64,000 bases of DNA from Bacillus sp. F19 (GTDB lineage Bacteria; Bacillota; Bacilli; Bacillales; Bacillaceae), in the NCBI GenBank assembly GCA_023823795.1, contig CP085710.1, positions 3,436,001-3,500,000 of the forward strand, written 5' to 3'. Numbering within the stretch: position 1 is the first letter of the stretch; each line of letters starts with the position of its first letter. This document shows, piece by piece, positions 1-64,000 of the stretch. The notes under the pieces were generated by a model that was given only the letters and a program-made list of their open reading frames with translations, was not told the DNA's origin and did no database searches. Both the position numbers and the translations under genes were made by a program.

Positions 1-202
1 TCAAAGCATGCTCAATGGCATCTTCCATTAAACGCCGCTCTGCAAGTTCCCAGTTATCTTCATCGCAATGGAGATTATCGTAAGTTTTGTCATATAATTT
101 ACCAAAAGGTCCGTCTGCTTCTTTTGGGCCGACAGCAGTTCCGCTGGACTGAACGTATATTTGATTCTCAAATTGCCATGTCTGTTTTCCAGTCAATCTC
201 AT
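1..202 (-). CDS. spoVAD: Stage V sporulation protein AD, N-terminal part (cut by window edge)
   Basis: The gene enters from the left edge; only the first 67 codons are present, starting at the ATG at 202 behind a clear AAGGAGGTTT ribosome site. The product begins MRLTGKQTWQFENQIYVQSS and continues SGTAVGPKEADGPFGKLYD, which is the SpoVAD N-terminus as I remember it. SpoVAD has a thiolase-like fold, binds dipicolinic acid and works with the SpoVA membrane channel during spore maturation and germination. It directly follows spoVAC in the same direction, as in B. subtilis. Confidence 0.9.
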   Translation of the reverse strand, partial: MRLTGKQTWQFENQIYVQSSGTAVGPKEADGPFGKLYDKTYDNLHCDEDNWELAERRLMEDAIEHAL

Positions 203-221
203 TGTCCAGAAACCTCCTTTT

Positions 222-674
222 TTAAAAAGCTAATCCGTATACATACCTGATTATCCCGACAACATATGCAGCAACGACCCCGAATACAATAACTGAGCCT
301 GCGAGCTTAAACATGTTCGATGCCACCCCGAGTACCAAACCCTCACTCCGGTGCTCAAGCGCAGCACTTGTCATGGAGTTTGAAAATCCCGTTACAGGAA
401 CAGCAGATCCCGCACCAGCAAATTGGCCGATTCGATCATAAATACCAAAGCCCGTCAGCAGAGCTGATATAAGAATTAAAGTAGCTACAGTCGGATTCCC
501 GGCAGTTTTTTCAGTAAAGTTGAAAAAGTGCATATACATATTCTGGATGCCTTGACCTAATGTGCAGATAAGACCTCCAACGACGAAAGCCTTTATACAA
601 TTTAAAAGATAAGGCGGTTTAGGTTGATAGGTTTTAATTTTATTCTTGTAATCATCTTTCAGGTTTGTACTCAT
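222..674 (-). CDS. spoVAC: Stage V sporulation protein AC
   Basis: A 150-aa integral membrane protein, a core part of the SpoVA channel that moves calcium-dipicolinate across the inner spore membrane. After a short polar N-terminus (MSTNLKDDYKNKIKTYQPK) come several hydrophobic helices with the family segment FAGAGSAVPVTGFSNSM. I chose the ATG at 674 because a GAGAGGTG site lies 7 bases upstream and the length then equals that of B. subtilis SpoVAC; an upstream in-frame start at 704 would overlap spoVAB. Expected to be transcribed in the forespore with spoVAA and spoVAB. Confidence 0.93.
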   Translation of the reverse strand: MSTNLKDDYKNKIKTYQPKPPYLLNCIKAFVVGGLICTLGQGIQNMYMHFFNFTEKTAGNPTVATLILISALLTGFGIYDRIGQFAGAGSAVPVTGFSNSMTSAALEHRSEGLVLGVASNMFKLAGSVIVFGVVAAYVVGIIRYVYGLAF

Positions 675-693
675 TTCTTTCACCTCTCGGGTC

Positions 694-1116
694 TTATTGG
701 TCAATAAAATAAAGCCAGTGAAATAACGATCCTGCTACTTTGCCAAAAACAATGGCCATCAAAAGAATAACGATCTTATCAGCAATCCCAATCCGTTTGG
801 CCAGGATAGGAAAGACATTTAAAACTTCTGTCAGCGCGGCAGCAAGCATTCCGATAAATATTCCATTGATTAATCCAATCGGAACGAGAAACAGCTCTGA
901 TAAATAAAGCTTGGAATCCCTGAGGCTTACCCATCCGCCTGTAATAGCGCCGGCTACGATAGCCCATTCATAAGCCTGAATTAAATCGACTGTTTTCGTA
1001 AGCTGCGTTAACCTTGGTATAATGCCAAGGACAGTTAAAAACGCTACAAATCCGGATCCGACTGCAAGTCCTCCTGAGAGTCCGATGAAAATGGTGACCA
1101 AGCCATTAATTGTCAT
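694..1116 (-). CDS. spoVAB: Stage V sporulation protein AB
   Basis: A 140-aa very hydrophobic protein with four or five predicted membrane helices, part of the SpoVA dipicolinate transport system. The start ([16 protein letters not shown]) lies inside the 3' end of spoVAA, so translation is probably coupled; a TTG codon sits just before this ATG. Length and position between spoVAA and spoVAC match B. subtilis. Confidence 0.9.
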
Positions 1117-1726
1117 CAATTTTCTTCATACTCTCTTTATTTTCTTTCATAGATACGTACATATCCATATCAAGCTGGTAGTTGAACATTTCCACTTCAA
1201 GTGGACTGGGCTCTTCATTAATTCTCTTCTTGAAAAGGTGATTGAAGAAAAGAATCATCCCTAAACCTAAGCCTATGGAATAAGGAATTTGCAGTAGGAG
1301 GGGATGTTCGGATGTCTCACCTGTAATAATGGTATAAAGACGCTTGTGCACAAGCTGCATGCTGACGTCTTCGTGAAAGTTCATAATCGCAAGAGCTGCT
1401 CCTACAAAGAGGAGGAGCCATACGAGTGCGAATAAAACAGGCGAAAACGTTTTCTTCTGATACACAATCTCAACAATCGTCTGTGCTGGCCCAACTGACT
1501 GAACATCTATATCAGGATCTGTTTTATGTACTGCAGACAGCACACGCATGACATCTATCACTACAATGTTTTTATCGCTCGGCTGAACTTGGTGAACCTC
1601 AAGCTCTCCAATCATGTCGCGAAGCTGTTTCCCCGCAACAATTTGGGCAATCTTAGAGACGGTTATACAATCGTCCGGATAGACTTGTACGCGATGACGC
1701 AGTCTGATGTACACCGTTTTTTCCAT
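1106..1726 (-). CDS. spoVAA: Stage V sporulation protein AA
   Basis: A 206-aa protein, first gene of the spoVA operon. The N-terminal half ([19 protein letters not shown] onward) is soluble and is followed by two membrane segments near residues 95-115 and 145-165. It belongs to the SpoVA complex needed for dipicolinate uptake into the forespore. A candidate sigma-G promoter lies upstream (1761-1791) and a terminator separates the operon from sigF, so spoVA is its own transcription unit. Confidence 0.92.
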
Positions 1727-1760
1727 TACATTTCACTTCCTGAAAATAGGATTGTATATG

Positions 1761-1791
1761 TAGTATGCATTGGAAGAATTTATATCATACA
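1761..1791 (-). promoter_or_regulatory. Candidate sigma-G promoter of the spoVA operon
   Basis: On the minus strand TGTATG and CATACTA are 18 bases apart, about 35-60 bases before the spoVAA start. The -10 fits the sigma-G/F-type CATACTA well and the -35 fits moderately. Control of spoVA by sigma-G is known in B. subtilis; use of these bases is inferred. Confidence 0.55.
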
Positions 1792-1894
1792 GAAAGCACG
1801 AATGGTCCATTAATTACCAAAGCTGTATTCCAGACGCTGATTTTAGCTGATTGATTGTTTACGCTGGAATTGCCTTCTAACTATTTTCTAAAAA

Positions 1895-1930
1895 GCAAAA
1901 AAGACATATCCTTATCGGATATGTCTTTTC
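1895..1930 (-). terminator. Terminator after sigF
   Basis: A perfect 11-bp stem (AAGACATATCC with GGATATGTCTT) closes a 5-base loop and is followed on the minus strand by a T-rich tract, just past the sigF stop codon. Confidence 0.85.
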
Positions 1931-1933
1931 CAT

Positions 1934-2692
1934 TTATTGATCCATGCGGTCTTTCATCTGCTGAAGAATTTTCTTTTCGAGCCTCGATACTTGCACTTGC
2001 GATATGCCAAGCCGCTCAGCAACTTCTGATTGCGTCTGGTCCTTGTAATACCTTAAGTAAACAATCAGCTTTTCACGTTCATCAAGCTCTTTGATTGCAT
2101 CCTTAAGGACGATTTTATCAAACCACTTGGTCTCTCCTGAATCAGCTATTTGATCAAGGAGAGTGATAGGATCACCGTCATTTTCATAAACGGTTTCATG
2201 GATTGAGGAAGGTGCGCGTACCGCTTCTTGTGCAAGAATGACTTCTTCGGATGTGATTTCAAGGTAGGCTGCGATTTCGGAAACAGTCGGCACCTTGCCT
2301 AATGATTTTGATAGATCATCTTTAGCTCTTCTGATTTTATTGCCCAGTTCTTTTAGGGAACGGCTCACTTTAACTGTGCCGTCATCTCTGATAAAGCGTT
2401 GAATTTCACCAATAATCATCGGTACAGCGTAGGTTGAAAATTTAACATCGTACGATAAATCAAATTTATCAACCGATTTCAAAAGACCGATGCAGCCGAT
2501 TTGAAACAGATCATCAGCTTCATAGCCCCGATTTAAAAATCTCTGAACAACAGACCACACAAGACGCATATTTTTCTCAACAATGGTATCTCTGGCTGAT
2601 TGATCGCCCTGCTGGCTGCGCTTAATCAATTCTTTTACTTCATGGTCCTTTAACTGTGTTTTTGAGATATCGTTCTTGACCTCCACATCCAT
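1934..2692 (-). CDS. sigF: RNA polymerase sigma-F factor
   Basis: A 252-aa sigma factor of the sigma-70 family, the first forespore-specific sigma factor. Region 2 is visible around residues 45-115 (EADDLFQIGCIGLLKSVDKF), and region 4 ends with the helix-turn-helix SEVAERLGISQVQVSRLEKK. It is held inactive by SpoIIAB and released by unphosphorylated SpoIIAA, both encoded just upstream with 11 bases between spoIIAB and sigF. The start MDVEVKNDISKTQ is used. Confidence 0.97.
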   Translation of the reverse strand: MDVEVKNDISKTQLKDHEVKELIKRSQQGDQSARDTIVEKNMRLVWSVVQRFLNRGYEADDLFQIGCIGLLKSVDKFDLSYDVKFSTYAVPMIIGEIQRFIRDDGTVKVSRSLKELGNKIRRAKDDLSKSLGKVPTVSEIAAYLEITSEEVILAQEAVRAPSSIHETVYENDGDPITLLDQIADSGETKWFDKIVLKDAIKELDEREKLIVYLRYYKDQTQSEVAERLGISQVQVSRLEKKILQQMKDRMDQ

Positions 2693-2703
2693 AGCAAGTC
2701 TCC

Positions 2704-3144
2704 TTAATTTACTAAAGCTTTGCTTTTCGATAAGTGTTTAGTAAGCTTTACCGCTGTACCCCGTGATTTTGATGATTCAATCTGCACTTCATCCATGAAA
2801 TTCTCCATGATGGTAAAACCCATACCTGATCGTTCAAGTTCCGGCTTTGTCGTATATAGTGGCTGTCTTGCTTCCTCTACATCAGGAATTCCCATACCCT
2901 CATCTCTGATAGACAACCTGACGACACTGTCCTCGAGTGTTGCCGAGATGTAAACAATACCGCTCGGATCATTGTCATAGCCATGAATAATGGCATTGGT
3001 CACGGCTTCTGAGACAACTGTCTTGATTTCAGTTAACTCATCAAGTGTAGGATCAAGCTGAGCAATAAATGCTGCAACGGTAACTCGGGCAAAGGATTCA
3101 TTTTGGCTGAGCGCTGAAAATTGAAGGTTCATTTCATTTTTCAT
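2704..3144 (-). CDS. spoIIAB: Anti-sigma-F factor and serine kinase SpoIIAB
   Basis: A 146-aa GHKL-family ATPase that binds sigma-F and phosphorylates SpoIIAA. The N box ([12 protein letters not shown], near residue 45), G1 box (DEGMGIPD) and G2 box ([14 protein letters not shown]) are all present. The ATG overlaps the spoIIAA stop by 4 bases, which suggests coupled translation. Confidence 0.97.
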
Positions 3145-3494
3145 GAAGCCACCCCCAATGTCATCAGCGCTTTTTCCTCCGATGGCTCCAGACGAATAAT
3201 TTTAAACAGTCCAGACATATCAAACAGTCTTTTTACTGAAGGTGAAATCGCACAAACGACCATTTCTCCGCCAAATTGCTTGACTTGCTTATATCTTCCA
3301 AGAATCACGCCTAAACCAGAGCTGTCCATAAAGGATAATTGCTCTAAGTTCAGAACGATATGCTGGATGTCCTCTGATGCAAGGATTTCTGTCACTTTCT
3401 GCCGTAATTCCTCCGCCGTGTGATGATCCAATTCTCCGATCAGTCGAATGCACAGGACAGATTGCTTTACATCAAGCTCTACTGCTAGACTCAT
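3141..3494 (-). CDS. spoIIAA: Anti-sigma-F factor antagonist SpoIIAA
   Basis: A 117-aa STAS-domain protein. The phosphorylated serine is Ser58 in the motif [14 protein letters not shown], at the same number as in B. subtilis. Its unphosphorylated form, made by the SpoIIE phosphatase, displaces sigma-F from SpoIIAB. First gene of the spoIIA operon; a possible sigma-H promoter lies between it and dacF. Confidence 0.97.
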
Positions 3495-3576
3495 CCATAT
3501 TCCTCCTTCAATTTCTGGATAATGTCTGTTTCGAGGTTTTGATGTGCTTTTCCTGCCCTATGACAAAACTAGTGCG

Positions 3577-3604
3577 GATTCGCCAACATCAGCTAGACTT
3601 CCTT
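3577..3604 (-). promoter_or_regulatory. Possible sigma-H promoter of spoIIA
   Basis: On the minus strand AGGAAGT and CGAATCC are 14 bases apart, upstream of spoIIAA. This resembles sigma-H promoters (AGGAWWT, GAAT). spoIIA is sigma-H dependent in B. subtilis; this exact site is an inference. Confidence 0.4.
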
Positions 3605-3633
3605 ATGTTTCTTATGGGTGAGTTCCCAGGTAA

Positions 3634-4794
3634 TCAGCCAGATTTCGTGAAATCCCCAAGCACTCGTTTAAAGAGAGTCCACCAGCCAGCCTGTTCAATG
3701 TCGCCCTCAGCAACAAGCGGGCTTTCCACAACAATTTTATTGTCTTTTTTCAATATCAGTTTTCCAAGTTCATCCCCTTTTTTCAAAGGAGCCTGCAAAT
3801 TCTGCTTCATCACGACTTCCTGAGTGATATCTTTGACACTTCCGCCCCTTTTCGTCAAAACAGAAATAGGCTCTGAAGTCACTAGGTTTAGATTTTTACT
3901 GTTCCCTTTGCTGATTTTCATCTTAGCCACAACTTCATTGCGTTTAAATAAAGGATGTGTTTCATATTGGCTGAATGCGTAATCAAGCATCTTGGTAACC
4001 TGTGCATTGCGGTCCTTTGGTGTTGGTGCACCCATAATGACAGCAATCACACGCATGTTTCCTTTTTTGGCTGTAGCGGTTAAACAATATTTAGCTTCGT
4101 TCGTAAATCCTGTTTTAACGCCATCTACGCCTTTATAAAATTTCACAAGGCGATTTGTATTGACCAGCCAGAATTTCTTGTCTGTATCCTGACGTAAATA
4201 ATCCTCATACTGACCTGTGTATTTTGTTATGCCTTCAAATTTTAATAGCTCTTTTGCCATGACGGCCATATCATGTGCTGTACTGTAATGTTCTTTTTCA
4301 GGAAGACCTGTCGGGTTTTGAAAGGACGTATTTTTTAGTCCAAGCTCTTTTGCCCGTTTGTTCATTTTTTCAACAAACGCATCTTCAGACCCTGAAATTC
4401 TCTCAGCCATAGCTACTGAAGCATCGTTGCCTGAGGCAATCGCAATCCCTTTCAGCATTTCATTCACTGTCATTTCTTCTCCGGGCTCAAGGAATATTTG
4501 AGACCCGCCCATAGATGCAGCATATTCGCTCGTACGGACTTTTTCATCCATTTTCAGCTGGCCTTTATCAATCTCTTCCATGATCAGCAGCATCGTCATA
4601 ATTTTAGTCATACTAGCTGGAGGAAGTTTCTCATCACTGTTTTTATCATATAGAATGTTTCCGGTGTCACGTTCAATCAGCACAGCTGATCTTGCTTGAT
4701 CTGCAAGCTTTACAGAACCTTCTTCTGCTAATGCCGGTGATGCAATGGTTAATATCATGGTGCTTAGCGCTACGGTTGATAGTAGACGTTTCAT
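3634..4794 (-). CDS. dacF: Penicillin-binding protein, D-alanyl-D-alanine carboxypeptidase DacF
   Basis: A 386-aa exported low-molecular-weight penicillin-binding protein that trims pentapeptides in spore cortex peptidoglycan. The signal peptide is MKRLLSTVALSTMILTIASP, ending near ALAEE. The catalytic motifs are SMTK (within PPASMTKIMTMLL), SGN (SGNDASVAMAE) and KTG (GVDGVKTGFT). I chose the ATG at 4794 because GGAGGG lies 7 bases upstream and the signal peptide begins there; an in-frame start at 4833 is unlikely. A very good sigma-F-type promoter lies just upstream. Read-through into spoIIA is likely, as in B. subtilis. Confidence 0.95.
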   Translation of the reverse strand: MKRLLSTVALSTMILTIASPALAEEGSVKLADQARSAVLIERDTGNILYDKNSDEKLPPASMTKIMTMLLIMEEIDKGQLKMDEKVRTSEYAASMGGSQIFLEPGEEMTVNEMLKGIAIASGNDASVAMAERISGSEDAFVEKMNKRAKELGLKNTSFQNPTGLPEKEHYSTAHDMAVMAKELLKFEGITKYTGQYEDYLRQDTDKKFWLVNTNRLVKFYKGVDGVKTGFTNEAKYCLTATAKKGNMRVIAVIMGAPTPKDRNAQVTKMLDYAFSQYETHPLFKRNEVVAKMKISKGNSKNLNLVTSEPISVLTKRGGSVKDITQEVVMKQNLQAPLKKGDELGKLILKKDNKIVVESPLVAEGDIEQAGWWTLFKRVLGDFTKSG

Positions 4795-4821
4795 CTCCAA
4801 ACCCTCCATTCTTATACACCC

Positions 4822-4850
4822 CATTTTTTCCAATTAAAGAAAAAATATAC
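4822..4850 (-). promoter_or_regulatory. Sigma-F type promoter of dacF
   Basis: The minus strand reads GTATA, 14 bases, then GGAAAAAATG, which fits the forespore consensus GYATA / GGnnAnAMTR at every fixed position. It ends about 28 bases before the dacF start codon. Confidence 0.65.
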
Positions 4851-4875
4851 TTGCGGACAAGAAAAAATTGCATGC

Positions 4876-4904
4876 AAAAAGCCGGGATTTTCTCCCGGCT
4901 TTTC
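4876..4904 (-). terminator. Terminator after pdp
   Basis: Hairpin AAAAGCCGGGA-TTTTC-TCCCGGCTTTT lies directly downstream of the pdp stop codon, with T/A tracts on both sides, so it could work in both directions. Confidence 0.85.
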
Positions 4905-4912
4905 ATGTGTGA

Positions 4913-6217
4913 TTACTCTTTAATTGTATCGTGAACAAGCGGCGGCGCTTTTACTGAGTCAGCTGTTACTTTAATGCTTTCATAAAGCTTGGCTTTTACT
5001 TGTTCCACATCTTGTTGGTTACTGTAAATCGTCACAAGAGAGTCGCCTTTTTTAACTGCATCGCCAATTTTTTTATTCAGCATCAGGCCGACAGCAAGAT
5101 CAATTTCTGATTCTTTTGTAGCTCGTCCTGCACCAAGCCACATTGCAGCAACTCCAACAGAATCTGCCACAATTTCAGAAACGTATCCGTCTTCTTTTGC
5201 TTCAAGCTCTACTTTGTAGCTTGCCTGCGGCATCTTGCTTGGATCATCGACAACTGAACCGTCTCCGCCTTGAGCTTCTAAGAAGATCTTCAGCGTTTCA
5301 AGTGCTTTTCCGTTTTGAATCACTTCTTCAAGCATTGCTCTTGCTTCCTCAAGTGATGATGCTTTTTCAGCCAAGAACACCATGTAGCTTCCAAGCGTTA
5401 AGCAAAGCTCATGAAGGTCTTCAGGTCCCTCGCCTTTTAATGTATCAATCGCTTCTTTAATTTCTAATGCATTGCCGATTGCATAACCGAGCGGCTGACT
5501 CATGTCTGAGATAACAGCCATAGTTTTACGGCCGACAGCGTTTCCGATCTCGACCATCGCCTGAGCAAGCTCTTTCGCATCATCAAGATCTTTCATAAAT
5601 GCGCCTGCTCCTGTTTTCACATCAAGAACGATGGCATCTGCACCAGCAGCAATTTTTTTGCTCATAATCGAGCTTGCGATCAGCGGAATGCTGTCAACAG
5701 TCGCTGTTACATCACGCAAAGCGTAAAGCTTTTTATCTGCTGGAGTCAGGTTTCCGCTTTGACCAATGACAGCAATTTTATTCTGGTTGACCAATTTGAT
5801 GAACTCATCATTTTCAATTTCAACATGGAAGCCTGGGACGGCTTCAAGCTTATCGATTGTGCCCCCAGTATGGCCAAGACCACGGCCGGACATCTTGGCA
5901 ACCGGAACGCCGACTGCTGCAACAAGAGGTCCAAGCACAAGAGTGGTTGTATCGCCTACGCCGCCTGTGCTGTGCTTATCTACTTTAATGCCTTCGATCT
6001 TGCTTAGATCAATCGTATCACCTGAATGAACCATTTCCATAGTTAATTGAGCGCGCTCCTGCTTCGTCATTCCTTTAAAATAGATCGCCATTGTTAAAGC
6101 ACTCATTTGATAATCCGGAATATCGCCATTTGTATAGCCTTTGACAATAAAGCTGATTTCTTCTTTCGTCAGTTCCTTGCCGTCACGTTTTTTTTCAATT
6201 AAGTCAACGATTCTCAT
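4913..6217 (-). CDS. pdp: Pyrimidine-nucleoside phosphorylase
   Basis: A 434-aa enzyme that splits uridine, thymidine and deoxyuridine with phosphate into base and (deoxy)ribose 1-phosphate. The phosphate-binding [13 protein letters not shown] (near residue 80) and family signature [16 protein letters not shown] (near residue 110) are present. It is last in the drm-punA-pdp unit, so the sugar phosphate it makes can be used by Drm. In B. subtilis pdp is in the dra-nupC operon, so its place here is a difference. Confidence 0.96.
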
Positions 6218-6234
6218 TAGTTACCCACCCTTTG

Positions 6235-7062
6235 TCAGTTTGATTCGTGTATGTCTGCAACAATCTTTTTAACCAGATTCAAGAAATTAGCTTTTACTTT
6301 TTCAGTCGTTTCCATCACTTCATCATGTGATAATGGCTGATCTAAAATACCGGCTGCCATATTTGAGATGCATGAAATTCCAAGCACTTTCATCCCTGCA
6401 TGATTGGCTACGATTACTTCAGGCACTGTAGACATACCGACGGCATCTCCTCCAAGCACACGTGCAAGACGCACCTCTGCAGGTGTTTCATATGCAGGTC
6501 CTGTGTTTCCTACATATACACCTTCCTGAACTTTAATACCAAGCTCTGAAGCTGCATTTTTAGCAAGGGTTCTGAGCTCTCTGCTGTAAGCCTGCGACAT
6601 GTCAGGGAAACGGACGTCTAGATCAGAATCATTCGGTCCGATTAATGGGCTAGTCCCCATATTATTTATATGATCGGAAATAATCATTAAATCACCCGGT
6701 TCAAACGATTCATTCACGCCGCCCGCAGCATTTGTAACGATGATTGTTTTTACACCCATTTCTTTCAGCACACGGACCGGGAACGTCACTTTTTTCATGT
6801 CATACCCTTCGTAAAAGTGGAAACGTCCTTGCATGGCAACAACGTTAGCTCCTTTTAATGCGCCGAATACGAGCTGCCCTGCATGGCCTTCTACAGTCGA
6901 AACAGGGAAGTTTGGTATTTGCTCATAAGGAATTTTAACCGGGTTTTCTATTTCTTCAGCAAGGACTCCAAGGCCGGATCCTAAAATCAATCCGATCTCA
7001 GGCAGGTCTTTTACTTTTTCTTTCATATATTGTGCAGATTGCTTAATTTCTTGAATATTCAT
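6235..7062 (-). CDS. punA: Purine-nucleoside phosphorylase
   Basis: A 275-aa trimeric-type phosphorylase (guanosine and inosine) that releases purine bases and (deoxy)ribose 1-phosphate. Phosphate-binding GSGLGVLAEEI (near residue 29), VEGHAGQLVFG and the substrate segment NAAGGVNESFEPGDLM are visible. The ATG follows GGGGGAG. It sits 13 bases after drm, so one transcript is expected. Confidence 0.96.
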   Translation of the reverse strand: MNIQEIKQSAQYMKEKVKDLPEIGLILGSGLGVLAEEIENPVKIPYEQIPNFPVSTVEGHAGQLVFGALKGANVVAMQGRFHFYEGYDMKKVTFPVRVLKEMGVKTIIVTNAAGGVNESFEPGDLMIISDHINNMGTSPLIGPNDSDLDVRFPDMSQAYSRELRTLAKNAASELGIKVQEGVYVGNTGPAYETPAEVRLARVLGGDAVGMSTVPEVIVANHAGMKVLGISCISNMAAGILDQPLSHDEVMETTEKVKANFLNLVKKIVADIHESN

Positions 7063-7075
7063 TTACCGCTCCCCC

Positions 7076-8263
7076 TTAATTCTTTAATTCCTGCAAGAAA
7101 CTTTTACCGTGCTTTGGCATGTTCACTTTAAAGTTGTCAGCAATGGTAGCCCCGATATCTGCAAACGTTTCGCTGACCGGAAGCTCAGAACCGCTTGCAA
7201 ATCTCGGACTGTATGCGAGCATCGGAACATATTCACGTGTATGGTCTGTCCCATGATGAACAGGGTCATTGCCGTGGTCAGCTGTAATAATTAATAAATC
7301 ATCCTCTTTTAATTTAGAGAGCAGTTCAGGAAGACGCGCATCATACTCTTGAAGAGCCAGGCCGTAGCCTTTTGGATCGCGTCTGTGGCCGAACAGTGCG
7401 TCAAAGTCTACAAGGTTTACAAAGCTCAGACCAGTGAAGTCTCGACCTGCTGTTTCAGCAATCTTGTCCATGCCATCCATGTTCGATTTCGTGCGAAGCG
7501 CATCTGTAATTCCTTCTCCGTCATAAATATCAGAGATTTTACCAATCGCAATGACATCCAGACCTCCGTCCTTCAGCTCATTCATGACCGTTCTCTCAAA
7601 TGGCTTTAAGGCATAATCATGGCGGTTTGGCGTTCTTTGGAAGTTCCCCGGATTTCCCACAAAAGGACGAGCAATCACGCGGCCAACCATATACTTTTCA
7701 TCAAGTGTCATTTCTCGTGCCATTTCACAAATTTTAAGCTGCTCTTCAATTGGAACAATGTCTTCATGAGCTGCAATTTGCAAAACAGAATCTGCAGAGG
7801 TATAAACGATAAGAGCTCCTGTTTTCATGTGCTCTTCGCCCAGTTCATCTAAAATTTCAGTTCCTGAAGCAGGTTTGTTGCCGATGATTTTTCTGCCTGT
7901 TTTTTCTTCTAGTGCCTGGATTAATTCATCAGGGAAGCCATCCGGGAATACTTTAAATGGTGTTTCAATATGAAGGCCCATGATTTCCCAATGGCCTGTC
8001 ATCGTATCTTTGCCGTTAGACGCTTCCTTCATTTTCGTATAGAAAGCTTTTGGTCTTTCCTGTACAGGGATACCCTGAATTTCTTCTATATTGCTCAAGC
8101 CAAGCTTCGCCATGTGCGGCATTTGCAGGCCGTTCATATGTTCTGCAATGTGGCCAAGCGTGTTTGAACCAGTGTCGCCAAAATCCGCTGCATCAGGCGC
8201 TTCGCCGATTCCCACTGAATCCATGACAATGAGAAATATTCTTTTATATGTATAATCAGACAT
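7076..8263 (-). CDS. drm: Phosphopentomutase
   Basis: A 395-aa enzyme (also called DeoB) that converts (deoxy)ribose 1-phosphate to the 5-phosphate, linking nucleoside breakdown to central metabolism. It belongs to the alkaline-phosphatase superfamily; metal ligands are seen in [18 protein letters not shown] at the start and [18 protein letters not shown] near residue 335. First gene of the operon, with AAGGAGG before the ATG. A possible CcpA site lies about 105 bases upstream. Confidence 0.97.
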
Positions 8264-8368
8264 TTAAATCCTCCTTTAATCGTTCAGAGATCACTCTTTG
8301 TATAACATTCCCAATTGTTCAGGAATGATTAGCCGCTATTTATTGGTCAGAAGTCTGACATCTAAAGT

Positions 8369-8383
8369 ATAAACCGTTTTCAT
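8369..8383 (-). promoter_or_regulatory. Possible catabolite-repression (cre) site before drm
   Basis: The minus strand reads ATGAAAACGGTTTAT, one mismatch from the cre consensus WTGNAANCGNWNNCW. CcpA control of drm-pupG in B. subtilis is known to me; the assignment here is by sequence likeness only. Confidence 0.4.
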
Positions 8384-8499
8384 GCCTTCTGACAATAGAT
8401 AACTTGATATTCTTCTATAGTTCTGTTTTCCTTTTACAGGTTTGTTAAAACATATTCGTTCTATTATGGTGCTTCAGGTACTTCTTGCAAACCTAATAA

Positions 8500-8525
8500 A
8501 AAAAGCCACCGCATTTCCTGCGTAT
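8500..8525 (-). terminator. Weak terminator after xerD
   Basis: A short stem (CGCA/TGCG, extended imperfectly) precedes TTTTTTT on the minus strand close to the xerD stop codon. The stem is weak, so confidence is moderate. Confidence 0.45.
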
Positions 8526-8529
8526 GACT

Positions 8530-9423
8530 TTAAGCTCTCGGATGATATTGTTTATATACATCTTTTAATCTAGTTTTTGAGACATGAGTATAGATTTGCG
8601 TTGTAGAGATATCGGCATGTCCAAGCATTTCCTGAACTGCCCTTAGGTCTGCCCCATTTTCCAGCAGATGTGTTGCAAAAGAATGACGAAGCGTATGAGG
8701 GGTCAGCTCTTTACTGATGCCTGCCTCAAGAGCAATCTTTTTGAGATTCTTCCAATAACCCTGTCTGGTCATGCGGTTTCCATGATGATTTAAAAACAAA
8801 GCTTCCGTTTGTTTTTTCTTTGAAGCTAATTTCGGTCTGCCCTTTTCGATATAGGATTCTAATGCTTCTGCTGCTGTTCTGCCAATTGGAACGATGCGCT
8901 CCTTGTTCCCTTTTCCGAAACAGCGGATAAATCCCATTGTTAAATGAACATCGCTCAAATCAAGATTAATCATTTCACTTACCCGGATGCCTGTTGCATA
9001 AAGAAGCTCAAGCATGGCTTTATCCCGATAGCCGAATGGCGAGATCAATTTAGGAGTATCCAGCAGTTTTTCAACTTCAGTGAGTGATAATACTTTCGGC
9101 AGTGTCCGTTCAACTTGAGGAGATTCTATATGTACAGTCGGATCATGATCGGCTGCTTTTTCTCTTAGAAGAAATTGGTGAAAATTGCGGATGGATGCGG
9201 TATGGCGTGCAATCGTCTTGCTTGATTTTCCCGCTTCCTTCAATGATTTTAAAAAATGAATGATTGATAGTCTGGTCACATCCTGAAATGAAGTGATTTG
9301 CTGCTGTGCAGTAAGAAATTGATGATAGCTCTTTAAATCGCGTTCATACGAAATGATTGTGTTATGGGAAAGTCCTCTTTCCACAACCAGGTAATGCATG
9401 AAATCCTGAATTTGATCTTTCAA
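8530..9423 (-). CDS. xerD: Site-specific tyrosine recombinase XerD
   Basis: A 297-aa recombinase (RipX/XerD) that resolves chromosome dimers at dif together with XerC. The N-terminal SAM-like core-binding domain covers residues 1-90. The catalytic Arg is in ATGIRVSEM, the HxxR is in [15 protein letters not shown], then [14 protein letters not shown] gives the second His and the nucleophile Tyr. The start is a TTG at 9423 behind GGGGAG; the next ATG would remove conserved residues (KDQIQDF). Confidence 0.95.
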
Positions 9424-9429
9424 TTTCCT

Positions 9430-9654
9430 CTACTCCCCGTTTAAATAGAAGAAAAACAGACGATTCAGCCAGTGCTCTTCTTCGTCAGCCACCATTTTCG
9501 TGACTTTCAGTGCCGCACCCTCAGGCTGATCATATCGGTGGATTTCTTCATACTCTAAGTTAATCCAAATAATAGCATAATAGAAAAGAATCGTAAATCC
9601 AGTAAACAGAATAAATACTTTTATCATGTCAAATAGTGTTCTCGCTGCTCTCAT
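9430..9654 (-). CDS. yqzK: DUF4227 small membrane protein (YqzK type)
   Basis: A 74-aa protein with one membrane helix (VFILFTGFTILFYYAIIWI, residues 13-31) followed by a charged tail. Its size and position between fur and xerD match the YqzK/DUF4227 family of unknown function. Good ribosome site AAAGGAGGA. It ends 7 bases before xerD, so co-transcription is likely. Confidence 0.8.
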   Translation of the reverse strand: MRAARTLFDMIKVFILFTGFTILFYYAIIWINLEYEEIHRYDQPEGAALKVTKMVADEEEHWLNRLFFFYLNGE

Positions 9655-9733
9655 TGCGGCAGTCCTCCTTTGGCCGGTCTTTCATCTTACCTAAAACATA
9701 TGCCAAAAAGGACAAACTTTATACTAGTAATAA

Positions 9734-9768
9734 CAAAAAAACCTCTCCAGTTTGACCGGAAAGGTTTA
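9734..9768 (-). terminator. Terminator after fur
   Basis: Imperfect stem AAACCTTTCC / GGAGAGGTTT followed by TTTTTTTGTT on the minus strand. It overlaps the fur stop codon region and separates fur from yqzK-xerD. Confidence 0.75.
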
Positions 9769-10227
9769 TTGTTCATCTTCTTTCTGTTCTTTTTCCTGAC
9801 AGCGGTAGCAAATGCCATGAAACGTCAGACGATGATCTTTAATTTTAAAATTGAAGTCGCGTTCTACAATCTGTTCAACATCTTCTAAGAGGTCATCTTC
9901 AATTTCAGCGACTGAGCCGCATTCGATGCACACAAGATGATGGTGAAAATGTGCTGCGCCTTCTTTTCTTAAGTCATAGCGTGATACGCCATCTCCAAAA
10001 TTTATTTTATCGACAATTTTAAGTTCTGTAAGTAGCTCCAACGTCCGATAAACAGTTGCTAAACCAATCTCTGGCGTTTTTTCCTTAACGAGGAGGTAAA
10101 CATCTTCAGCACTCAAGTGATCTTCTTCGCGTTCAAGCAAAACCCTGACGGTAGCTTCGCGCTGAGGAGTCAGCTTATAGCTGGATGAATGCAACTGCTT
10201 CTTTATACGCTCAATTCTGCTTTCCAT
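9766..10227 (-). CDS. fur: Ferric uptake regulator Fur
   Basis: A 153-aa iron-dependent repressor. The winged-helix DNA-binding half contains KLTPQREATVRVLLE and GLATVYRTLELL; the metal-binding half has HFHHHLVCIECG and the second zinc cysteine pair CYRCQ. I start at ATG 10227 (MESRIERIKKQLHSSSYK), the family N-terminus, with GGGAGGA 10 bases upstream; a longer frame reaches 10290 but has no ribosome site. A weak PerR/Fur-like box (TAATAATGATTTCAT) lies about 90 bases upstream near 10316-10332. It could be another Fur-family member, but the N-terminus agrees best with Fur. Confidence 0.93.
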   Translation of the reverse strand: MESRIERIKKQLHSSSYKLTPQREATVRVLLEREEDHLSAEDVYLLVKEKTPEIGLATVYRTLELLTELKIVDKINFGDGVSRYDLRKEGAAHFHHHLVCIECGSVAEIEDDLLEDVEQIVERDFNFKIKDHRLTFHGICYRCQEKEQKEDEQ

Positions 10228-10341
10228 AACACACATTCCTCCCTCGCCACGTTCCTCATTCATTATATCAAAAGAAAGGGATGTGTCCAACGAAAATAAT
10301 TACAATCTAATAAATGAAATCATTATTAAGTAAAAACTATT

Positions 10342-10992
10342 CTATTTTGAAACAAGTTCAATTACGTTTTTCATGAGAATCGGCGACGCATAAGCCTCAA
10401 GAGTTGATGCGATTATCGTCAGAGCCGAAATGAACATAAAAACAGCCGCGTATCTCGTGAAAAGGGCGAAAGGCGATTGTGTTAAATTTGTTTTCTTCAT
10501 CAGCAGCTGCTTGACAATTTTCAATGAGAAAGAGATGGCAACCGTACCCATGATAATAAATGCCGGTATTAAGACTATATTTTGAGGCAAAACCGATACA
10601 AATGAAAGCATAAAGCCTTGCCATCCCATTTGATTCACTAAAAAACCTACCGTAAATCCTACGACCATTCCTTTTAAGAATAACATAATCAGAATGACCG
10701 GCAAACCGATAATTGAGATGCCAAGCACCCACATCAGACCAAGATATTTCAGGTTATGAAAGAAACTCTGCTGAAGCATTTCAACCGAGCTTGCCACTTT
10801 CCCTTCAGATACTTGTCCGAAAAACCTGCTTAAATAAAAATACAAATCTTCTTTTTGTGTAAAATTCATGCTGTTGACAATGACCGCACCGAAAATAACC
10901 CCCATCAAAAACAATACGAATACAAATACATAAAGCGATGAGCGTTCTTTTATATGCTGAAAAATCATTGCTTTTAATGGATGTTTGCGCAT
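10342..10992 (-). CDS. spoIIM: Stage II sporulation protein M
   Basis: A 216-aa membrane protein with about five membrane helices. SpoIIM, with SpoIID and SpoIIP, forms the septal peptidoglycan-degrading machine that drives engulfment of the forespore. It starts behind TAGGAGGAAGG. Its place next to fur agrees with B. subtilis; there it is transcribed by sigma-E, but I did not find a clear sigma-E promoter here. Confidence 0.93.
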
Positions 10993-11115
10993 ATACCTTC
11001 CTCCTAGCGTTCTCTTACTAGATTGTATGAAAAAAGGAAGAAACTATGCCATTCTATCATTGCATTTTTTTCCAAGTGGTATATAATACTAAAAAATCAG
11101 AAAGGCGGTTTTGTC

Positions 11116-11679
11116 ATGAAAAATCCATTATTAATTGATTTTCCGACTGAAATTACGACAGAAAGACTCTACATCCGGGCTCCCCGTCCGGGCGATGGAA
11201 AAGAAGTCAATGCCGCAGTCAATGAATCTATGAACGAGCTTAAACCGTGGATGCCTTTTGCTCAAAAACCTTCTACACTCGAAGAGACGGAAGCAAATAT
11301 CAGACAATCGTGCGCGAAGTTCATTTTGCGCGAGGATCTGAGGCTGCTCATTTTTGACCGTGAGAAAGGCCACTTTATTGGAAGCACGGGTTTTCACCGG
11401 ATGGACTGGGATGTGCCTAAGGTGGAGATTGGTTATTGGATTTCAACGAAATATTCCGGAAAAGGCTATATGACGGAAGCAGTTGAAGCTCTGACGATGT
11501 TTGCTGTAAAAGCATTCGGCGCTAAACGTGTGGAAATAAGATGTGATCCTGAGAATACAAGAAGCCGCCGCATACCAGAGAAATTGGGATTTATATTAGA
11601 AGGAGTTCTAAGGCAGGATGATGTTTCGGCAGACGGTATGACATTGCGTAATACGTGCGTCTTTTCAAAGATTTTTTAA
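11116..11679 (+). CDS. GNAT acetyltransferase of the RimJ/RimL type
   Basis: A 187-aa protein with the N-terminal pattern of RimL-like enzymes (ITTERLYIRAPRPGDG) and the acetyl-CoA motif near residues 108-160 (IGYWISTKYSGKGYMTEAV, then RVEIRCDPENTRSRRIPEKL). These enzymes acetylate N-terminal amines of ribosomal proteins or small amines; the substrate is unknown here. The ATG at 11116 follows AAAGGCGG. It is the only plus-strand gene in this stretch, and its stop codon overlaps that of the convergent VanZ-like gene by 4 bases. Confidence 0.85.
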   Translation: MKNPLLIDFPTEITTERLYIRAPRPGDGKEVNAAVNESMNELKPWMPFAQKPSTLEETEANIRQSCAKFILREDLRLLIFDREKGHFIGSTGFHRMDWDVPKVEIGYWISTKYSGKGYMTEAVEALTMFAVKAFGAKRVEIRCDPENTRSRRIPEKLGFILEGVLRQDDVSADGMTLRNTCVFSKIF

Positions 11680-12260
11680 TATTCTTTCACATAAACGGAT
11701 TTGCTGAAAATTGGATAGAAAACATAGCCTGTAAATAAACCAAGAACATTTAAAATGAGATCATCCATATCAAGGCTGCCCCTGTTTGCTGCAAATTGTG
11801 AGATTTCCACTGCTGCGATCACAAACACAGAATAGGCAAATGTTTTTCTCATTGAAGCTGCCCTGCTCTTAAGGAAAATGCCATAAGGGACAAACAAACC
11901 GATGTTAGCAGCAAGATTATAGACAGCAATAATCGGTGAAACCTGTCCTGAAAGATAATAGCTGATCGTGTCAAACGGGACGAGATTATAGCTGTTCCCT
12001 CCCGAATCCGGTCTAAAAAACAGCAAAATCAGCAGACCAACTGTATGTAGGATAAGACAAGCATGAAACAGTCTTTGCGGGACAACCATCACCTGCTTCT
12101 TCCATAAAAAAAGAAAAAATGCCGTGAGTGCCGTGACACAGAACCATACAACCGCTGTAACAACCGGGTGTAAATAAGCTGTTAAGCTCAGCCATAGCGG
12201 CAGCATCAGAAAAAAGACACTTTGCGAGACCGCAAGTGAAATAAAATACGTTTTTCTCAT
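11676..12260 (-). CDS. VanZ-like membrane protein
   Basis: A 194-aa protein with about five membrane helices. The C-terminal part has the VanZ-family pattern: NLVPFDTI, then NLAANIGLFVPYGIF and RGSLDMDDLILNVLGLFTGY. VanZ relatives are linked to low-level teicoplanin resistance in a few cases, but most have no known role. I chose ATG 12260 (MRKTYFISLAVSQS) because AAAGGT lies upstream; longer in-frame starts would run into yqxK. Confidence 0.82.
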   Translation of the reverse strand: MRKTYFISLAVSQSVFFLMLPLWLSLTAYLHPVVTAVVWFCVTALTAFFLFLWKKQVMVVPQRLFHACLILHTVGLLILLFFRPDSGGNSYNLVPFDTISYYLSGQVSPIIAVYNLAANIGLFVPYGIFLKSRAASMRKTFAYSVFVIAAVEISQFAANRGSLDMDDLILNVLGLFTGYVFYPIFSKSVYVKEY

Positions 12261-12300
12261 GTTCTTATACCTTTCGAACTTAAAATTTGCTGAAGGCACT

Positions 12301-13485
12301 TCACATCGAAGTGCCTTCATTTGTTGGGGCGATTTTACCGTAAACCCCGCCTCCGCCAGGGACAGCACTCAGCTTTCCCTCCCTCGCAGCAATAATATAA
12401 TCTGCTGTTTTGGGCGGCAAAACCTTCATTAGGTCCGTTCTTGAGATCTCATTTAAGATAACCATCTCGGTACCAAAGGCCATTTTTAATTTCCCAAGAG
12501 TCTTTGGTCCAATTCCGGGAATAAACTGCAAAGGCACCTGGTGCACATATGGAGGACGGTCTGGTTTCTCAGTGTTGTTGTCTGCCAGCTCCTTCAAGCG
12601 GGTACTGACCCCTTTAGTTGTTCTCTTGCTGCCGCAGCTTTGACATACCGTGTTCACTGCCTCTTTTTGGGTGCCGCATTTCTCGCAGGTTGTGCCATAA
12701 TACTTGCCTAATTGCGGATTTATGCCATGATTTGAGAGAATTACACGGTTCCCTATTTGTTTCAGAGCCTTTTTCAGCTCTTCGAAAGAAGGTTCCTTTA
12801 ATTGAAGTTTCTGATACTCCCTCCCAATTTTGGCAAGTGAGTGTGCGTCAGAGTTTGTCAAAAAAGGATGCGGATTCAGTTCAGAAACCATGGAGGCCAT
12901 CCCGGTGTCAGAGCTTAAACCAAGCTCAAGTGCATCAATCAGGTCCGGATCTAATACTTCATCAAGCCTTGAGGATACCCCGCTTCCGAAAAGGCTTTTG
13001 TGAGGTGTAAAGATATGAGCGGGAATAAATAGACCTCCAAGCTCATTTACTTTTTTCTGAAGAACTCTCGCATCTTCATACATTCTTTGAGTACTTAATG
13101 TAATATTTTTAACCCTAAGCGACAGCCATTCGGAAAACTGTTTCATCTGATGAATAGCCGGCATAAAGACAAGCACATGCAATGGACCTTTGCACGAGGT
13201 ATCATATACTTCAATTTCGGAGCCGAGAATCATTGTGGTCTGTTTAAATTGAATACCACCCTGGGCATGTTCTGACCATATTCCTTCTTTCAAACCCTGA
13301 TCCAGTGCATCCAAAATCTCCGGTACGTGGCAGTCAATGATTCCGATTATATCCATTCCTTTATGCTCGCTTGCTTCAATCAGAATATTTTCAAGCGTAA
13401 GCTTATTTGAAGCAGTTATTTTAACAGGTTTGCCTGAACGTGTCCGCCCGATATGAATATGTAAATCTGCAAAATAGGTATTCAT
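12301..13485 (-). CDS. yqxK: YqxK, endonuclease Q family protein
   Basis: A 394-aa protein with an N-terminal PHP-type metallohydrolase domain (FADLHIHIGRTRSGKP, IGIIDCHVPEILDAL, and TNSDAHSLAKIG near residue 212), a four-cysteine zinc site (CEKCG and CQSCG, residues 270-290) and a helix-hairpin-helix (FIPGIGPKTLGKLKM). This is the layout of archaeal endonuclease Q, which cuts next to deaminated bases; Bacillus homologues have that activity. The gene starts 2 bases after nudF with a weak ribosome site, so it is probably read with nudF. Older names call it a helicase-like protein. Confidence 0.85.
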   Translation of the reverse strand: MNTYFADLHIHIGRTRSGKPVKITASNKLTLENILIEASEHKGMDIIGIIDCHVPEILDALDQGLKEGIWSEHAQGGIQFKQTTMILGSEIEVYDTSCKGPLHVLVFMPAIHQMKQFSEWLSLRVKNITLSTQRMYEDARVLQKKVNELGGLFIPAHIFTPHKSLFGSGVSSRLDEVLDPDLIDALELGLSSDTGMASMVSELNPHPFLTNSDAHSLAKIGREYQKLQLKEPSFEELKKALKQIGNRVILSNHGINPQLGKYYGTTCEKCGTQKEAVNTVCQSCGSKRTTKGVSTRLKELADNNTEKPDRPPYVHQVPLQFIPGIGPKTLGKLKMAFGTEMVILNEISRTDLMKVLPPKTADYIIAAREGKLSAVPGGGGVYGKIAPTNEGTSM

Positions 13486-13486
13486 C

Positions 13487-14038
13487 TTATTTTTGAAGAG
13501 CCAGTTTCAACTGCAAATACTGAACGGCGTAAGCTGTTTTCGCATCGAAAATACGCTGATCGTCAATCATTTGCTGCGCTTCCTCAAGTGTCACCTCCAG
13601 AACATCTACAAATTCATCCTCATCAAGTTCTGCCTTTTCGGTTAAAATCTGCAATTCTTCCGTAAAATATAAATGCACAAGCTCATCTGCAAACCCCGGT
13701 GATGTATAAAACGAGAGTAAGTGCTGAAGCGACTCCGTTGTATACCCTGTTTCTTCTTCCAGTTCCCGTTTAGCCGTGACCTCAGGCTGTTCCCCTTTTT
13801 CAAGCTTGCCGGCAGGGATCTCAACGAGGACTCGCTCCATCGCTTTCCGGTATTGCTGAACCATGACAATTTTGTTTTCTTTAGTAATGGCGATCACAGC
13901 AACCGCGCCTGGATGCTTGATAATTTCTCTTGTGCTTGTTTTACCGTTCGGAAGCTCTACTTCTTCTAAGTACAAATCAATAATACGTCCGGAAAATAAT
14001 TTTTCAGATGATTTTGTTGTTTCTTTTAAATGATTCAT
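13487..14038 (-). CDS. nudF: ADP-ribose pyrophosphatase
   Basis: A 183-aa Nudix hydrolase that cuts ADP-ribose to AMP and ribose 5-phosphate. The Nudix box is GKLEKGEQPEVTAKRELEEE, continuing TGY, near residues 95-117. I place the start at the ATG at 14038, where GGAGG is 7 bases upstream; the ATG two codons earlier is too close to that site. The neighbour yqxK suggests a joint role in handling damaged nucleotides, though this is only context. Confidence 0.93.
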   Translation of the reverse strand: MNHLKETTKSSEKLFSGRIIDLYLEEVELPNGKTSTREIIKHPGAVAVIAITKENKIVMVQQYRKAMERVLVEIPAGKLEKGEQPEVTAKRELEEETGYTTESLQHLLSFYTSPGFADELVHLYFTEELQILTEKAELDEDEFVDVLEVTLEEAQQMIDDQRIFDAKTAYAVQYLQLKLALQK

Positions 14039-14054
14039 ACTCATTCCTCCGCGT

Positions 14055-14082
14055 TCTATAAATTCTGCTTTTCACATACATT
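14055..14082 (+). promoter_or_regulatory. Possible sigma-E promoter facing mciZ
   Basis: CATACATT at 14075-14082 fits the sigma-E -10 consensus (CATACANT), with an A/T-rich CTATAAA at an acceptable distance upstream. mciZ is a sigma-E gene in B. subtilis. The -35 match is weak and the hairpin repeat lies between this site and mciZ. Confidence 0.35.
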
Positions 14083-14094
14083 CTATCATATTAA

Positions 14095-14203
14095 GAAAAG
14101 CGGAATCGCCCGTTTAGCTCAGGGGCATGGCAGATAAGAATCCGGCAGAAAAGTCCGGGTTTGACTTTTTTAAGAGATTCGTTCTGGGCGATGGAGCTAG
14201 ACA
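14095..14203 (+). repeat. Hairpin repeat element, copy 1
   Basis: Starts AAAAGCGGAATCGCCC, contains the arm GAATCCGGCAGAAAAG and loop TCCGGGTTTGA, and ends GATGGAGCTAGACA. Same family as copies at 25369, 31400, 31783, 56950, 60310 and 61962. It occupies the upstream region of mciZ. Confidence 0.85.
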
Positions 14204-14262
14204 TAGATGAGAAAAACTTTATACCTTTTTACCAATTAACGAAAGAAACGAGGCGAGCGCAT

Positions 14263-14385
14263 TTGAAGATCTACCTTCTTGACAAAGGCGTCGTGCTGGT
14301 CGGAAAAGCTTGGGAAGTCCGTGAAAAACTGAAGGAATACAGTCGGAAATATGAAACCGTCGAGCAGTGGACAAAAGATAAGTAA
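14263..14385 (+). CDS. mciZ: MciZ, mother-cell inhibitor of FtsZ
   Basis: A 40-aa peptide that starts at a TTG codon: (M)KIYLLDKGVVLVGKAWEV, then REKLKEYSRKYETVEQWTKD and a final K. It matches B. subtilis MciZ, also 40 aa, across the core KGVVLVGKAWEIRAKLKEY as I remember it. MciZ caps FtsZ filaments in the mother cell during sporulation and blocks further Z-rings. GAGGCG lies 7 bases before the TTG. The reading frame stays open upstream to 14161, but those codons fall in the hairpin repeat and are not conserved in the family, so a longer 74-aa call would be wrong. It lies between nudF and yqkF, as in B. subtilis. Confidence 0.9.
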   Translation: MKIYLLDKGVVLVGKAWEVREKLKEYSRKYETVEQWTKDK

Positions 14386-14454
14386 GCGTCACAATTGCAT
14401 TTTCATCTCTCTTGTACTAATGTCAAAGCAAGACATACAGTCAGGAGTGATACG

Positions 14455-15360
14455 ATGAAAAAAAGACAGTTAGGCACATCAGACTTATTTGTCAGCGAAC
14501 TTGGACTTGGCTGCATGTCTCTTGGGACAGATAAAGAACAGGCAGAGTCCATTATCGATGCAGCCCTTTACGAAGGAATTAACTACTTTGATACAGCAGA
14601 TTTGTATGATTTTGGACTGAATGAAGAGTTTGTCGGAGATGCACTCAAAAAACGAAGACAGGATTTGATCCTTGCAACGAAGGCCGGCAACCGCTGGAAT
14701 GTAAACAGAGACGGCTGGACCTGGGATCCATCTAAAGCCTATATAAAAGAAGCTGTGAAACACAGCCTTAAACGATTGCAGACAGATTACATCGATTTGT
14801 ATCAGCTGCACGGAGGCACGATTGAAGATAACATTGACGAGACGATTGAAGCGTTTGAAGACCTGAAAAAAGAAGGCGTTATCCGCTATTACGGAATATC
14901 ATCGATTCGCCCAAATGTCATTAAACAGTACTTGGAAAAATCATCGATTGTTTCCGTCATGATGCAGTACAGTCTGCTCGACAGAAGGCCTGAAGAATGG
15001 TTTTCACTTCTTAAGGATTACAACGTCAGCGTGATTGGGAGAGGCCCTTTAGCAAAAGGACTGCTGACAGATAAATGGGAATCCAAGCTATCTGAAAAAG
15101 GATACCTTTCCTACAGTGAGGACGAACTTCGTCGGCTGCTTCCAGCCATCGATGCAGAAACGGATTTAACCCTGACAGAAACTGCCGTGCAATACTCTCT
15201 GAAGCAGGCTGTTGTCGGATCCATTATTCCGGGTGCCAGCAAAATTGAACAGGTTCAGGCTAATTGCCGTGCTGCAAATGCACGTCCTTTATCTGGAGAG
15301 GAATATATTGCGCTGCAGGCTTTGACGAAGTTTGAAAAATATGAGCAGCATCGTTCGTAG
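14455..15360 (+). CDS. yqkF: Aldo/keto reductase (YqkF)
   Basis: A 301-aa NADPH-dependent aldo/keto reductase. The start MKKRQLGTSDLFVSELGLGC is typical. The catalytic tetrad is seen as Asp and Tyr in NYFDTADLYDFG, Lys in LATKAG and His in YQLHGG; the cofactor end includes GSIIPGASKIEQV. ATG 14455 has CAGGAG upstream. The natural substrate is not known. Confidence 0.92.
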   Translation: MKKRQLGTSDLFVSELGLGCMSLGTDKEQAESIIDAALYEGINYFDTADLYDFGLNEEFVGDALKKRRQDLILATKAGNRWNVNRDGWTWDPSKAYIKEAVKHSLKRLQTDYIDLYQLHGGTIEDNIDETIEAFEDLKKEGVIRYYGISSIRPNVIKQYLEKSSIVSVMMQYSLLDRRPEEWFSLLKDYNVSVIGRGPLAKGLLTDKWESKLSEKGYLSYSEDELRRLLPAIDAETDLTLTETAVQYSLKQAVVGSIIPGASKIEQVQANCRAANARPLSGEEYIALQALTKFEKYEQHRS

Positions 15361-15372
15361 TATTTGAAGCTT

Positions 15373-15418
15373 TTTTTAGGGATTTTTTCCGGATACGGAG
15401 AGAATCCTTTTTATTTTC
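15373..15418 (+). terminator. Possible terminator after yqkF
   Basis: GGGATT and GAATCC pair imperfectly around an inner CCG-GATA-CGG hairpin and are followed by TTTTTATTTT. Confidence 0.5.
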
Positions 15419-15582
15419 AATAATTTTTTGATCCCCAAATTCCCACCAGGACTTTCAACTAGTTAGAGTGAACTACCCGCCAAAAAAGCCGCTCCCTGAC
15501 GCAGCAGTTTTTCTGTGGCATTACATTTTTTATCTTTTTAAGCAGAAGATAAGGAAAAGGGATAAAAGAAAGGATTGAATTC

Positions 15583-16086
15583 ATGATTTATATTTATAAT
15601 TGCTATGGCGGCACACATTCCTCTGCACTTGCAGCAGCCTACCATTTAGAGAAGTAGCAAACAATACAGTACCATCTAAAAATGAAATACTTTCTGTTGA
15701 TATGTTCAATAAACTAACTTCAAAAGACATGGGAAAGATTTTCTTTCATGGCATTGACTCAGATGGAAATAAAGTGTTTTCCTTAGGACGGGGTTCTTCC
15801 AAGCTTATCTTACCCTCCATTCAAAGTATGCTGGAAATACTTAATGAAAAAGGAAAACTGGAAGAAAAGATTATCTTTTCAAACACTTCACCCACAGTTC
15901 CATTAGCGATGACCCTGGGAGGACTATTTTCGAAGATTAAAAATCTACTTTATTGGTGTACCTTTATTAGTAATGGGAGCGAAAAAAGCCCATCCGGATC
16001 TTATTCAATTAGTACAGAATACCAAAGAGGCAGGAAAAGCCTCCATTCGAAACATTGAAATTCTTGATAACGGTTTTGGCAGATAG
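15583..16086 (+). pseudogene. Broken DUF3189 family gene
   Basis: The ATG at 15583 begins MIYIYNCYGGTHSSALAAAY, the DUF3189 N-terminus, but the frame hits TAG at 15655. The reading continues in a second frame (NNTVPSKNEILSVDMFNK onward, 15656 to about 15935) and then in a third (RRLKIYFIGVPLLVMGAKKA onward) to the TAG at 16084. Two frameshifts therefore break one gene of about 165 codons. The function of the family is unknown to me. The isolated middle part appears as a false 152-aa ORF. Confidence 0.8.
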
Positions 16087-16201
16087 CGAAAGCCTCGTCA
16101 GAGCAGCGGTGATACTCTTGTTAAAAAGCACACATTCCTATCTGATTTTGAAATTCTAATGCCGTTTTAGAAGGTTTTGCTCAACTCTATCTATCGTAAT
16201 T

Positions 16202-16702
16202 TTATTCTTCATACGCCTGCTTTAAGGTTTTAATATCCATTTTCTTCATTTGGAACATTGCTTTTAGAACTCTTTCCGATTTTTCAGAATCGGAACTGCT
16301 TATCATTTCGGTAAGACAGGTTGGAACGATCTGCCATGATACACCGTACTTATCTTTCAGCCAGCCACAAACCTGGGCTTTTTCATCTCCTCCTTCTGAG
16401 AGCTTTTCCCAATAATAATCGACTTCTTCTTGTGTTTCGCAATTGACAATGAATGATATTGCTTCTGTAAATTTGTATTGTGGACCGCCGTTCAATGCTA
16501 CGAATTCTTGTCCATCCAGCTGAAATTTCACAGTCATCACTGTTCCCTCTGAAATCCCGCTGATATAATGTCTTTCTTTTCCATATCGAGTGATTTTTTC
16601 TATCTTCGAATTTTTAAAGACCGAAGTGTAAAAGACTGCTGCCTCTTCAGCTTTTAAATCAAACCACAAGTTAGTTGTGATTTTTTGGATTTTGTTTTCC
16701 AC
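16202..16702 (-). CDS. VOC-fold protein of the PhnB / 3-demethylubiquinone methyltransferase-like family
   Basis: A 166-aa protein of the glyoxalase/bleomycin-resistance fold, PhnB-like branch. The family pattern is seen in [20 protein letters not shown] at the start, the central [19 protein letters not shown], and C-terminal [14 protein letters not shown]. Catalytic role unknown; such proteins often bind small molecules. Stands alone on the minus strand between a broken gene and an AT-rich spacer. Confidence 0.8.
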
Positions 16703-17002
16703 TTTTTTTCTCCTTCCTGTAATTCATTGTTACTGAAAGATTTTTAATTCTTATTTATGGACTACTTTCATTCTGATTCTTTAAGGATATATTTAATCCT
16801 GTCTCTGGCATAATTTTTTCATCCAATTCAAATATTTATGTAAGAAGATATGCTCAATGTTTCAGTATAATTATAAGTCCATAGCACGAAACCCTTATTT
16901 TACAAGCATCGCTAATAATTGTTTTTGATTATGTGTTTCTTATCCAATTAATAGAATTAGGTTTCAAAAAAACTCCCCTCCTTACTCTGAATAAATCCAG
17001 TT
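16703..17002. other. AT-rich spacer, nothing recognised
   Basis: I see no ORF with a ribosome site, no strong hairpin and no repeat in this 300-base stretch. The base composition is more AT-rich than the neighbouring core genes, which fits an accessory region. Confidence 0.5.
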
Positions 17003-17110
17003 TTATATTTCACCTCTGATTTCACTAAAAACAATTAAAAGGAAAATAAGTATTAGAGTAATTACTGCGCCAAAAATATATGATATACCATAATTTTCAA
17101 CTTCTTTCAT
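17003..17110 (-). CDS. Small membrane peptide, 35 aa, unknown
   Basis: An ATG at 17110 preceded by a near-perfect AAGGAGG seven bases upstream opens a 35-codon frame ending in TAA at 17003. The peptide starts MKEVENYGISYIFGAVITL, continues as one hydrophobic helix (ILIFLLIVF) and ends in the charged tail SEIRGEI. A single-span small protein is likely. It is too short for a standard ORF cut-off, and I do not recognise a family. Confidence 0.6.
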   Translation of the reverse strand: MKEVENYGISYIFGAVITLILIFLLIVFSEIRGEI

Positions 17111-17229
17111 AGTCAACCTCCTTCACTAATCTATATGATAGAGTTTTAGAAAATCTTAAGTTAGAAGGTATTTAAGTTAGAAAGATAATCAAAGGATCCT
17201 TATGTGGCTTATTCGGTTCTTTACTAGCT

Positions 17230-17269
17230 CAAAAAATGCCAACCATCAATTGATAGTTAGCATTTTTGT
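17230..17269. terminator. Bidirectional terminator
   Basis: AAAAATGC(C/T)AAC and GTT(A/G)GCATTTTT pair around ATCAATTGAT with two mismatches. It lies between the small membrane peptide and the NlpC/P60 gene. Confidence 0.7.
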
Positions 17270-17314
17270 GCAATTATAAATTAATTGCGATGATAAGGAT
17301 AGATTTTACCGATT

Positions 17315-17983
17315 TCAATATTTTATAGCCCCTATGTATCTTTGAGACCAATAGGAATTGTTCATAGAACCAATGCTTACACCTTTAGAAGAAGAACTAT
17401 GAATGAATTGATTATTCCCTAAATATATACCTGCATGAGAAGCCCCTCGCTTGTATGTCTCAAAGAATACTAAATCTCCTGCCTTAGGTGATGAAACTTT
17501 AACTCCCTGCTTATAAATATCAGCTACTGTCCTAGGTAGTTTTTTACCTGCACTTTCATTAAAAACATAGTTTAAGTATCCACTACAATCAAACCCTTTT
17601 GGAGACATACCGCCCCAAACATATGGTACATTTAAATATTTTTTTGCAGTATCAACTAAATTTGACTTACTATTTACAACTGATTTACTGGCTTGCTTTG
17701 TAATCCCTAAAGCTTTATATGTATTTACACCTGCAATCCCATCAGCTTTTAAGCCTTTAGCTTTTTGGAAATTAACAACGGCGTTTTTGGTTATAGGACC
17801 AAAATAGGTTGTTGTTGTTTTATTAGCAAAGTAACCCTTTTTTTTCAATGTTTCTTGTAATTGTTTTACATCCGAATGGTACATCCCATTTTTCAATGTA
17901 TGGTCACCCAATGCAGCACTACCAACAATTGGGCTGCTTAATAAAGCGCTGGTTAAGACAAAAGATGCGATTAACTTTTTCAT
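17315..17983 (-). CDS. Secreted NlpC/P60 peptidoglycan endopeptidase with peptidoglycan-binding domain
   Basis: A 222-aa exported protein. Signal peptide MKKLIASFVLTSALLSSPIV ends near GSAA. Residues 30-95 form a PG_binding_1 domain (MYHSDVKQLQETLKKKGYF, ADGIAGVNTYKALG). Residues 110-222 are an NlpC/P60 domain with the catalytic Cys in GFDCSGYLNYVF and His in ASHAGIYLGNNQFIHSS. Such enzymes cut between D-Glu and diaminopimelate in wall peptides. Not part of the conserved yqk block, so probably accessory. Confidence 0.88.
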   Translation of the reverse strand: MKKLIASFVLTSALLSSPIVGSAALGDHTLKNGMYHSDVKQLQETLKKKGYFANKTTTTYFGPITKNAVVNFQKAKGLKADGIAGVNTYKALGITKQASKSVVNSKSNLVDTAKKYLNVPYVWGGMSPKGFDCSGYLNYVFNESAGKKLPRTVADIYKQGVKVSSPKAGDLVFFETYKRGASHAGIYLGNNQFIHSSSSKGVSIGSMNNSYWSQRYIGAIKY

Positions 17984-18137
17984 TCTTTACCCCCATATTA
18001 CTAATTTACTATTTTCTTAATATTATCATCATTAAGTAACAGCAATGTTGAAATTACATTTCATTTACTTTACAAAATAATGCAAAATATGCGCAGATTA
18101 TACATTCTTCGCTATTATTGGAATTAAAATTAATCGT

Positions 18138-18174
18138 AAAAAGAACCCTCCAGATATCCGGTGGGGTTCTTTTT
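18138..18174. terminator. Terminator after rpsN2
   Basis: Stem AAGAACCC / GGGTTCTT with inner CC-GG pairs around GATATC, with T/A tracts on both sides. On the minus strand it follows the rpsN2 stop codon. Confidence 0.75.
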
Positions 18175-18218
18175 AACTCATGTTTTTATTACTAGCTGCT
18201 ATTATCATAGAAAGTTAT

Positions 18219-18488
18219 TTACCAGCTGGCTTTTTTCACTCCTGGAATCTGACCCTTATGAGCATATTCTCTGAAAGCAATTCTGGAAAGCTTAAATTTT
18301 CTTAAGTATCCTCTCGGTCTTCCGGTTACTTCACATCTGTTTTTTAAGCGTGTTGGAGATGAGTCTCGAGGCAGTTTTCTAAGAGCTTCAAAATCTCCTT
18401 TTTCTTTCAGCTCAATACGTAATTCTCTATATTTCTCAACTAATGCCTGACGTTTTTTCTCTTTTGCAACTTTCGACTTTTTTGCCAC
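18219..18488 (-). CDS. rpsN2: Alternative 30S ribosomal protein S14, zinc-independent
   Basis: An 89-aa S14 paralogue of the YhzA type: (M)[19 protein letters not shown] at the start, [20 protein letters not shown] in the middle and [14 protein letters not shown] at the end. It lacks the CxxC pairs of zinc-binding S14 (one Cys only). It replaces the zinc form on ribosomes under zinc shortage. I use the GTG at 18488 because it gives the family length of 89; an in-frame ATG lies three codons earlier. A Zur box lies about 40 bases upstream. Confidence 0.93.
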
Positions 18489-18528
18489 TGCTCTCATCCT
18501 TTCCTTCATATTCTATTGAATATACCAC

Positions 18529-18551
18529 AAATCGTAATAATTACTATTTAA
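18529..18551. promoter_or_regulatory. Zur box before rpsN2
   Basis: AAATCGTAATAATTACTATTTA is a near-perfect palindrome that matches the Bacillus Zur operator (AAATCGTAATNATTACGATTT) with one base change in the right half. Confidence 0.88.
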
Positions 18552-18637
18552 ACACGAATTGAATAAAATTTCAAATTCTCCCTGTTAAACAAATCCTTAA
18601 TGTGAGAAAAAATCAAGGTTCTACACGCTCAAAATCC

Positions 18638-18994
18638 TCAATTGACTAACAGATAATATTTCTTATCTTGATGCGTATTCCCCTGATTTTTCATCACTTT
18701 TTCTGTATAGTCGATCCCTCTATGTTTGTCTATTTTTTTGTCCAGTTCACGGTTTATTTCATTTTCAATCTGCTTCATCAATCTATATGTTTCATCGACT
18801 GTCATACAAAAATGAACAGCAGCTTGCTGGAATGGAGACCTTTGGATAAGAAGGTTTAAAAACTGCTCCTTTGTCTCACATTGTGAAGCCAGTCTATCTT
18901 CCAAACTTTCAATGTATTGATACAGGTTCTTTTTCTTCGGAGGCAGCCCTGCTATAATGCTCCGTGTTAAGACATTCATTAGCTTTTCGTTCAT
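18638..18994 (-). CDS. Unknown 118-aa protein in the zinc-starvation block
   Basis: Starts at ATG 18994 (MNEKLMNVLTRSIIAGLPPK) with GAGGTG 6 bases upstream. The protein is soluble, basic and mainly helical. The middle (QFLNLLIQRSPFQQAAVHFC) and MTVDETYRLMKQIENEINRE could form a helix-turn-helix-like segment, but this is only an impression. I do not recognise a family. Its upstream region has a half-good Zur-like site (19031-19053) and it lies between rpsN2 and the COG0523 GTPase, so a role in zinc shortage is possible. The ORF is complete and well initiated. Confidence 0.7.
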   Translation of the reverse strand: MNEKLMNVLTRSIIAGLPPKKKNLYQYIESLEDRLASQCETKEQFLNLLIQRSPFQQAAVHFCMTVDETYRLMKQIENEINRELDKKIDKHRGIDYTEKVMKNQGNTHQDKKYYLLVN

Positions 18995-19030
18995 CACTGT
19001 CACCTCTTATACATGATATCAATCTATCCA

Positions 19031-19053
19031 AGTAAGAATGATTACGATTATAA
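19031..19053. promoter_or_regulatory. Possible Zur box before the 118-aa gene
   Basis: The right half ATTACGATTATAA is a full match to the Zur operator; the left half (AGTAAGAATG) matches only about five of nine positions. It lies about 37-59 bases before the start codon. Confidence 0.5.
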
Positions 19054-19243
19054 CCTTCTGCTTTCCTAAATTCTTATCATGTACATCATGTTAAAGCTAT
19101 GATAAAAATAATGTAGATTTAACACTGCCAAATAATTCAGCTAAAATATAAATTTCTACATCCTTATTCAAAATACCGCCTTTTTTCAATCCTTAAAACG
19201 AAATTTTAAAAAGAGTAATTATGAAAAAAATCTTAAAATAGGG

Positions 19244-20449
19244 TTAATAATTTGCAATAGGTATCTCCCAGTCAAATGGATCCTCAAGTTTGTTCCAGTC
19301 GGAATCAAATTCATCATTTGTAAGTAAACATTTATCCAATAGCTTCACAACATCACGTTCGTTCATATCAACCCCAATAAACACAAGCTGTGTCATTCGA
19401 TCTCCGAACTCTGGATCCCATTCTGCTTGTATATGAGGGTTCTCTTTCACTAGTGCATCCCGTTCAAGTACAGGCAAAGCTGCTACCCAATAAGACACGG
19501 GTTCGATAATGATAGAAGGTCCTGCTTGTGAGACAGAAAGGGCAAGTTTATTTCTTGTAGCACACCAGGCTATTCCTTTGACCCTGACCACATTTTCTGA
19601 AATAGAATGCATTAATTGATAAAAACGGTCACTGTGAAAAGGTAATTTTCGTTTATAGACAAATGATGTGATGCCGTATTCTTCTGTTTCCGGCTGATGG
19701 TCTTTATGACCGGTTGTTAACTCTTTAATCCATCCAGCAGATTCGCTGGCTTTGTCGAAGTCAAAAAGACCAGTCTGAAGAATTTCCGTGGGCTTGACTT
19801 GACCCTTTTCTGTTCGAATGAAGCGTGCCCCAGGCTGAAGCTTTCTTAATACCTGTTCAAGTTTATGTAATGCTTCCTCCGTTACCAGATCACACTTGTT
19901 TATGATGAGAACATCACAAAATTCAATCTGATCCAATAATAAGTCAGCAATTTCTCTATCATCTTCTTCACTTAATGCATCTTTGCGGTCAATCAAACTG
20001 TCACCTGACCTAAAGTCATGCCAAAAACGGCAGGCATCCACAACTGTGACCATAGTATCTAACTTGCAAAAACGCGTAAGGTCTATGCCCAGCTCCTCGT
20101 CAATATACGAAAAGGTTTGAGCCACTGGCACCGGCTCGCTTATGCCTGTTGATTCAATTACTATGTAATCAATATTGCCTTCAAGTGCCAACTTTTCAAC
20201 CTCAATTAGCAGGTCTTCTCGCAATGTGCAGCAAATGCAGCCATTTGACATCTCGACTAGCTTTTCTTCTGTTCTCTGCAAGCCCCCTCCTTGTTTAATG
20301 GTTTCTGCATCTATATTGATTTCGCTCATATCATTAACGATAACAGCGACCCTAAGCCCCTCTCGGTTTTGAAGAATATGATTTAATATAGTTGTTTTTC
20401 CAGCCCCTAAATATCCGCTTAAAACTGTTACAGGAATTTTTTCAGCCAA
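19244..20449 (-). CDS. zagA: COG0523 GTPase, ZagA/YciC-type zinc metallochaperone
   Basis: A 401-aa G3E GTPase. Walker A is GYLGAGKTT, the metal-binding CxCC is in [14 protein letters not shown], the switch region is [10 protein letters not shown] and the base-binding motif is NKCD. The C-terminal CobW domain covers about residues 275-385. In B. subtilis the Zur-repressed ZagA (YciC) hands zinc to the GTP cyclohydrolase FolE when zinc runs short. A perfect Zur box lies 15 bases before the start codon. Length and motifs fit ZagA; other COG0523 members are possible. Confidence 0.9.
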
Positions 20450-20463
20450 GAAGATCTCTCCTC

Positions 20464-20486
20464 AAATCGTAATAATTACGATTTAA
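20464..20486. promoter_or_regulatory. Zur box before zagA
   Basis: AAATCGTAATAATTACGATTT is a perfect inverted repeat identical to the Bacillus Zur operator core. It lies between zagA and the flavoprotein gene. Confidence 0.93.
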
Positions 20487-20579
20487 ATATATGATATAAA
20501 CTCTAAAATGTAAAGTGAAACCAAATTTCTTCCTATTTTATTTATCTATTATTGAAATGGTTTTGATTAAATTATTAAC

Positions 20580-21737
20580 TTAAATTCCTGATACGATTTG
20601 TTCAGCAGCTTGTCTTGCACCGGAAATATTTCTAGCAATGGGCCCAATCTGAAGTTCAGCTAATGCTCCGGTTACGTATAAGCCTTCGGACCATTCAAGA
20701 CGCTCTGTTACAATAGGATATCCGCATTCTGCACATTTTAGCTTTTCCCTTTTGATTAGAGGTGAAATCCATCCTCTTCCTGGGAGTGAAGGCTTAAACC
20801 CAGTTGCTAGAATAATTGATCTAGCTAAGATCTCTTTACCCTCTTTAGTAATCAGTATTGTTCCGTTTTCAACTTGCTTAAATGTATTAATCTCCTCATC
20901 TAACCATTCAAGCCGTCCACGTCTCTTCAAGTGGTGAAGTTTCATATGAAGATCTTGAGTTATGGAACCTCGGTGTCTGGCTTCAATAATTCCCCTGCGC
21001 CGGCTTGAATAATCGGGATTATTTCTAAATGAAGCCTGCTTTTTAGGGCCAAGCCATCCTGGATCACTATCAAACAGCTTGACTCTGAATGGATGCCTTT
21101 TCATCATTGTTACTTCACCAGGGAAAATGCTTGCCAATTTGTTCACGAGATGAGCAGCTGTCATCCCTCCTCCAATGACTACGATAGGTCCTAATAAAGA
21201 TTCAAAATTAAGGGTATCCTCAAAAATATGATGAATGGTCTGTGTTTTATCTTTTAACTTTAGTGCCCATTCAGGCCAATAAGGCTGTTCTCCAATACCA
21301 ATTGCAATCACAACATTCTTTGTGGTTAACTTATTTCCGTCATCATTGACGATTTCCCAATTAACACCAATCTTTTGAATCTCTATGACCCGACCCTTTA
21401 TCCAGCATTCTCTCATATTTAATTCATGAAACAGATGATCACAATGCTGCTTAAAAAGCTTTAATGATGGTCTTTTAAAACGTCCATAAAAAGTTTCGCC
21501 AGGATTCTGTTTGGAAAATCGTTCAAGCCCAAATGGATTTATCTCAATATGATGAACGGATGGAGATCTCAAATATGGCATTGAAATCGCTTGGGTGCAT
21601 CGTTCCCAGTTTTCCAGCGGCTTAGTGTGTGTGTCAATAATTCGTATTTTACAAGGTGTTGTTTTTTTGCTTTGCAGAAGAAAAGTGGCCATTGTAACCC
21701 CCTGAACTCCTCCTCCAATAATGATCCATTCATACAT
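20580..21737 (-). CDS. FAD/NAD(P)-binding oxidoreductase under Zur control
   Basis: A 385-aa flavoprotein with the order of N-hydroxylating and related monooxygenases. The FAD-binding GGGVQG is at residues 8-13 (MYEWIIIGGGVQGVTMATFL); a second nucleotide motif is near residue 195 (IVVIGGGMTAAHLVNKL); the C-terminal ATGF motif is in SIILATGFKPSLPGRG. A CAECG pair is near residue 337. The substrate is unknown; it resembles SidA/IucD/PvdA and lysine-type monooxygenases. A Zur box lies about 21 bases upstream. Such control suggests a job in zinc shortage, for example in making or changing a metal-binding small molecule, but no synthase gene is nearby. Confidence 0.78.
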   Translation of the reverse strand: MYEWIIIGGGVQGVTMATFLLQSKKTTPCKIRIIDTHTKPLENWERCTQAISMPYLRSPSVHHIEINPFGLERFSKQNPGETFYGRFKRPSLKLFKQHCDHLFHELNMRECWIKGRVIEIQKIGVNWEIVNDDGNKLTTKNVVIAIGIGEQPYWPEWALKLKDKTQTIHHIFEDTLNFESLLGPIVVIGGGMTAAHLVNKLASIFPGEVTMMKRHPFRVKLFDSDPGWLGPKKQASFRNNPDYSSRRRGIIEARHRGSITQDLHMKLHHLKRRGRLEWLDEEINTFKQVENGTILITKEGKEILARSIILATGFKPSLPGRGWISPLIKREKLKCAECGYPIVTERLEWSEGLYVTGALAELQIGPIARNISGARQAAEQIVSGI

Positions 21738-21757
21738 ACAAAATCACTCCTATTATT

Positions 21758-21780
21758 TAAAACGTAATTATTACGATTTG
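21758..21780. promoter_or_regulatory. Zur box before the flavoprotein gene
   Basis: TAAAACGTAATTATTACGATTTG keeps both half sites (ACGTAAT and ATTACGATTT) with one change from the perfect palindrome. Confidence 0.85.
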
Positions 21781-21929
21781 ATAAAAATAAGTGTAACGAA
21801 AATAGCTCTTACATGCAATAGCCATAAGAGGATCTGTTTTTTAGAAGCATATTCACAGGATCCACAAGAGAATTGTTGAATCCTCCATTTGGTTTTTGTC
21901 TCTTCTAATTTACCGCGTCTGCCTTGGTC

Positions 21930-22262
21930 TATGGCCCGCGCCCAATATCTACATTAATCACTTTGTTGTTTTCAACGAGCGCATCACTAATATTGCCTAG
22001 TAAAAGAATCCCTCCACTGCCTACTTTGTGTCCATTAGGATTACCGTTAACATCATGGACATAATTGCTTTTTATTACTATACCTTATGCGGATTAGCCT
22101 CCCATTCTTCCTGATTTGTCGCTGACGTTTTAATTGCAATACCAGCTCTTTGTGAAACGACTGTATCGTTATAATTTGTTACTTCAAAATTGTTGATTTC
22201 CAAGTAACTCCCGTCAGTTTTGCAGGGATAGGCCTATTATCAAAACTATAATCAATTTCCTT
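21930..22262 (-). pseudogene. Relic of a parallel beta-helix (pectate-lyase-like) protein
   Basis: Minus-strand pieces in three frames read IEKEIDYSFDNRPIPAKLTG, then SYLEINNFEVTNYNDTVVSQ with RAGIAIKTS, then SNYVHDVNGNPNGHKVGSGG with LVENNKVINVDIGRG. The pattern of short beta-helix turns (LVENNKV) is typical of right-handed beta-helix polysaccharide lyases. At least two frameshifts and stops separate the pieces, and neither end is complete. Confidence 0.65.
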
Positions 22263-22315
22263 TTCTATCATTGCACACAAAAAAGACTCCATTTTACGGA
22301 GTCTTTACCATTCAG

Positions 22316-22570
22316 TCATTTATAATCAGACCACTTCATATTGCTGTCATTGAGCAGCTCTTCAAAACTTTTGTTCTTCTCTTTTTCTTTTTTCTCTTTG
22401 ATTTTTTGAAGTCGTTCTTGCTCTGCCTTCTGCGCCTGTTCTTCCATCAAGCCTTTTTTCATGTTTGATAGCTTTTGGAATAAGTCAGATTCAATATGAT
22501 CCTTTAAGTTTAAGTTATCTTCTGTTTTTTTAGGCTGAGGTCTATTCTGCCTTTTTTGTTTTTTTGCCAT
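22316..22570 (-). CDS. yqkE: YqkE-like small charged protein (DUF3886)
   Basis: An 84-aa highly charged, helix-rich protein (MAKKQKRQNRPQPKKTEDNL at the start; a Lys/Glu-rich helix near residues 38-68). It corresponds to YqkE in position and character. ATG 22570 has GGGAGTG upstream. Function unknown; the likely coiled coil suggests a binding role. Confidence 0.8.
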   Translation of the reverse strand: MAKKQKRQNRPQPKKTEDNLNLKDHIESDLFQKLSNMKKGLMEEQAQKAEQERLQKIKEKKEKEKNKSFEELLNDSNMKWSDYK

Positions 22571-22638
22571 GATGATCACTCCCGTATCCTTTCATTATAT
22601 ACAAGAAAGGTGTTTGGTAGAAAGCGATTTGACCCTTT

Positions 22639-23307
22639 TTAATAAGCATCGAGCTTTACATCGTCTCCGATAATCAGCTCCGGCTCTGTAGATTTTTTGA
22701 TATCTTCGATCGTGTAGCCTTTTGCGACTTCAACAAGCTTCAGTCCAAGCTCTGTCACATCTATGACAGCCTGATCTGTAATAATGCGGTGGACAACCTG
22801 TTTCCCAGTAAGAGGCAATGTGCACTCATTCAGAATTTTTGGTTCGCCCGTTTTGTTTACATGCTCCATGATGACAATGATTCTCTTTGCGCCATGAACT
22901 AAATCCATGGCACCTCCCATTCCTTTAATCATCTTGCCTGGAATCATCCAGTTTGCGAGGTCTCCGGTTTCGGATACTTCCATTCCACCGAGAATAGCCA
23001 CATTGACGTGTCCTCCGCGGATCATGGCGAATGACTCAGCACTGTCAAAATAAGCAGAACCCGGAATAGCCGTTACGGTTTCCTTTCCTGCATTAATTAA
23101 GTCAGGGTCCACATCTGCTTCTTTCGGATAGGGTCCAATTCCAAGAAGTCCATTTTCAGATTGAAGAACAACCTGTTTGTTTTCGCTGATATAATTGGCA
23201 ACAAGTGTCGGCATGCCGATTCCCAAGTTGACATAGAAACCGTTTTCAATTTCCTGTTCTGCTCTTTTTGCGATTTTTTCACGTACTCCTGCTTTATTCT
23301 GTATCAT
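22639..23307 (-). CDS. scoB: 3-oxoacid CoA-transferase subunit B
   Basis: A 222-aa subunit of succinyl-CoA:acetoacetate CoA-transferase. The catalytic Glu is in [13 protein letters not shown]. With ScoA it activates acetoacetate by moving CoA from succinyl-CoA. ATG 23307 follows AGGAGG, 7 bases apart; an in-frame ATG at 23325 overlaps the scoA stop. Last gene of a thiolase-scoA-scoB unit. Confidence 0.93.
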
Positions 23308-23321
23308 TGCTTTGCCTCCTG

Positions 23322-24017
23322 TCATCCTGTCTTTTGAACCGTTAACCGTTCAATGCGTTTTTGCTGTTCACCGAGTATCAATGATTGTACATAAATGCCT
23401 GGAGTGTGAATTTCACTTGGATCAATCTCTCCAACTTCAACAAGTTCTTCCATTTCAACAATCGTCACTTTTCCGGCTGCCGCAATCATCGGATTAAAGT
23501 TTTGAGCTGTTTTATTGTAAAGCAAATTGCCCATATTATCTGCCTTCCATGCACGGACAAGACTGAAATCTGCCGTTAGCGCTTCTTCCAGCAAATACTC
23601 TTTTCCCCCGAAGCTGCGCGACTCTTTACCTTCTGCGATTGGTGTGCCTACACCTGCAGGCGTATAGAAAGCCGGGATACCTGCACCGCCTGCCCGGATT
23701 TTTTCAGCGAGCGTTCCCTGCGGGACAAGTTCAACTTCCATTTCGCCTGAAAGCACCTGACGTTCAAATTCTTTATTTTCGCCAACATATGAGCTGATCA
23801 TTTTTTTTATTTGCTTATTTTTAAGAAGCAGGCCAAGCCCCCAGTCATCTACTCCGCAATTGTTAGAGATGATCGTTAAATCTTTTACGCCTGTTTCTAC
23901 TAAAGCAAGGATCAAATTCTCAGGAATTCCGCATAAGCCGAACCCGCCAACCATTAATGTTGATCCGTCTTTAATGTCTTTCACTGCGTCTGTAAAAGAT
24001 GTATGCACCGTTTTCAT
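23322..24017 (-). CDS. scoA: 3-oxoacid CoA-transferase subunit A
   Basis: A 231-aa subunit with the signature [18 protein letters not shown] near residue 22 and the second subunit motif [20 protein letters not shown]. Lies 17 bases after the thiolase stop and just before scoB. Confidence 0.93.
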
Positions 24018-24034
24018 TTATTTCACCCCAGGAA

Positions 24035-25222
24035 TTATAGATTTTCAATGATTGTTGCTACGCCTTGTCCCCCGCCGATGCAAAGTGTCGCCAAGCCTCG
24101 TTTTGCATCTCTGCGTTTCATTTCATGTATGAGTGTAACAAGAATTCTTGTGCCGCTTGCTCCGATAGGATGTCCAAGAGCAATTGCCCCCCCGTTTACA
24201 TTCAGCTTTTCTTTATCAAAATGAAGTTCGCGGTCAACCGCGATGGATTGTGCTGCGAAAGCTTCGTTTGCTTCAACAAGATCAATATCCTTCATGCTGA
24301 GTCCGCTCTTCTTAAAGGCTTTTTGCACTGCTGCAACCGGTCCAATTCCCATGATGCTTGGATCTACACCCGCGTTTCCATTAGCTGTAATTTTAACCAG
24401 CGGCAAAATGCCAAGCTCGTCTGCTTTTTTCCGGCTCATCACAACTACAGCAGCTGCGCCATCATTTATTCCAGATGCATTGCCGGCTGTTACTGATCCG
24501 TCTTTTTTGAAAGCAGCCCGCAATCCGCCAAGCTTTTCAGCTGTTGAACCCGCTCGCGGAAACTCGTCCGTATCAAATGTGACGGCATCTCCTTTGCGCT
24601 GCGGGATAACTACTGGCGTAATTTCAGCTTTGAACGTTCCAGCCTGAATAGCATCTGTTGCCTTTTTCTGGCTCCAGGCAGCAAATTCATCCTGCTCTTC
24701 TCTTGAAATTTCATATTTATCGCATAAATTTTCAGCGGTTACTCCCATATGATAATTGTTGAAAGCACACGTTAACCCGTCGGAAACCATTGTGTCAATC
24801 AGCTTTTGATCACCCATTTTAAATCCGTCGCGTGCATTTTTTAATATGTATGGTGCCTGGCTCATATTTTCCATTCCGCCGGCTACGATTATGTCAGCAT
24901 CTCCTGACAGTATAGCCTGTGCAGCAAGGTGAACCGTCTTCAGCCCTGAACCGCAAACTTTATTGATTGTCATAGAAGGAATGTTTTCCGGCAATCCTGC
25001 TTTAATAGCTGCTTGTCGTGCAGGATTTTGGCCAAGGCCTGCCTGAAGGACATTCCCCATAATGACCTCGTCCACCTGCTCCCCTTTTAATCCCGCTTTT
25101 TCGAGAGCGTCTTTAATGACGATGGCTCCAAGCTCAGGAGCAGATACACCCTTCAGCGATCCCCCAAAACTTCCAATTGCCGTACGGACTGCACTTACGA
25201 TGACCACTTCATTGTTGCTCAT
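24035..25222 (-). CDS. Acetyl-CoA C-acetyltransferase (thiolase)
   Basis: A 395-aa thiolase. The nucleophile Cys is in [15 protein letters not shown], then [11 protein letters not shown], the GHPIGASG motif and the second Cys in [10 protein letters not shown]. It makes or cleaves acetoacetyl-CoA. I favour the ATG at 25222 ([14 protein letters not shown]); the ATG at 25234 touches the GGGG of the ribosome site. Paired with scoAB here, it can turn acetoacetate into two acetyl-CoA. Confidence 0.93.
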
Positions 25223-25368
25223 TTTCTCATTCATCCCCTTTTTTCATTGGTTCATAGATTGGTTTCGCTAAATAATGATAAATTCCTTCAAAATTTTCAA
25301 GATTCAAATTTCATTTGCATCTAATGCTAGTAAACTACTAATATAGAAATATGTAAACCCTTTCATAG

Positions 25369-25487
25369 AAAAGCGGAACCGACTGTTCAGCCCCGACAGG
25401 CAGATAAGAATTCACCCGAAAAGTCCGGGTTTGACTTTTTGGGGGAATTTGTTCTGACCGAGGGGTTAGGAGGTGGAGCTAGACACC
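25369..25487 (+). repeat. Hairpin repeat element, copy 2
   Basis: Starts AAAAGCGGAACCGACTG and ends GGTGGAGCTAGACACC. Its arms are AATTCACCCGAAAAG and CTTTTTGGGGGAATT, different from copy 1 but still mutually complementary. Confidence 0.85.
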
Positions 25488-25490
25488 ACC

Positions 25491-25550
25491 GAAAAGCGGA
25501 ACTGCCCGGTTAGCGCAGGCAGGCATAAAAGGATCCGACAGAAAAGAATC
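25491..25550 (+). repeat. Partial hairpin repeat directly after copy 2
   Basis: GAAAAGCGGAACTGCCCGGT, then TTAGCGCAGGCAGGC and GGATCCGACAGAAAAG: the left half of another copy, truncated before the loop. Copy 2 and this part are in tandem. Confidence 0.75.
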
Positions 25551-25582
25551 AACTGGAATAGGCCAAGTGAAGTGGAAGTCGA

Positions 25583-25690
25583 TAATCCGACACTTTTGTA
25601 ATTAATTCCATGACTTTCTCGATTTATTCCATGACTTTTTCGGTTTTTCCCGAGACTTTCTCGTTTTATTCCGAGACTTTCGTTATTGCA
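25583..25690. repeat. Short tandem array A (21-bp unit)
   Basis: About four and a half imperfect 21-bp units of the type ATTCCATGACTTTCTCGATTT, with unit changes CATG to CGAG in the second half. On the minus strand they read as a repeated ESHGINR-like heptapeptide, so the 91-aa frame over this array is probably not a gene. Confidence 0.8.
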
Positions 25691-25816
25691 GTGGCGTTCG
25701 CTGCGGAATCCCCTGTTATGCCCCGCAAACAGGAAATGCATTCAGGCTGTGCCGAACGATCGACTGCAGCCATCTATCTGCTCACATCTATATTTTAGAA
25801 AGGCTGGTGTTTCAAG

Positions 25817-26722
25817 TTGAATCTTCCTGAACAGGTGACATTAATTGAAGTTGGCCCGCGTGATGGGCTTCAAAATGAAAAAAATGAAATTCCGACCGAT
25901 ATTAAGGTTCAGTTTATCAAGGAGTTAAAAAAAGCAGGATTTAAGGAAATGGAGCTGACATCGTTTGTTTCTCCCAAGTGGGTTCCCCAATTGAAGGATG
26001 CGGGAGATATTATTAAATACTGCACAGATGAGAGTCGAAATCTTGTGCTGACTCCGAACGAAAAAGGCGTGGTGCGGGCAAAAGAGGCAAAGTGCCGGGA
26101 TATAGCCTTCTTCGTGGGTGTAAGCGAGTCCTTTAATTTAAAGAATATTAATTCAACAACGAAAGAAAGCATGGAAAAGCTTCTGCCCCTGATCCGTGAG
26201 TTAAAAGGAGAAGGATACTTTGTTCGGGCCTGTATTTCCACTGCTTTCTACTGTCCGTATGAAGGGAAAATTCATCCTGATGCTGTTCTGAACATATGTC
26301 AGCAGTTTGCGGATGCCGGAGTGGATGATTTAAGTGTGGCTGATACAATTGGAATGGCAAATCCCCTTGAGGTTTATGAGCTTTTTTCCAGCTTGAAAGC
26401 TCAATTTCCTGACATGCTGCTGACAGCCCATTTTCACGATACGCGCGGCATGGCACTGGCGAATATTTATGCTGCTTTGCAGGCTGGAGTCGACAGGTTT
26501 GACACTTCGGCCGGCGGACTTGGAGGCTGTCCGTTTGCACCGGGCGCCACTGGAAATGCAGCAACTGAAGATGTTCTTCATATGCTTAAGACCATGAACA
26601 TTGAGACTGGGATTGAGATGAATCAGCTTTTAAAAGCAGTTGAAGTGATTGAGCCCCATCTTGCAGGAGCGATTCAAAGCAAACAGTTTCAGCTGAGCAA
26701 ACGGGAGAATGCGGTTAAGTAA
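25817..26722 (+). CDS. yngG: Hydroxymethylglutaryl-CoA lyase
   Basis: A 301-aa TIM-barrel enzyme of the HMGL-like family that cleaves HMG-CoA to acetyl-CoA and acetoacetate at the end of leucine breakdown. Motifs: EVGPRDGLQNEKNEIPT near residue 12, SVADTIGMANP, HFHDTRGMALANIYA and the catalytic Cys loop AGGLGGCPFAPGATGN. The start is TTG at 25817 (MNLPEQVTLIEV). Acetoacetate made here is the substrate of ScoAB encoded 1.8 kb away on the opposite strand. B. subtilis YngG has the same role in another locus. Confidence 0.93.
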   Translation: MNLPEQVTLIEVGPRDGLQNEKNEIPTDIKVQFIKELKKAGFKEMELTSFVSPKWVPQLKDAGDIIKYCTDESRNLVLTPNEKGVVRAKEAKCRDIAFFVGVSESFNLKNINSTTKESMEKLLPLIRELKGEGYFVRACISTAFYCPYEGKIHPDAVLNICQQFADAGVDDLSVADTIGMANPLEVYELFSSLKAQFPDMLLTAHFHDTRGMALANIYAALQAGVDRFDTSAGGLGGCPFAPGATGNAATEDVLHMLKTMNIETGIEMNQLLKAVEVIEPHLAGAIQSKQFQLSKRENAVK

Positions 26723-26738
26723 GAAATGCGGAAAAGGC

Positions 26739-27032
26739 TTAAATAAAGAGAATAAATGCGGAAACAATGGCGGCAGCACAGCTTGGCAAACCTAATAAAA
26801 ACAGCTGGATGGCCCAGTTTATTCTCGCTTCCCTGTGCTCCTTTGTTTCTGAATGATAATTAGCTCTTATACGGTCTCTCCCGAGAAATGCATTTGTCAG
26901 CAGGCCTGAGATCCCGAAGCAAATGAGGACAACTCCGGACATCATGATGAAAAACAATTGAAGATCCTTTGCAGCAAAACTGATGATACCCGCTATACAT
27001 GCAGATACAATTCCGGTTCCCAATGCTTTCAT
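26739..27032 (-). CDS. DUF5316-like membrane protein
   Basis: A 97-aa protein with three predicted membrane helices (residues 3-20, 25-45, 75-95) and the loop FLGRDRIRANYHSETKEHRE. ATG 27032 follows GAAAGGAGCG; an upstream in-frame start is less likely. Its pattern recalls DUF5316. Function unknown. Confidence 0.72.
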   Translation of the reverse strand: MKALGTGIVSACIAGIISFAAKDLQLFFIMMSGVVLICFGISGLLTNAFLGRDRIRANYHSETKEHREARINWAIQLFLLGLPSCAAAIVSAFILFI

Positions 27033-27144
27033 TTTTTCACGCTCCTTTCTCGTTATACGTATTGGATAAGCAGGATGTTTCATTTAGCCGTATAATTTCT
27101 TTTCTTTTTCCAAACGTTAGGATTATAGAAAGGAGCGAGGTCTC

Positions 27145-27273
27145 ATGTCACAAGAAAAAAGTTCTAAAAGTCAAAAGGGAAAACCAAATGCTGATACAGT
27201 AAAGAAAACGATGGCGTTTGAAGAAATGGAAAAGGCTGTACATCCGACAAAGCGTCAAAATTCTGAACAGTGA
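27145..27273 (+). CDS. Small hydrophilic protein, 42 aa
   Basis: ATG at 27145 with AAAGGAGCGAGG upstream opens a frame starting MSQEKSSKSQKGKPNADTVK, continuing KTMAFEEMEKAVHPTKRQNS and ending EQ. It is polar, Lys- and Ser-rich and has no membrane segment. A strong terminator follows directly, so it is a complete single-gene unit. I do not recognise the family. Confidence 0.65.
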   Translation: MSQEKSSKSQKGKPNADTVKKTMAFEEMEKAVHPTKRQNSEQ

Positions 27274-27278
27274 TCATG

Positions 27279-27309
27279 CAGCAAGCCGTCCTGGCTTGCT
27301 TTTTTTTGC
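27279..27309 (+). terminator. Terminator after the 42-aa gene
   Basis: AGCAAGCC and GGCTTGCT pair around GTCCT, followed by TTTTTTTT. Confidence 0.85.
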
Positions 27310-27390
27310 CGGAAATGCGACTATCCTTATTTCCCGTCCGCCTTTCCTCATGCTAAAATAATTTCATAACCTTTGAGAGGAAGAATGCAG

Positions 27391-28317
27391 ATGAAAAAAT
27401 GGCTGATCGGAGCAGGCATTGTTCTCTCCTATATTTTTATCGTGGGATTCTTTTTTACCAATCAGATGATGTATATGAAAAAGAAGACGGATAAAGAAAT
27501 TATTGACCGTGAAAAAAAGGACGGACATTACGATGAGAAGGAATATGATTCTTATAACAAAATTGAAGTTTCCATCCCTTCGAAATTCGGCTATGACATT
27601 AAAGGCATGCTCATCGCCCCTCATAAAACCTATTCATATGTGATTATTTGCCACGGAGTCACGATGAACCGGTATAATTCCATCAAGTACATGAAGCTCT
27701 TTTTAAACAGGGGAATGAACGTGCTGATCTATGATCACCGCAGACACGGGGAAACGGGCGGCAAAACGACGAGCTTCGGACATTATGAAAAATTTGACTT
27801 GCAGTCTGTTGTGCACTGGCTGAAAGATCGGGTTGGCGATGAACTGCATCTCGGTATTCACGGAGAATCAATGGGAGCTGTTACCACGCTGCTTTATGCA
27901 GGTCTGATTGAAGACGGGGCTGATTATTATATTGCCGATTGCCCATTTTCTGATTTACAGGAGCAGCTGCTGTACCGCTTAAAATCTGATTTTCGTCTTC
28001 CCGGCTATTTAGTCATGCCGATTGCAAGACGGTTTCTTAAGCTGCGCGACGGCTATTCTCTGCAGGATGTCTCCCCCATTGCTGTAATTGACCGGATCCA
28101 ACATCCTGTTTTATTTATTCACAGCAAGGACGACGATTACATACCAGCTGCGATGACACAGCAATTGTTTGATAAAAAGCCTGGCTTCAAAAAGATTTAC
28201 TTTGCTGATAAAGGCGCGCATGCTATGTCCTATACCGAAAACCGGGAAGAATATGAACGCATCATTGATGAGTTTTTTGAGGAATTGAAGAAAAAACGGC
28301 ACACTGCCAAGCTATAA
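27391..28317 (+). CDS. yqkD: Alpha/beta hydrolase with N-terminal membrane anchor (YqkD)
   Basis: A 308-aa hydrolase. One membrane helix covers residues 3-22 (WLIGAGIVLSYIFIVGFFF). The nucleophile Ser is in the elbow GIHGESMGAVTT, the acid in HSKDDDYIPA and the His in KGAHAMSY. The ATG at 27391 follows GAGAGG. Corresponds to YqkD; the substrate is unknown. Confidence 0.9.
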   Translation: MKKWLIGAGIVLSYIFIVGFFFTNQMMYMKKKTDKEIIDREKKDGHYDEKEYDSYNKIEVSIPSKFGYDIKGMLIAPHKTYSYVIICHGVTMNRYNSIKYMKLFLNRGMNVLIYDHRRHGETGGKTTSFGHYEKFDLQSVVHWLKDRVGDELHLGIHGESMGAVTTLLYAGLIEDGADYYIADCPFSDLQEQLLYRLKSDFRLPGYLVMPIARRFLKLRDGYSLQDVSPIAVIDRIQHPVLFIHSKDDDYIPAAMTQQLFDKKPGFKKIYFADKGAHAMSYTENREEYERIIDEFFEELKKKRHTAKL

Positions 28318-28318
28318 G

Positions 28319-28355
28319 AGAAATGCCCGGATTCAAGGGTTGAATCCGGGCATTT
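28319..28355. terminator. Bidirectional terminator between yqkD and yqkC
   Basis: Perfect 16-bp stem AAATGCCCGGATTCAA with its complement around GGG. It serves the two convergent genes. Confidence 0.88.
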
Positions 28356-28359
28356 CGTT

Positions 28360-28602
28360 TTAACCAAGAACATCTGTTATTTCTTTCATGTTTTCACCCA
28401 TATAGGCGATGGCCTCGTCAATCGTGGCAAACTCTTTTGCCTCAAAGGTCATTTCATCCTGCAGAAGCCAGACATCTTTCTTATCCTCGTATACTCCCCC
28501 GATGGACCAATGAAGCAGAGTATAAGGATGATTGCTGTTTAAAAAGGAAACCCATGTTTTATTCAATGCAATATTTTTAAGTGACGTTAAGCGATCCTTC
28601 AT
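28360..28602 (-). CDS. yqkC: YqkC, DUF2552 protein
   Basis: An 80-aa soluble protein ([20 protein letters not shown]; middle [20 protein letters not shown]). ATG 28602 has AGGTGG at 8 bases; an in-frame GTG lies four codons earlier inside that site. Size and position match YqkC. No known function. Confidence 0.85.
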
Positions 28603-28615
28603 CTTTTTCTCCACC

Positions 28616-28942
28616 TCACTTTACTGTCAAGCTCATGCGGGGATTCAAGATTTGCGAAGGACACGTCAGCATGTATGTGTTTGCTGTTTCATTAAAATCG
28701 ATGGTCATTTTTTCATCTAAGAAAACCATTTTAGATTTCTCAACAAGAACTGGAAATGCGTTTGTTTCGATTTCCAGATCATCACTGTCTTTTTCATCTA
28801 TGAGCCAAAGTGCCGTAACACCGCTGACAACGCAGCCGCAGCCGTCTGTATCATATTTTAGTTTGATGTGCTTATCTGAATTCTCCTGCACGTTCCCTGA
28901 AATTTTTTTGATTGCACGATCTGTCCATTTTATTTCCATCAT
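28616..28942 (-). CDS. yqkB: YqkB, HesB/IscA-like protein
   Basis: A 108-aa protein with the overall HesB/IscA-like (FeS biogenesis) fold: [20 protein letters not shown] at the start, central [13 protein letters not shown], and [11 protein letters not shown] near the end. The usual C-terminal CxC pair of A-type carriers is not present; it has GCGC and a single later Cys, as in the YqkB group. Two adjacent ATGs (28942, 28939) fit the GGAG site equally well. Close to the CDGSH gene, also an iron-sulfur protein. Confidence 0.85.
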
Positions 28943-29017
28943 CTATGTCTCCTCATTTCAGCTTGCTTACGGTCATTTTATCATAAGTTTCCAAAACACG
29001 CATAAGGTGAAACTTTC

Positions 29018-29050
29018 ATCAAAAAGGGATGTTTTTGCCCTTTTTGATGA
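29018..29050. terminator. Stable hairpin before the structured element
   Basis: ATCAAAAAGGG pairs perfectly with CCCTTTTTGAT around ATGTTTTTG. It lies between the divergent yqkB and CDGSH genes. Without a clear T-run outside the stem it may be part of a leader rather than a terminator. Confidence 0.45.
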
Positions 29051-29060
29051 TTAGTTGAAC

Positions 29061-29187
29061 CAATCGGGCTTTTACGGGCAGTTTTCCCCACTGATACTTT
29101 ATAGAGCCATAAAACTTTGAGGCGGGGATATTACTGCCCGTTAATGCGGGATGAGAGCTTGCTTTGTCACATTGAAATGCCCGATTG
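29061..29187 (+). ncRNA. Nested inverted repeats: candidate structured RNA or small mobile element
   Basis: CAATCGGGC (29061-29069) pairs with GCCCGATTG (29179-29187). Inside, ACGGGCAGT (29074-29082) pairs with ACTGCCCGT (29133-29141) and TCCCC (29085-29089) with GGGGA (29124-29128). No ORF is present. It ends about 37 bases before the CDGSH gene and could be its leader, a separate small RNA, or a MITE with 9-bp terminal repeats. No target-site duplication is visible. The strand is assigned by the downstream gene. No known riboswitch class was recognised. Confidence 0.4.
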
Positions 29188-29224
29188 AATACTTGTGTGA
29201 ATAGATAAAAGGAGGTTATAAAAG

Positions 29225-29422
29225 ATGGATAAAGCTCAAATTAAAGTGAATAATAATGGATCGCTTCGTGTCACCGGTGATGTGGAATTAGTTGACGCAG
29301 AGGGCAACGTGTTTCAAACGAAACAAAGCTTTTCCCTATGCCGCTGCGGGTTATCAAAGAGGATGCCGTTTTGTGATGGATCTCATAAGGGTACGTTTCA
29401 GTCGGTTGTACGCGCTGAATAA
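29225..29422 (+). CDS. CDGSH iron-sulfur domain protein
   Basis: A 65-aa protein with the motif CRCGLSKRMPFCDGSH, which holds the three Cys and one His that bind a 2Fe-2S cluster. The family is involved in redox or cluster transfer; the role in bacteria is open. GGAGG precedes the ATG. The two preceding features may regulate it. Confidence 0.9.
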   Translation: MDKAQIKVNNNGSLRVTGDVELVDAEGNVFQTKQSFSLCRCGLSKRMPFCDGSHKGTFQSVVRAE

Positions 29423-29457
29423 CAGGCTGGCTGACAAATTCACTATGCTGAAAAAGC

Positions 29458-29555
29458 TTTATAGCTAAAAACCTGATTTTATTAGCCGTTTCGAGATTTT
29501 ATTAGCCAAACTTCTGATTTTTATAGCTGAATTGCCATTTTTATTAGTAAAAGGC
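29458..29555. repeat. Short tandem array B (20-22-bp unit)
   Basis: Units such as ATTTTATTAGCCGTTTCGAG repeat about four times with the word TTTATTAGCC (or TTATAGCTG) kept and the rest varied. No ORF covers it. Confidence 0.75.
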
Positions 29556-29669
29556 TTTTTGGACAAAATCCGTTTATTCTTTTTCCAGCCGTTTTTCTCT
29601 TTGTATTAGCCTGAAGTTATTCTAACTTTTTCACTTTCATGCGGAGCACCGATAATTCTGCAAAACCAA

Positions 29670-29700
29670 AAAAGGACTGTCTCAAAAGACAGTCTATTTC
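29670..29700 (-). terminator. Terminator after yqjX
   Basis: GACTGTCT and AGACAGTC pair around CAAA, with TCCTTTTTT following on the minus strand. It overlaps the yqjX stop. Confidence 0.85.
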
Positions 29701-30023
29701 TCGCGGATATCTGTTATTTTGTTCAATGGCAGATCAAAGCGGGCTTCTTCTCCATTCACGATCCGAATGCATCCGCGGATCGGATCTACATAATGCACAT
29801 ATCCTTCCTGCACATGAAAACCATGATTTTCATAGTACGTAAAAGCAAGCTCACGGTTTTCTTCCATGGCAAGACTGATCAATTCATTGAAATGCTCCAG
29901 CTGCTGCTCATCCACCGCAGGCTTTGCTGCATATCCCTGTTCGATCTCAAGCTCCCGCAAAATTTTCACATGCTCAGGCAGCATCATGGATGTCCATTTG
30001 ATATTGCCCCGATCCCGAATCAT
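29694..30023 (-). CDS. yqjX: YolD-like protein (YqjX)
   Basis: A 109-aa protein with the YolD signature: RDRGNIKWTSMMLPEHVKIL at the N-terminus. YolD-like proteins are encoded next to Y-family polymerases of the UvrX/YqjW type and are thought to accompany them. It sits 17 bases after yqjW, with AAAAGGAGG before its ATG, and should share the SOS promoter. Confidence 0.9.
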   Translation of the reverse strand: MIRDRGNIKWTSMMLPEHVKILRELEIEQGYAAKPAVDEQQLEHFNELISLAMEENRELAFTYYENHGFHVQEGYVHYVDPIRGCIRIVNGEEARFDLPLNKITDIREK

Positions 30024-30040
30024 AACGATCCCTCCTTTTG

Positions 30041-31303
30041 TTAAGCTTTGTGTCCGCCGACAAGCTTGGCGCGGTGCCTCGCGGTGCCGGCGTTTGTATA
30101 GGAAACAGCGCGCAGCAGGGCATTTGAGCCGTATTTCCCCCGAATGGAGTCCATCACATAACCGAGGATCTGTTCTTTTTCACGGTTAGGCTGAAACAAA
30201 TCCAGCTGCATTTCGGCATCATCTTCAATATTGGACAGAGCAATTGAAATTTTCCGGACGGTTTTATTTGCATAAAATTGATCAAATAATGCGATGCATG
30301 TTTCGTAAAGCTCCATTGTGATATTGGTCGGCTGGCGCATCGTCCGGGAGCGGTGAAATCCGCCTCCAAGTTCATCGTGACTGTAGCCGATCCCAAGGCT
30401 GACCGTTCTGCCCGCTTTCCGGTGGCTGCGTGCTCTTCTTGCGACCTCCTCGCACATCTCAAGGATGACATGCTTCACTTCTTTCGGGTCGGGATAGTCC
30501 CGCATTAAGATCTGGCTTTTGCCGAAGCTGATCTGCCCCTGCAGAATCGGTGCCCCAATTTCAGACAGGTCAACGCCCCAAGCATGATAATAGAGCTGAT
30601 TTCCCATAATGCCAAATTTCTTCTCCAGCACCTCTAGCGGATGACGCGCAAGCTGCCCCACATTAAAGATTCCCATTCGGTTCAGCGTTTTTTCAACCTG
30701 GCTGCCGATGCCCCACATCTTCCGGAGCGGCGTGACCTTCCAGAGCTTTTCCTTCACATCATCGTACGTCCATTCCGCAATTCCTTTTTTCTTCGCCTCC
30801 AAATCAAGGCAGACTTTAGAGAGCAGCATATTAGGACCGATGCCAATCGCACACGGGAGGGAAAATTCGCGCTCCATATCATCTCTGATTTTGTCTGCAA
30901 TGGTCCAGGCATCTCCCCATATCCCCTCAACTCCATCGACTTGAATAAAGCTCTCGTCCACACTGTACGTATGGATGGCATCCTTTGGAACGTACCGGTG
31001 GAAGAGGCGCGTAAGCTCGGTTGAGATCCGGACAAAGGATGCCATCTTTGCATTTACAATGTGAATGCGGGGATCTTTTGGAATTTCGAACAAACGAGAT
31101 CCTGTTTTAATGCCAAATTCCTTTTTCAGACAAGGTGAAGCTGCAAGCACAATGCTCCCCTGCCGCTCTGTATCGCCGACAACAGCTAAATGGCATGTCA
31201 GCGGATCGAGTCCATACAGGACCGCTGCGCAGCTTGCATAAAAGCTTTTCATGTCAATGCACAGAATTTTTCGTTTTGGAAATTGACTGTAATCCTCAAT
31301 CAT
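30041..31303 (-). CDS. yqjW: Y-family DNA polymerase (YqjW / PolY2, UvrX-like)
   Basis: A 420-aa translesion polymerase. Catalytic residues are in CIDMKSFYASCAAV (Asp) and SVDESFIQVDGV (Asp-Glu). The little-finger domain lies at about residues 240-350. A beta-clamp binding motif QLDLF is near residue 378. ATG 31303 has GGGGAG upstream. Two LexA boxes lie just before it, so the gene is a member of the SOS regulon. Confidence 0.94.
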   Translation of the reverse strand: MIEDYSQFPKRKILCIDMKSFYASCAAVLYGLDPLTCHLAVVGDTERQGSIVLAASPCLKKEFGIKTGSRLFEIPKDPRIHIVNAKMASFVRISTELTRLFHRYVPKDAIHTYSVDESFIQVDGVEGIWGDAWTIADKIRDDMEREFSLPCAIGIGPNMLLSKVCLDLEAKKKGIAEWTYDDVKEKLWKVTPLRKMWGIGSQVEKTLNRMGIFNVGQLARHPLEVLEKKFGIMGNQLYYHAWGVDLSEIGAPILQGQISFGKSQILMRDYPDPKEVKHVILEMCEEVARRARSHRKAGRTVSLGIGYSHDELGGGFHRSRTMRQPTNITMELYETCIALFDQFYANKTVRKISIALSNIEDDAEMQLDLFQPNREKEQILGYVMDSIRGKYGSNALLRAVSYTNAGTARHRAKLVGGHKA

Positions 31304-31322
31304 AGTTCTTACTCCCCACAAC

Positions 31323-31336
31323 AGAATATATGTTCG
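31323..31336. promoter_or_regulatory. LexA (SOS) box 1 of yqjW
   Basis: AGAATATATGTTCG keeps the right half of CGAACNNNNGTTCG fully and three of five bases of the left half. Confidence 0.6.
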
Positions 31337-31361
31337 CGTTTATTATATGATTAATAGTAAG

Positions 31362-31375
31362 CGAATATACGTTCG
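31362..31375. promoter_or_regulatory. LexA (SOS) box 2 of yqjW
   Basis: CGAATATACGTTCG differs from the CGAACNNNNGTTCG consensus at one base. It lies about 60 bases before the start codon of yqjW. Confidence 0.85.
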
Positions 31376-31399
31376 ATTTCAATGGTAGTTTTCGCCAAG

Positions 31400-31516
31400 A
31401 AAAGCGGAACCGAATGCTTAGCGCAGGCAGACAGAAAAGGATCCGACAGAAAAGGCGCTTTTTGCCTTTACTGGCGGATCCTTTCTGGCCGAGGAGTTAG
31501 GAGGTGGAGCTGGACA
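31400..31516 (+). repeat. Hairpin repeat element, copy 3
   Basis: Starts AAAAGCGGAACCGAATG; arms GGATCCGACAGAAAAGG and CCTTTACTGGCGGATCC; ends GGTGGAGCTGGACA. Loop of the second type (GCGCTTTTTG). It lies about 25 bases beyond the SOS boxes, upstream of yqzH. Confidence 0.85.
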
Positions 31517-31590
31517 TCAAGAAAAGCTGAATTGACTGCTTGGCATCCGCTGAAAACCCGCTTATAATCATGTGTAAGAAGAGGTGGAAC

Positions 31591-31779
31591 ATGAACGAAA
31601 AGTGGATTTATAAAATGATTCAGCAATCCTTTCAGCAGTATGAGCTAGAGGGATCGCTTAGTGAAAAAGAAGCACATGAACTTGTTGCAAAAGTAATAGA
31701 AAAAAAGCAAGAAGAAACGGAATGGTTTGAAGTAGTTGAGGATGTTGTGTATGGATATGTGACGAATCAGGAGCTATAG
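31591..31779 (+). CDS. yqzH: YqzH-like protein
   Basis: A 62-aa acidic protein (MNEKWIYKMIQQSFQQYELE; LVAKVIEKKQEETEWFEVVE). ATG 31591 follows AGAGGTGG. Position near yqjW and size match YqzH. Function unknown. The frame is open upstream through the end of the repeat, which is not part of the gene. Confidence 0.8.
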   Translation: MNEKWIYKMIQQSFQQYELEGSLSEKEAHELVAKVIEKKQEETEWFEVVEDVVYGYVTNQEL

Positions 31780-31782
31780 TCA

Positions 31783-31849
31783 GAAAGCGGAACCGGCCAT
31801 TCAGATATGGCAGGGAGATAAGAACTCAACAGAAAAGGCCAGGTTTGAC
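31783..31849 (+). repeat. Hairpin repeat element, copy 4 (left part only)
   Basis: AGAAAGCGGAACCGGCCATT, then GGGAGATAAGAACTCAACAG and AAAAGGCCAGGTTTGAC; the right arm is lost. Confidence 0.7.
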
Positions 31850-31860
31850 ACAGCCGCTTG

Positions 31861-32024
31861 TATCATACAGCCGAAATGAGGATTTTTACAGCCGTTTTTT
31901 CAAATCTTTCAGTCGTTTTCGGTTTTTATTCAGCCAAAGCGTTTTTTTTTTGCTTCAGCCGTTTTCAGCTAATAGGGCCGCTTTTTTCTACTATCAGCCT
32001 GCCTTCAGCTTTTTCAGCCGAATG
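31861..32024. repeat. Short tandem array C (about 22-24-bp unit)
   Basis: Repeated words TTTCAGCCGTTTT, TTTCAGTCGTTTTC and ATTCAGCCAAAGCG follow each other about six times. The plus-strand frames over it are low-complexity and not genes. Confidence 0.7.
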
Positions 32025-32129
32025 CCGTAAGCAGAGAAATTCAGCTGGAAAACGTAAAAGATGAAAAAACAACTCAATCTGAAAAGAGCGTCTTTAGCGT
32101 AAAAACCGCATTCCAGCCCCTGTAAAAGC

Positions 32130-32158
32130 ACAAAACCGGCCGATGGGCCGGTTTTGTT
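32130..32158 (-). terminator. Terminator after yqjQ
   Basis: CAAAACCGGCC and GGCCGGTTTTG pair around GATG just after the yqjQ stop. Confidence 0.88.
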
Positions 32159-32953
32159 TTATTTCCTTGATAACGCCTTCCCCGCCACTTTTTCAAACAA
32201 ACGGGGCATAAGCTGATAAAAGCTGCTGCCCGCATTCATCCAGCCGGGCAAGTTAATTTCACGCCTGTCAGAGAGCATAGAGCCCACAATCTTCTCTGAC
32301 ACCCTATCAGGATTCAGCATAAAACGCTCCACATTTTTTACATAGTTGCCGCTTTGGTCGGCGATTTCGAAAAAGTCTGTTTTAATAGGGCCCGGATTAA
32401 CCGATGTGACATGAATATTCGTTTCTAAAAGCTCCATCCGCAGGCTGTTTGTAAACCCGAGCACGGCATGCTTGGAAGCAGCATACAAGCTTGATTTAGG
32501 CGTGGCAAGCTTTCCTGCCTGTGAAGCGATATTGATGATATGGCCATCGTTTCGCTTCTTCATGGAAGGAAGCACCATTTTTGTGCATGCGATTAAGCCG
32601 AAGACGTTCACTTCAAACATCGATTTCATTTCCTCAAGAGTAGCATCCAGAACGGTGTTGAAAATACCGAATCCGGCATTATTAACGAGAACATCAATTT
32701 GCGGAATGTCATTCATCATCCGGTCAAATGTCTGCTGAACAGCATTCAGATCACTGACATCGAGCTGATAGTAAAGACACGAAACATGGTAGTTTTTTGC
32801 AATGTGTTCCGCAGCAGCAGCCAGACGGTCCGATCTTCTGGCAAGTAAAATGGGATGTCCGCCGCTCTTGGCCACGAGCACCGCCATTTTTTCGCCAATT
32901 CCACCCGACGCTCCTGTTACAACTACGTAGCGGTTTTTCAGTTTTTCATTCAT
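32159..32953 (-). CDS. yqjQ: Short-chain dehydrogenase (YqjQ)
   Basis: A 264-aa SDR. Cofactor site VTGASGGIGEKMAV at residue 14; NNAGFG near residue 92; catalytic Tyr and Lys in SLYAASKHAVLGF near residue 155, preceded by IASQAG. ATG 32953 follows GAGGTG. Ten bases separate it from yqjP, so they are co-transcribed. Substrate unknown. Confidence 0.92.
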   Translation of the reverse strand: MNEKLKNRYVVVTGASGGIGEKMAVLVAKSGGHPILLARRSDRLAAAAEHIAKNYHVSCLYYQLDVSDLNAVQQTFDRMMNDIPQIDVLVNNAGFGIFNTVLDATLEEMKSMFEVNVFGLIACTKMVLPSMKKRNDGHIINIASQAGKLATPKSSLYAASKHAVLGFTNSLRMELLETNIHVTSVNPGPIKTDFFEIADQSGNYVKNVERFMLNPDRVSEKIVGSMLSDRREINLPGWMNAGSSFYQLMPRLFEKVAGKALSRK

Positions 32954-32963
32954 TTCGTACACC

Positions 32964-33920
32964 TCAGCAAGAATAAATTTTCTTTGCTCCCTCCATATGC
33001 CCTTTAATTTCTCCCAATGCCTCTAAATAATCCAGCTGTCCGACCGTTTCCGACATTGTGAGCATCAATTGTCTTTTATAAAGATGCGGAAAGAGCCTCT
33101 GACAAGCTTCAAATGCTGTCATCGGTTTTTCTTTTATATAGCCGCGCACTTCAAATGCACGTTCCGCCTGTTTTTTCAAGCGATAGCGAATGAGTTCATG
33201 CGGCTGCAGCACCGTTTCCCCATGCCCTGAAAATACGTTTGAAATTGGAATTTTCAGCAGGGATTTAAATGATTCATTAAATTGGATCTGAGGTCTTGGC
33301 CGCTCTCCCCCATCCATTGGAGGCTCAAGCAGCGGATTTGCCGAAATATGCTGAAGAAGATGATCGCCGCCAAACATCAGGCCATCCTCCGCACGATAAA
33401 GGGCGATATGCGTTTGGGCATGCCCCGGGGTTTCAATCACATGCCAGCCGTCCATGCCTGGAACAGAGTCTCCTTCCCTGAGAGATGATGTTAAGTTCCG
33501 CTTGCATGCATATTTCATCGACGAATCAAACTGAGCCAAATAAGGAAGCAGCTGCTCATCAATGCCAAATTCCGTGAACAGTTTCATAAAGAATTCTTTT
33601 TGAGCAGCCATAAATGACTCATCCTGCATGATCCAAGGCGCATTGTATGGGTGCCCGGTCACATCCACCGATTGAGGCAGGCAATCAAGCAGACCGACAT
33701 GATCTGGATGATGATGCGTCAGGATGACCTGTTCAATATCTTCAATCCTGTATCCGGCCTGCTCCAATTGAGTATTCAGGGCCACGAGGGCTTCTGGTGT
33801 TTTAGGTCCGGCATCAATCAGTGTCAGCCTATCTCCTTTTACAAGGTATACATTCACATCTCCTACTGGAAAAGGAGTCGGCAAGGTTATTTTGATGATC
33901 ATATCTGATTTCGTTTTCAT
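32964..33920 (-). CDS. yqjP: Metallo-beta-lactamase fold hydrolase (YqjP)
   Basis: A 318-aa protein with the metal motif ILTHHHPDHVGLLDC near residue 66, ETPGHAQTHIAL (third His) and GGDHLLQHISANP. A C-terminal helical domain of about 80 residues follows, as in the YqjP group. A hydrolase of unknown substrate. First gene of the yqjP-yqjQ unit. Confidence 0.9.
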   Translation of the reverse strand: MKTKSDMIIKITLPTPFPVGDVNVYLVKGDRLTLIDAGPKTPEALVALNTQLEQAGYRIEDIEQVILTHHHPDHVGLLDCLPQSVDVTGHPYNAPWIMQDESFMAAQKEFFMKLFTEFGIDEQLLPYLAQFDSSMKYACKRNLTSSLREGDSVPGMDGWHVIETPGHAQTHIALYRAEDGLMFGGDHLLQHISANPLLEPPMDGGERPRPQIQFNESFKSLLKIPISNVFSGHGETVLQPHELIRYRLKKQAERAFEVRGYIKEKPMTAFEACQRLFPHLYKRQLMLTMSETVGQLDYLEALGEIKGHMEGAKKIYSC

Positions 33921-34077
33921 ACCATCTTCCTCATTTGTTATTTTTATATAAGTCTAATATATTCAACGCATGACTTATGAATGTTTATTCATTAATTATA
34001 AAGCTTATTTTACACGTTCACTGCAAATGTGTCATTATTTTCAAATAATTCATTGCGGAAATAGAAAAAAAATCAGC

Positions 34078-34107
34078 TTGACAAACACTTGTCCAACCTC
34101 GCATAAT
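34078..34107 (+). promoter_or_regulatory. Sigma-A promoter of the proI T-box transcript
   Basis: TTGACA (34078) and CATAAT (34102) are 18 bases apart. They precede the T-box by about 75 bases. Confidence 0.65.
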
Positions 34108-34184
34108 GATGAACAAATCACTTTAATGCACGAATGCAGGAAATGAATATAGATTGAGCAATGAACAGGAATAGTAAATCAAGC

Positions 34185-34394
34185 AATGATAACAGAGAGT
34201 GAAATCCGCCGGCTGAAAGGTTTCACCATCCTCTTGCAGATTGAACCTGCCCTGTGAGCTCTCAGGCAAACTTGACGTGATCCCTCGTTACGGGATATTA
34301 AGTTGGGGTTATGCATCGCGCATTTCCCAATGAAGGTGGTACCGCGGAAACCTTTTCGTCCTTTATTTTTAATTGGATGAAAAGGTTTTTTTAT
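34185..34394 (+). promoter_or_regulatory. T-box leader before proI (probably proline-specific)
   Basis: The T-box sequence AAGGTGGTACCGCGG is at 34333-34347. A short stem I is closed by AGAGAG and CTCTC, with an inner GTGAAA/TTTCAC hairpin. The specifier region reads GAACCTGCCC, so CCT or another proline codon is likely. Uncharged tRNA-Pro would stabilise the antiterminator and switch on proI. Confidence 0.85.
34349..34394 (+). terminator. T-box terminator hairpin
   Basis: AACCTTTTC and GAAAAGGTT pair around a loop, followed by TTTTTTATTTT. It competes with the antiterminator formed by the T-box sequence. Confidence 0.85.
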
Positions 34395-34417
34395 TTTCAA
34401 AATCAGGAGGAATTCAA

Positions 34418-35257
34418 ATGAAACACATCGCATTTGTAGGTGCAGGATCAATGGCAGAGGCCATCATTAACGGATTAATCAGCGGCGGTGTCTGCCTCCC
34501 TGAACATATAAAAGTCACAAATCGCTCAAGCATAGAAAGGCTGGACTTTCTCAATCAAGCTTACGGAGTGTCGGTTACAAAAAACAAACAGGAAACTGTT
34601 GAAGGTGCTTCCATTATTATCCTTGCAATGAAACCAAAAGATGTTAAAGCAGGAATCGAAAGCATCAGGGATTACGTGGACAGCAGTCAGGTCATTATTT
34701 CCGTTCTCGCAGGCATTTCGAGTGCAACCATCCGGGAGCTTTTAGGAAAAGAGCTGTCCATTATCCGGGCGATGCCAAATACATCTGCTGCGATTCAGAG
34801 ATCGGCAACAGCCCTTGCATGCAATTCAGCGGTAACAGCGGATCAGCTGAAGCAGGCAACCGGGCTTTTTGAAGCAATCGGGACCGTTACCCGTGTTTTA
34901 GAACATCAGCTGGATGCTGTAACAGGTCTTTCCGGAAGCGGTCCTGCTTACGTTTATTACATCGCAGAAGCGCTTGAAAAAGCAGCCGCAGAAACCGGCC
35001 TTGAAAAAGAGACAGCGAAAGCATTGATTGCGCAGACCCTGCTCGGGGCAGCAGAAATGCTGCTGAATTCAGAAAAAGAGCCTGCGCTGCTCCGAAAAGA
35101 GGTCACAAGTCCTGGCGGCACAACTGAGGCTGGCTTGAAAAAGCTTGAGGAGCATGGAGTCAGCGAAGCGATTGCTGCCTGTATTAAAAGAGCGACAGAG
35201 CGTTCACATGAACTTAGAGAGATATTTTCAAAAAATGGATTAAAGGAGCATACTTAA
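34418..35257 (+). CDS. proI: Pyrroline-5-carboxylate reductase
   Basis: A 279-aa enzyme for the last step of proline synthesis, NAD(P)H-dependent. N-terminal nucleotide site HIAFVGAGSMAEAI; MPNTSAAI near residue 125; C-terminal family signature VTSPGGTTEAGLKKLEEHGV. ATG 34418 follows AGGAGG. Controlled by the T-box, so made when charged tRNA-Pro is scarce. Confidence 0.96.
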   Translation: MKHIAFVGAGSMAEAIINGLISGGVCLPEHIKVTNRSSIERLDFLNQAYGVSVTKNKQETVEGASIIILAMKPKDVKAGIESIRDYVDSSQVIISVLAGISSATIRELLGKELSIIRAMPNTSAAIQRSATALACNSAVTADQLKQATGLFEAIGTVTRVLEHQLDAVTGLSGSGPAYVYYIAEALEKAAAETGLEKETAKALIAQTLLGAAEMLLNSEKEPALLRKEVTSPGGTTEAGLKKLEEHGVSEAIAACIKRATERSHELREIFSKNGLKEHT

Positions 35258-35342
35258 AGAGACCCAGTGCAGGAAAAACAGCGGGCTTGTTGAAGTAAAA
35301 AAGCCAAAGTCAAGTAAAGTCATAATTCAGACAGGTGATAAA

Positions 35343-35644
35343 ATGTATACAGTCTTTTCGACTTTTGATGTGCCGAATGAAAAGGCGGATGAAGTCATTA
35401 AAATATATAAGAATCGGTCCCGGTAGACGATGCAGAAGGATTTGTCGATTTTCTCCTTCTCCAAAACGATAAGCGTGCAGGGGAATTAACGGTACAGCTT
35501 ATTTTTAAGCGTAAAGAAGATTACTTGAATTGGGTAAAAAGCGAGGATTTCAAAAAGATTCATGATCTTGAGAAGAAATATCCCGATCAGGAGCTCGCAG
35601 CTGTCATCCCTAAAGTCAATCAATACAAGGTGGTTGCACGATGA
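35343..35644 (+). pseudogene. Broken antibiotic-biosynthesis-monooxygenase (ABM) type gene
   Basis: MYTVFSTFDVPNEKADEVIK then a frameshift near 35420; the other frame continues VDDAEGFVDFLLLQNDKRAG and LIFKRKEDYLNWVKSEDFKK to the TGA at 35642. The fold and the DYLNWVKSEDF motif are those of ABM/HmoA-type heme oxygenases. One frameshift breaks the gene. Confidence 0.75.
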
Positions 35645-36006
35645 GTTTTTTTCCGGCAGACCAAATTGCATGACGTAACCGAAAAAATCTATCAGAAGGC
35701 GCCATCACTGCTGGAGCGATTCGGAGAAAAAGGGAAAGAGAAATGCAAGGAAGATAATCATCATCACTTAAACCATCTTAAAACAGCTTATGACCTGTAA
35801 AATGAACAGGTATTCACAGATTATGCGAATGGCTGAATGGGATTTTAGTGAAGCACGGCATGAAAACACAGCATTTAATTGATAACTTCATGCTAATTAA
35901 AGAAGTTCTCCTCTCAGCTGAAATCAAGGACAGAGAGAAAGTGTCAGCTTATCTTTCATATTTGGATGCTGGTATCAACTCAATTTTAATAGAAAAAGAG
36001 AAATAA
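35641..36006 (+). pseudogene. Broken helical-domain protein with HHHLNHL motif
   Basis: Its ATG overlaps the previous stop by 4 bases. Joined frames read KLHDVTEKIYQKAPSLLERF, then CKEDNHHHLNHLKTAYDL, an in-frame TAA, NEQVFTDYANWLNGILVKHG and LIDNFMLIKEVLLSAEIKDR. At least two frameshifts and one stop. All helical; several His suggest metal or heme binding. Family not recognised. Confidence 0.65.
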
Positions 36007-36012
36007 AGAGAA

Positions 36013-36712
36013 ATGGGGTGTTCTGTTTTGAAGAATTCTCATGCACTGGAGTTTGCTCAATCGCTATTGAATGGCGATGAGCATGCAGCAGTCCAGCTGG
36101 TCAAAGCTCACAGTCACCTGTCACGGACACAACTGTTTATAGAACTATTCACGCCTGCGATGCAGCATGTGGGCGATTTATGAGAAAACAATGAAATTAT
36201 GGCAGCAGATGAGCATTTGGCAAGTGTAGTTTGTGATTTTATTTTATCAACGCATTATCCGCCGATGCAAAATTCAGCATCAGAAGGCAGAAAAAAGCGA
36301 TGCTTCTGTGTGTTGAAGGAGAGCAGCATTATTTGGGCCTGAAAATGGTCAACAGCTTATTCGAAGAAAAGGGTATGAAACACACTATTTAGGCCCTAAC
36401 CTTCCGCTTGAATACGCCATTAAGAAAGCAGAGCTCTAGAAGCCGGAAGTAATCTGCTTCTCCATTTCCATTGTGTATCATTTGCCTAATATAAAGAAAT
36501 ATGTTGATGCACTGGCTGCTTTGCCGAACCCTCCAGTCATACTTATTGGAGGCAGAATCGTTAATCAATATGATCTGCACCCTAATTGTTCAGGTCAAGC
36601 AGAAATTATGTACGATGTAAAAGCCGTAGAGAACTGGCTGAACAAAAACAGCATGAATAATAAAGGTCACACGCTCGCTGAAGCAAGCCAAACTTTATCT
36701 CCATTAAACTAA
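36013..36712 (+). pseudogene. Broken cobalamin-binding-domain gene
   Basis: Joined frames give a helical cap domain (LKNSHALEFAQSLLNGDEHA; MAADEHLASVVCDFILS) and a B12-binding Rossmann domain (AMLLCVEGEQHYLGLKMVNS; ETHYLGPNLPLEYAIKKAE; PEVICFSISIVYHLPNIKKY; PPVILIGGRIVN). The lesions are two nonsense codons that look like Trp to stop (GDL-stop-ENNEIM near 36181; AEL-stop-KPEV near 36437) and two frameshifts. Related intact proteins bind cobalamin and act as corrinoid proteins or light/redox sensors. Confidence 0.8.
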
Positions 36713-36762
36713 AAAAAGAGACTGATTCATCCTATTAAAGGATCTGGCCAGTCTCTTTTTTC
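36712..36762. terminator. Bidirectional terminator
   Basis: AAGAGACTG and CAGTCTCTT pair, with A/T tracts on both sides, between the cobalamin-gene relic and the convergent Nudix gene. Confidence 0.75.
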
Positions 36763-37181
36763 AGTTTCAAAGAGTTAGAGAGCTGAATGCTTTTTTTAAG
36801 CCAAGGCGGAGAATCTTCCTTCGCCATGATCTCTTCAAATGTCATCCAGGCAGCGGATGATACCTCTTCTTCGCATTTTGCATAAGGTGTGCCGCTCTTA
36901 TATTCACACAAAAAAACAACATCAACCACTTGGGTTCCATCATCAGATACGAAAGAGGTGCTGTGCACATAACACATGTCATCACATATTTCAATTCCGG
37001 TTTCTTCCCCGATTTCACGTTTCAGCGTCCGTTCTAAAATACTTGAGGAAGGCCCTTCCTGTTCCACTTTTCCGCCTGCGAGGGAAAGCTGACCTGCTGC
37101 ATGTTCTTCCGTCATGCTTCTTTTAATAATCAGCCAGCTGTCATCTTTAAAAACAGCTCCTTCAACATTCACAACAAACAT
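36735..37181 (-). CDS. Nudix hydrolase
   Basis: A 148-aa Nudix protein. The Nudix box is a little longer than normal: GGKVEQEGPSSSILERTLKR then EIGEETGIEI, near residues 37-66. Start at ATG 37181 (MFVVNVEGAVFKDD) with GGGGAG 10 bases upstream. Substrate unknown. Its 3' end shares the terminator with the relic gene. Confidence 0.85.
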   Translation of the reverse strand: MFVVNVEGAVFKDDSWLIIKRSMTEEHAAGQLSLAGGKVEQEGPSSSILERTLKREIGEETGIEICDDMCYVHSTSFVSDDGTQVVDVVFLCEYKSGTPYAKCEEEVSSAAWMTFEEIMAKEDSPPWLKKSIQLSNSLKLKKETGQIL

Positions 37182-37270
37182 AAACAAGTTTCTCCCCTTG
37201 CTATATTTTTCTATTTTGAGTCAATATTTGAATCTCCCCTATTAATAGCTCCAATTCAGGGACCACCTCC

Positions 37271-38899
37271 CTATTTCTTCTCAAAAATCCTCTTCAGTGT
37301 AAAAGAAAGCAGCTTTGGACACGTTTCAAAAGAATAAGGGAGATGCAGACGCTCCGTCCATTTGTGAGGATCCTTGCCGAATGGCCCGACATTTAAAACA
37401 GGGATGTTCAGGGCTTTGATTTCCTCAAGAGGAAGCTGATAATGGTCCCCGTAAATCGGCATGTTGGCAGTCAGCTCACGGATGGATTCTTCGCTTTCTC
37501 TGATCTGCAGGAAGCTTAAATCTGAAAGTCCGGCAAAATATTGCTGATTCTTGAGTGAAATCTGAAACTGATCCTTCGCATAGCTTTGAACCTCTGAAAG
37601 AATTCCTTGTATAAAATCATCCTCTTTTGAAGAAACAGATGGATAAAAAGGCGGACTGTAAAAAACAACAATCAAAGGCGCCAGCTCCTTGCACAAGCCG
37701 GATAAGCCAGAGACAATTTTATTTGTGAAATGACGGTCATCCAGAGCTCCGCGATTGGCTTTTAAATAATGAATATGCCGGTTCACTTCAGCCTCTCCGA
37801 CTTTCTTCACGGCGTATTCCAGCAGGTCATCATAGGACATGACGGTGACTTGACAGGACGCTGGTGTATATGTGACAGACTGGCTGTAGCGGCTTGCTTT
37901 CTCGTCATAGAAGCGCTCAATATTTTCTGCCGCTTCCACTGCTGTTTTCAAAAGCATATCATGCAGCTCAAGCATGCTGCGTTTCATTGTTAAAATATTA
38001 AAAAGCGTAACGGCTTCATGCGGAATTTGCACCGAATACTCTTCCTTTAAATCCTTTTGCATCAAATTCATCGGCGGAGGTGTAACTTCGTCATCCACTA
38101 TTTCGCTGTAGCGTTCGTTCAGTTCAAGCAGCCTGTTAAGCTCTGATACCATCAGGTTTGCGTTTAATCCTGAAAAAGGCTCCCCAACATGGGTCTCAAC
38201 TCCGCTGCAGTAAAATCCCGCAAGCACTTTGCCGATTGAACCGCTGTATACATAATAATTCTCATCGTTTGGATATCTCGAGAACATTGGTTCTGAGTTT
38301 ACGCATGCCCGGTATGAAAGGTTAAACTGGTTTTTCAGATCTTTCAAAACAGGTACCGCGCCAAGCATACCGGCAGAATTCACTTCTTCATCAGGAACGG
38401 TCAGCAAAAGAAGATTCCCTTCAAAATCCCCTTCCATTGCTCGTTCAAGCATTCCAAGCTGTACGGTCAGACCCGCTTTCATATCCATTGTGCCCCGGCC
38501 AAACAGCCAGTCGCCTGTTTCAATATCTTCTTTTACATGAGGAGGCAGCAGATCCGCTGAATTCAGCAGCTCCTTCGTTAATTCGTGAGGATGGAACGCT
38601 AAATGCTGCAGGTGACCATAATCTTTCACATCAACAACATCAAAATGACTCAATAAAAGAACGGTTTCGTCTGTCTGCTTCTTGCTTTTTACAAGCGCAG
38701 TCAGAAAATACCGTCCATCAGACAGCGGATGCAGCTGAAGAAAATCAGGATTCTCTTTAAAATAAGGAAAATCATTCAGTACATAATAAAGATGCTGGGC
38801 AAGTGCAATCTCATCTTTTGATCCTGTAATGCTTGCAAGGTTCACTAGGCCTGTTAAAAGTTCCGTCAACTGCTGTTTTGATTGCCATTTTGAATTCAT
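37271..38899 (-). CDS. yqjN: M20-family peptidase (YqjN / RocB-like)
   Basis: A 542-aa metallopeptidase-like protein. Metal-site regions: LLSHFDVVDVKDYG near residue 82, GRGTMDMKAGLTVQ near residue 135 and VPDEEVNSAGMLG. It is similar to RocB and YqjN, which are named for arginine breakdown but have no proven activity. ATG 38899 follows ATAGGAGG. Confidence 0.88.
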   Translation of the reverse strand: MNSKWQSKQQLTELLTGLVNLASITGSKDEIALAQHLYYVLNDFPYFKENPDFLQLHPLSDGRYFLTALVKSKKQTDETVLLLSHFDVVDVKDYGHLQHLAFHPHELTKELLNSADLLPPHVKEDIETGDWLFGRGTMDMKAGLTVQLGMLERAMEGDFEGNLLLLTVPDEEVNSAGMLGAVPVLKDLKNQFNLSYRACVNSEPMFSRYPNDENYYVYSGSIGKVLAGFYCSGVETHVGEPFSGLNANLMVSELNRLLELNERYSEIVDDEVTPPPMNLMQKDLKEEYSVQIPHEAVTLFNILTMKRSMLELHDMLLKTAVEAAENIERFYDEKASRYSQSVTYTPASCQVTVMSYDDLLEYAVKKVGEAEVNRHIHYLKANRGALDDRHFTNKIVSGLSGLCKELAPLIVVFYSPPFYPSVSSKEDDFIQGILSEVQSYAKDQFQISLKNQQYFAGLSDLSFLQIRESEESIRELTANMPIYGDHYQLPLEEIKALNIPVLNVGPFGKDPHKWTERLHLPYSFETCPKLLSFTLKRIFEKK

Positions 38900-39041
38900 G
38901 ATGAGACCTCCTATAATATATGCTGTTTCTATTCTATAGAATTTTCGCAATTTTTAAAAGAGGTGTCAGGCAACTTCAATGAAGTATACATTTAAAGCTG
39001 TTATACTTTTTATGAAATTCATTTCAGGGAGGCAAAGCTAG

Positions 39042-40058
39042 ATGAAAAATCATTTATTCACACCATATACCGTAAAAAATGTCACACTGAAAAATCGCAT
39101 AGTGATGTCTCCAATGTGTATGTATTCTTCCCATCGCGAAGGCGGCATGGTCGAAGATTTTCACATGACACACTATATCAGCCGGGCAGTCGGCGGTGCT
39201 GGACTGATCATGATAGAAGCAACATCTGTCACTCCTCAAGGAAGAATCTCCCCTCAGGATTTAGGGATTTGGAACGAAGAACATATAGATGGACTTGCAA
39301 AGCTTGTGGACGGCATGAAGCAATACGGGGCGAAAACAGCCATCCAGCTTGCACATGCGGGACGAAAGGCTGTTTTAGAAGGTGAAATCATTTCGCCTTC
39401 AGCACTTGCTTTTAATGAAAAAATGAAAACACCCGCTGCAATGACGAAGGAACAGATTTCTGAAACCATTCAAGCATTTAAGGACGGGGCGAACCGCGCT
39501 AAAAAAGCGGGATTCGATATAATTGAAATTCACGGGGCGCATGGTTATCTAATCAATCAATTCCTGTCCCCTCTGTCAAATAAACGGACAGATGAATATG
39601 GCGGAAGCAAAGAAAACCGCTGCCGTTTCCTGCATGAAGTGATAGAAGCAGTAAAAGATGAATGGGATGGTCCATTGTTTGTCAGGGTATCCGCAACAGA
39701 CTATCATCCTGAAGGATTAGACGTAGAAGATTATGTGGAATTCAGCACCTGGATGAAGGAACAGGGCGTTGATTTAATTGATGTAAGCTCAGGGGCTTTA
39801 GTGCCTGCTGATATAAAAGTTTTCCCTGGATATCAAGTGAAATTTGCCGAGCGCATCCGGGAAGGAGCAGGCATTGACACTGGTGCGGTCGGACTCATCA
39901 CATCAGGAATCCAGGCAGATGAGATTCTCGGAAACGAACGTGCGGATTTGATTTTCCTTGCACGCGCACTTCTGCGTGATCCATATTGGCCTCGGACAGC
40001 AGCACTTGAGCTCGGGGCGGAAATTGAAGCTCCGAAGCAATATGCACGGGAATGGTAA
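39042..40058 (+). CDS. namA: NADPH dehydrogenase NamA (old yellow enzyme, YqjM)
   Basis: A 338-aa FMN-dependent TIM-barrel ene-reductase that reduces activated C=C bonds and helps detoxify electrophiles. The N-terminal Cys typical of YqjM is in SPMCMYSS; the substrate-binding His pair is in [28 protein letters not shown] is near the C-terminus. GGGAGG precedes the ATG. Confidence 0.96.
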
Positions 40059-40080
40059 GGAATTTTTAAGTTTATACCTG

Positions 40081-40110
40081 AAAAAGCAGCCATGACGGCT
40101 GCTTTTTTTA
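40081..40110 (+). terminator. Terminator after namA
   Basis: AAAGCAGCC and GGCTGCTTT pair around ATGAC, followed by a T-run. Confidence 0.85.
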
Positions 40111-40112
40111 GA

Positions 40113-40363
40113 AAGTAATTCATCTATTCTTTTCTCTGGCACAAAGACAAGAATGCAATCGCCTGGAGGCCGCAATTTTTCAATTTCCGTTCCATCCTTC
40201 CTTGTTGAAAACCGAGCTGCGGTACCAAGACCTCTTTTCTCCCTGTTTCTTTCATTTCAGAGCAAGCACCAAGTCGATTGTGATGACTTTAAATTTATAG
40301 GACTGCTCCTGGTCATCGCCTTGGAATGCGATTGTGCAATCAATATAGAAAATGTAAAATCAA
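40113..40363 (-). other. Gene-poor stretch with a weak coding relic
   Basis: No intact gene. On the minus strand one frame reads TAARFSTRKDGTEIEKLRPP then GDCILVFVPEKRIDELLSK, which looks like the end of an RCK_C (TrkA-C) domain, and a piece in another frame (EQSYKFKVITIDLVLALK) lies upstream. This may be a remnant of a potassium-channel type gene, but the likeness is short. Confidence 0.3.
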
Positions 40364-40391
40364 TAAAAAAAGGAGCTGCATCAGCCCCTCT
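40364..40391 (-). terminator. Terminator after the 184-aa gene
   Basis: On the minus strand GGGGCTG and CAGCTCC pair around ATG, followed by TTTTTTT. Confidence 0.75.
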
Positions 40392-40400
40392 CAACTATCG

Positions 40401-40955
40401 CTAAAAACCCTTTTCATCTACAAGCTTCACTTTATCCTGAAGGAGCTCAACCTCTCCTCCTCCGGGCACCAGCTCATCTTGCTGATAATACCAGAGGACC
40501 GTGTTTTGCAGATTGTATTTTTGGGCGATTTCTTTCTCCAGCATGCCGCCTACTTGGAGAGTGCGTGCTTCGGCCCCGTTTATTTTCACTTCCATAGATC
40601 CTTTCTCATCTGAGAGAAGACCATAGATCATTGAGTTTCCGTAGAAATGATAATTCAAAAGTTCACCTTCAGCTGGACGGTCTTCGAGCGGATTCGTTGA
40701 GATGGACCCAGCTTTCCATCCATAAATTCCTTCTTTTAAAAAAGCCGTTCCCAGATGATTCTTTTGGTCAATAAAAAAGAAGAGGGCTTCATCGTTTATT
40801 TTATAGGCTGGAATGACTACTTCCATATCATGTTTCGTATGCTGCAGCGCTTCAAGAGGCTCATCGAAGGATTGTGATATTTCTGTCATTGACCAGATGA
40901 CAAAGGCCAGACCAAAACAAATGAATAAACCTAAGGATACTTTGTATTTATTCAC
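40401..40955 (-). CDS. Unknown membrane-anchored protein, 184 aa
   Basis: One N-terminal membrane helix (residues 6-23, SLGLFICFGLAFVIWS) and an exported-side domain rich in beta strands (MEVVIPAYKINDEALFFFID; GWKAGSISTNPLED). No Cys lipobox is seen. No family recognised. It has its own terminator and stands alone. Confidence 0.7.
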   Translation of the reverse strand: MNKYKVSLGLFICFGLAFVIWSMTEISQSFDEPLEALQHTKHDMEVVIPAYKINDEALFFFIDQKNHLGTAFLKEGIYGWKAGSISTNPLEDRPAEGELLNYHFYGNSMIYGLLSDEKGSMEVKINGAEARTLQVGGMLEKEIAQKYNLQNTVLWYYQQDELVPGGGEVELLQDKVKLVDEKGF

Positions 40956-41071
40956 TAAATCCCCCCATTCTTCAAATGTCTCCTGTTATTTTTTATATTC
41001 TAGGCCTTTAAGCTGTATTCCTTTTATCCGTACAGGGAAATAATCTGCACTATTTCGCTATTTTCAGGCAA

Positions 41072-41110
41072 GAAAAAAGGAACTTCATCAAAATCTGATG
41101 CCGTTCCTCT
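41072..41110 (-). terminator. Terminator after rpmG
   Basis: GGAAC and GTTCC close an inner CATCA/TGATG stem, and TTTTTTC follows on the minus strand. Confidence 0.7.
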
Positions 41111-41118
41111 CTCAATTA

Positions 41119-41268
41119 TTATTTTGTTTCGCGGTGCAGGGTTACTTTTTTAAGTCTGGGTGAATATTTTTTCAATTCCAGACGGTCTGGATTGTTTCGT
41201 TTGTTCTTTTTTGTTATGTAATTGCGATCACCAGTCTCGGTGCATTGCAGGGTTACGTTCACTCTCAT
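41119..41268 (-). CDS. rpmG: 50S ribosomal protein L33, cysteine-poor form
   Basis: A 49-aa L33: [20 protein letters not shown], then [20 protein letters not shown] and VTLHRETK. It has a single Cys instead of the four that bind zinc, so it is the zinc-independent paralogue used when zinc is scarce. A Zur box lies about 25 bases upstream of the ATG and a GGAGG site just before it. The gene is shorter than usual ORF cut-offs. Confidence 0.93.
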
Positions 41269-41292
41269 GTCCTATTTCCTCCTATAAATCAT

Positions 41293-41314
41293 AAAACGTA
41301 ATAGTTACGATTTG
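41293..41314. promoter_or_regulatory. Zur box before rpmG
   Basis: AAAACGTAATAGTTACGATTTG keeps both half sites with a one-base centre, matching the Bacillus Zur operator. Confidence 0.85.
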
Positions 41315-41347
41315 ATAATATTATTTTAGCTGGTCCTTTCTCCTTTG

Positions 41348-41893
41348 TCAACTCCATATTCTCTGAATGTCCGCTTTCCCATCGTGCTTGAGAATAATTT
41401 TAAACACATCGGGATTCGACATGCTCATCAAATGATCATATCCGAATGAATGATCAAAAGATCTCAGCAGCAAGGTTATTAAATTTCCATGACTGACAAG
41501 CATTGTATGATTTTCTTTTGCAGCAGTAATCTCGGCCAGAAGAGAACACACCCGCTCCAAGCCCGATTGGTTAGACTCGCCTCCTTCAAACGCAAGAGAC
41601 AGATCGTCAAATGTATCCTTAAGCCTGTCTTTCCAATCCTCTATGCTCTTTCCGCTCATCACTCTTTCGGATAAACGCTCATCAAGGTGCAGTTCAAGCT
41701 TTTTCTTTTCAGCAAGCGGAGCTGCCGTTTGAATGGCACGGAGAAAAGGACTTGAGATGATTTTGTCAACTTCAAGTCCTTTAAAAAACTCAGCAAGACC
41801 TAAAGCCTGGGTAAGTCCTTCATTTGTAAGCTCAGCATCAAATGCCTGACCCTTCGCCTGACAATGCCGAACAGCATATATGATTTTAGTCAT
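41348..41893 (-). CDS. Histidine phosphatase family protein
   Basis: A 181-aa phosphoglycerate-mutase-like protein. The N-terminal catalytic motif is VRHCQAKG (RHC instead of the usual RHG), followed by [19 protein letters not shown] and [14 protein letters not shown]; the second His is in [14 protein letters not shown]. Its start overlaps the rnz stop by 8 bases, so they are coupled. Substrate unknown. Confidence 0.87.
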
Positions 41894-42815
41894 TTGCTCT
41901 CTCTAATTCAAAACATGAAAAATCCTCCGCAACCGATGTGTTAGTAAAAATTGAGGCTGCTTCACTTAACAGTGTGTCCTTATCATCATCCTGATAGCGG
42001 GCACTAATGTGAGTCAGAACCAGTTTTTTTGCATTTGCTTCTAAAGCTGCTGCTGCAGCCTGGGTTGTTGAGGAATGAAAATACTGATATGCAAGCAGTT
42101 CATCTTCCTCACCGAACGTCGCCTCATGGACAAGCATGTCTGCGTTTCGTGCAAGATCCAGAATTTGCGGACATGTTCTCGTATCTCCTAATATTGCCAC
42201 AACTCTTCCTTTTTTAGGGGCTCCAAGAAAGTCAGCGCCAGATAACACTCTGCCGTCTTCTAAATGAACGGTTTCGCCATCTTTTAATTTTTTATAAACA
42301 GGACCCGGCCCTACTCCTGCCTCTTTTAATTTGTCCACAAGGAGCATGCCCGGAGCATCCTTTTCAGTAATCCGGTAACCGTATGAAGGAACGCCGTGTT
42401 CCAGTTTCTTCGCCACAACAGTAAATTGCTCATCTTCAAAAACAAGACCTTCATCAATTTCAACGATTTCAAGCGGATATTTTAAATGTGTAAAACTAAG
42501 CTGAAGAGATGACTGAACATATTCTTTAATTCCAGCCGGACCATAAATTGTCAGAGGTTCTTCCCCGCCCTGAAACGAACGGCTCCCCAAAAAACCCGGC
42601 AATCCAAATATATGATCGCCATGCATATGTGTTATAAAGATTTTTTCAATTTTCCTCGGTTTTATTGTAGTATATAAAATTTGATGCTGCGTTGCCTCCC
42701 CGCAGTCAAACAGCCAGACGGCTTTGCGTTCCTCTAAAAGACGCAATGCGATTGAGCTGACATTTCTTGCTTTTGCGGGCATTCCCGCACCCGTTCCTAA
42801 AAACAGCAGATCCAA
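41886..42815 (-). CDS. rnz: Ribonuclease Z
   Basis: A 309-aa tRNA 3'-end endonuclease of the metallo-beta-lactamase fold. Metal motif [31 protein letters not shown] near residue 230; TVTH-like end [10 protein letters not shown]. The start is a TTG ([18 protein letters not shown]) with GAGGTG upstream; the same N-terminus is found in B. subtilis Rnz (YqjK). Confidence 0.95.
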
Positions 42816-42940
42816 AATTGCTTCACCTCGTCCGATTTTCTTATCTATTAGAATACATGACTTCCCGGAAAATATGAAGAATGAAAAGGGATTTAAATGG
42901 TTTAGAAGAATATATCAATAGATTGAAGAAAGGGGATTCT

Positions 42941-43399
42941 ATGAAAACTCCAAAACACATCGTGGCTGTATCGGCTTTCATTGCAAATAAAAACAATGAA
43001 GTGCTGCTGGTGAAAACATTCCACCGAAAAGACACATGGGAGCTTCCAGGAGGCCAGGTTGAAGAAGGCGAGCCGCTCGAGCAGGCCCTCTGCCGCGAGA
43101 TTCTTGAGGAAACAGGGTTTATTATTCAGCCTACAGGCATAAGCGGAGTTTATTTCAACGCGACAGGCAGCATTTTAAACATCGTGTTTCATGCTGAGCT
43201 GCAGAGCGGGAAACTTGAAAAACAGCCGGATGAAATCATGGAAGCAGCTTTTTTTAAACTGGAGAAAGAAACGATCAAACACTATATTAGCCGGGATCAC
43301 TTAGTTCCCCGTGTACTTGATGCCATGGTCTCTAAATCAGCCGTTCCCTGCGAAACTTGGACAACCGATCCTTTTAAAAGAATAGAACGCCTGAATTAA
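42941..43399 (+). CDS. Nudix hydrolase
   Basis: A 152-aa Nudix protein with a standard box GGQVEEGEPLEQALCREILE followed by ETGF, near residues 36-59. ATG 42941 follows GAAAGGGG. Substrate unknown. Divergent from rnz. Confidence 0.88.
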   Translation: MKTPKHIVAVSAFIANKNNEVLLVKTFHRKDTWELPGGQVEEGEPLEQALCREILEETGFIIQPTGISGVYFNATGSILNIVFHAELQSGKLEKQPDEIMEAAFFKLEKETIKHYISRDHLVPRVLDAMVSKSAVPCETWTTDPFKRIERLN

Positions 43400-43401
43400 T
43401 G

Positions 43402-43430
43402 CGAAAAGGCACCGGGAGCGGTGTCTTTGC
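43402..43430 (+). terminator. Terminator after the Nudix gene
   Basis: AAGGCACC and GGTGTCTT pair around GGGAGC, with one G-U pair; the T-run is short. Confidence 0.55.
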
Positions 43431-43580
43431 ACCAAAAATCTTGGAATCATAAACAGATCGTTCTCATTTTGCACGCCGTAAATGTAATCCGGCAAGTCCA
43501 CATGTCCAGAGTGTATGTGGCAACACATGGGATGTTTGTGAGTTTACGCCCTTTTATACAAGAGCCTATTATGAATTTAT

Positions 43581-44465
43581 TCAATAGGGTCTTTTGTAAT
43601 TACTGCGATACTTAGCAGGTGAGATGTTCATCATTGTAGTAAATACACGTGTAAAATAATACACTGAACCAAATCCGGTAACATCAGCTATCTCTTTAAT
43701 CGGAATGCTTGTCGTTTCAAGGAGGCTAGCCGCCTTCATTACCCTTTCATTGCGAATATAATTGGAGAAGCATTCACCCAGTTCATCAGAAAAGAGCCTC
43801 GATAAGTGGCGGCCGGAAATGTGAAGATAGTTGGCGACATGTTCTAGCTTAAATGGTTCTGATAAATTATCACGGATAAATAGCTTTGCTTGATATAAAA
43901 GTATTGAAGAACTATTCGAAAACATTTTTTCCTGACTTCTCTGAGTGTCTTCGGAAAACATAGAGTTAAAGGACAGTATAAGTGTGTGTGCCATATTCCC
44001 AATGAAGTTAAAGTCATTGGCAGCGCCGGTTGACGTATGAGATATCAATGCCCTCCATAATAATGCAGTCGGGGAATCATCCGCAGCAACGGCACAAATA
44101 TTATTTGTTCTCTCCAATCGATTAAACATGATAACGGCATCGTGCTTTGATTTTTCATGCGAAATCTCAAAAGCAACATATACTAGAAAAAGACCCGCTT
44201 CACTTAATATTTGGTGTTGAATGTTCGGACGCGATAAAAAAACGTTTCCTTTGTTTAACGGAAATTGTGCATCCATATCTTTATATAGACCTTCTCCACT
44301 TAGTACATAACAAACCTCAAAAAATGAATGCCTATGTAATGGGTTGTCAAAATGTGCAGGGGTAATTCCCCAATAATGCACCTTAAAGGATATTTCTTCA
44401 CTAGACGGTTCCATTGCAAACTGATTCAATACTCCTTCACTTAGTTTACATGATTGGATTGCCAT
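43581..44465 (-). CDS. AraC-family transcriptional regulator
   Basis: A 294-aa regulator. The N-terminal cupin-like sensor has FDNPLHRHSFFEVCYVLSGE near residue 40. The C-terminal double helix-turn-helix is at about 195-290 (LEHVANYLHISGRHLSRLFS; IKEIADVTGFGSVYYFTRVF; MNISPAKYR). It faces away from a PhyH-type dioxygenase gene with 127 bases between, so it probably controls that gene. The ligand is not known. Confidence 0.9.
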   Translation of the reverse strand: MAIQSCKLSEGVLNQFAMEPSSEEISFKVHYWGITPAHFDNPLHRHSFFEVCYVLSGEGLYKDMDAQFPLNKGNVFLSRPNIQHQILSEAGLFLVYVAFEISHEKSKHDAVIMFNRLERTNNICAVAADDSPTALLWRALISHTSTGAANDFNFIGNMAHTLILSFNSMFSEDTQRSQEKMFSNSSSILLYQAKLFIRDNLSEPFKLEHVANYLHISGRHLSRLFSDELGECFSNYIRNERVMKAASLLETTSIPIKEIADVTGFGSVYYFTRVFTTMMNISPAKYRSNYKRPY

Positions 44466-44592
44466 AATAACGCCTCCAATGTCTCAATGTCTTCATAAGA
44501 CAAAAAATTGGCTTCTCCTGATAAAGACCAAAACCTATGAATTTTTTATAATTATAACAAGTTTAATTTCGACCTTAAAGGAGGAAACTACT

Positions 44593-45375
44593 ATGATTAC
44601 TTTCAAGGATGTAGATTTTTACAAAGAAAATGGATACTTGCTTGCTAAGGGAGTTTTTAACAAAGATGAAGTAGAAGAAATGAAAAATGCAGTCGAATAC
44701 ATTATTCAGCGTGCAGCCAATGCAAAACTCGAACGAAACCATGCATGGCAAGGAGATTACATTCCTCCGAACGAGTTAAAAAAACTTGTTTTAAAAGGGT
44801 TTCATGACGTTCATTATCATGATGCAGCTTTCACTAGAGCCATTATCCATCCAAATATGACGTTTATTTTGCAAAAGCTTATCGGACCGAATGTTCAATT
44901 ACATCACTCCAAAATGCTTGTTAAACCTCCTGAAAAGGGAGCTGCTTTTCCAATGCATCAAGATCATCCGTATTTTCCTCATGAACGTCATACCATGTTG
45001 GCAGCCAGTGTTCATCTTGATGATGCCGCCTTGGAAAACGGATGCCTTAGGGTTATACCAAAATCTCATCAAGAGGGACCAATTACTCATATAGGACGTC
45101 ACTACTTGAATCATAAGGAATACCCGATTTCCATAGGGACTCCGTGTCCTGCCGAAGCGGGTGACGTTCTGTTTTTCAATTATTTAACGATACACGGCTC
45201 GGATTGTAATCGAAGTGACAGGCCGCGCAGAAACGTATTATTCCAGTATCGTGATCCGGCAGATAAACCAACTGCCGATGTACACGTGAACTGGGGACAA
45301 GGCTTGATGGTATGCGGGGAAAATCCAACGTTTCGTGATTATCAGTCTGATTTCGCAACAAAAATAGATAAATGA
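44593..45375 (+). CDS. Phytanoyl-CoA dioxygenase family protein
   Basis: A 260-aa Fe(II)/2-oxoglutarate oxygenase of the PhyH family. The facial triad is likely His and Asp in FPMHQDHPYFPH (near residues 119-121) and the distal His in LTIHGSDCNRSDRPRRN, followed by Arg residues for 2-oxoglutarate. MITFKDVDFYKENGYLLAKG is a typical start. ATG 44593 follows AAAGGAGG. Substrate unknown; members hydroxylate lipids, ectoine or natural products. Not part of the conserved block, so accessory. Confidence 0.87.
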   Translation: MITFKDVDFYKENGYLLAKGVFNKDEVEEMKNAVEYIIQRAANAKLERNHAWQGDYIPPNELKKLVLKGFHDVHYHDAAFTRAIIHPNMTFILQKLIGPNVQLHHSKMLVKPPEKGAAFPMHQDHPYFPHERHTMLAASVHLDDAALENGCLRVIPKSHQEGPITHIGRHYLNHKEYPISIGTPCPAEAGDVLFFNYLTIHGSDCNRSDRPRRNVLFQYRDPADKPTADVHVNWGQGLMVCGENPTFRDYQSDFATKIDK

Positions 45376-45707
45376 AAGCTAAAAATGCGTGTAGTTTGGT
45401 CTCAACACACTACATCCTTTTAGTTCAACTCGCCTGAGCATGGCAAATGATCTAATTTGAGGGATGTTTAGGAAATTTAATAACAATCTGTCAAAATCAA
45501 TCAAGCATCATATGAATGCAAGATGATGACAACATTTCAACAAGCGTTATAAAAACTTTATTAAACCAGAGGATAGGTTACTAAAGGATGCACTATTTGA
45601 GTATATAGAGGATGATATCGAAGCAGTATGAGGCGAGATTATGAAATAAAGGACATCCTCCCTAATAGAAAAAATGCACCTTACTGCACTAGCTGCTTAA
45701 ATCAATA
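45376..45707. other. Gene-poor stretch with coding debris
   Basis: No intact gene. A plus-strand piece near 45535-45631 reads FNKRYKNFIKPEDRLLKDAL and FEYIEDDIEAV to a TGA; its start is lost and I do not recognise it. A weak hairpin (TGTAGT/ACTACA) after the PhyH gene may end its transcript near 45390-45422. Confidence 0.4.
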
Positions 45708-45744
45708 AATTAAAAGAGCCTCTCTATATATTAAGAGGCTCCTT
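45708..45744. terminator. Terminator, probably for the minus-strand relic
   Basis: AGAGCCTCT and AGAGGCTC(C) pair around CTATATATTA, with TTTTAATTT following on the minus strand. Confidence 0.65.
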
Positions 45745-45774
45745 CACACACGGCCACATTGATTTTTTATTACT

Positions 45775-46003
45775 TTAATACTAGTAGTGAACAGCACTCC
45801 ACATGCGCTGTTACGGAATTAATTTCCCCTCCGGCTTTCCACTTATCGCCGACCTAAAGGCTGTGGTGATTGGCATTAGCAACCGCGAGCTCATGTTCCT
45901 TTTTCAATAAAGGGAAGATTCATGCCGTTTTGCAGAGTCAGGAAACGGACTGTGGTCCCTTCCATTCAACATCAACAAGGATCTTTCCTGCGACGAGTAT
46001 TAT
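45775..46003 (-). pseudogene. Unidentified gene relic with three in-frame stops
   Basis: One minus-strand frame reads VAGKILVDVEWKGPQSVS, stop, LCKTA, stop, IFPLLKKEHELAVANANHHS and L, stop, VGDKWKAGGEINSVTAHVEC then CSLLVLK and a final TAA. The stops are TGA, TGA and TAG. Only the C-terminal part is left. The end VTAHVECCSLLVLK recalls the last strand of some glycosyl hydrolases, but this is weak. A terminator follows on the same strand. Confidence 0.45.
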
Positions 46004-46202
46004 TTGAACTATTTATTAATTTTCATTTCATCTTTTATCTTTTTTTCCGATTTATGGATTTTAATCAATTGGTTCATACTACTTATGTATGAAAATAAAC
46101 TTAAATGTTTGATTTACTTCATTTTTAGCATTAAAATTAAGTACTTGAACAGGTTACATACTTTTTTAATAAATCCGGCTGATATAAAGTGAGGTTCAAT
46201 AC

Positions 46203-47693
46203 ATGAATACGGAACAAAAACCAAAAGCAGTTATAGTAATATTCGGAGCAACAGGAGACCTTGCAAAACGCAAGCTTTTCCCCTCCCTCTACCGCCTGTA
46301 CCGCAGCAAGAAAATCGATGCTGATTTCGCAGTTGTCGGTGTTGGAAGAAGACCGTGGACAAATGATGAATTCCGTTCGAATGTCAGTGAATCGATTCAA
46401 TCATCGATTAAGCAATCATCAGAGCTTGAAGAATTCTCATCACACTTTTATTATCATCCGTTCGATGTGACAAATCCATCTTCATACTTAGAGTTAAAAA
46501 GCATCCTGTCCGATATGGACAGCAAGTATCAAATCCCGGGAAACCGGATGTTCTACATGGCCATGGCACCTGAATTCTTCGGAACGATTGCAGGCAATCT
46601 TAAAAAAGAGGGATTAACTGCAACAGAGGGCTGGAGCCGCCTTGTGATCGAAAAACCGTTTGGACATGATTTGCCTTCAGCACAGCAATTAAATGATGAA
46701 ATCCGCGAAGCTTTTTCTGAAGATCAAATCTACCGGATTGATCATTACTTAGGAAAGCAAATGGTCCAGAATATAGAAGTGATCCGTTTCTCAAATGCAT
46801 TGTTTGAGTCTGTCTGGAACAACCGCTTTATCTCAAATATCCAGGTTACTTCAAGCGAAGTGCTTGGTGTAGAAGACCGCGGACGTTACTATGAAAACTC
46901 TGGCGCACTACGGGATATGGTCCAGAATCACCTTATGCAGATGGTTGCCCTGCTAGCGATGGAGCCGCCGATTAAGCTTGAAACAGATGAAATCCGTTCT
47001 GAAAAAGTGAAGGTCATGCGAGCCCTTCGCCCGATGACGGAAAAAGATGTTGCGGATTACTTCGTGCGCGGACAGTACGGCAAGGGCGAATCTGAAGGAA
47101 AAACGGTTCCTGGCTACCGCGAGGAAAGCAATGTGGATACCGAATCCAACACAGAAACATACGTAGCAGGCAAAGTCATGATTGATAACTTCAGATGGGC
47201 AGGTGTTCCATTCTACATCCGTACAGGAAAACGAATGGCGGCAAAATCCACAAAGATTGTTGTTCAATTTAAAGATTTGCCGATGAACCTATATTCAAAA
47301 GATGTCGACAGCAAGCATCCAAACCTGCTCGTCATTCATATTCAGCCTGATGAAGGCATTACCCTTCATTTGAATGCAAAAGAATCAGGCGGCGGATCAT
47401 ATGTGAAACCGATCAAACTCGACTACTGCAGCAATTGTGTCGATCAGTTCAATACGCCTGAAGCCTATGAAAAATTAATCTACGATGGCCTGCGCGGAGA
47501 TGCTACAAACTTCACGCACTGGGATGAAGTTTCATTATCATGGAGCTATGTTGATACCATCTCTAAAGCATGGGAATCAGCAAAAGCAGACTTCCCTAAC
47601 TACGCTGCCGGCTCAATGGGCCCGAAAGCAGCAGATGAAATGCTAGAAAAAGACGGCTTCCACTGGTGGCCGATTACAGATATTGTAGAATAA
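46203..47693 (+). CDS. zwf: Glucose-6-phosphate 1-dehydrogenase
   Basis: A 496-aa enzyme for the first oxidative step of the pentose phosphate pathway. NADP site [19 protein letters not shown]; active site [13 protein letters not shown] near residue 180; structural [18 protein letters not shown]. The ATG at 46203 has GTGAGG upstream. gndA, for the third step, lies 1.8 kb away on the other strand, with an MFS gene between them. Confidence 0.97.
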
Positions 47694-47697
47694 AAAG

Positions 47698-47731
47698 TTT
47701 AAACGCCTGGAAATTCCAGGCGTTTTATTTT
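47698..47731 (+). terminator. Terminator after zwf
   Basis: AAACGCCTGGA and TCCAGGCGTTT pair around AAT, followed by TATTTTT. Confidence 0.88.
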
Positions 47732-47736
47732 TGAAT

Positions 47737-47763
47737 AAAAAAGCCTCCTCACAGAGGGGCTAC
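47737..47763 (-). terminator. Terminator after the MFS gene
   Basis: On the minus strand AGCCCCTC and GAGGAGGCT pair around TGT, followed by TTTTTTATTC. Confidence 0.7.
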
Positions 47764-49133
47764 TAGTTGAAATCCTTTTTACTATTAAGATAATACATAA
47801 GAAAAACAGTCAGTGAGCATATGATTAGTCCCGCTAGCCCTGCAAAAATATTAGTATAAATCAGCTTAGGTGCAAGTCCCTGCTGCCATTCAATAAACAG
47901 CCCGGAGAGAGCAACACCGAAAGCTCCCCCAAAGAATTGCACAAGCTGTGTCATCCCCATACCCGCTCCAATTTCTTTTTTTGGCAGGATGCGGGTTGCT
48001 TCATTTGCAATGCTTGATGTTAAGCTTGAAAAACCAGTGCTCATAAACATATAGGCAATTAAAATGGCATAATCTGAGAAACCTGAGAAAAAGACCAATA
48101 TAACGGTTGAAATCAATAGTGCTGCATGACCAAAAAAGATGAGCGGAAGATTTCCGAATTTATCGATCAAACGGCCAATAAACTGAGCTGCGACTGCAGA
48201 CAAAATAGCTCCCGGGAAGATAATCATTCCGATGGCAGCGGGATCTTTCTCAAAAATGACTGTCAAGATAATCGGCATTAAAAACAGCGTTGAGAAATGA
48301 ACAATAAATGCAGAAAATCCGACTCCGGCTAATTTCAAGTATTGCCGATTGCGCAAAAGAGACGGCTGGACAAACGGAATGTCGACTTTATGCACATGTC
48401 TCCAGAGAATAAATAAAAGAATGATTGTGCCGGCAAGCAATGGTATGGACATCGTTGATAAAAATAGCAGCAATCCAGTAACGCCAAGTCCAGTCAGCAA
48501 ACCTCCGAAAGAATCAAAGTGGACTTGCTTTGCATCTTCTTTCGGCAAGAGTTTTTGAAAGAGCGGCAAAATCAGGATGACAAATCCCGTAATTAAAAAA
48601 AGATAATGCCAGCCTAAATATTGTGTAATGGCTCCGCCTATAACAGGACCTAGCCCAAAACCAAGAGAGGCGGCTGATGAAATAAGCGACATTGCTTTTC
48701 CCCGTCTTAATATAGGAATGTATTTCCCTGCAAGAACCATTGCAAGACCAGGAACAGCACCGGCACCGGCAGCCTGCAGGACACGGGCAGTTAAAAGCAT
48801 ATAAAAACTGTTAGAGAAAAATCCGATGATGGACGAGATTCCAAGCAGCATTAACCCAATTGAAAGCAGCTTTGAAATCGGAATAAAATCAGATAAGCGG
48901 CTGTATGTCAAAGTTGAAATAGCAAAGGCAATCGAATAGCCGGATACAATCCATGATGCTGTTCCAGATGATAAGTTCAGGTCATTTAACACACTTGGCA
49001 GCGCAACATTGAACATAGTTGTGTTCATCACGACAAGCCAGACTGTTAAGCTCCATAATAAAACAATCTTTGTTTCGTGGGCTAATCCATGTTCATTTTT
49101 TTTAATAGGTATTTCTGTTGTGATAGCTGACAT
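47763..49133 (-). CDS. MFS drug-efflux type transporter (DHA2-like)
   Basis: A 456-aa membrane protein with about 13-14 helices. Motif A is seen in TYSRLSDFIPISKLLSIG, motif C-like GLGPVIGGAITQYLGW and the DHA2-type start WSLTVWLVVMNTTMFNVALP. Such transporters export drugs or tetracycline-like compounds; the substrate is unknown. ATG 49133 (MSAITTEIPIKK) follows GGCGGGAT. It splits zwf from gndA. Confidence 0.87.
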   Translation of the reverse strand: MSAITTEIPIKKNEHGLAHETKIVLLWSLTVWLVVMNTTMFNVALPSVLNDLNLSSGTASWIVSGYSIAFAISTLTYSRLSDFIPISKLLSIGLMLLGISSIIGFFSNSFYMLLTARVLQAAGAGAVPGLAMVLAGKYIPILRRGKAMSLISSAASLGFGLGPVIGGAITQYLGWHYLFLITGFVILILPLFQKLLPKEDAKQVHFDSFGGLLTGLGVTGLLLFLSTMSIPLLAGTIILLFILWRHVHKVDIPFVQPSLLRNRQYLKLAGVGFSAFIVHFSTLFLMPIILTVIFEKDPAAIGMIIFPGAILSAVAAQFIGRLIDKFGNLPLIFFGHAALLISTVILVFFSGFSDYAILIAYMFMSTGFSSLTSSIANEATRILPKKEIGAGMGMTQLVQFFGGAFGVALSGLFIEWQQGLAPKLIYTNIFAGLAGLIICSLTVFLMYYLNSKKDFN

Positions 49134-49210
49134 GTGATCCCGCCTTTTTATCTCGTGTACCAATGAAATATACGCGCTCTGTTTGGAATCGTCAACTATT
49201 TTGAATTCAT

Positions 49211-49243
49211 GAAAAACCGGGCATCCGTTTTCATGCCCGTCTG
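49211..49243 (-). terminator. Terminator after the broken yqaE-like gene
   Basis: On the minus strand ACGGGCAT and ATGCCCGG(T) pair around GAAAACGG, followed by TTTTTC. Confidence 0.8.
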
Positions 49244-49246
49244 GAT

Positions 49247-49434
49247 CTATTCATATTGACTGCCATACTTTTTCGCTCGTTTATCTGCCTTCGCATCTTT
49301 TACAACCAGTACCGCATGAATGGCTCCCGGAATATAGAAAATCAATGTTAAATGAAATTCAGCAGCGCCTGAAATGGTTTGCCAACAAAAAGCACGGCTA
49401 CAGGCGGCAGCAATATGGCCAGTAAATAAAGCAT
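49247..49434 (-). pseudogene. YqaE/Pmp3-family membrane protein with a frameshift
   Basis: The ATG at 49434 (with GGGGTG upstream) reads MLYLLAILLPPVAVLFVGKP FQALLNFI and then TAA at 49350. The next frame continues LTLIFYIPGAIHAVLVVKDA to KYGSQYE. Both halves join to a normal Pmp3/YqaE protein of about 62 aa. One T is missing in a short T-run (ATTTAACATTG), so it is a fresh frameshift or a sequencing error. Confidence 0.85.
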
Positions 49435-49499
49435 TCGTTTTCACCCCGTTCAATCATTCTGTTTCTTTTTTACCCAGAAACATCAAGGAGAAAACATAA

Positions 49500-49533
49500 A
49501 GAAAACACGGCGCCCGGGTGGCACCATGTTTTG
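49500..49533 (-). terminator. Terminator after gndA
   Basis: On the minus strand ACATGGTGCC and GGCGCCGTGT pair with one or two G-U pairs around ACCCG, followed by TTTTC. Confidence 0.75.
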
Positions 49534-49539
49534 TTTTTC

Positions 49540-50952
49540 TTATTTTGACATCCATTCCGTATGGAAGATCCCTTCTTTATCCGTACGCTGATAAGTATGA
49601 GCTCCAAAGTAGTCGCGCTGTGCCTGAATAAGGTTGGCAGGAAGCGTTTCTGTCCGGTAGCTGTCATAGTATGATAACGCAGCTGAGAAGCTTGGCACCG
49701 GAACTCCCTGTTCAATCGCAACCGTTAAGACTTTGCGAAGTGCTCCCTGGTAGCTTTCTGCTATTTCTTTAAAGTATGGATCAAGCAGCAGGTTTGCAAG
49801 GTTTGCATCACGGTCATATGCATCTTTGATTTTTTGCAGGAATGCAGCGCGAATGATACAGCCGCCTCTGAAAATCATGGCGATATCGCCGTACTGAAGA
49901 TCCCACTTGTATTCATCAGAAGCTGCTCTCATTTGAGCGAAGCCTTGTGCATAAGAACAGATTTTACTCATATAAAGAGCTTTGCGCACTACTTCAATAA
50001 GTTCTGCCTTGTCGCCTTCAAAAGGAGAAACAGCAGGTCCTGATAAGATTTTGCTTGCTTTCACGCGCTCATCCTTCATGGCAGAAATGAATCGTGCAAA
50101 AACAGACTCTGTAATAATCGGCAGCGGAACACCTAAATCAAGGGCGCTTTTGCTTGTCCATTTTCCAGTGCCTTTTTGGCCTGCAGTATCTAAAATGACG
50201 TCTACAAGCGGCTTTCCGGTTTCTTCATCTGTTTTAGTAAAGATGTCTGCTGTGATTTCAATTAAATAGCTGTCAAGCTCGCCTTGATTCCAGTCCGCAA
50301 ATACTTCATGCAATTCCTCTGCAGATAGACCTAGAACATTTTTCAAAATAAAATAAGCTTCTGAAATCAGCTGCATGTCGCCGTATTCAATGCCGTTATG
50401 AACCATTTTCACATAATGGCCAGCACCATCAGGACCGATGTATGTAGTACATGGATCACCATCAACTTTTGCAGAAATCGCTTCGAAAATAGGCTTTACT
50501 AGATCGAAGGCTTCTTTTTGGCCGCCAGGCATAATTGATGGCCCTTTAAGTGCCCCTTCTTCACCGCCGGATACGCCAGTGCCGATGAAGTGTATGCCGC
50601 TCTCGGCAAGCTCCTTGTTGCGGCGCTGTGTGTCTGTATACAGCGTATTTCCGCCGTCAATTAAAATATCCCCTTTATCTAAATGAGGAAGCAATTGTTC
50701 TATTGTAGCATCTGTTGCAAAGCCCGCTTTGACCATCAACAAAATTTTGCGGGGAGTTTCAAGTGATTGAACAAATTCTTCAATGCTGTATGTACCAACC
50801 AGATTTTTACCGCTGTTTTCTTTCAGCATCTCTTCTGTTTTATCAGAAGAACGATTATAAACCGATACGGAATATCCGCGGCTTTCTATATTAAGAGCGA
50901 GGTTTTTGCCCATGACGGCCAAACCGATGACGCCAATTTGCTGTTTTGACAT
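49540..50952 (-). CDS. gndA: 6-phosphogluconate dehydrogenase, decarboxylating
   Basis: A 470-aa enzyme of the pentose phosphate pathway (NADP-dependent GndA type). N-terminal [32 protein letters not shown]; catalytic signature [14 protein letters not shown]-terminal [23 protein letters not shown] 50952 (MSKQQIGV) follows GAAGGGAAG; a longer frame upstream is not used. Confidence 0.97.
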
Positions 50953-51069
50953 TATGATACTTCCCTTCTCAATCAATTTTTTATATACAGAGCTCATGCA
51001 TACAGTCACATGGATTCTTCATGTAAAAATAACACAGGAGCCTTGCTTTTATCAAGTAAAGCACCTTAA

Positions 51070-52320
51070 TCATTCCCTTAAAAAATCTTTATTAAAACTT
51101 GTGCCGCTTGTTTTATCATCTTCTGATTGGTCCACTTTCATCCCGCGTTTGACCATGCTGCTGCCATATTTTCTATTAATATCTTCAATGGTTTTGTAAA
51201 GCGGTTCTTTTTTTGCGTCCTCCTGAAAAGAAAAAAGATCCAGCTGCTTATAAGCATCCTCTTTCGGAACGAGATCCTGGCATGTTACTCCAAGGAGCCG
51301 GATTGGTTCACCCGTCCAATGCTTATCAAACAGCGCTTTAGCATGTGTAAGAATATCCTCTGTCTCAACAATCGGGTTATTCAGTTTCTTACTCCGAGTA
51401 TATGTGCTTCGGTCAGAATAACGAATCGTCGTAAAGATTTTCGTGCCAAGAACATCCTTTCGTTTCATTCTGCTGCTAACCGAATGTGACAGACGGTTCA
51501 GAGTTTCATACAGAATTCTGGCCTCTGTCGTATCTTTTGATAAAGTAGTTGAGTTTCCGATGCTTTTAAAATCATAGATGGAGTCAGGGTTTACCTCTCT
51601 ATCATCTATTCCATTTGCTCTTTTTTTCAGGCGCTCGCCGTTGATTCCGAGAAGCTGCTTTAATCCAATCGCATCAGCATCTGCTAGGTCTTTTATCGTT
51701 TGAATACCAATTGTTTTTAATTTCTCGGCCGTTTTTTCTCCAACCCCATGCATTTCGCTTACAGGAAGCGGCCAAAGAGTCTTACCCAGCTCCCGCTTTC
51801 TGAGTACAGTGATGCCGAGGGGTTTTTTCATGTTGGATGCCATTTTGGCGAGAAATTTGTTAGGTGCTACGCCAATGCTTGCCGGCAGCAAAAGCTCTTC
51901 CATCAGTCTGTCCTGAATGGTCTTAGCGATTTGAAGAGGATTGCCCTCCTTTAAAAACTCCGTTAAATCCATATATCCTTCATCAATTGAAACGGGCTCT
52001 ACCAGATGTGTAAACTCCCGTAAAAGGCCGAACATAGCTTTAGAGGCTTTTCTGTAACGGTCAAAGTTTGGTTTTCGGACAATCAGTTCAGGACACTGCC
52101 GTTTCGCCTGCCAAAGCGGCATGGTCGTTTTCACTCCCTTAGCCCTCGCTTCATAACTGCAAGTAACCACAATTCCTTTTCGTTCTTCTACGTTTCCTGC
52201 AATTGCAAGCGGCTTTCCTCTAAGTTCGGGTTCAAATGCCATTTCAACAGATGCATAAAAGCTGTTCATGTCCACATGTAAAATTACTCTAGGTCGACTT
52301 AGCTCTTTCATCTTATTCAT
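51070..52320 (-). CDS. dinB: Y-family DNA polymerase IV (YqjH / PolY1)
   Basis: A 416-aa translesion polymerase. Catalytic residues are in HVDMNSFYASVE and VSIDEGYMDLTEFL; the polymerase-associated domain spans about 240-350; the beta-clamp motif KQLDLFSF is at about residue 380. The start is either 52320 (MNKMKELSRPRV) or 52311; the ribosome site GGAAAG is weak. No LexA box is seen, unlike yqjW. Confidence 0.94.
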   Translation of the reverse strand: MNKMKELSRPRVILHVDMNSFYASVEMAFEPELRGKPLAIAGNVEERKGIVVTCSYEARAKGVKTTMPLWQAKRQCPELIVRKPNFDRYRKASKAMFGLLREFTHLVEPVSIDEGYMDLTEFLKEGNPLQIAKTIQDRLMEELLLPASIGVAPNKFLAKMASNMKKPLGITVLRKRELGKTLWPLPVSEMHGVGEKTAEKLKTIGIQTIKDLADADAIGLKQLLGINGERLKKRANGIDDREVNPDSIYDFKSIGNSTTLSKDTTEARILYETLNRLSHSVSSRMKRKDVLGTKIFTTIRYSDRSTYTRSKKLNNPIVETEDILTHAKALFDKHWTGEPIRLLGVTCQDLVPKEDAYKQLDLFSFQEDAKKEPLYKTIEDINRKYGSSMVKRGMKVDQSEDDKTSGTSFNKDFLRE

Positions 52321-52361
52321 CTTCTTTCCAAACAATCGTTCTCTTTCCATTTTATCATATA

Positions 52362-52392
52362 ATCTAAAAAAGCCGCCATCAGATGAATGGCG
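52362..52392 (-). terminator. Terminator upstream of dinB
   Basis: GCCGCCAT and ATGGCGGC pair around CAGATGA; TTTTTT follows on the minus strand. It would stop transcripts coming from the gene-poor stretch upstream. Confidence 0.7.
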
Positions 52393-52522
52393 GCGGTGCG
52401 GCTGTTCATTTTTTTATGCTGTACTTTAACTCCGAACGGACCCAATTGTAACGGCAAGAATCAGAACCGTAATCTTCTCTGAAACACGAAAAGCTGACGC
52501 GGAAAACAGCGAGGTATCTACC

Positions 52523-52605
52523 TAAAATCGATATTTATCAACCGATTTCAGGATTTATCTATCTGATAAATTTATCAATTGAAATCAAAATTTTTTATCA
52601 ACACG
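52523..52605. repeat. Short tandem array D (20-22-bp unit)
   Basis: Units like ATATTTATCAACCGATTTCA repeat about four times with TTTATCAA or TTTATCTA kept. The words differ from arrays A-C but the unit length and T-rich style are alike. Confidence 0.65.
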
Positions 52606-52625
52606 ATCCTTCAGCTGCAAAAATA

Positions 52626-52650
52626 ATAAGCCTGCATGGAGCAGGCTATC
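52626..52650 (-). terminator. Terminator after the broken 57-aa gene
   Basis: AGCCTGC and GCAGGCT pair around ATGGA; TTATTATTTTTG follows on the minus strand. Confidence 0.7.
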
Positions 52651-52821
52651 AGCACTCATCAACCTTATCAAACCCAAATCTCTCTAAAAATTCATTGTAA
52701 GCTTCCATTCTGCCCAATATTTTGCCTTTTTCAAGCTCGTTCATTGAGCCATCCTTCAAAAGCTTGCAGTTCTCCTCCGCTCTTGTCTTAACATAGGTGC
52801 ACTTTCATTAAATGTATTCAT
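52649..52821 (-). pseudogene. Small gene (about 57 aa) with a frameshift
   Basis: ATG 52821, with AAGGAGAGGTG upstream, starts MNTFNE; after one lost A in AATGAAAGTGC the next frame reads KCTYVKTRAEENCKLLKDGS, then MNELEKGKILGRMEAYNEFL and ERFGFDKVDEC to TGA at 52649. The span is exactly one base short of 58 codons. A helical soluble protein; family not recognised. Confidence 0.65.
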
Positions 52822-52917
52822 ATTGGTCACCTCTCCTTAATAAGGAAAGTACCCTGCTGCACACTTTGACAAACTATTATCGGCACATTAAGATAAGCGC
52901 AAGTACGTTATTAAACC

Positions 52918-52963
52918 TTAAAAAAGCTCGCTGTCTTGTTATAAGGCAGCGAGCTTTTTTTAC
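52918..52963. terminator. Terminator after msrA
   Basis: AAAAAAGCTCGCTG and CAGCGAGCTTTTTT pair around TCTTGTTATAAGG and reach into the msrA stop codon. Confidence 0.85.
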
Positions 52964-53487
52964 TGATTCCAATTTTTCTTTATAAATTCTTCTCTTCCTG
53001 ATTCTTCTCTTTCTTGCTTATATTTCTCCGGATTTTTAGCATAAAACTTTTGATGATATTCTTCTGCATGGTAAAAAGGAGCTGCCGGAAGGATTTCAGT
53101 TACAATCGGTTTCTTAAAGCGGCCGCTCTCTTCAATCGCAGCTTTTGACTGCTCTGCTTTTAGCTTTTGCTGTTCTATATGATAAAAAATGGCTGTGCGG
53201 TACTGGCTGCCCCGGTCAAAGAACTGTCCGCCATCATCTGTCGGATCAATTTGCGGCCAATATAACTCGAGCAGTCTTTCATATGAAAATACTTCAGGTT
53301 CAAATGTAATTTCCACAGCTTCCAGGTGGCCTGTTTCACCTGTTTTAATTTGTTCATAAGAAGGATTTTCTAATGTTCCTCCTGTATAGCCAGAAACAAC
53401 CTCAATGATGCCAGGCTGCTCGTCAAACGGCTTCACCATACACCAGAAGCATCCCCCGGCAAAAGTTGCTTTTTCTTTCTTTTTCAT
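52960..53487 (-). CDS. msrA: Peptide-methionine (S)-S-oxide reductase
   Basis: A 175-aa repair enzyme. The catalytic Cys is in [31 protein letters not shown] and [19 protein letters not shown] are all typical. It reduces the S form of methionine sulfoxide. ATG 53487 follows GAGGTG. MsrB is not encoded nearby. Confidence 0.95.
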
Positions 53488-53557
53488 GCTGAACACCTCT
53501 ATTTCTGAAAAATAAGAAACAGCAGGAGCAATCGCTGCTCCTGCCATTCTTTTTGGA

Positions 53558-54682
53558 TTATTCGCCTTTAGCTACTTCCTCAATGATCGCGACAACAAGC
53601 TCAGCTGTTTTCACAAGCTCTTCTATCGGCATCTTTTCATTGGTTGTATGAATATCTTCATACCCGACTGCCAAATTCACAGTTGGAATGTCAAACCCGG
53701 CAATAACATTGGCATCGCTGCCTCCGCCGCTTGTTTGAAGCTCACTTGTTCGGCCGATTGCTGCAGCCGCTTTTTTAGCGACTTCAACAACATGATCTCC
53801 CTCGCCAAATTTAAAGCCGGGATACATCACTTCAATATCCACTTCAGCGCGTCCGCCCATTTCAGCAGCAGCACTTTCAAAAGCTTCTTTCATTTTCGCC
53901 ACTTGAGCTTCCATTTTCTCAGGAACCAAAGATCTTGCTTCAGCTAAAATATTCACTTGATCGCAAACGATGTTTGTTTGTGTGCCTCCTTCAAAACGGC
54001 CAATGTTAGCTGTTGTTTCATGATCAATTCTGCCTAAGGGCATTTTAGCAATAGCTTTTGCAGCAATCGTGATCGCTGATACGCCTTTTTCAGGGGCGAC
54101 ACCGGCATGAGCCGTCTTTCCGTAGATGGCTGCTTTTACTTTAGCTTGTGTTGGAGCTGCAACAATAATTGTCCCGACTTTTCCATCACTGTCTAATGCA
54201 TATCCGAATTTTGCCGTAATTTGAGATCCATCAATGGCTTTCGCTCCTACAAGGCCTGATTCTTCTCCGGCAGTAATAATAAATTCGATTTTTCCATGAG
54301 AGATGTTATTTTCCTTCAATACACGAACGGCTTCAAGCATCGCGGATAAACCTGTTTTATCATCAGCACCTAAAATCGTCGTACCGTCTGTCACGATGTA
54401 ATCATCTTTAATAGAGGGCTTAATTCCTTTTCCAGGAACAACAGTGTCCATATGTGAAGTAAAATAAATCGGATCTACTCCGTCTTTTACAGCTTCCAGA
54501 GTACAAATTAAATTTCCTGCACCGTGCCCGGTAACACCCGTTGTATCATCTTCAACAACATGAACACCAAGTGATGAAAACTTTTCTTTTAATACTTTTG
54601 CAATTTCTGTTTCGAATTTCGTTTCTGAATCAATTTGCACAAGCTCCAGAAATTCATTAACTAAGCGTTCTTGATTAACCAT
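53558..54682 (-). CDS. yqjE: Peptidase T-like M20 aminopeptidase (YqjE)
   Basis: A 374-aa zinc-peptidase-like protein. Metal sites: [16 protein letters not shown] near residue 72, [16 protein letters not shown] near residue 105 and [28 protein letters not shown] near the C-terminus. A tripeptidase activity is likely. ATG 54682 follows TGGAGG. The upstream yqjD stop is 23 bases away, so they may share a transcript. Confidence 0.92.
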
Positions 54683-54704
54683 ATGTATTCCTCCATAAAG
54701 TGTA

Positions 54705-56258
54705 TTAAAGCGGAATGTTCCCATGCTTTTTGGCAGGTCTTTGCTCTTGCTTTGTCCGGAGCATTTCAAGTGCCTGAATCAATTTAATTCTTGTATCCCG
54801 CGGATCAATGACATCATCAACCATACCCTGACTCGCAGCAACATAAGGATTTGCGAACTTCTCTCTGTATTCTTCGATTTTATGTGCTCTTGTTTCTTCA
54901 GGATTATCGCTGTTTTCAATTTCTTTAGCGAAAATGATATTCGCAGCACCCTGAGGACCCATCACGGCAATCTCGGCATTCGGCCATGCAAAAACAAGAT
55001 CCGCTCCGATCGATTTGCTGTTCAGTGCAACGTATGCTCCGCCGTAGGCTTTTCGCAAAATAACCGTCAATTTAGGAACGGTTGCTTCTGAATAGGCATA
55101 CAAAATCTTTGCTCCGTGTCTGATGATTCCCCCGTGCTCTTGCTTAATACCAGGGAAAAACCCTGTAACATCTTCAAACGTAATAATCGGAATCTGGAAC
55201 GAATCACAAAACCGGATGAAGCGGGAAGCTTTATCTGAAGAATCAATATCAAGTCCGCCGGCCATGTATTTTGGCTGATTGCAGACGAGTCCAACGACCT
55301 CACCTTTTATTCTCGCAAAACCGACAACTATATTTTTTGCAAAGTCCTTTTGCACTTCATAAAAAGAATCGGCATCAGCCACTTCTTGAATAACCACTCG
55401 AACATCATAAGGCCTGAGAGCATCAAATGGGATGCAGTCTGTCAGGTTCGGACGATAATCCACATCATCTTCGAATGGCAAAATCGGCGCTTTCTCCTGA
55501 TTATTCTGCGGCAAATAGGTGATTAATTTCCGGACTTGAGAAAGCACCTCTTCTTCTGTTTCGCCTGAAAAATGGGCATTTCCGCTGATGGTATTATGTA
55601 CTTTAGCTCCGCCTAAATCTTCGGAACTGATTTTTTCGCCTGTTACTGTTTCAATCACTTTAGGACCTGTTATAAACATTTGACTTGTTTTCTCGACCAT
55701 AAAGACAAAGTCTGTAATCGCAGGAGAATATACGGCACCGCCTGCGCACGGACCAAGGATAACCGAAATTTGCGGTATTACGCCCGAGTAGATGGTATTG
55801 CGGTAAAAAATCTGCCCATATCCATCTAATGATACCACACCTTCCTGAATTCTAGCACCTCCGGAGTCGTTAAGGCCAATGAACGGCGTTCCGCTTTTGG
55901 CTGCCAGGTCCATGACCGCAGCAATTTTCTTGGCATGCATCTCTCCAAGGGCTCCTCCAAAAACCGTAAAGTCCTGGGAAAATAAATAGACAGGTCGTCC
56001 GTGCACTTTGCCGTAGCCTGTGACGACTCCGTCACCCGGTCCTTTTTTCCCGCTCAGACCAAAGTCATTGCACCGGTGCTCTATGAATGGATTCATTTCA
56101 ACGAATGTTCCTTTATCAACGAGAAGATCGATGCGCTCTCTTGCTGTCAGCTTTCCTTTTTCATGCTGTTTTTCAATGCGCTCATCTCCGCCGCCCATTT
56201 CCACTTCACGTCTTCGATCATATAATTCATTTATTTTATCGAAAATATCAATGCTCAT
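54705..56258 (-). CDS. yqjD: Acyl-CoA carboxylase carboxyltransferase subunit (YqjD)
   Basis: A 517-aa protein of the propionyl-CoA carboxylase beta / methylmalonyl-CoA decarboxylase alpha family. The acyl-CoA binding GLNDSGGARIQEGV near residue 125 and the second crotonase-like half GILRHGAKILYAYSEATVPK are visible (the first residue of the latter is I in GGIIRHGAK). No biotin carboxylase gene is in the window. With the epimerase next door it should act on propionyl- or methylmalonyl-CoA. Its ATG overlaps the yqjC stop by 4 bases. Confidence 0.92.
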   Translation of the reverse strand: MSIDIFDKINELYDRRREVEMGGGDERIEKQHEKGKLTARERIDLLVDKGTFVEMNPFIEHRCNDFGLSGKKGPGDGVVTGYGKVHGRPVYLFSQDFTVFGGALGEMHAKKIAAVMDLAAKSGTPFIGLNDSGGARIQEGVVSLDGYGQIFYRNTIYSGVIPQISVILGPCAGGAVYSPAITDFVFMVEKTSQMFITGPKVIETVTGEKISSEDLGGAKVHNTISGNAHFSGETEEEVLSQVRKLITYLPQNNQEKAPILPFEDDVDYRPNLTDCIPFDALRPYDVRVVIQEVADADSFYEVQKDFAKNIVVGFARIKGEVVGLVCNQPKYMAGGLDIDSSDKASRFIRFCDSFQIPIITFEDVTGFFPGIKQEHGGIIRHGAKILYAYSEATVPKLTVILRKAYGGAYVALNSKSIGADLVFAWPNAEIAVMGPQGAANIIFAKEIENSDNPEETRAHKIEEYREKFANPYVAASQGMVDDVIDPRDTRIKLIQALEMLRTKQEQRPAKKHGNIPL

Positions 56259-56671
56259 AGAACTGTACCCTCTCTCTTTTCACATAGTTCCACTAATACT
56301 CCGTTTGCAGATTTCGGATGCAAAAAGGCAATGGCAGCGCCGCCTGCACCGTTCCTTGGAATTTCATCAATCATTTTCACTCCATTTAACCTCAAATCTT
56401 CAATCCTTTTCTTTATATCATCCACTCCCAAAGCCAAATGATGTATGCCTTCTCCCCGTTTTTCAATAAATTTGGCTACAGCACTGTCCTCAGAAGTGGG
56501 CTCAAGTAATTCAATTTTCGAATCGCCTATTTTCAAAAAAGCGACGTTCACCTTTTGCTCTTCTACGTGCTCAATGCCTTGAAGCTGTAAACCCAGAGTT
56601 TCCTCATAAAACGGAAGCACCTCAGAAATCGAACGAACAGCTACCCCTATGTGATCTACCTTTTTAATCAT
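56255..56671 (-). CDS. yqjC: Methylmalonyl-CoA epimerase (YqjC)
   Basis: A 138-aa VOC-fold enzyme that interconverts the two forms of methylmalonyl-CoA. Metal ligands: VDHIGVAVRSI (His), GIHHLALGVDDI (His) and LVELCEK (Glu). It links YqjD with methylmalonyl-CoA mutase, whose gene is at the right end of the window. Confidence 0.93.
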   Translation of the reverse strand: MIKKVDHIGVAVRSISEVLPFYEETLGLQLQGIEHVEEQKVNVAFLKIGDSKIELLEPTSEDSAVAKFIEKRGEGIHHLALGVDDIKKRIEDLRLNGVKMIDEIPRNGAGGAAIAFLHPKSANGVLVELCEKREGTVL

Positions 56672-56851
56672 CTTTTCCCCTCCTCTTGATGAAAACGCTT
56701 AACTCTTTTGAACATGACTAACTTCTCTATTTGCTGTCAAAATTCCTGCTGCTTCGACAAAAAATGTGCAATTTTGTTCATATCTCATCCCTTGTCCAAC
56801 CCATTTATTCACGTTAAAATATAGATAGAACCCTATATAGGAGTGAAAATT

Positions 56852-56944
56852 ATGTCTAAAAGATTTCAAAAAGTGGTTATTTATCTGATGCTTGCCGTAA
56901 TGATTGCCACATCTTTACTTGCTGGAATGAGTATGTGGTTTTAA
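56852..56944 (+). CDS. prli42: Prli42-like stressosome-anchoring miniprotein
   Basis: A 30-aa protein: MSKRFQKVVIYLMLAVMIAT then SLLAGMSMWF. A basic N-terminus and one membrane helix match the Prli42 family, which in Listeria anchors the stressosome at the membrane. ATAGGAGTG precedes the ATG. The gene is too short for normal ORF cut-offs. The hairpin repeat that follows could end its transcript. Confidence 0.82.
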   Translation: MSKRFQKVVIYLMLAVMIATSLLAGMSMWF

Positions 56945-56949
56945 TAGAT

Positions 56950-57036
56950 AAAGCGGCTTCGCCCGTTTAGCTCCGACAGACAGATTAGGCTCCGGCAGAA
57001 AAGGCGCTTTTTCCTTTACTGCCGGAGCCTGACATC
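56950..57036 (+). repeat. Hairpin repeat element, copy 5
   Basis: Starts AAAGCGGCTTCGCCCGTTTA; arms GGCTCCGGCAG and CTGCCGGAGCC fully complementary; loop of the second type with GGCGCTTTTTCC. The GGAGTTAGGAGG tail is missing. Confidence 0.8.
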
Positions 57037-57068
57037 GTGAAAAATCCTAATTGGCATATGACCGACAT

Positions 57069-57112
57069 AAAAAAAAAGGTGATTCCCTCGGGTCAGGAAT
57101 CACCTTTTTTCA
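57069..57112. terminator. Terminator after yqjB
   Basis: AAAAAAGGTGATTCC and GGAATCACCTTTTTT pair around CTCGGGTCA. It extends into the yqjB stop region. Confidence 0.88.
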
Positions 57113-57608
57113 TTGCTCCTTTTTCTGCAGCAATTTCTTCAAACGGCTTGGCGTTTTTTGTTATAAATACTTTTGTTCCAATTGGAATATGTTCAAACAG
57201 AATTTCTACTTCTTCATTGTACATACGCACACATCCCTGTGTAACAAAGGAGCCAATTGAATCTTCATTATTCGTTCCGTGAATGCCGTACGTTCTGCCA
57301 TCTGAATCTTCCGCATCGAATCCAATCCACCTGGTGCCGAGCGGATTTTTAGGGTCACCGCCCGGAATGTTCTTTTTTCGGTAATACGGATCTGCCGCTT
57401 TCACGGTGATGGTAAATTCGCCTTCGGGTGTAAGCTCTTTATTCTTGCCTGTAGCAACGCCAAATACTTTCACTACCTGACCATTATCAATATATGCAAG
57501 TTCGTTTGTCTGCTTATTGATAATGATATAAGGATCGCCGACAGATGGATTTTCTCCAAGCGGCCAAAGCGGAGAAAGGAACATGATGAAAAGAAGCAAT
57601 GCCTTCAT
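57093..57608 (-). CDS. yqjB: L,D-transpeptidase (YqjB)
   Basis: A 171-aa exported YkuD-domain enzyme. Signal segment MKALLLFIMFLSPLWPL; YkuD catalytic motif GIHGTNNEDSIG then FVTQGCVRMYNEEVE, with the nucleophile Cys. Such enzymes make 3-3 crosslinks in peptidoglycan or attach proteins. Corresponds to YqjB between yqjA and yqjC. Confidence 0.92.
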   Translation of the reverse strand: MKALLLFIMFLSPLWPLGENPSVGDPYIIINKQTNELAYIDNGQVVKVFGVATGKNKELTPEGEFTITVKAADPYYRKKNIPGGDPKNPLGTRWIGFDAEDSDGRTYGIHGTNNEDSIGSFVTQGCVRMYNEEVEILFEHIPIGTKVFITKNAKPFEEIAAEKGAMKKGDS

Positions 57609-57628
57609 TATGAATCACCCTTTTTTCT

Positions 57629-58612
57629 TTATGTTGCACGGGAAGGGCGAAATTCATGCTCTGCAATTATGCCTTTAAACTGACTTTTTAAGACAAGATA
57701 CTGCTCCATTTCCCGTACAAAGTGCAAGAGAGCAGCTCTTGCTTCAAATTCTTCGCGTGTTTCTGGAAGCGGCATCTCTTCAAAGCTTTTTCTCATATGA
57801 TGCAGCTTGACTAAAAACTTGTGTGCCGTATTTCCAGGATGTATCGCTTCTCTTACTTCCTGAATAAAGTCAGCGATAATTTGCGCCTGATCAACCGTCA
57901 CATTAATAGAAGTAATAATTGGGAGAACACGTTCAATAATTTCAAATTGTTTTTCCCTCATCTTGAAATAGTGGTAGTATAGATTTTCATGTCTCATAAA
58001 GTGGTTTTCGACATCTCTGAATGCCAGAGTTTTTGCTTCATTAAGTAATAGAGCGGTCTCCGTTATTTCTTTTCCGTCCCATGAACTATCGTTTGAAAGT
58101 AAATATTCCTCAATCTCCAGAAAGATTTTTGAAAGATTATCTTCAATTTTCAGCTGATATTCCTTCAGCTTTTTATCAACACTCGGCATATAAAGGTTCA
58201 TAATCAGGGCCACCCCTATTCCAGTGGAGATAAGTGCGATTTCATTCAAAACAAGGCTGAACGTAATATGTGAGGATGTGTATAAGTGCAAAATGATGAC
58301 TGAACTAGTTACAATCCCTTCTTTTGCTTGAACAATCACAGTCACAGGGATAAAGAATAATAGAAGAAGTCCTATGACAAAAGGATAATAGCCAATTCCT
58401 TCAAAGAAGACAAAAGAAAAAAGAATGGCAATTAAACAGGCAAAAAATCTAGCCCAGGAAGTCTGCAATGATTTTTTCTTTGTTACCTGAATACAGAGAA
58501 TCGTTAAGATTCCGGCTGATGCAAAATTATCAAGCTGAAACAGCTGTGCCAGACTGATGGCAATCGCTGCTCCCAATGCTGTTTTAAGCGTGCGGTATCC
58601 GATTTTAAACAT
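57629..58612 (-). CDS. yqjA: Aromatic acid exporter family membrane protein (YqjA)
   Basis: A 327-aa protein with four or five N-terminal membrane helices (residues 10-140) and a helical cytoplasmic C-terminal half (DUF939 type). Start MFKIGYRTLKTALGAAIAIS. Transport activity is inferred from distant relatives. It ends 20 bases before yqjB. Confidence 0.88.
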   Translation of the reverse strand: MFKIGYRTLKTALGAAIAISLAQLFQLDNFASAGILTILCIQVTKKKSLQTSWARFFACLIAILFSFVFFEGIGYYPFVIGLLLLFFIPVTVIVQAKEGIVTSSVIILHLYTSSHITFSLVLNEIALISTGIGVALIMNLYMPSVDKKLKEYQLKIEDNLSKIFLEIEEYLLSNDSSWDGKEITETALLLNEAKTLAFRDVENHFMRHENLYYHYFKMREKQFEIIERVLPIITSINVTVDQAQIIADFIQEVREAIHPGNTAHKFLVKLHHMRKSFEEMPLPETREEFEARAALLHFVREMEQYLVLKSQFKGIIAEHEFRPSRAT

Positions 58613-58787
58613 TTTCTTGCCCCTTGCTTTATCATTCTGTTTGTTAGTGTAACCAAAAGAAGAATGATTTTTTGAATAATTTACATGTTCGCTGCTGAAG
58701 ATTCTTTTTTGAGCAGTTAATGAAATAGCGTTTCTTTTGAATTCGATATCTATAAATGAATGGGACTAAATCATTAGAAAGCGCCAA

Positions 58788-58822
58788 AAAGAAAAAGATG
58801 ATCATCATGATCACCTTTTACT
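58788..58822 (-). terminator. Terminator of the art operon
   Basis: GGTGATCAT and ATGATCATC form a stem on the minus strand, followed by TTTTTCTTTTT, right after the artM stop. Confidence 0.75.
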
Positions 58823-58828
58823 TTAGGA

Positions 58829-59551
58829 TTATAGCATTTTTTCAAGGAAAATTTGAGCACGTTTCGTTTTAGGATTTGTAAAAAATTCCTTTGGCGGTGC
58901 ATCTTCAACTAAAATGCCCTCATCCAGAAAAAGGACTCTGTCTGCTACTTCTCTTGCAAATCCCATTTCATGGGTAACAATCGCCATTGTCATACCGGAG
59001 AACGCCAGATTTTTCATAACCTCTAATACTTCCTTGACCATCTCTGGATCCAGAGCAGAGGTCGGTTCATCAAACAGCATAACCTCAGGGTTCATCGCAA
59101 GGGCCCTGGCAATGGCAACCCGCTGCTTTTGTCCGCCTGATAACCTGCTTGGATATACATGAGCTTTTTCAGCAAGACCGACTTTCTTTAAAAGCTCGTG
59201 CCCTTGTGCTTCTGCTTCCTTCTTGGAAGTTCCCTTAACAGTTAATGGAGCGTATGTTAAGTTTTCAAGAACGGTTTTGTGAGGAAAAAGATGAAAATGC
59301 TGAAAGACCATGCCGACATTTTGACGAACTTTGTTTATATCTGTTTTGGGATTCGTAATATCCTGATCTTTAATCCAAACATGTCCTTCTGTAGGGTCTT
59401 CCAAACGATTTAAACAGCGGAGAAAGGTTGATTTTCCGGAGCCCGATGGCCCAATAATCGCCACTACTTCTTTTTCAGCAATAGATGTAGTGATTCCTTT
59501 CAGCACTTCTAATTTTCCAAATGACTTATAAAGCTTGTCTACTTTAATCAC
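58829..59551 (-). CDS. artM: Amino-acid ABC transporter ATP-binding protein (ArtM)
   Basis: A 240-aa ABC ATPase, probably for arginine. Walker [22 protein letters not shown]-loop [10 protein letters not shown], signature [16 protein letters not shown], Walker [13 protein letters not shown], and H-loop VTHEMGF. The start is a GTG at 59551 ([20 protein letters not shown]) with AAAGGAG upstream; this overlaps artQ by 8 bases and gives the B. subtilis length of 240. Confidence 0.94.
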
Positions 59552-60203
59552 TGCGCGCCATTCTCCTTTCAACGAGTTTGCCAAGGAGCGTTAATATGAT
59601 AACCATGACATAATAGATTAAACCCGCAATTAAGATCGGTTCAAAATAACGGTATGTTTGTCCGCCGACAATATAAGAACTTCTCATAATATCCTGAACT
59701 CCAATGATGGTTACAATAGCTGATTCCTTTGTCAGTGTAATGAACTCGTTCATTAAAGCAGGAAGAATATTTTTAATGGCCTGAGGGAAAATGATATCCT
59801 TCATCATCTTTGAATAAGGAACACCAAGAGCCATCGCAGCTTCGCGCTGACCTTTATCGATTGCCATGATGCCTGCTCTGATGACCTCAGAAATATATGC
59901 ACCTGAGTTCAGGGCAAATGTTGCAACTGCTGCAGGATAAGGATCAATCTCAAAGCCAAGTATTTGCGGTGCACCATAATAAATAATTAATAATTGCAGA
60001 ATGAGCGGCGTGCCGCGAAAAACGGACGTATATGCGTCAGCAATCCACATTAGCGGCTTAATTCTGCTGATCTTCATGAAAGCAAGAATGACAGCCAGAA
60101 TAAATCCAATTAAAGCAGAAAGACTGACAATTTTCAATGTAACAGGTATCCCTTGAAGAATAAAGGGTATGGAAGGCGCTATAGCCGGAAAATCCAGATT
60201 CAT
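59544..60203 (-). CDS. artQ: Amino-acid ABC transporter permease (ArtQ)
   Basis: A 219-aa permease of the HisMQ type with five or six membrane helices. The EAA loop is visible in [20 protein letters not shown] near residue 118. It forms the channel with ArtM; ArtP delivers the substrate. Confidence 0.94.
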
Positions 60204-60234
60204 TTTTCATGGCACTCCTTTCTGTATATGGAAA

Positions 60235-60269
60235 TAAAAAACGTTCAACATTCGTTCCGTTGAACGTTT
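60235..60269 (-). terminator. Attenuator-type terminator between artP and artQ
   Basis: AACGTTCAAC and GTTGAACGTT pair fully around ATTCGTTCC, followed by TTTTTTATTTCC on the minus strand. It should lower transcription of artQ-artM relative to artP. Confidence 0.75.
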
Positions 60270-60309
60270 ATTTAAAGAAAAAAGAAAGTATAAGTTTTGG
60301 GCAATATTG

Positions 60310-60426
60310 CCCTAGCTCCATCTCCCAACGCCTCAGCCAGAACAAATCCGGCAAAAAAGTCAGGACCCGGACTTTCCTGCCGGATTCTTACCTGTCATGC
60401 CTGAGCTAAAGGGGCGATTCCGTTTT
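60310..60426 (-). repeat. Hairpin repeat element, copy 6 (reverse orientation)
   Basis: On the minus strand it reads CGGAATCGCCCCTTTAGCTC at the left end, arms AATCCGGCAGGAAAG and TTTTTTGCCGGATT, and the GGAGATGGAGCTAGGG end. It lies between artP and the attenuator, within the art transcript. Confidence 0.85.
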
Positions 60427-60439
60427 TCTTATGTTTTGC

Positions 60440-61219
60440 TTATTTTGCTTCTCCGCCGAACCATTTCACTACTAATTTTTCAAGCTCGCCGTTTTCTTTC
60501 ATTTCCTGAAGTACTTTGTTGAATTCTTCAGTATATTTGCTGTCTTTAGGGAAAGCAATCGCAGAACCTGCTTCTTCCGTTTCCCCGTCTTCAATTGTTA
60601 TGCCTTCTAACTCTTTATCCTTTTCAAAATAGCCTTTTGCTACAGTATCTTCAATAATTGCTGCATCGAAACGGCCTGATTTCATTTCTTGGATAAGTTC
60701 AGGAATTCTGTTGCGGTTTTCAACTTTGATATTTACTTCTTTAGCAATTTCTTCCGCTTTGCCCTCTTGGATGGAAGAAAGCTGAACACCAACCGTCTTG
60801 CCTTCTAAGTCTTCAACAGATTTAATGCCGCTGCCTTTTTTAGAAATAATCATATGTTTAGCTGTATAATATACATCTGAGAAATCTACGCTTTTTTCGC
60901 GTTCCTCCGTTGGCGTCATTCCAGCTAAAACCATATCAGCCTTCTCAGCCTGAAGTGCTGGAATTAAACCAGTGAAATCCATGTCTTCTACTTTAATTTC
61001 GTAGCCAAGCTCTTTTCCGATTGCTTTTGCAAGATCAACATCAAATCCGATGATGTCGCTGCCTTTTGCCGTATCAATGTACTCAAACGGAGGATAATCT
61101 GCAGATGTTGCCATTTTTAATACCTTTTTCTCTTCTCCTGATCCATTGTCTGAAGCTCCGCATGCAGCGAGAACTCCAATTACTAAGATCGAAATCATAA
61201 ACAATAATACTTTCTTCAT
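60440..61219 (-). CDS. artP: Amino-acid ABC transporter substrate-binding lipoprotein (ArtP)
   Basis: A 259-aa extracellular binding protein. Lipoprotein signal MKKVLLFMISILVIGVLAAC with lipobox LAAC. Amino-acid binding-site residues: ADYPPFEYID, GFDVDLAKAIGKELG, AGMTPTEERE. Most like the arginine-binding ArtP/YqiX. AAGGAGG before the ATG. No clear ArgR box was recognised in the AT-rich upstream region. Confidence 0.94.
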   Translation of the reverse strand: MKKVLLFMISILVIGVLAACGASDNGSGEEKKVLKMATSADYPPFEYIDTAKGSDIIGFDVDLAKAIGKELGYEIKVEDMDFTGLIPALQAEKADMVLAGMTPTEEREKSVDFSDVYYTAKHMIISKKGSGIKSVEDLEGKTVGVQLSSIQEGKAEEIAKEVNIKVENRNRIPELIQEMKSGRFDAAIIEDTVAKGYFEKDKELEGITIEDGETEEAGSAIAFPKDSKYTEEFNKVLQEMKENGELEKLVVKWFGGEAK

Positions 61220-61435
61220 TTTCTTCCTCCTTGTTATTTTCTTAAAATTCTAAATTTAATAATATTATCTTCTACAGAATAATATTTTACAAGTATTTTT
61301 TCACTAATAAATATCCGACTTAGTGTATTTTAACACATACTTATAAATATGCAATATAAAGATAAATTATTTATTTTTATGCAAAATTGCTATATTGGAA
61401 AAGAATGTTAAACTTTTCAGAAATAAAAAAACAAA

Positions 61436-61461
61436 AAAAAACTGCCGTATTAACGGCAGCT
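61436..61461 (-). terminator. Terminator after brxB
   Basis: CTGCCGT and ACGGCAG pair around ATTA/TAAT, followed by TTTTTTTTTG on the minus strand. Confidence 0.85.
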
Positions 61462-61898
61462 TAAATTTCTTCACAATGCTGATCAAAAGCTTCTTGTAGC
61501 TTTGCTACAACACTCATTGGATCGTGTCCTTCAATTTCATGGCGCTCAACCATAGCCACAAGCTTGCCGTCTTTTAGCAGGGCAAACGATGGTGAAGAAG
61601 GCGGGTATCCAGTAAAATGCTCTCTTGCATATGCTGTTGCTTCTTTATCCTGTCCTGCAAAAACAGTCACAAGATGGTCAGGTCTTTTATCATAATGAAC
61701 AGAGTGTGCAGCTGCAGGTCTTGCAATACCGCCTGCACAGCCGCAAACGGAATTGACCATCACAAGGGTTGTTCCATCTTTTTTAAACGTTTCTTCCACC
61801 TCTTCAGGTGTTGTCAATTCTGTATATCCTGCAGCCGTGATTTCTTTTCTTGCCTGTACGACTACATCATTCATAAACATATTAAAATCGATATTCAC
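61461..61898 (-). CDS. brxB: Bacilliredoxin BrxB (YqiW)
   Basis: A 145-aa redox protein of the DUF1094 family. The active site CGC is in [18 protein letters not shown]. BrxA/BrxB remove bacillithiol from mixed disulfides. The start is GTG at 61898 ([19 protein letters not shown]) with GGAGAGG upstream, which gives exactly the B. subtilis length; a longer ORF to 61952 is not supported. Confidence 0.94.
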
Positions 61899-61961
61899 GT
61901 CATAACCTCTCCTTTGCATACAATAAATACATTTTACCAAGAGTTGCGGCAATTGACCACT

Positions 61962-62080
61962 GAAATGCGGAACCGCCTATTTATCGCAGGCAGACAGATA
62001 AGGATCCGCCGTAAAAGTCCGGGTTTGACTTTTGCGGCGGATCCGTTCTGGCCGAGGAGTTAGGCGGTGGAGCTGGACAC
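61962..62080 (+). repeat. Hairpin repeat element, copy 7
   Basis: Starts GAAATGCGGAACCGCC; arms GGATCCGCCGTAAAAG and CTTTTGCGGCGGATCC are perfectly complementary; loop TCCGGGTTTGA; ends GGTGGAGCTGGACACC. Confidence 0.88.
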
Positions 62081-62081
62081 C

Positions 62082-62117
62082 ACTGAAATGCGGAACCGCC
62101 CCCAAGACTTCGGCAGA
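62082..62117 (+). repeat. Partial hairpin repeat after copy 7
   Basis: CTGAAATGCGGAACCGCC, then CAAGACTTCGGCAGAAAA. A truncated left end of a further copy in tandem with copy 7, as at copy 2. Confidence 0.6.
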
Positions 62118-62126
62118 AAAAAACAC

Positions 62127-63146
62127 TTATCTGCCTAAAAAAGCAGATATCAGCTCTTTCACACTGCCTGAAACCGGCCGCTTTCCTTCCATCACGTCTT
62201 TTTCATAGTTCAGCATATTGCCTTTTATATAGGTATGCTGAAAAAAGTGATGCTTCAGCTGTTCCTGAATCATTTCATAGAGCCATTCCTTCTGCTGAAG
62301 TTTCCTTCTGCCTTCAAATGTTCCGTTTTCTTTCGTTTTATATGCGAAAATGGATATTGTCTCCCATATTTCGCGTATTCCTGTTTCATGGAGGGCAGAA
62401 GCGGTCACTGCTTTGGTTTCCCATCCTTGTGTATAGGATTTTAGAAAATGAAGAATATGATTGTACTCATGTTCAGCTTTTTTTGCATTTTTAAGGTTAT
62501 CTCCATCTGCTTTGTTGACAACCACAAGATCGGGAAGCTCCATAATTCCTTTTTTCATCGTCTGCAGCTCGTCTCCGGCACCGGTCAATACTAATAGGAG
62601 GAAAAAATCAACCATGCCCCTTATTGCAAACTCCCCCTGCCCGACACCCACCGTTTCAACGAGAATCACATCATACCCTGCTGCCTCGCAGACAATAATG
62701 GATTCCCTTGTTTTTCTCGTTACCCCTCCAAGTGTTCCGCTTGATGGAGAAGGTCTGATAAATGCATCAGGATTACGGGAGAGCCTCTCCATTCTCGTTT
62801 TATCACCCAATATACTTCCTTTTGAAACCTGGCTGCTTGGGTCGACAGCGAGCACAGCAACCTTATGTCCGAGACTGCACAAATACGTCCCGAAAGAATC
62901 AATGAACGTACTCTTTCCTGCACCCGGAACCCCTGTTATCCCAATTCTTACGGAAGAGGTCTCTTTTTGCTGAAGCTCTTCAATCATTTGCTGCGCTTTT
63001 TCAAAATGCTTTTCGGCGTTGCTTTCCACTAGAGTAATAGCCTGCGCAACAGCAACTCTCTCGCCATTCAGTACACCCTCAATATATTGCTCTGCACTCT
63101 TTTCAATGCTTCCCGCTTTTTTACGCTTTTGAGGACTTCCTGTCAT
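62127..63146 (-). CDS. meaB: Methylmalonyl-CoA mutase-associated GTPase MeaB
   Basis: A 339-aa G3E-type GTPase that gates cofactor delivery to, and protects, methylmalonyl-CoA mutase. Walker [48 protein letters not shown] and base motif VVNKADGDN. Its ATG overlaps the mutase stop by 4 bases. Confidence 0.95.
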
Positions 63147-64000
63147 TCTTCTGCATCCTCATAGCCAAGTCTTTCGTAGATCTTCTCGAGCATCACCTTC
63201 GCTGCATTCGGAATAACGGTACCGGGTCCAAAAATAGCAGATGCCCCGCTGTTTAATAAAAATTCATAATCCTGATAAGGAATAACGCCCCCAACTATTA
63301 CGACAATATCTTCTCTGCCGAGCGCCTTCAGTTCTTTTATTAATTGAGGAAGAAGAGTTTTGTGGCCGGCAGCAAGAGAACTCATGCCGACAATATGAAC
63401 ATCATTTTCAACTGCCTGGGCAGCAGTCTCCTCCGGTGTTTGAAATAAAGGACCGATATCCACATCAAAACCAAGATCTGCATAAGCCGTTGCCACAACC
63501 TTTGCACCGCGGTCATGACCATCCTGGCCCATCTTGGCAATTAAGATGCGGGGTCTTCTGCCTTCCATCTCGGAAAATTCATCCGTCATTCTTCTTACAC
63601 TTTCGATTTCTTCTTCATTTGAAAATTCGGAGCTGTACACACCGCTGATGGAACGGATCACTGCCTGATGCCGTTTGGATGCCTTCTCAACCGAATCGGA
63701 AATTTCGCCTAAAGTTGCTCTTGCTCTTGCTGCCTCTACAGCAAGCTCAAGCAGATTGCCTTCTCCGCTTCTAACAGCTTCTGTTAACGCTTCAAGGGTT
63801 TGGTCTACCTTGACCTGATCTCGTGTATCCTTCAAAGTCTGAAGTCTTTCAATCTGTTTTCTTCTTACTTCTGTGTTATCAATATTTAAAATTTCAATTG
63901 GGTCCTCTTCCTCCACTTGAAATTTATTGACGCCAATTATGGTTTCCGTTCCGGAATCTATTTTAGCCTGGCGCTTGGCTGCTGCTTCTTCGATTTTCAT
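63143..64000 (-). CDS. scpA: Methylmalonyl-CoA mutase large subunit, C-terminal part (cut by window edge)
   Basis: The right edge cuts the gene; the 285 codons seen are the C-terminal region. The cobalamin-binding domain has [18 protein letters not shown] (the His that ligates cobalt), [15 protein letters not shown] and [12 protein letters not shown]-like [14 protein letters not shown]. The Met at 64000 is internal. The mutase turns (R)-methylmalonyl-CoA into succinyl-CoA and works with MeaB, YqjC and YqjD in this window. Confidence 0.93.

Follow-up and report, generated by a model that had tools for sequence, protein, structure and literature searches.

A conserved flavoprotein gene probably belonging to the Zur regulon of Bacilli, and its possible part in zinc shortage

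The locus and its Zur boxes

The window, i.e. the whole stretch of 64,000 nucleotides of Bacillus sp. F19 DNA that was analysed, carries a flavoprotein gene and two zinc-related genes, each preceded by a candidate operator of the zinc regulator Zur:

18219..18509, minus strand: zinc-free ribosomal protein S14 paralogue (rpsN2-type), PF00253, NF006477 above cut-off
18529..18549, no strand assigned: Zur box of the S14 gene, core 18532-18546, one mismatch
18638..19003, minus strand: 121-aa protein that recurs in zinc clusters
19244..20449, minus strand: COG0523 (CobW/YciC-type) GTPase, PF02492 and PF07683
20464..20484, no strand assigned: Zur box of the COG0523 gene, core 20467-20481, no mismatch
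20580..21737, minus strand: flavoprotein gene, 385 aa, ATG start, predicted oxygenase of NMO fold, FAD/NAD(P)-binding
21759..21779, no strand assigned: Zur box of the flavoprotein gene, core 21762-21776, one mismatch, position conserved

A preliminary description of this DNA had placed a good Zur operator 21 bases before the flavoprotein start, beside a COG0523 zinc chaperone and a zinc-free S14 paralogue, and both statements were borne out: the 21-mer ends 21 bases before the ATG, its core lying 24 bases from the gene, and the neighbouring genes at 20449 (PF02492 and PF07683) and 18509 (PF00253) have Zur boxes of their own. All scans used TCGTAATNATTACGA as the Zur core. By sequence the S14 protein has a single Cys; the COG0523 protein scores 522 bits with the ZigA model, below the 600-bit cut-off, and the 121-aa protein has no Pfam or NCBIfam match and no confident family.

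At two mismatches or fewer the window contains four core matches against 0.12 expected, a number reached by no shuffle. The fourth (41296-41310, two mismatches) lies between ORFs with no recognised zinc-starvation gene near it and is likely a chance match. Genome-wide, the same threshold returned 34 forward matches of the Zur pattern and 58 of the reversed control; therefore only close matches near gene starts count, and little weight attaches to a box of two mismatches that stands by itself. A promoter scan gave five sites against 5.3 in shuffles. At one mismatch or fewer the genome has 10 sites, nine of which, with the flavoprotein gene counted, lie beside zinc genes (L31, COG0523, ZnuA, S14, cntKL-like genes and the flavoprotein gene), the tenth falling within an ORF that by eye resembles a potassium transporter.

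Recurrence of the gene and its box across Bacilli

The preliminary description proposed a search of related genomes for the same gene behind a Zur box. In the order Bacillales the gene was found in 84 of 299 genomes and 38 of 116 genera at E <= 1e-60 (83 loci with fetched flanks plus our own genome; a first box scan covered 81 loci, L140-L142 being added for the second). Within 250 bases upstream of the start, a box at two mismatches or fewer is present in 61/84 loci and one at three mismatches in 5/84, the five latter and many of the two-mismatch boxes being individually weak; in a further 12/84 the gene lies in a same-strand run downstream of a box. Six loci fail this rule and were not added to those 12: in three (L108, L110, L126) an S14 gene with a box stands upstream, separated from the flavoprotein gene by an opposite-strand ORF, one (L112) follows a znuA-like gene, and in two (L077, L092) the gene ends a long run with boxes further upstream. 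The reversed pattern was found upstream of none of the 84 flavoprotein genes at up to three mismatches, and control genes from the same loci, each 150 aa or longer, had a box in 20/456 cases at up to two mismatches and in 34/456 at up to three.

The box also recurs outside the order. A class-level search (Bacilli, E <= 1e-40) found the gene in 44 of 299 genomes, 36 of them outside Bacillales; after removal of six second copies of the same places from 42 loci, the 36 counted have a box at two mismatches or fewer in 32 cases and at three or fewer in 34, with no reversed match. Among 14 loci from named genomes, some of whose species may recur in the order set, a box lies just upstream at up to two mismatches in 10 and at three in two (L017, L024); the Anaerolineae locus has none, and L029, a truncated copy with a three-mismatch site ahead of the remnant, is listed apart from the others. 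Across genera and outside the order the distance between box and start is mostly about 28-64 bases.

Broken-looking copies of the gene were seen at L027, L028, L029, L140 and L199, all but L029 still with an upstream box at two mismatches or fewer; such copies suggest that some lineages can do without the gene.

Zinc genes are frequent companions. A core zinc gene occurs in the fetched stretch of 64/84 loci, within 1.5 kb in 61/84. As named by resemblance to Pfam-scanned representatives, the commonest neighbour cluster is COG0523 (50/84 loci), followed by S14 (27), an ArsP-type permease and a ZnuA-like protein (18 each), the 121-aa protein (17, window included, several between S14 and the flavoprotein), DUF1980 (16), a second COG0523 cluster (10), L31 (6) and folE2 (4); in two same-genus relatives a folE2 ORF begins a few bases after the flavoprotein gene. 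The box is nonetheless not merely inherited from such neighbours, since among the 20 loci in which no core zinc gene was seen, 17 keep their own at two mismatches or fewer, and one more has it at three. That the box of our gene is a chance match, AT-rich palindromes being common across the genome, or serves the COG0523 gene only, is scarcely credible given its recurrence before the start across genera, outside the order and also in the absence of zinc neighbours.

Since a box such as the one 24 bases upstream of our gene recurs before its relatives, the gene is likely repressed by Zur with zinc and expressed in zinc shortage. Membership in the Zur regulon is thus strongly supported by sequence comparison, and in our view this is a real, conserved zinc-starvation protein.

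Some related arrangements were seen in passing. In Bacillus sp. PAMC26568 the COG0523 gene is reduced to an 84-aa ORF (L016:6249-6503) beside a 98%-identical flavoprotein and adjoining an ABC/MFS transporter set. Elsewhere in our genome (L003:3-2866, C1:4225083-4227946) a COG0523 gene adjoins that of a thioredoxin-like [2Fe-2S] protein; another COG0523 gene and one for ZnuA (L004:1571-2602) come next, and the group has three Zur boxes. In Shouchella (L022:1932-4814), behind a perfect Zur box, and on a Haloferax plasmid (L150:9282-12338), the surroundings of S14 and COG0523 include a gene for another flavoprotein (PF13738), which scores below the cut-off of the YpdA model, and one for a FeoB-like GTPase/Gate membrane protein; the COG0523, hypothetical and FAD proteins NWMN_2481-2483 of S. 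aureus may make up a third such case.

Enzyme class and distant relatives

The protein matches Pyr_redox_2 (PF07992, 55.8 bits), NAD_binding_9 (PF13454, 55.5 bits), Pyr_redox_3 and, over 77 residues, Lys_Orn_oxgnase (PF13434, 35.8 bits), all above the Pfam cut-offs; every NCBIfam model, ArsO included, fell below cut-off, and neither collection gave a zinc-enzyme family match in its sequence. The own genome holds one match to it at E <= 0.001. Rossmann motifs for FAD (GGGxxG, residues 8-13) and NAD(P) (GGGxxA, 189-194) are present, G8, G189 and G191 being invariant across 54 family sequences; residue conservation was counted in 83 of the 84 loci, leaving out the broken gene of L140. A sequence search of the PDB returned distant, partial matches only, and therefore fold comparison was used: the AlphaFold2 model (pLDDT 92.7) matched PDB structures and appears to have the overall fold of the N-hydroxylating monooxygenases of lysine, ornithine and diamines, which predicts an enzyme of monooxygenase type.

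The siderophore enzymes of that fold (PvdA, SidA, DesB, KtzI, DfoA) are only 15-18% identical to ours, and their substrate motif is not kept: the aligned segment after the FAD motif, which we take to be the substrate-binding one, reads LRSPSVHHI in the flavoprotein against LQVPFMADL in 15 NMO-family proteins (left from 20 loci after a length and motif filter). Its putative control is moreover of zinc rather than iron type, and no siderophore assembly gene was noticed beside it. The flavin monooxygenase ArsO was rejected as an identity (NF040505, 32.2 bits against a cut-off of 425).

Relatives reach well beyond Bacillales. A tblastn search of plasmid records found them in 19, with outer-group identities to our protein of 27-36%, so low that a common function is a presumption. 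Neighbourhoods were examined in 15 of these, including 4/6 cyanobacterial and 8/10 haloarchaeal records. All four cyanobacterial genes lie in zinc clusters, three next to hemB and folE and the fourth with a zinc ABC importer, hemB and a cobW protein nearby. Seven of the eight haloarchaeal genes have a metal ABC importer (directly upstream in three), a GTP-binding protein (checked as cobW in L150 only) or S14 near them, with hisI and S14 in Haloferax; L157 has none of the three. A haloarchaeal protein search (635 proteins, 120 listed) enters no count. In the Staphylococcus record a two-mismatch box lies 38 bases before the start.

Some of these relatives are already in print. The Synechococcus PCC 7002 plasmid pAQ7 encodes a homologue 30.6% identical over 99%, beside hemB and folE, that we assigned to SYNPCC7002_G0132 by gene order; it lacks the CxxC discussed below, and the palindrome upstream, different from the Bacilli box, is presumably of the cyanobacterial Zur type. 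According to the main text of the published study, hemB-II, folE-II, G0131 and G0132 (an FAD-dependent oxidoreductase) are among seven Zur targets of this strain, with raised expression when A2498 (zur) is deleted and when TPEN is added (PMC4628125). In S. aureus the homologue that follows mnhG shows 36% identity and is preceded by a two-mismatch Zur box. By the numbering, SA0807 being mnhG, we take it to be NWMN_0815 (SA0806). Calprotectin withholds other metals besides zinc. The main text of the S. aureus study lists NWMN_0815 at 17.5-fold on sulfide and 8.4-fold on Angeli's salt, and with a 229-fold rise under calprotectin, ties the gene to the zinc-limitation response and labels it a disulfide oxidoreductase/SDR (PMC5480029). 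Cg0795 of C. glutamicum, described in the main text as a putative oxidoreductase that Zur represses and that is encoded divergently from a COG0523 gene, with Zur shift assays (PMC2823685), may be another zinc-controlled relative. Zinc control is thus already published for one relative and probably for a second.

The passages on G0132, NWMN_0815 and Cg0795 in these three papers (PMC4628125, PMC5480029, PMC2823685) neither name a substrate for them nor join them into one family, and term searches of the main texts of papers on Zur in B. anthracis and B. subtilis, and of PMC10957091, PMC8000910 and PMC7438024, found no such flavoprotein. The preliminary description knew of none among Zur targets, which agrees with the B. 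subtilis targets in passages of a review but does not extend further, the relative G0132 and the probable relative NWMN_0815 being published as zinc- or Zur-controlled; its placement of the gene in the Zur regulon is upheld by the conserved box. As far as the open-access literature shows, the breadth of the family, the recurrent box and the likely oxygenase class are new. Zur regulons are known mainly as sets of importers, chaperones and zinc-free paralogues; an oxygenase-like family without a name, which is apparently kept in them across Bacilli and which has zinc-linked relatives among cyanobacteria and archaea, points to a widespread chemical step of zinc scarcity that is still missing from the picture. 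It also offers one testable family behind 'oxidoreductase' entries in at least two published zinc-shortage transcriptomes.

Possible roles in zinc shortage

Zinc or Zur regulation of the gene is well supported by the comparison of genomes, and the oxygenase class is a prediction; substrate and benefit are inferred, the product presumably helping to gain or release zinc. Zinc-loaded Zur would repress the gene, so that the flavoprotein would be made in zinc shortage; with FAD, NADPH and O2 it would oxygenate a small zinc-binding amine or thiol, and this would either release the metal near the COG0523 chaperone, perhaps handing it over, or yield a better ligand. We hold this reading tentatively, with slightly less than even confidence. 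The predicted class would suit the earlier suggestion that the enzyme may alter a small molecule that binds metal. Neither bacillithiol nor an opine would be expected as a substrate shared by Bacilli, cyanobacteria and haloarchaea, for which a common metabolite is the better candidate.

The flavoprotein could instead, as the preliminary description also suggested, be a zinc-free stand-in for a zinc-dependent step, as are the S14 paralogue, FolE-II and HemB-II. Its neighbours are often zinc-free paralogues or members of such families (the S14, L31 and folE2 clusters in Bacilli; hemB with folE in all but one of the four cyanobacterial records; S14 and hisI in Haloferax); however, any Zur target should have regulon neighbours of this kind, no zinc enzyme was identified whose FAD/NAD(P) reaction would be equivalent, and the sequence matches no zinc-enzyme family, so that we judge this role unlikely, if worth bearing in mind.

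It is also tempting to speculate on an ancient one-enzyme zincophore pathway: in Bacilli, cyanobacteria and haloarchaea alike, the Zur-controlled flavoprotein of N-hydroxylase fold would make or finish a small, hydroxylated chelator of zinc. The idea, to which we give little credence, arises because the runs of two related genomes (L077/L163 and L092/L164) combine export, import and one enzyme: the flavoprotein gene is the last in a run with an SBP_bac_5-type ABC importer, ATPases and a MatE exporter (scanned in one genome, recognised by cluster in the other), and three Zur-like boxes lie between S14 and the importer run (L163:8302-10122, L164:8305-10123). Neither genome has a match to opine dehydrogenase (PF10100). 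MatE or MFS exporters also accompany opine zincophores, according to the main text of PMC7438024.

A role in thiol redox, in which an NADPH-dependent disulfide reductase would protect cysteines that bind metal from oxidation, for example those of the COG0523 CxCC motif, seems improbable to us. The redox CxxC of FAD disulfide reductases (TrxR/YpdA) is present in the order and absent from the aligned cyanobacterial and haloarchaeal relatives, and was therefore dropped as the catalytic centre of the family. The bacillithiol disulfide reductase YpdA gives a shorter match, its model scoring 17.9 bits against a cut-off of 339.9. Bacillithiol itself is an unlikely shared substrate, since cyanobacteria and haloarchaea are not known to make it.

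Tailoring of an opine metallophore of staphylopine type, which the Zur-boxed cntKLM-like cluster of our own genome and the ABC genes of opine-metallophore-carrying kind adjoining the flavoprotein gene in L016, L020 and L027 might suggest, was rejected as very unlikely on co-occurrence: of 299 genomes, 10 have both the opine dehydrogenase (PF10100, above cut-off) and the flavoprotein, 15 only the former and 74 only the latter (Fisher p 0.17). The own-genome cluster (L143:1320-6136, C1:3129319-3134135) has a perfect Zur box and encodes a DapF-like protein of 278 aa (cntK-like by eye, no Pfam match), a protein of 264 aa that matches NAS weakly and under the cut-off, a staphylopine dehydrogenase (PF10100, 702 bits) and an SBP_bac_5 protein.
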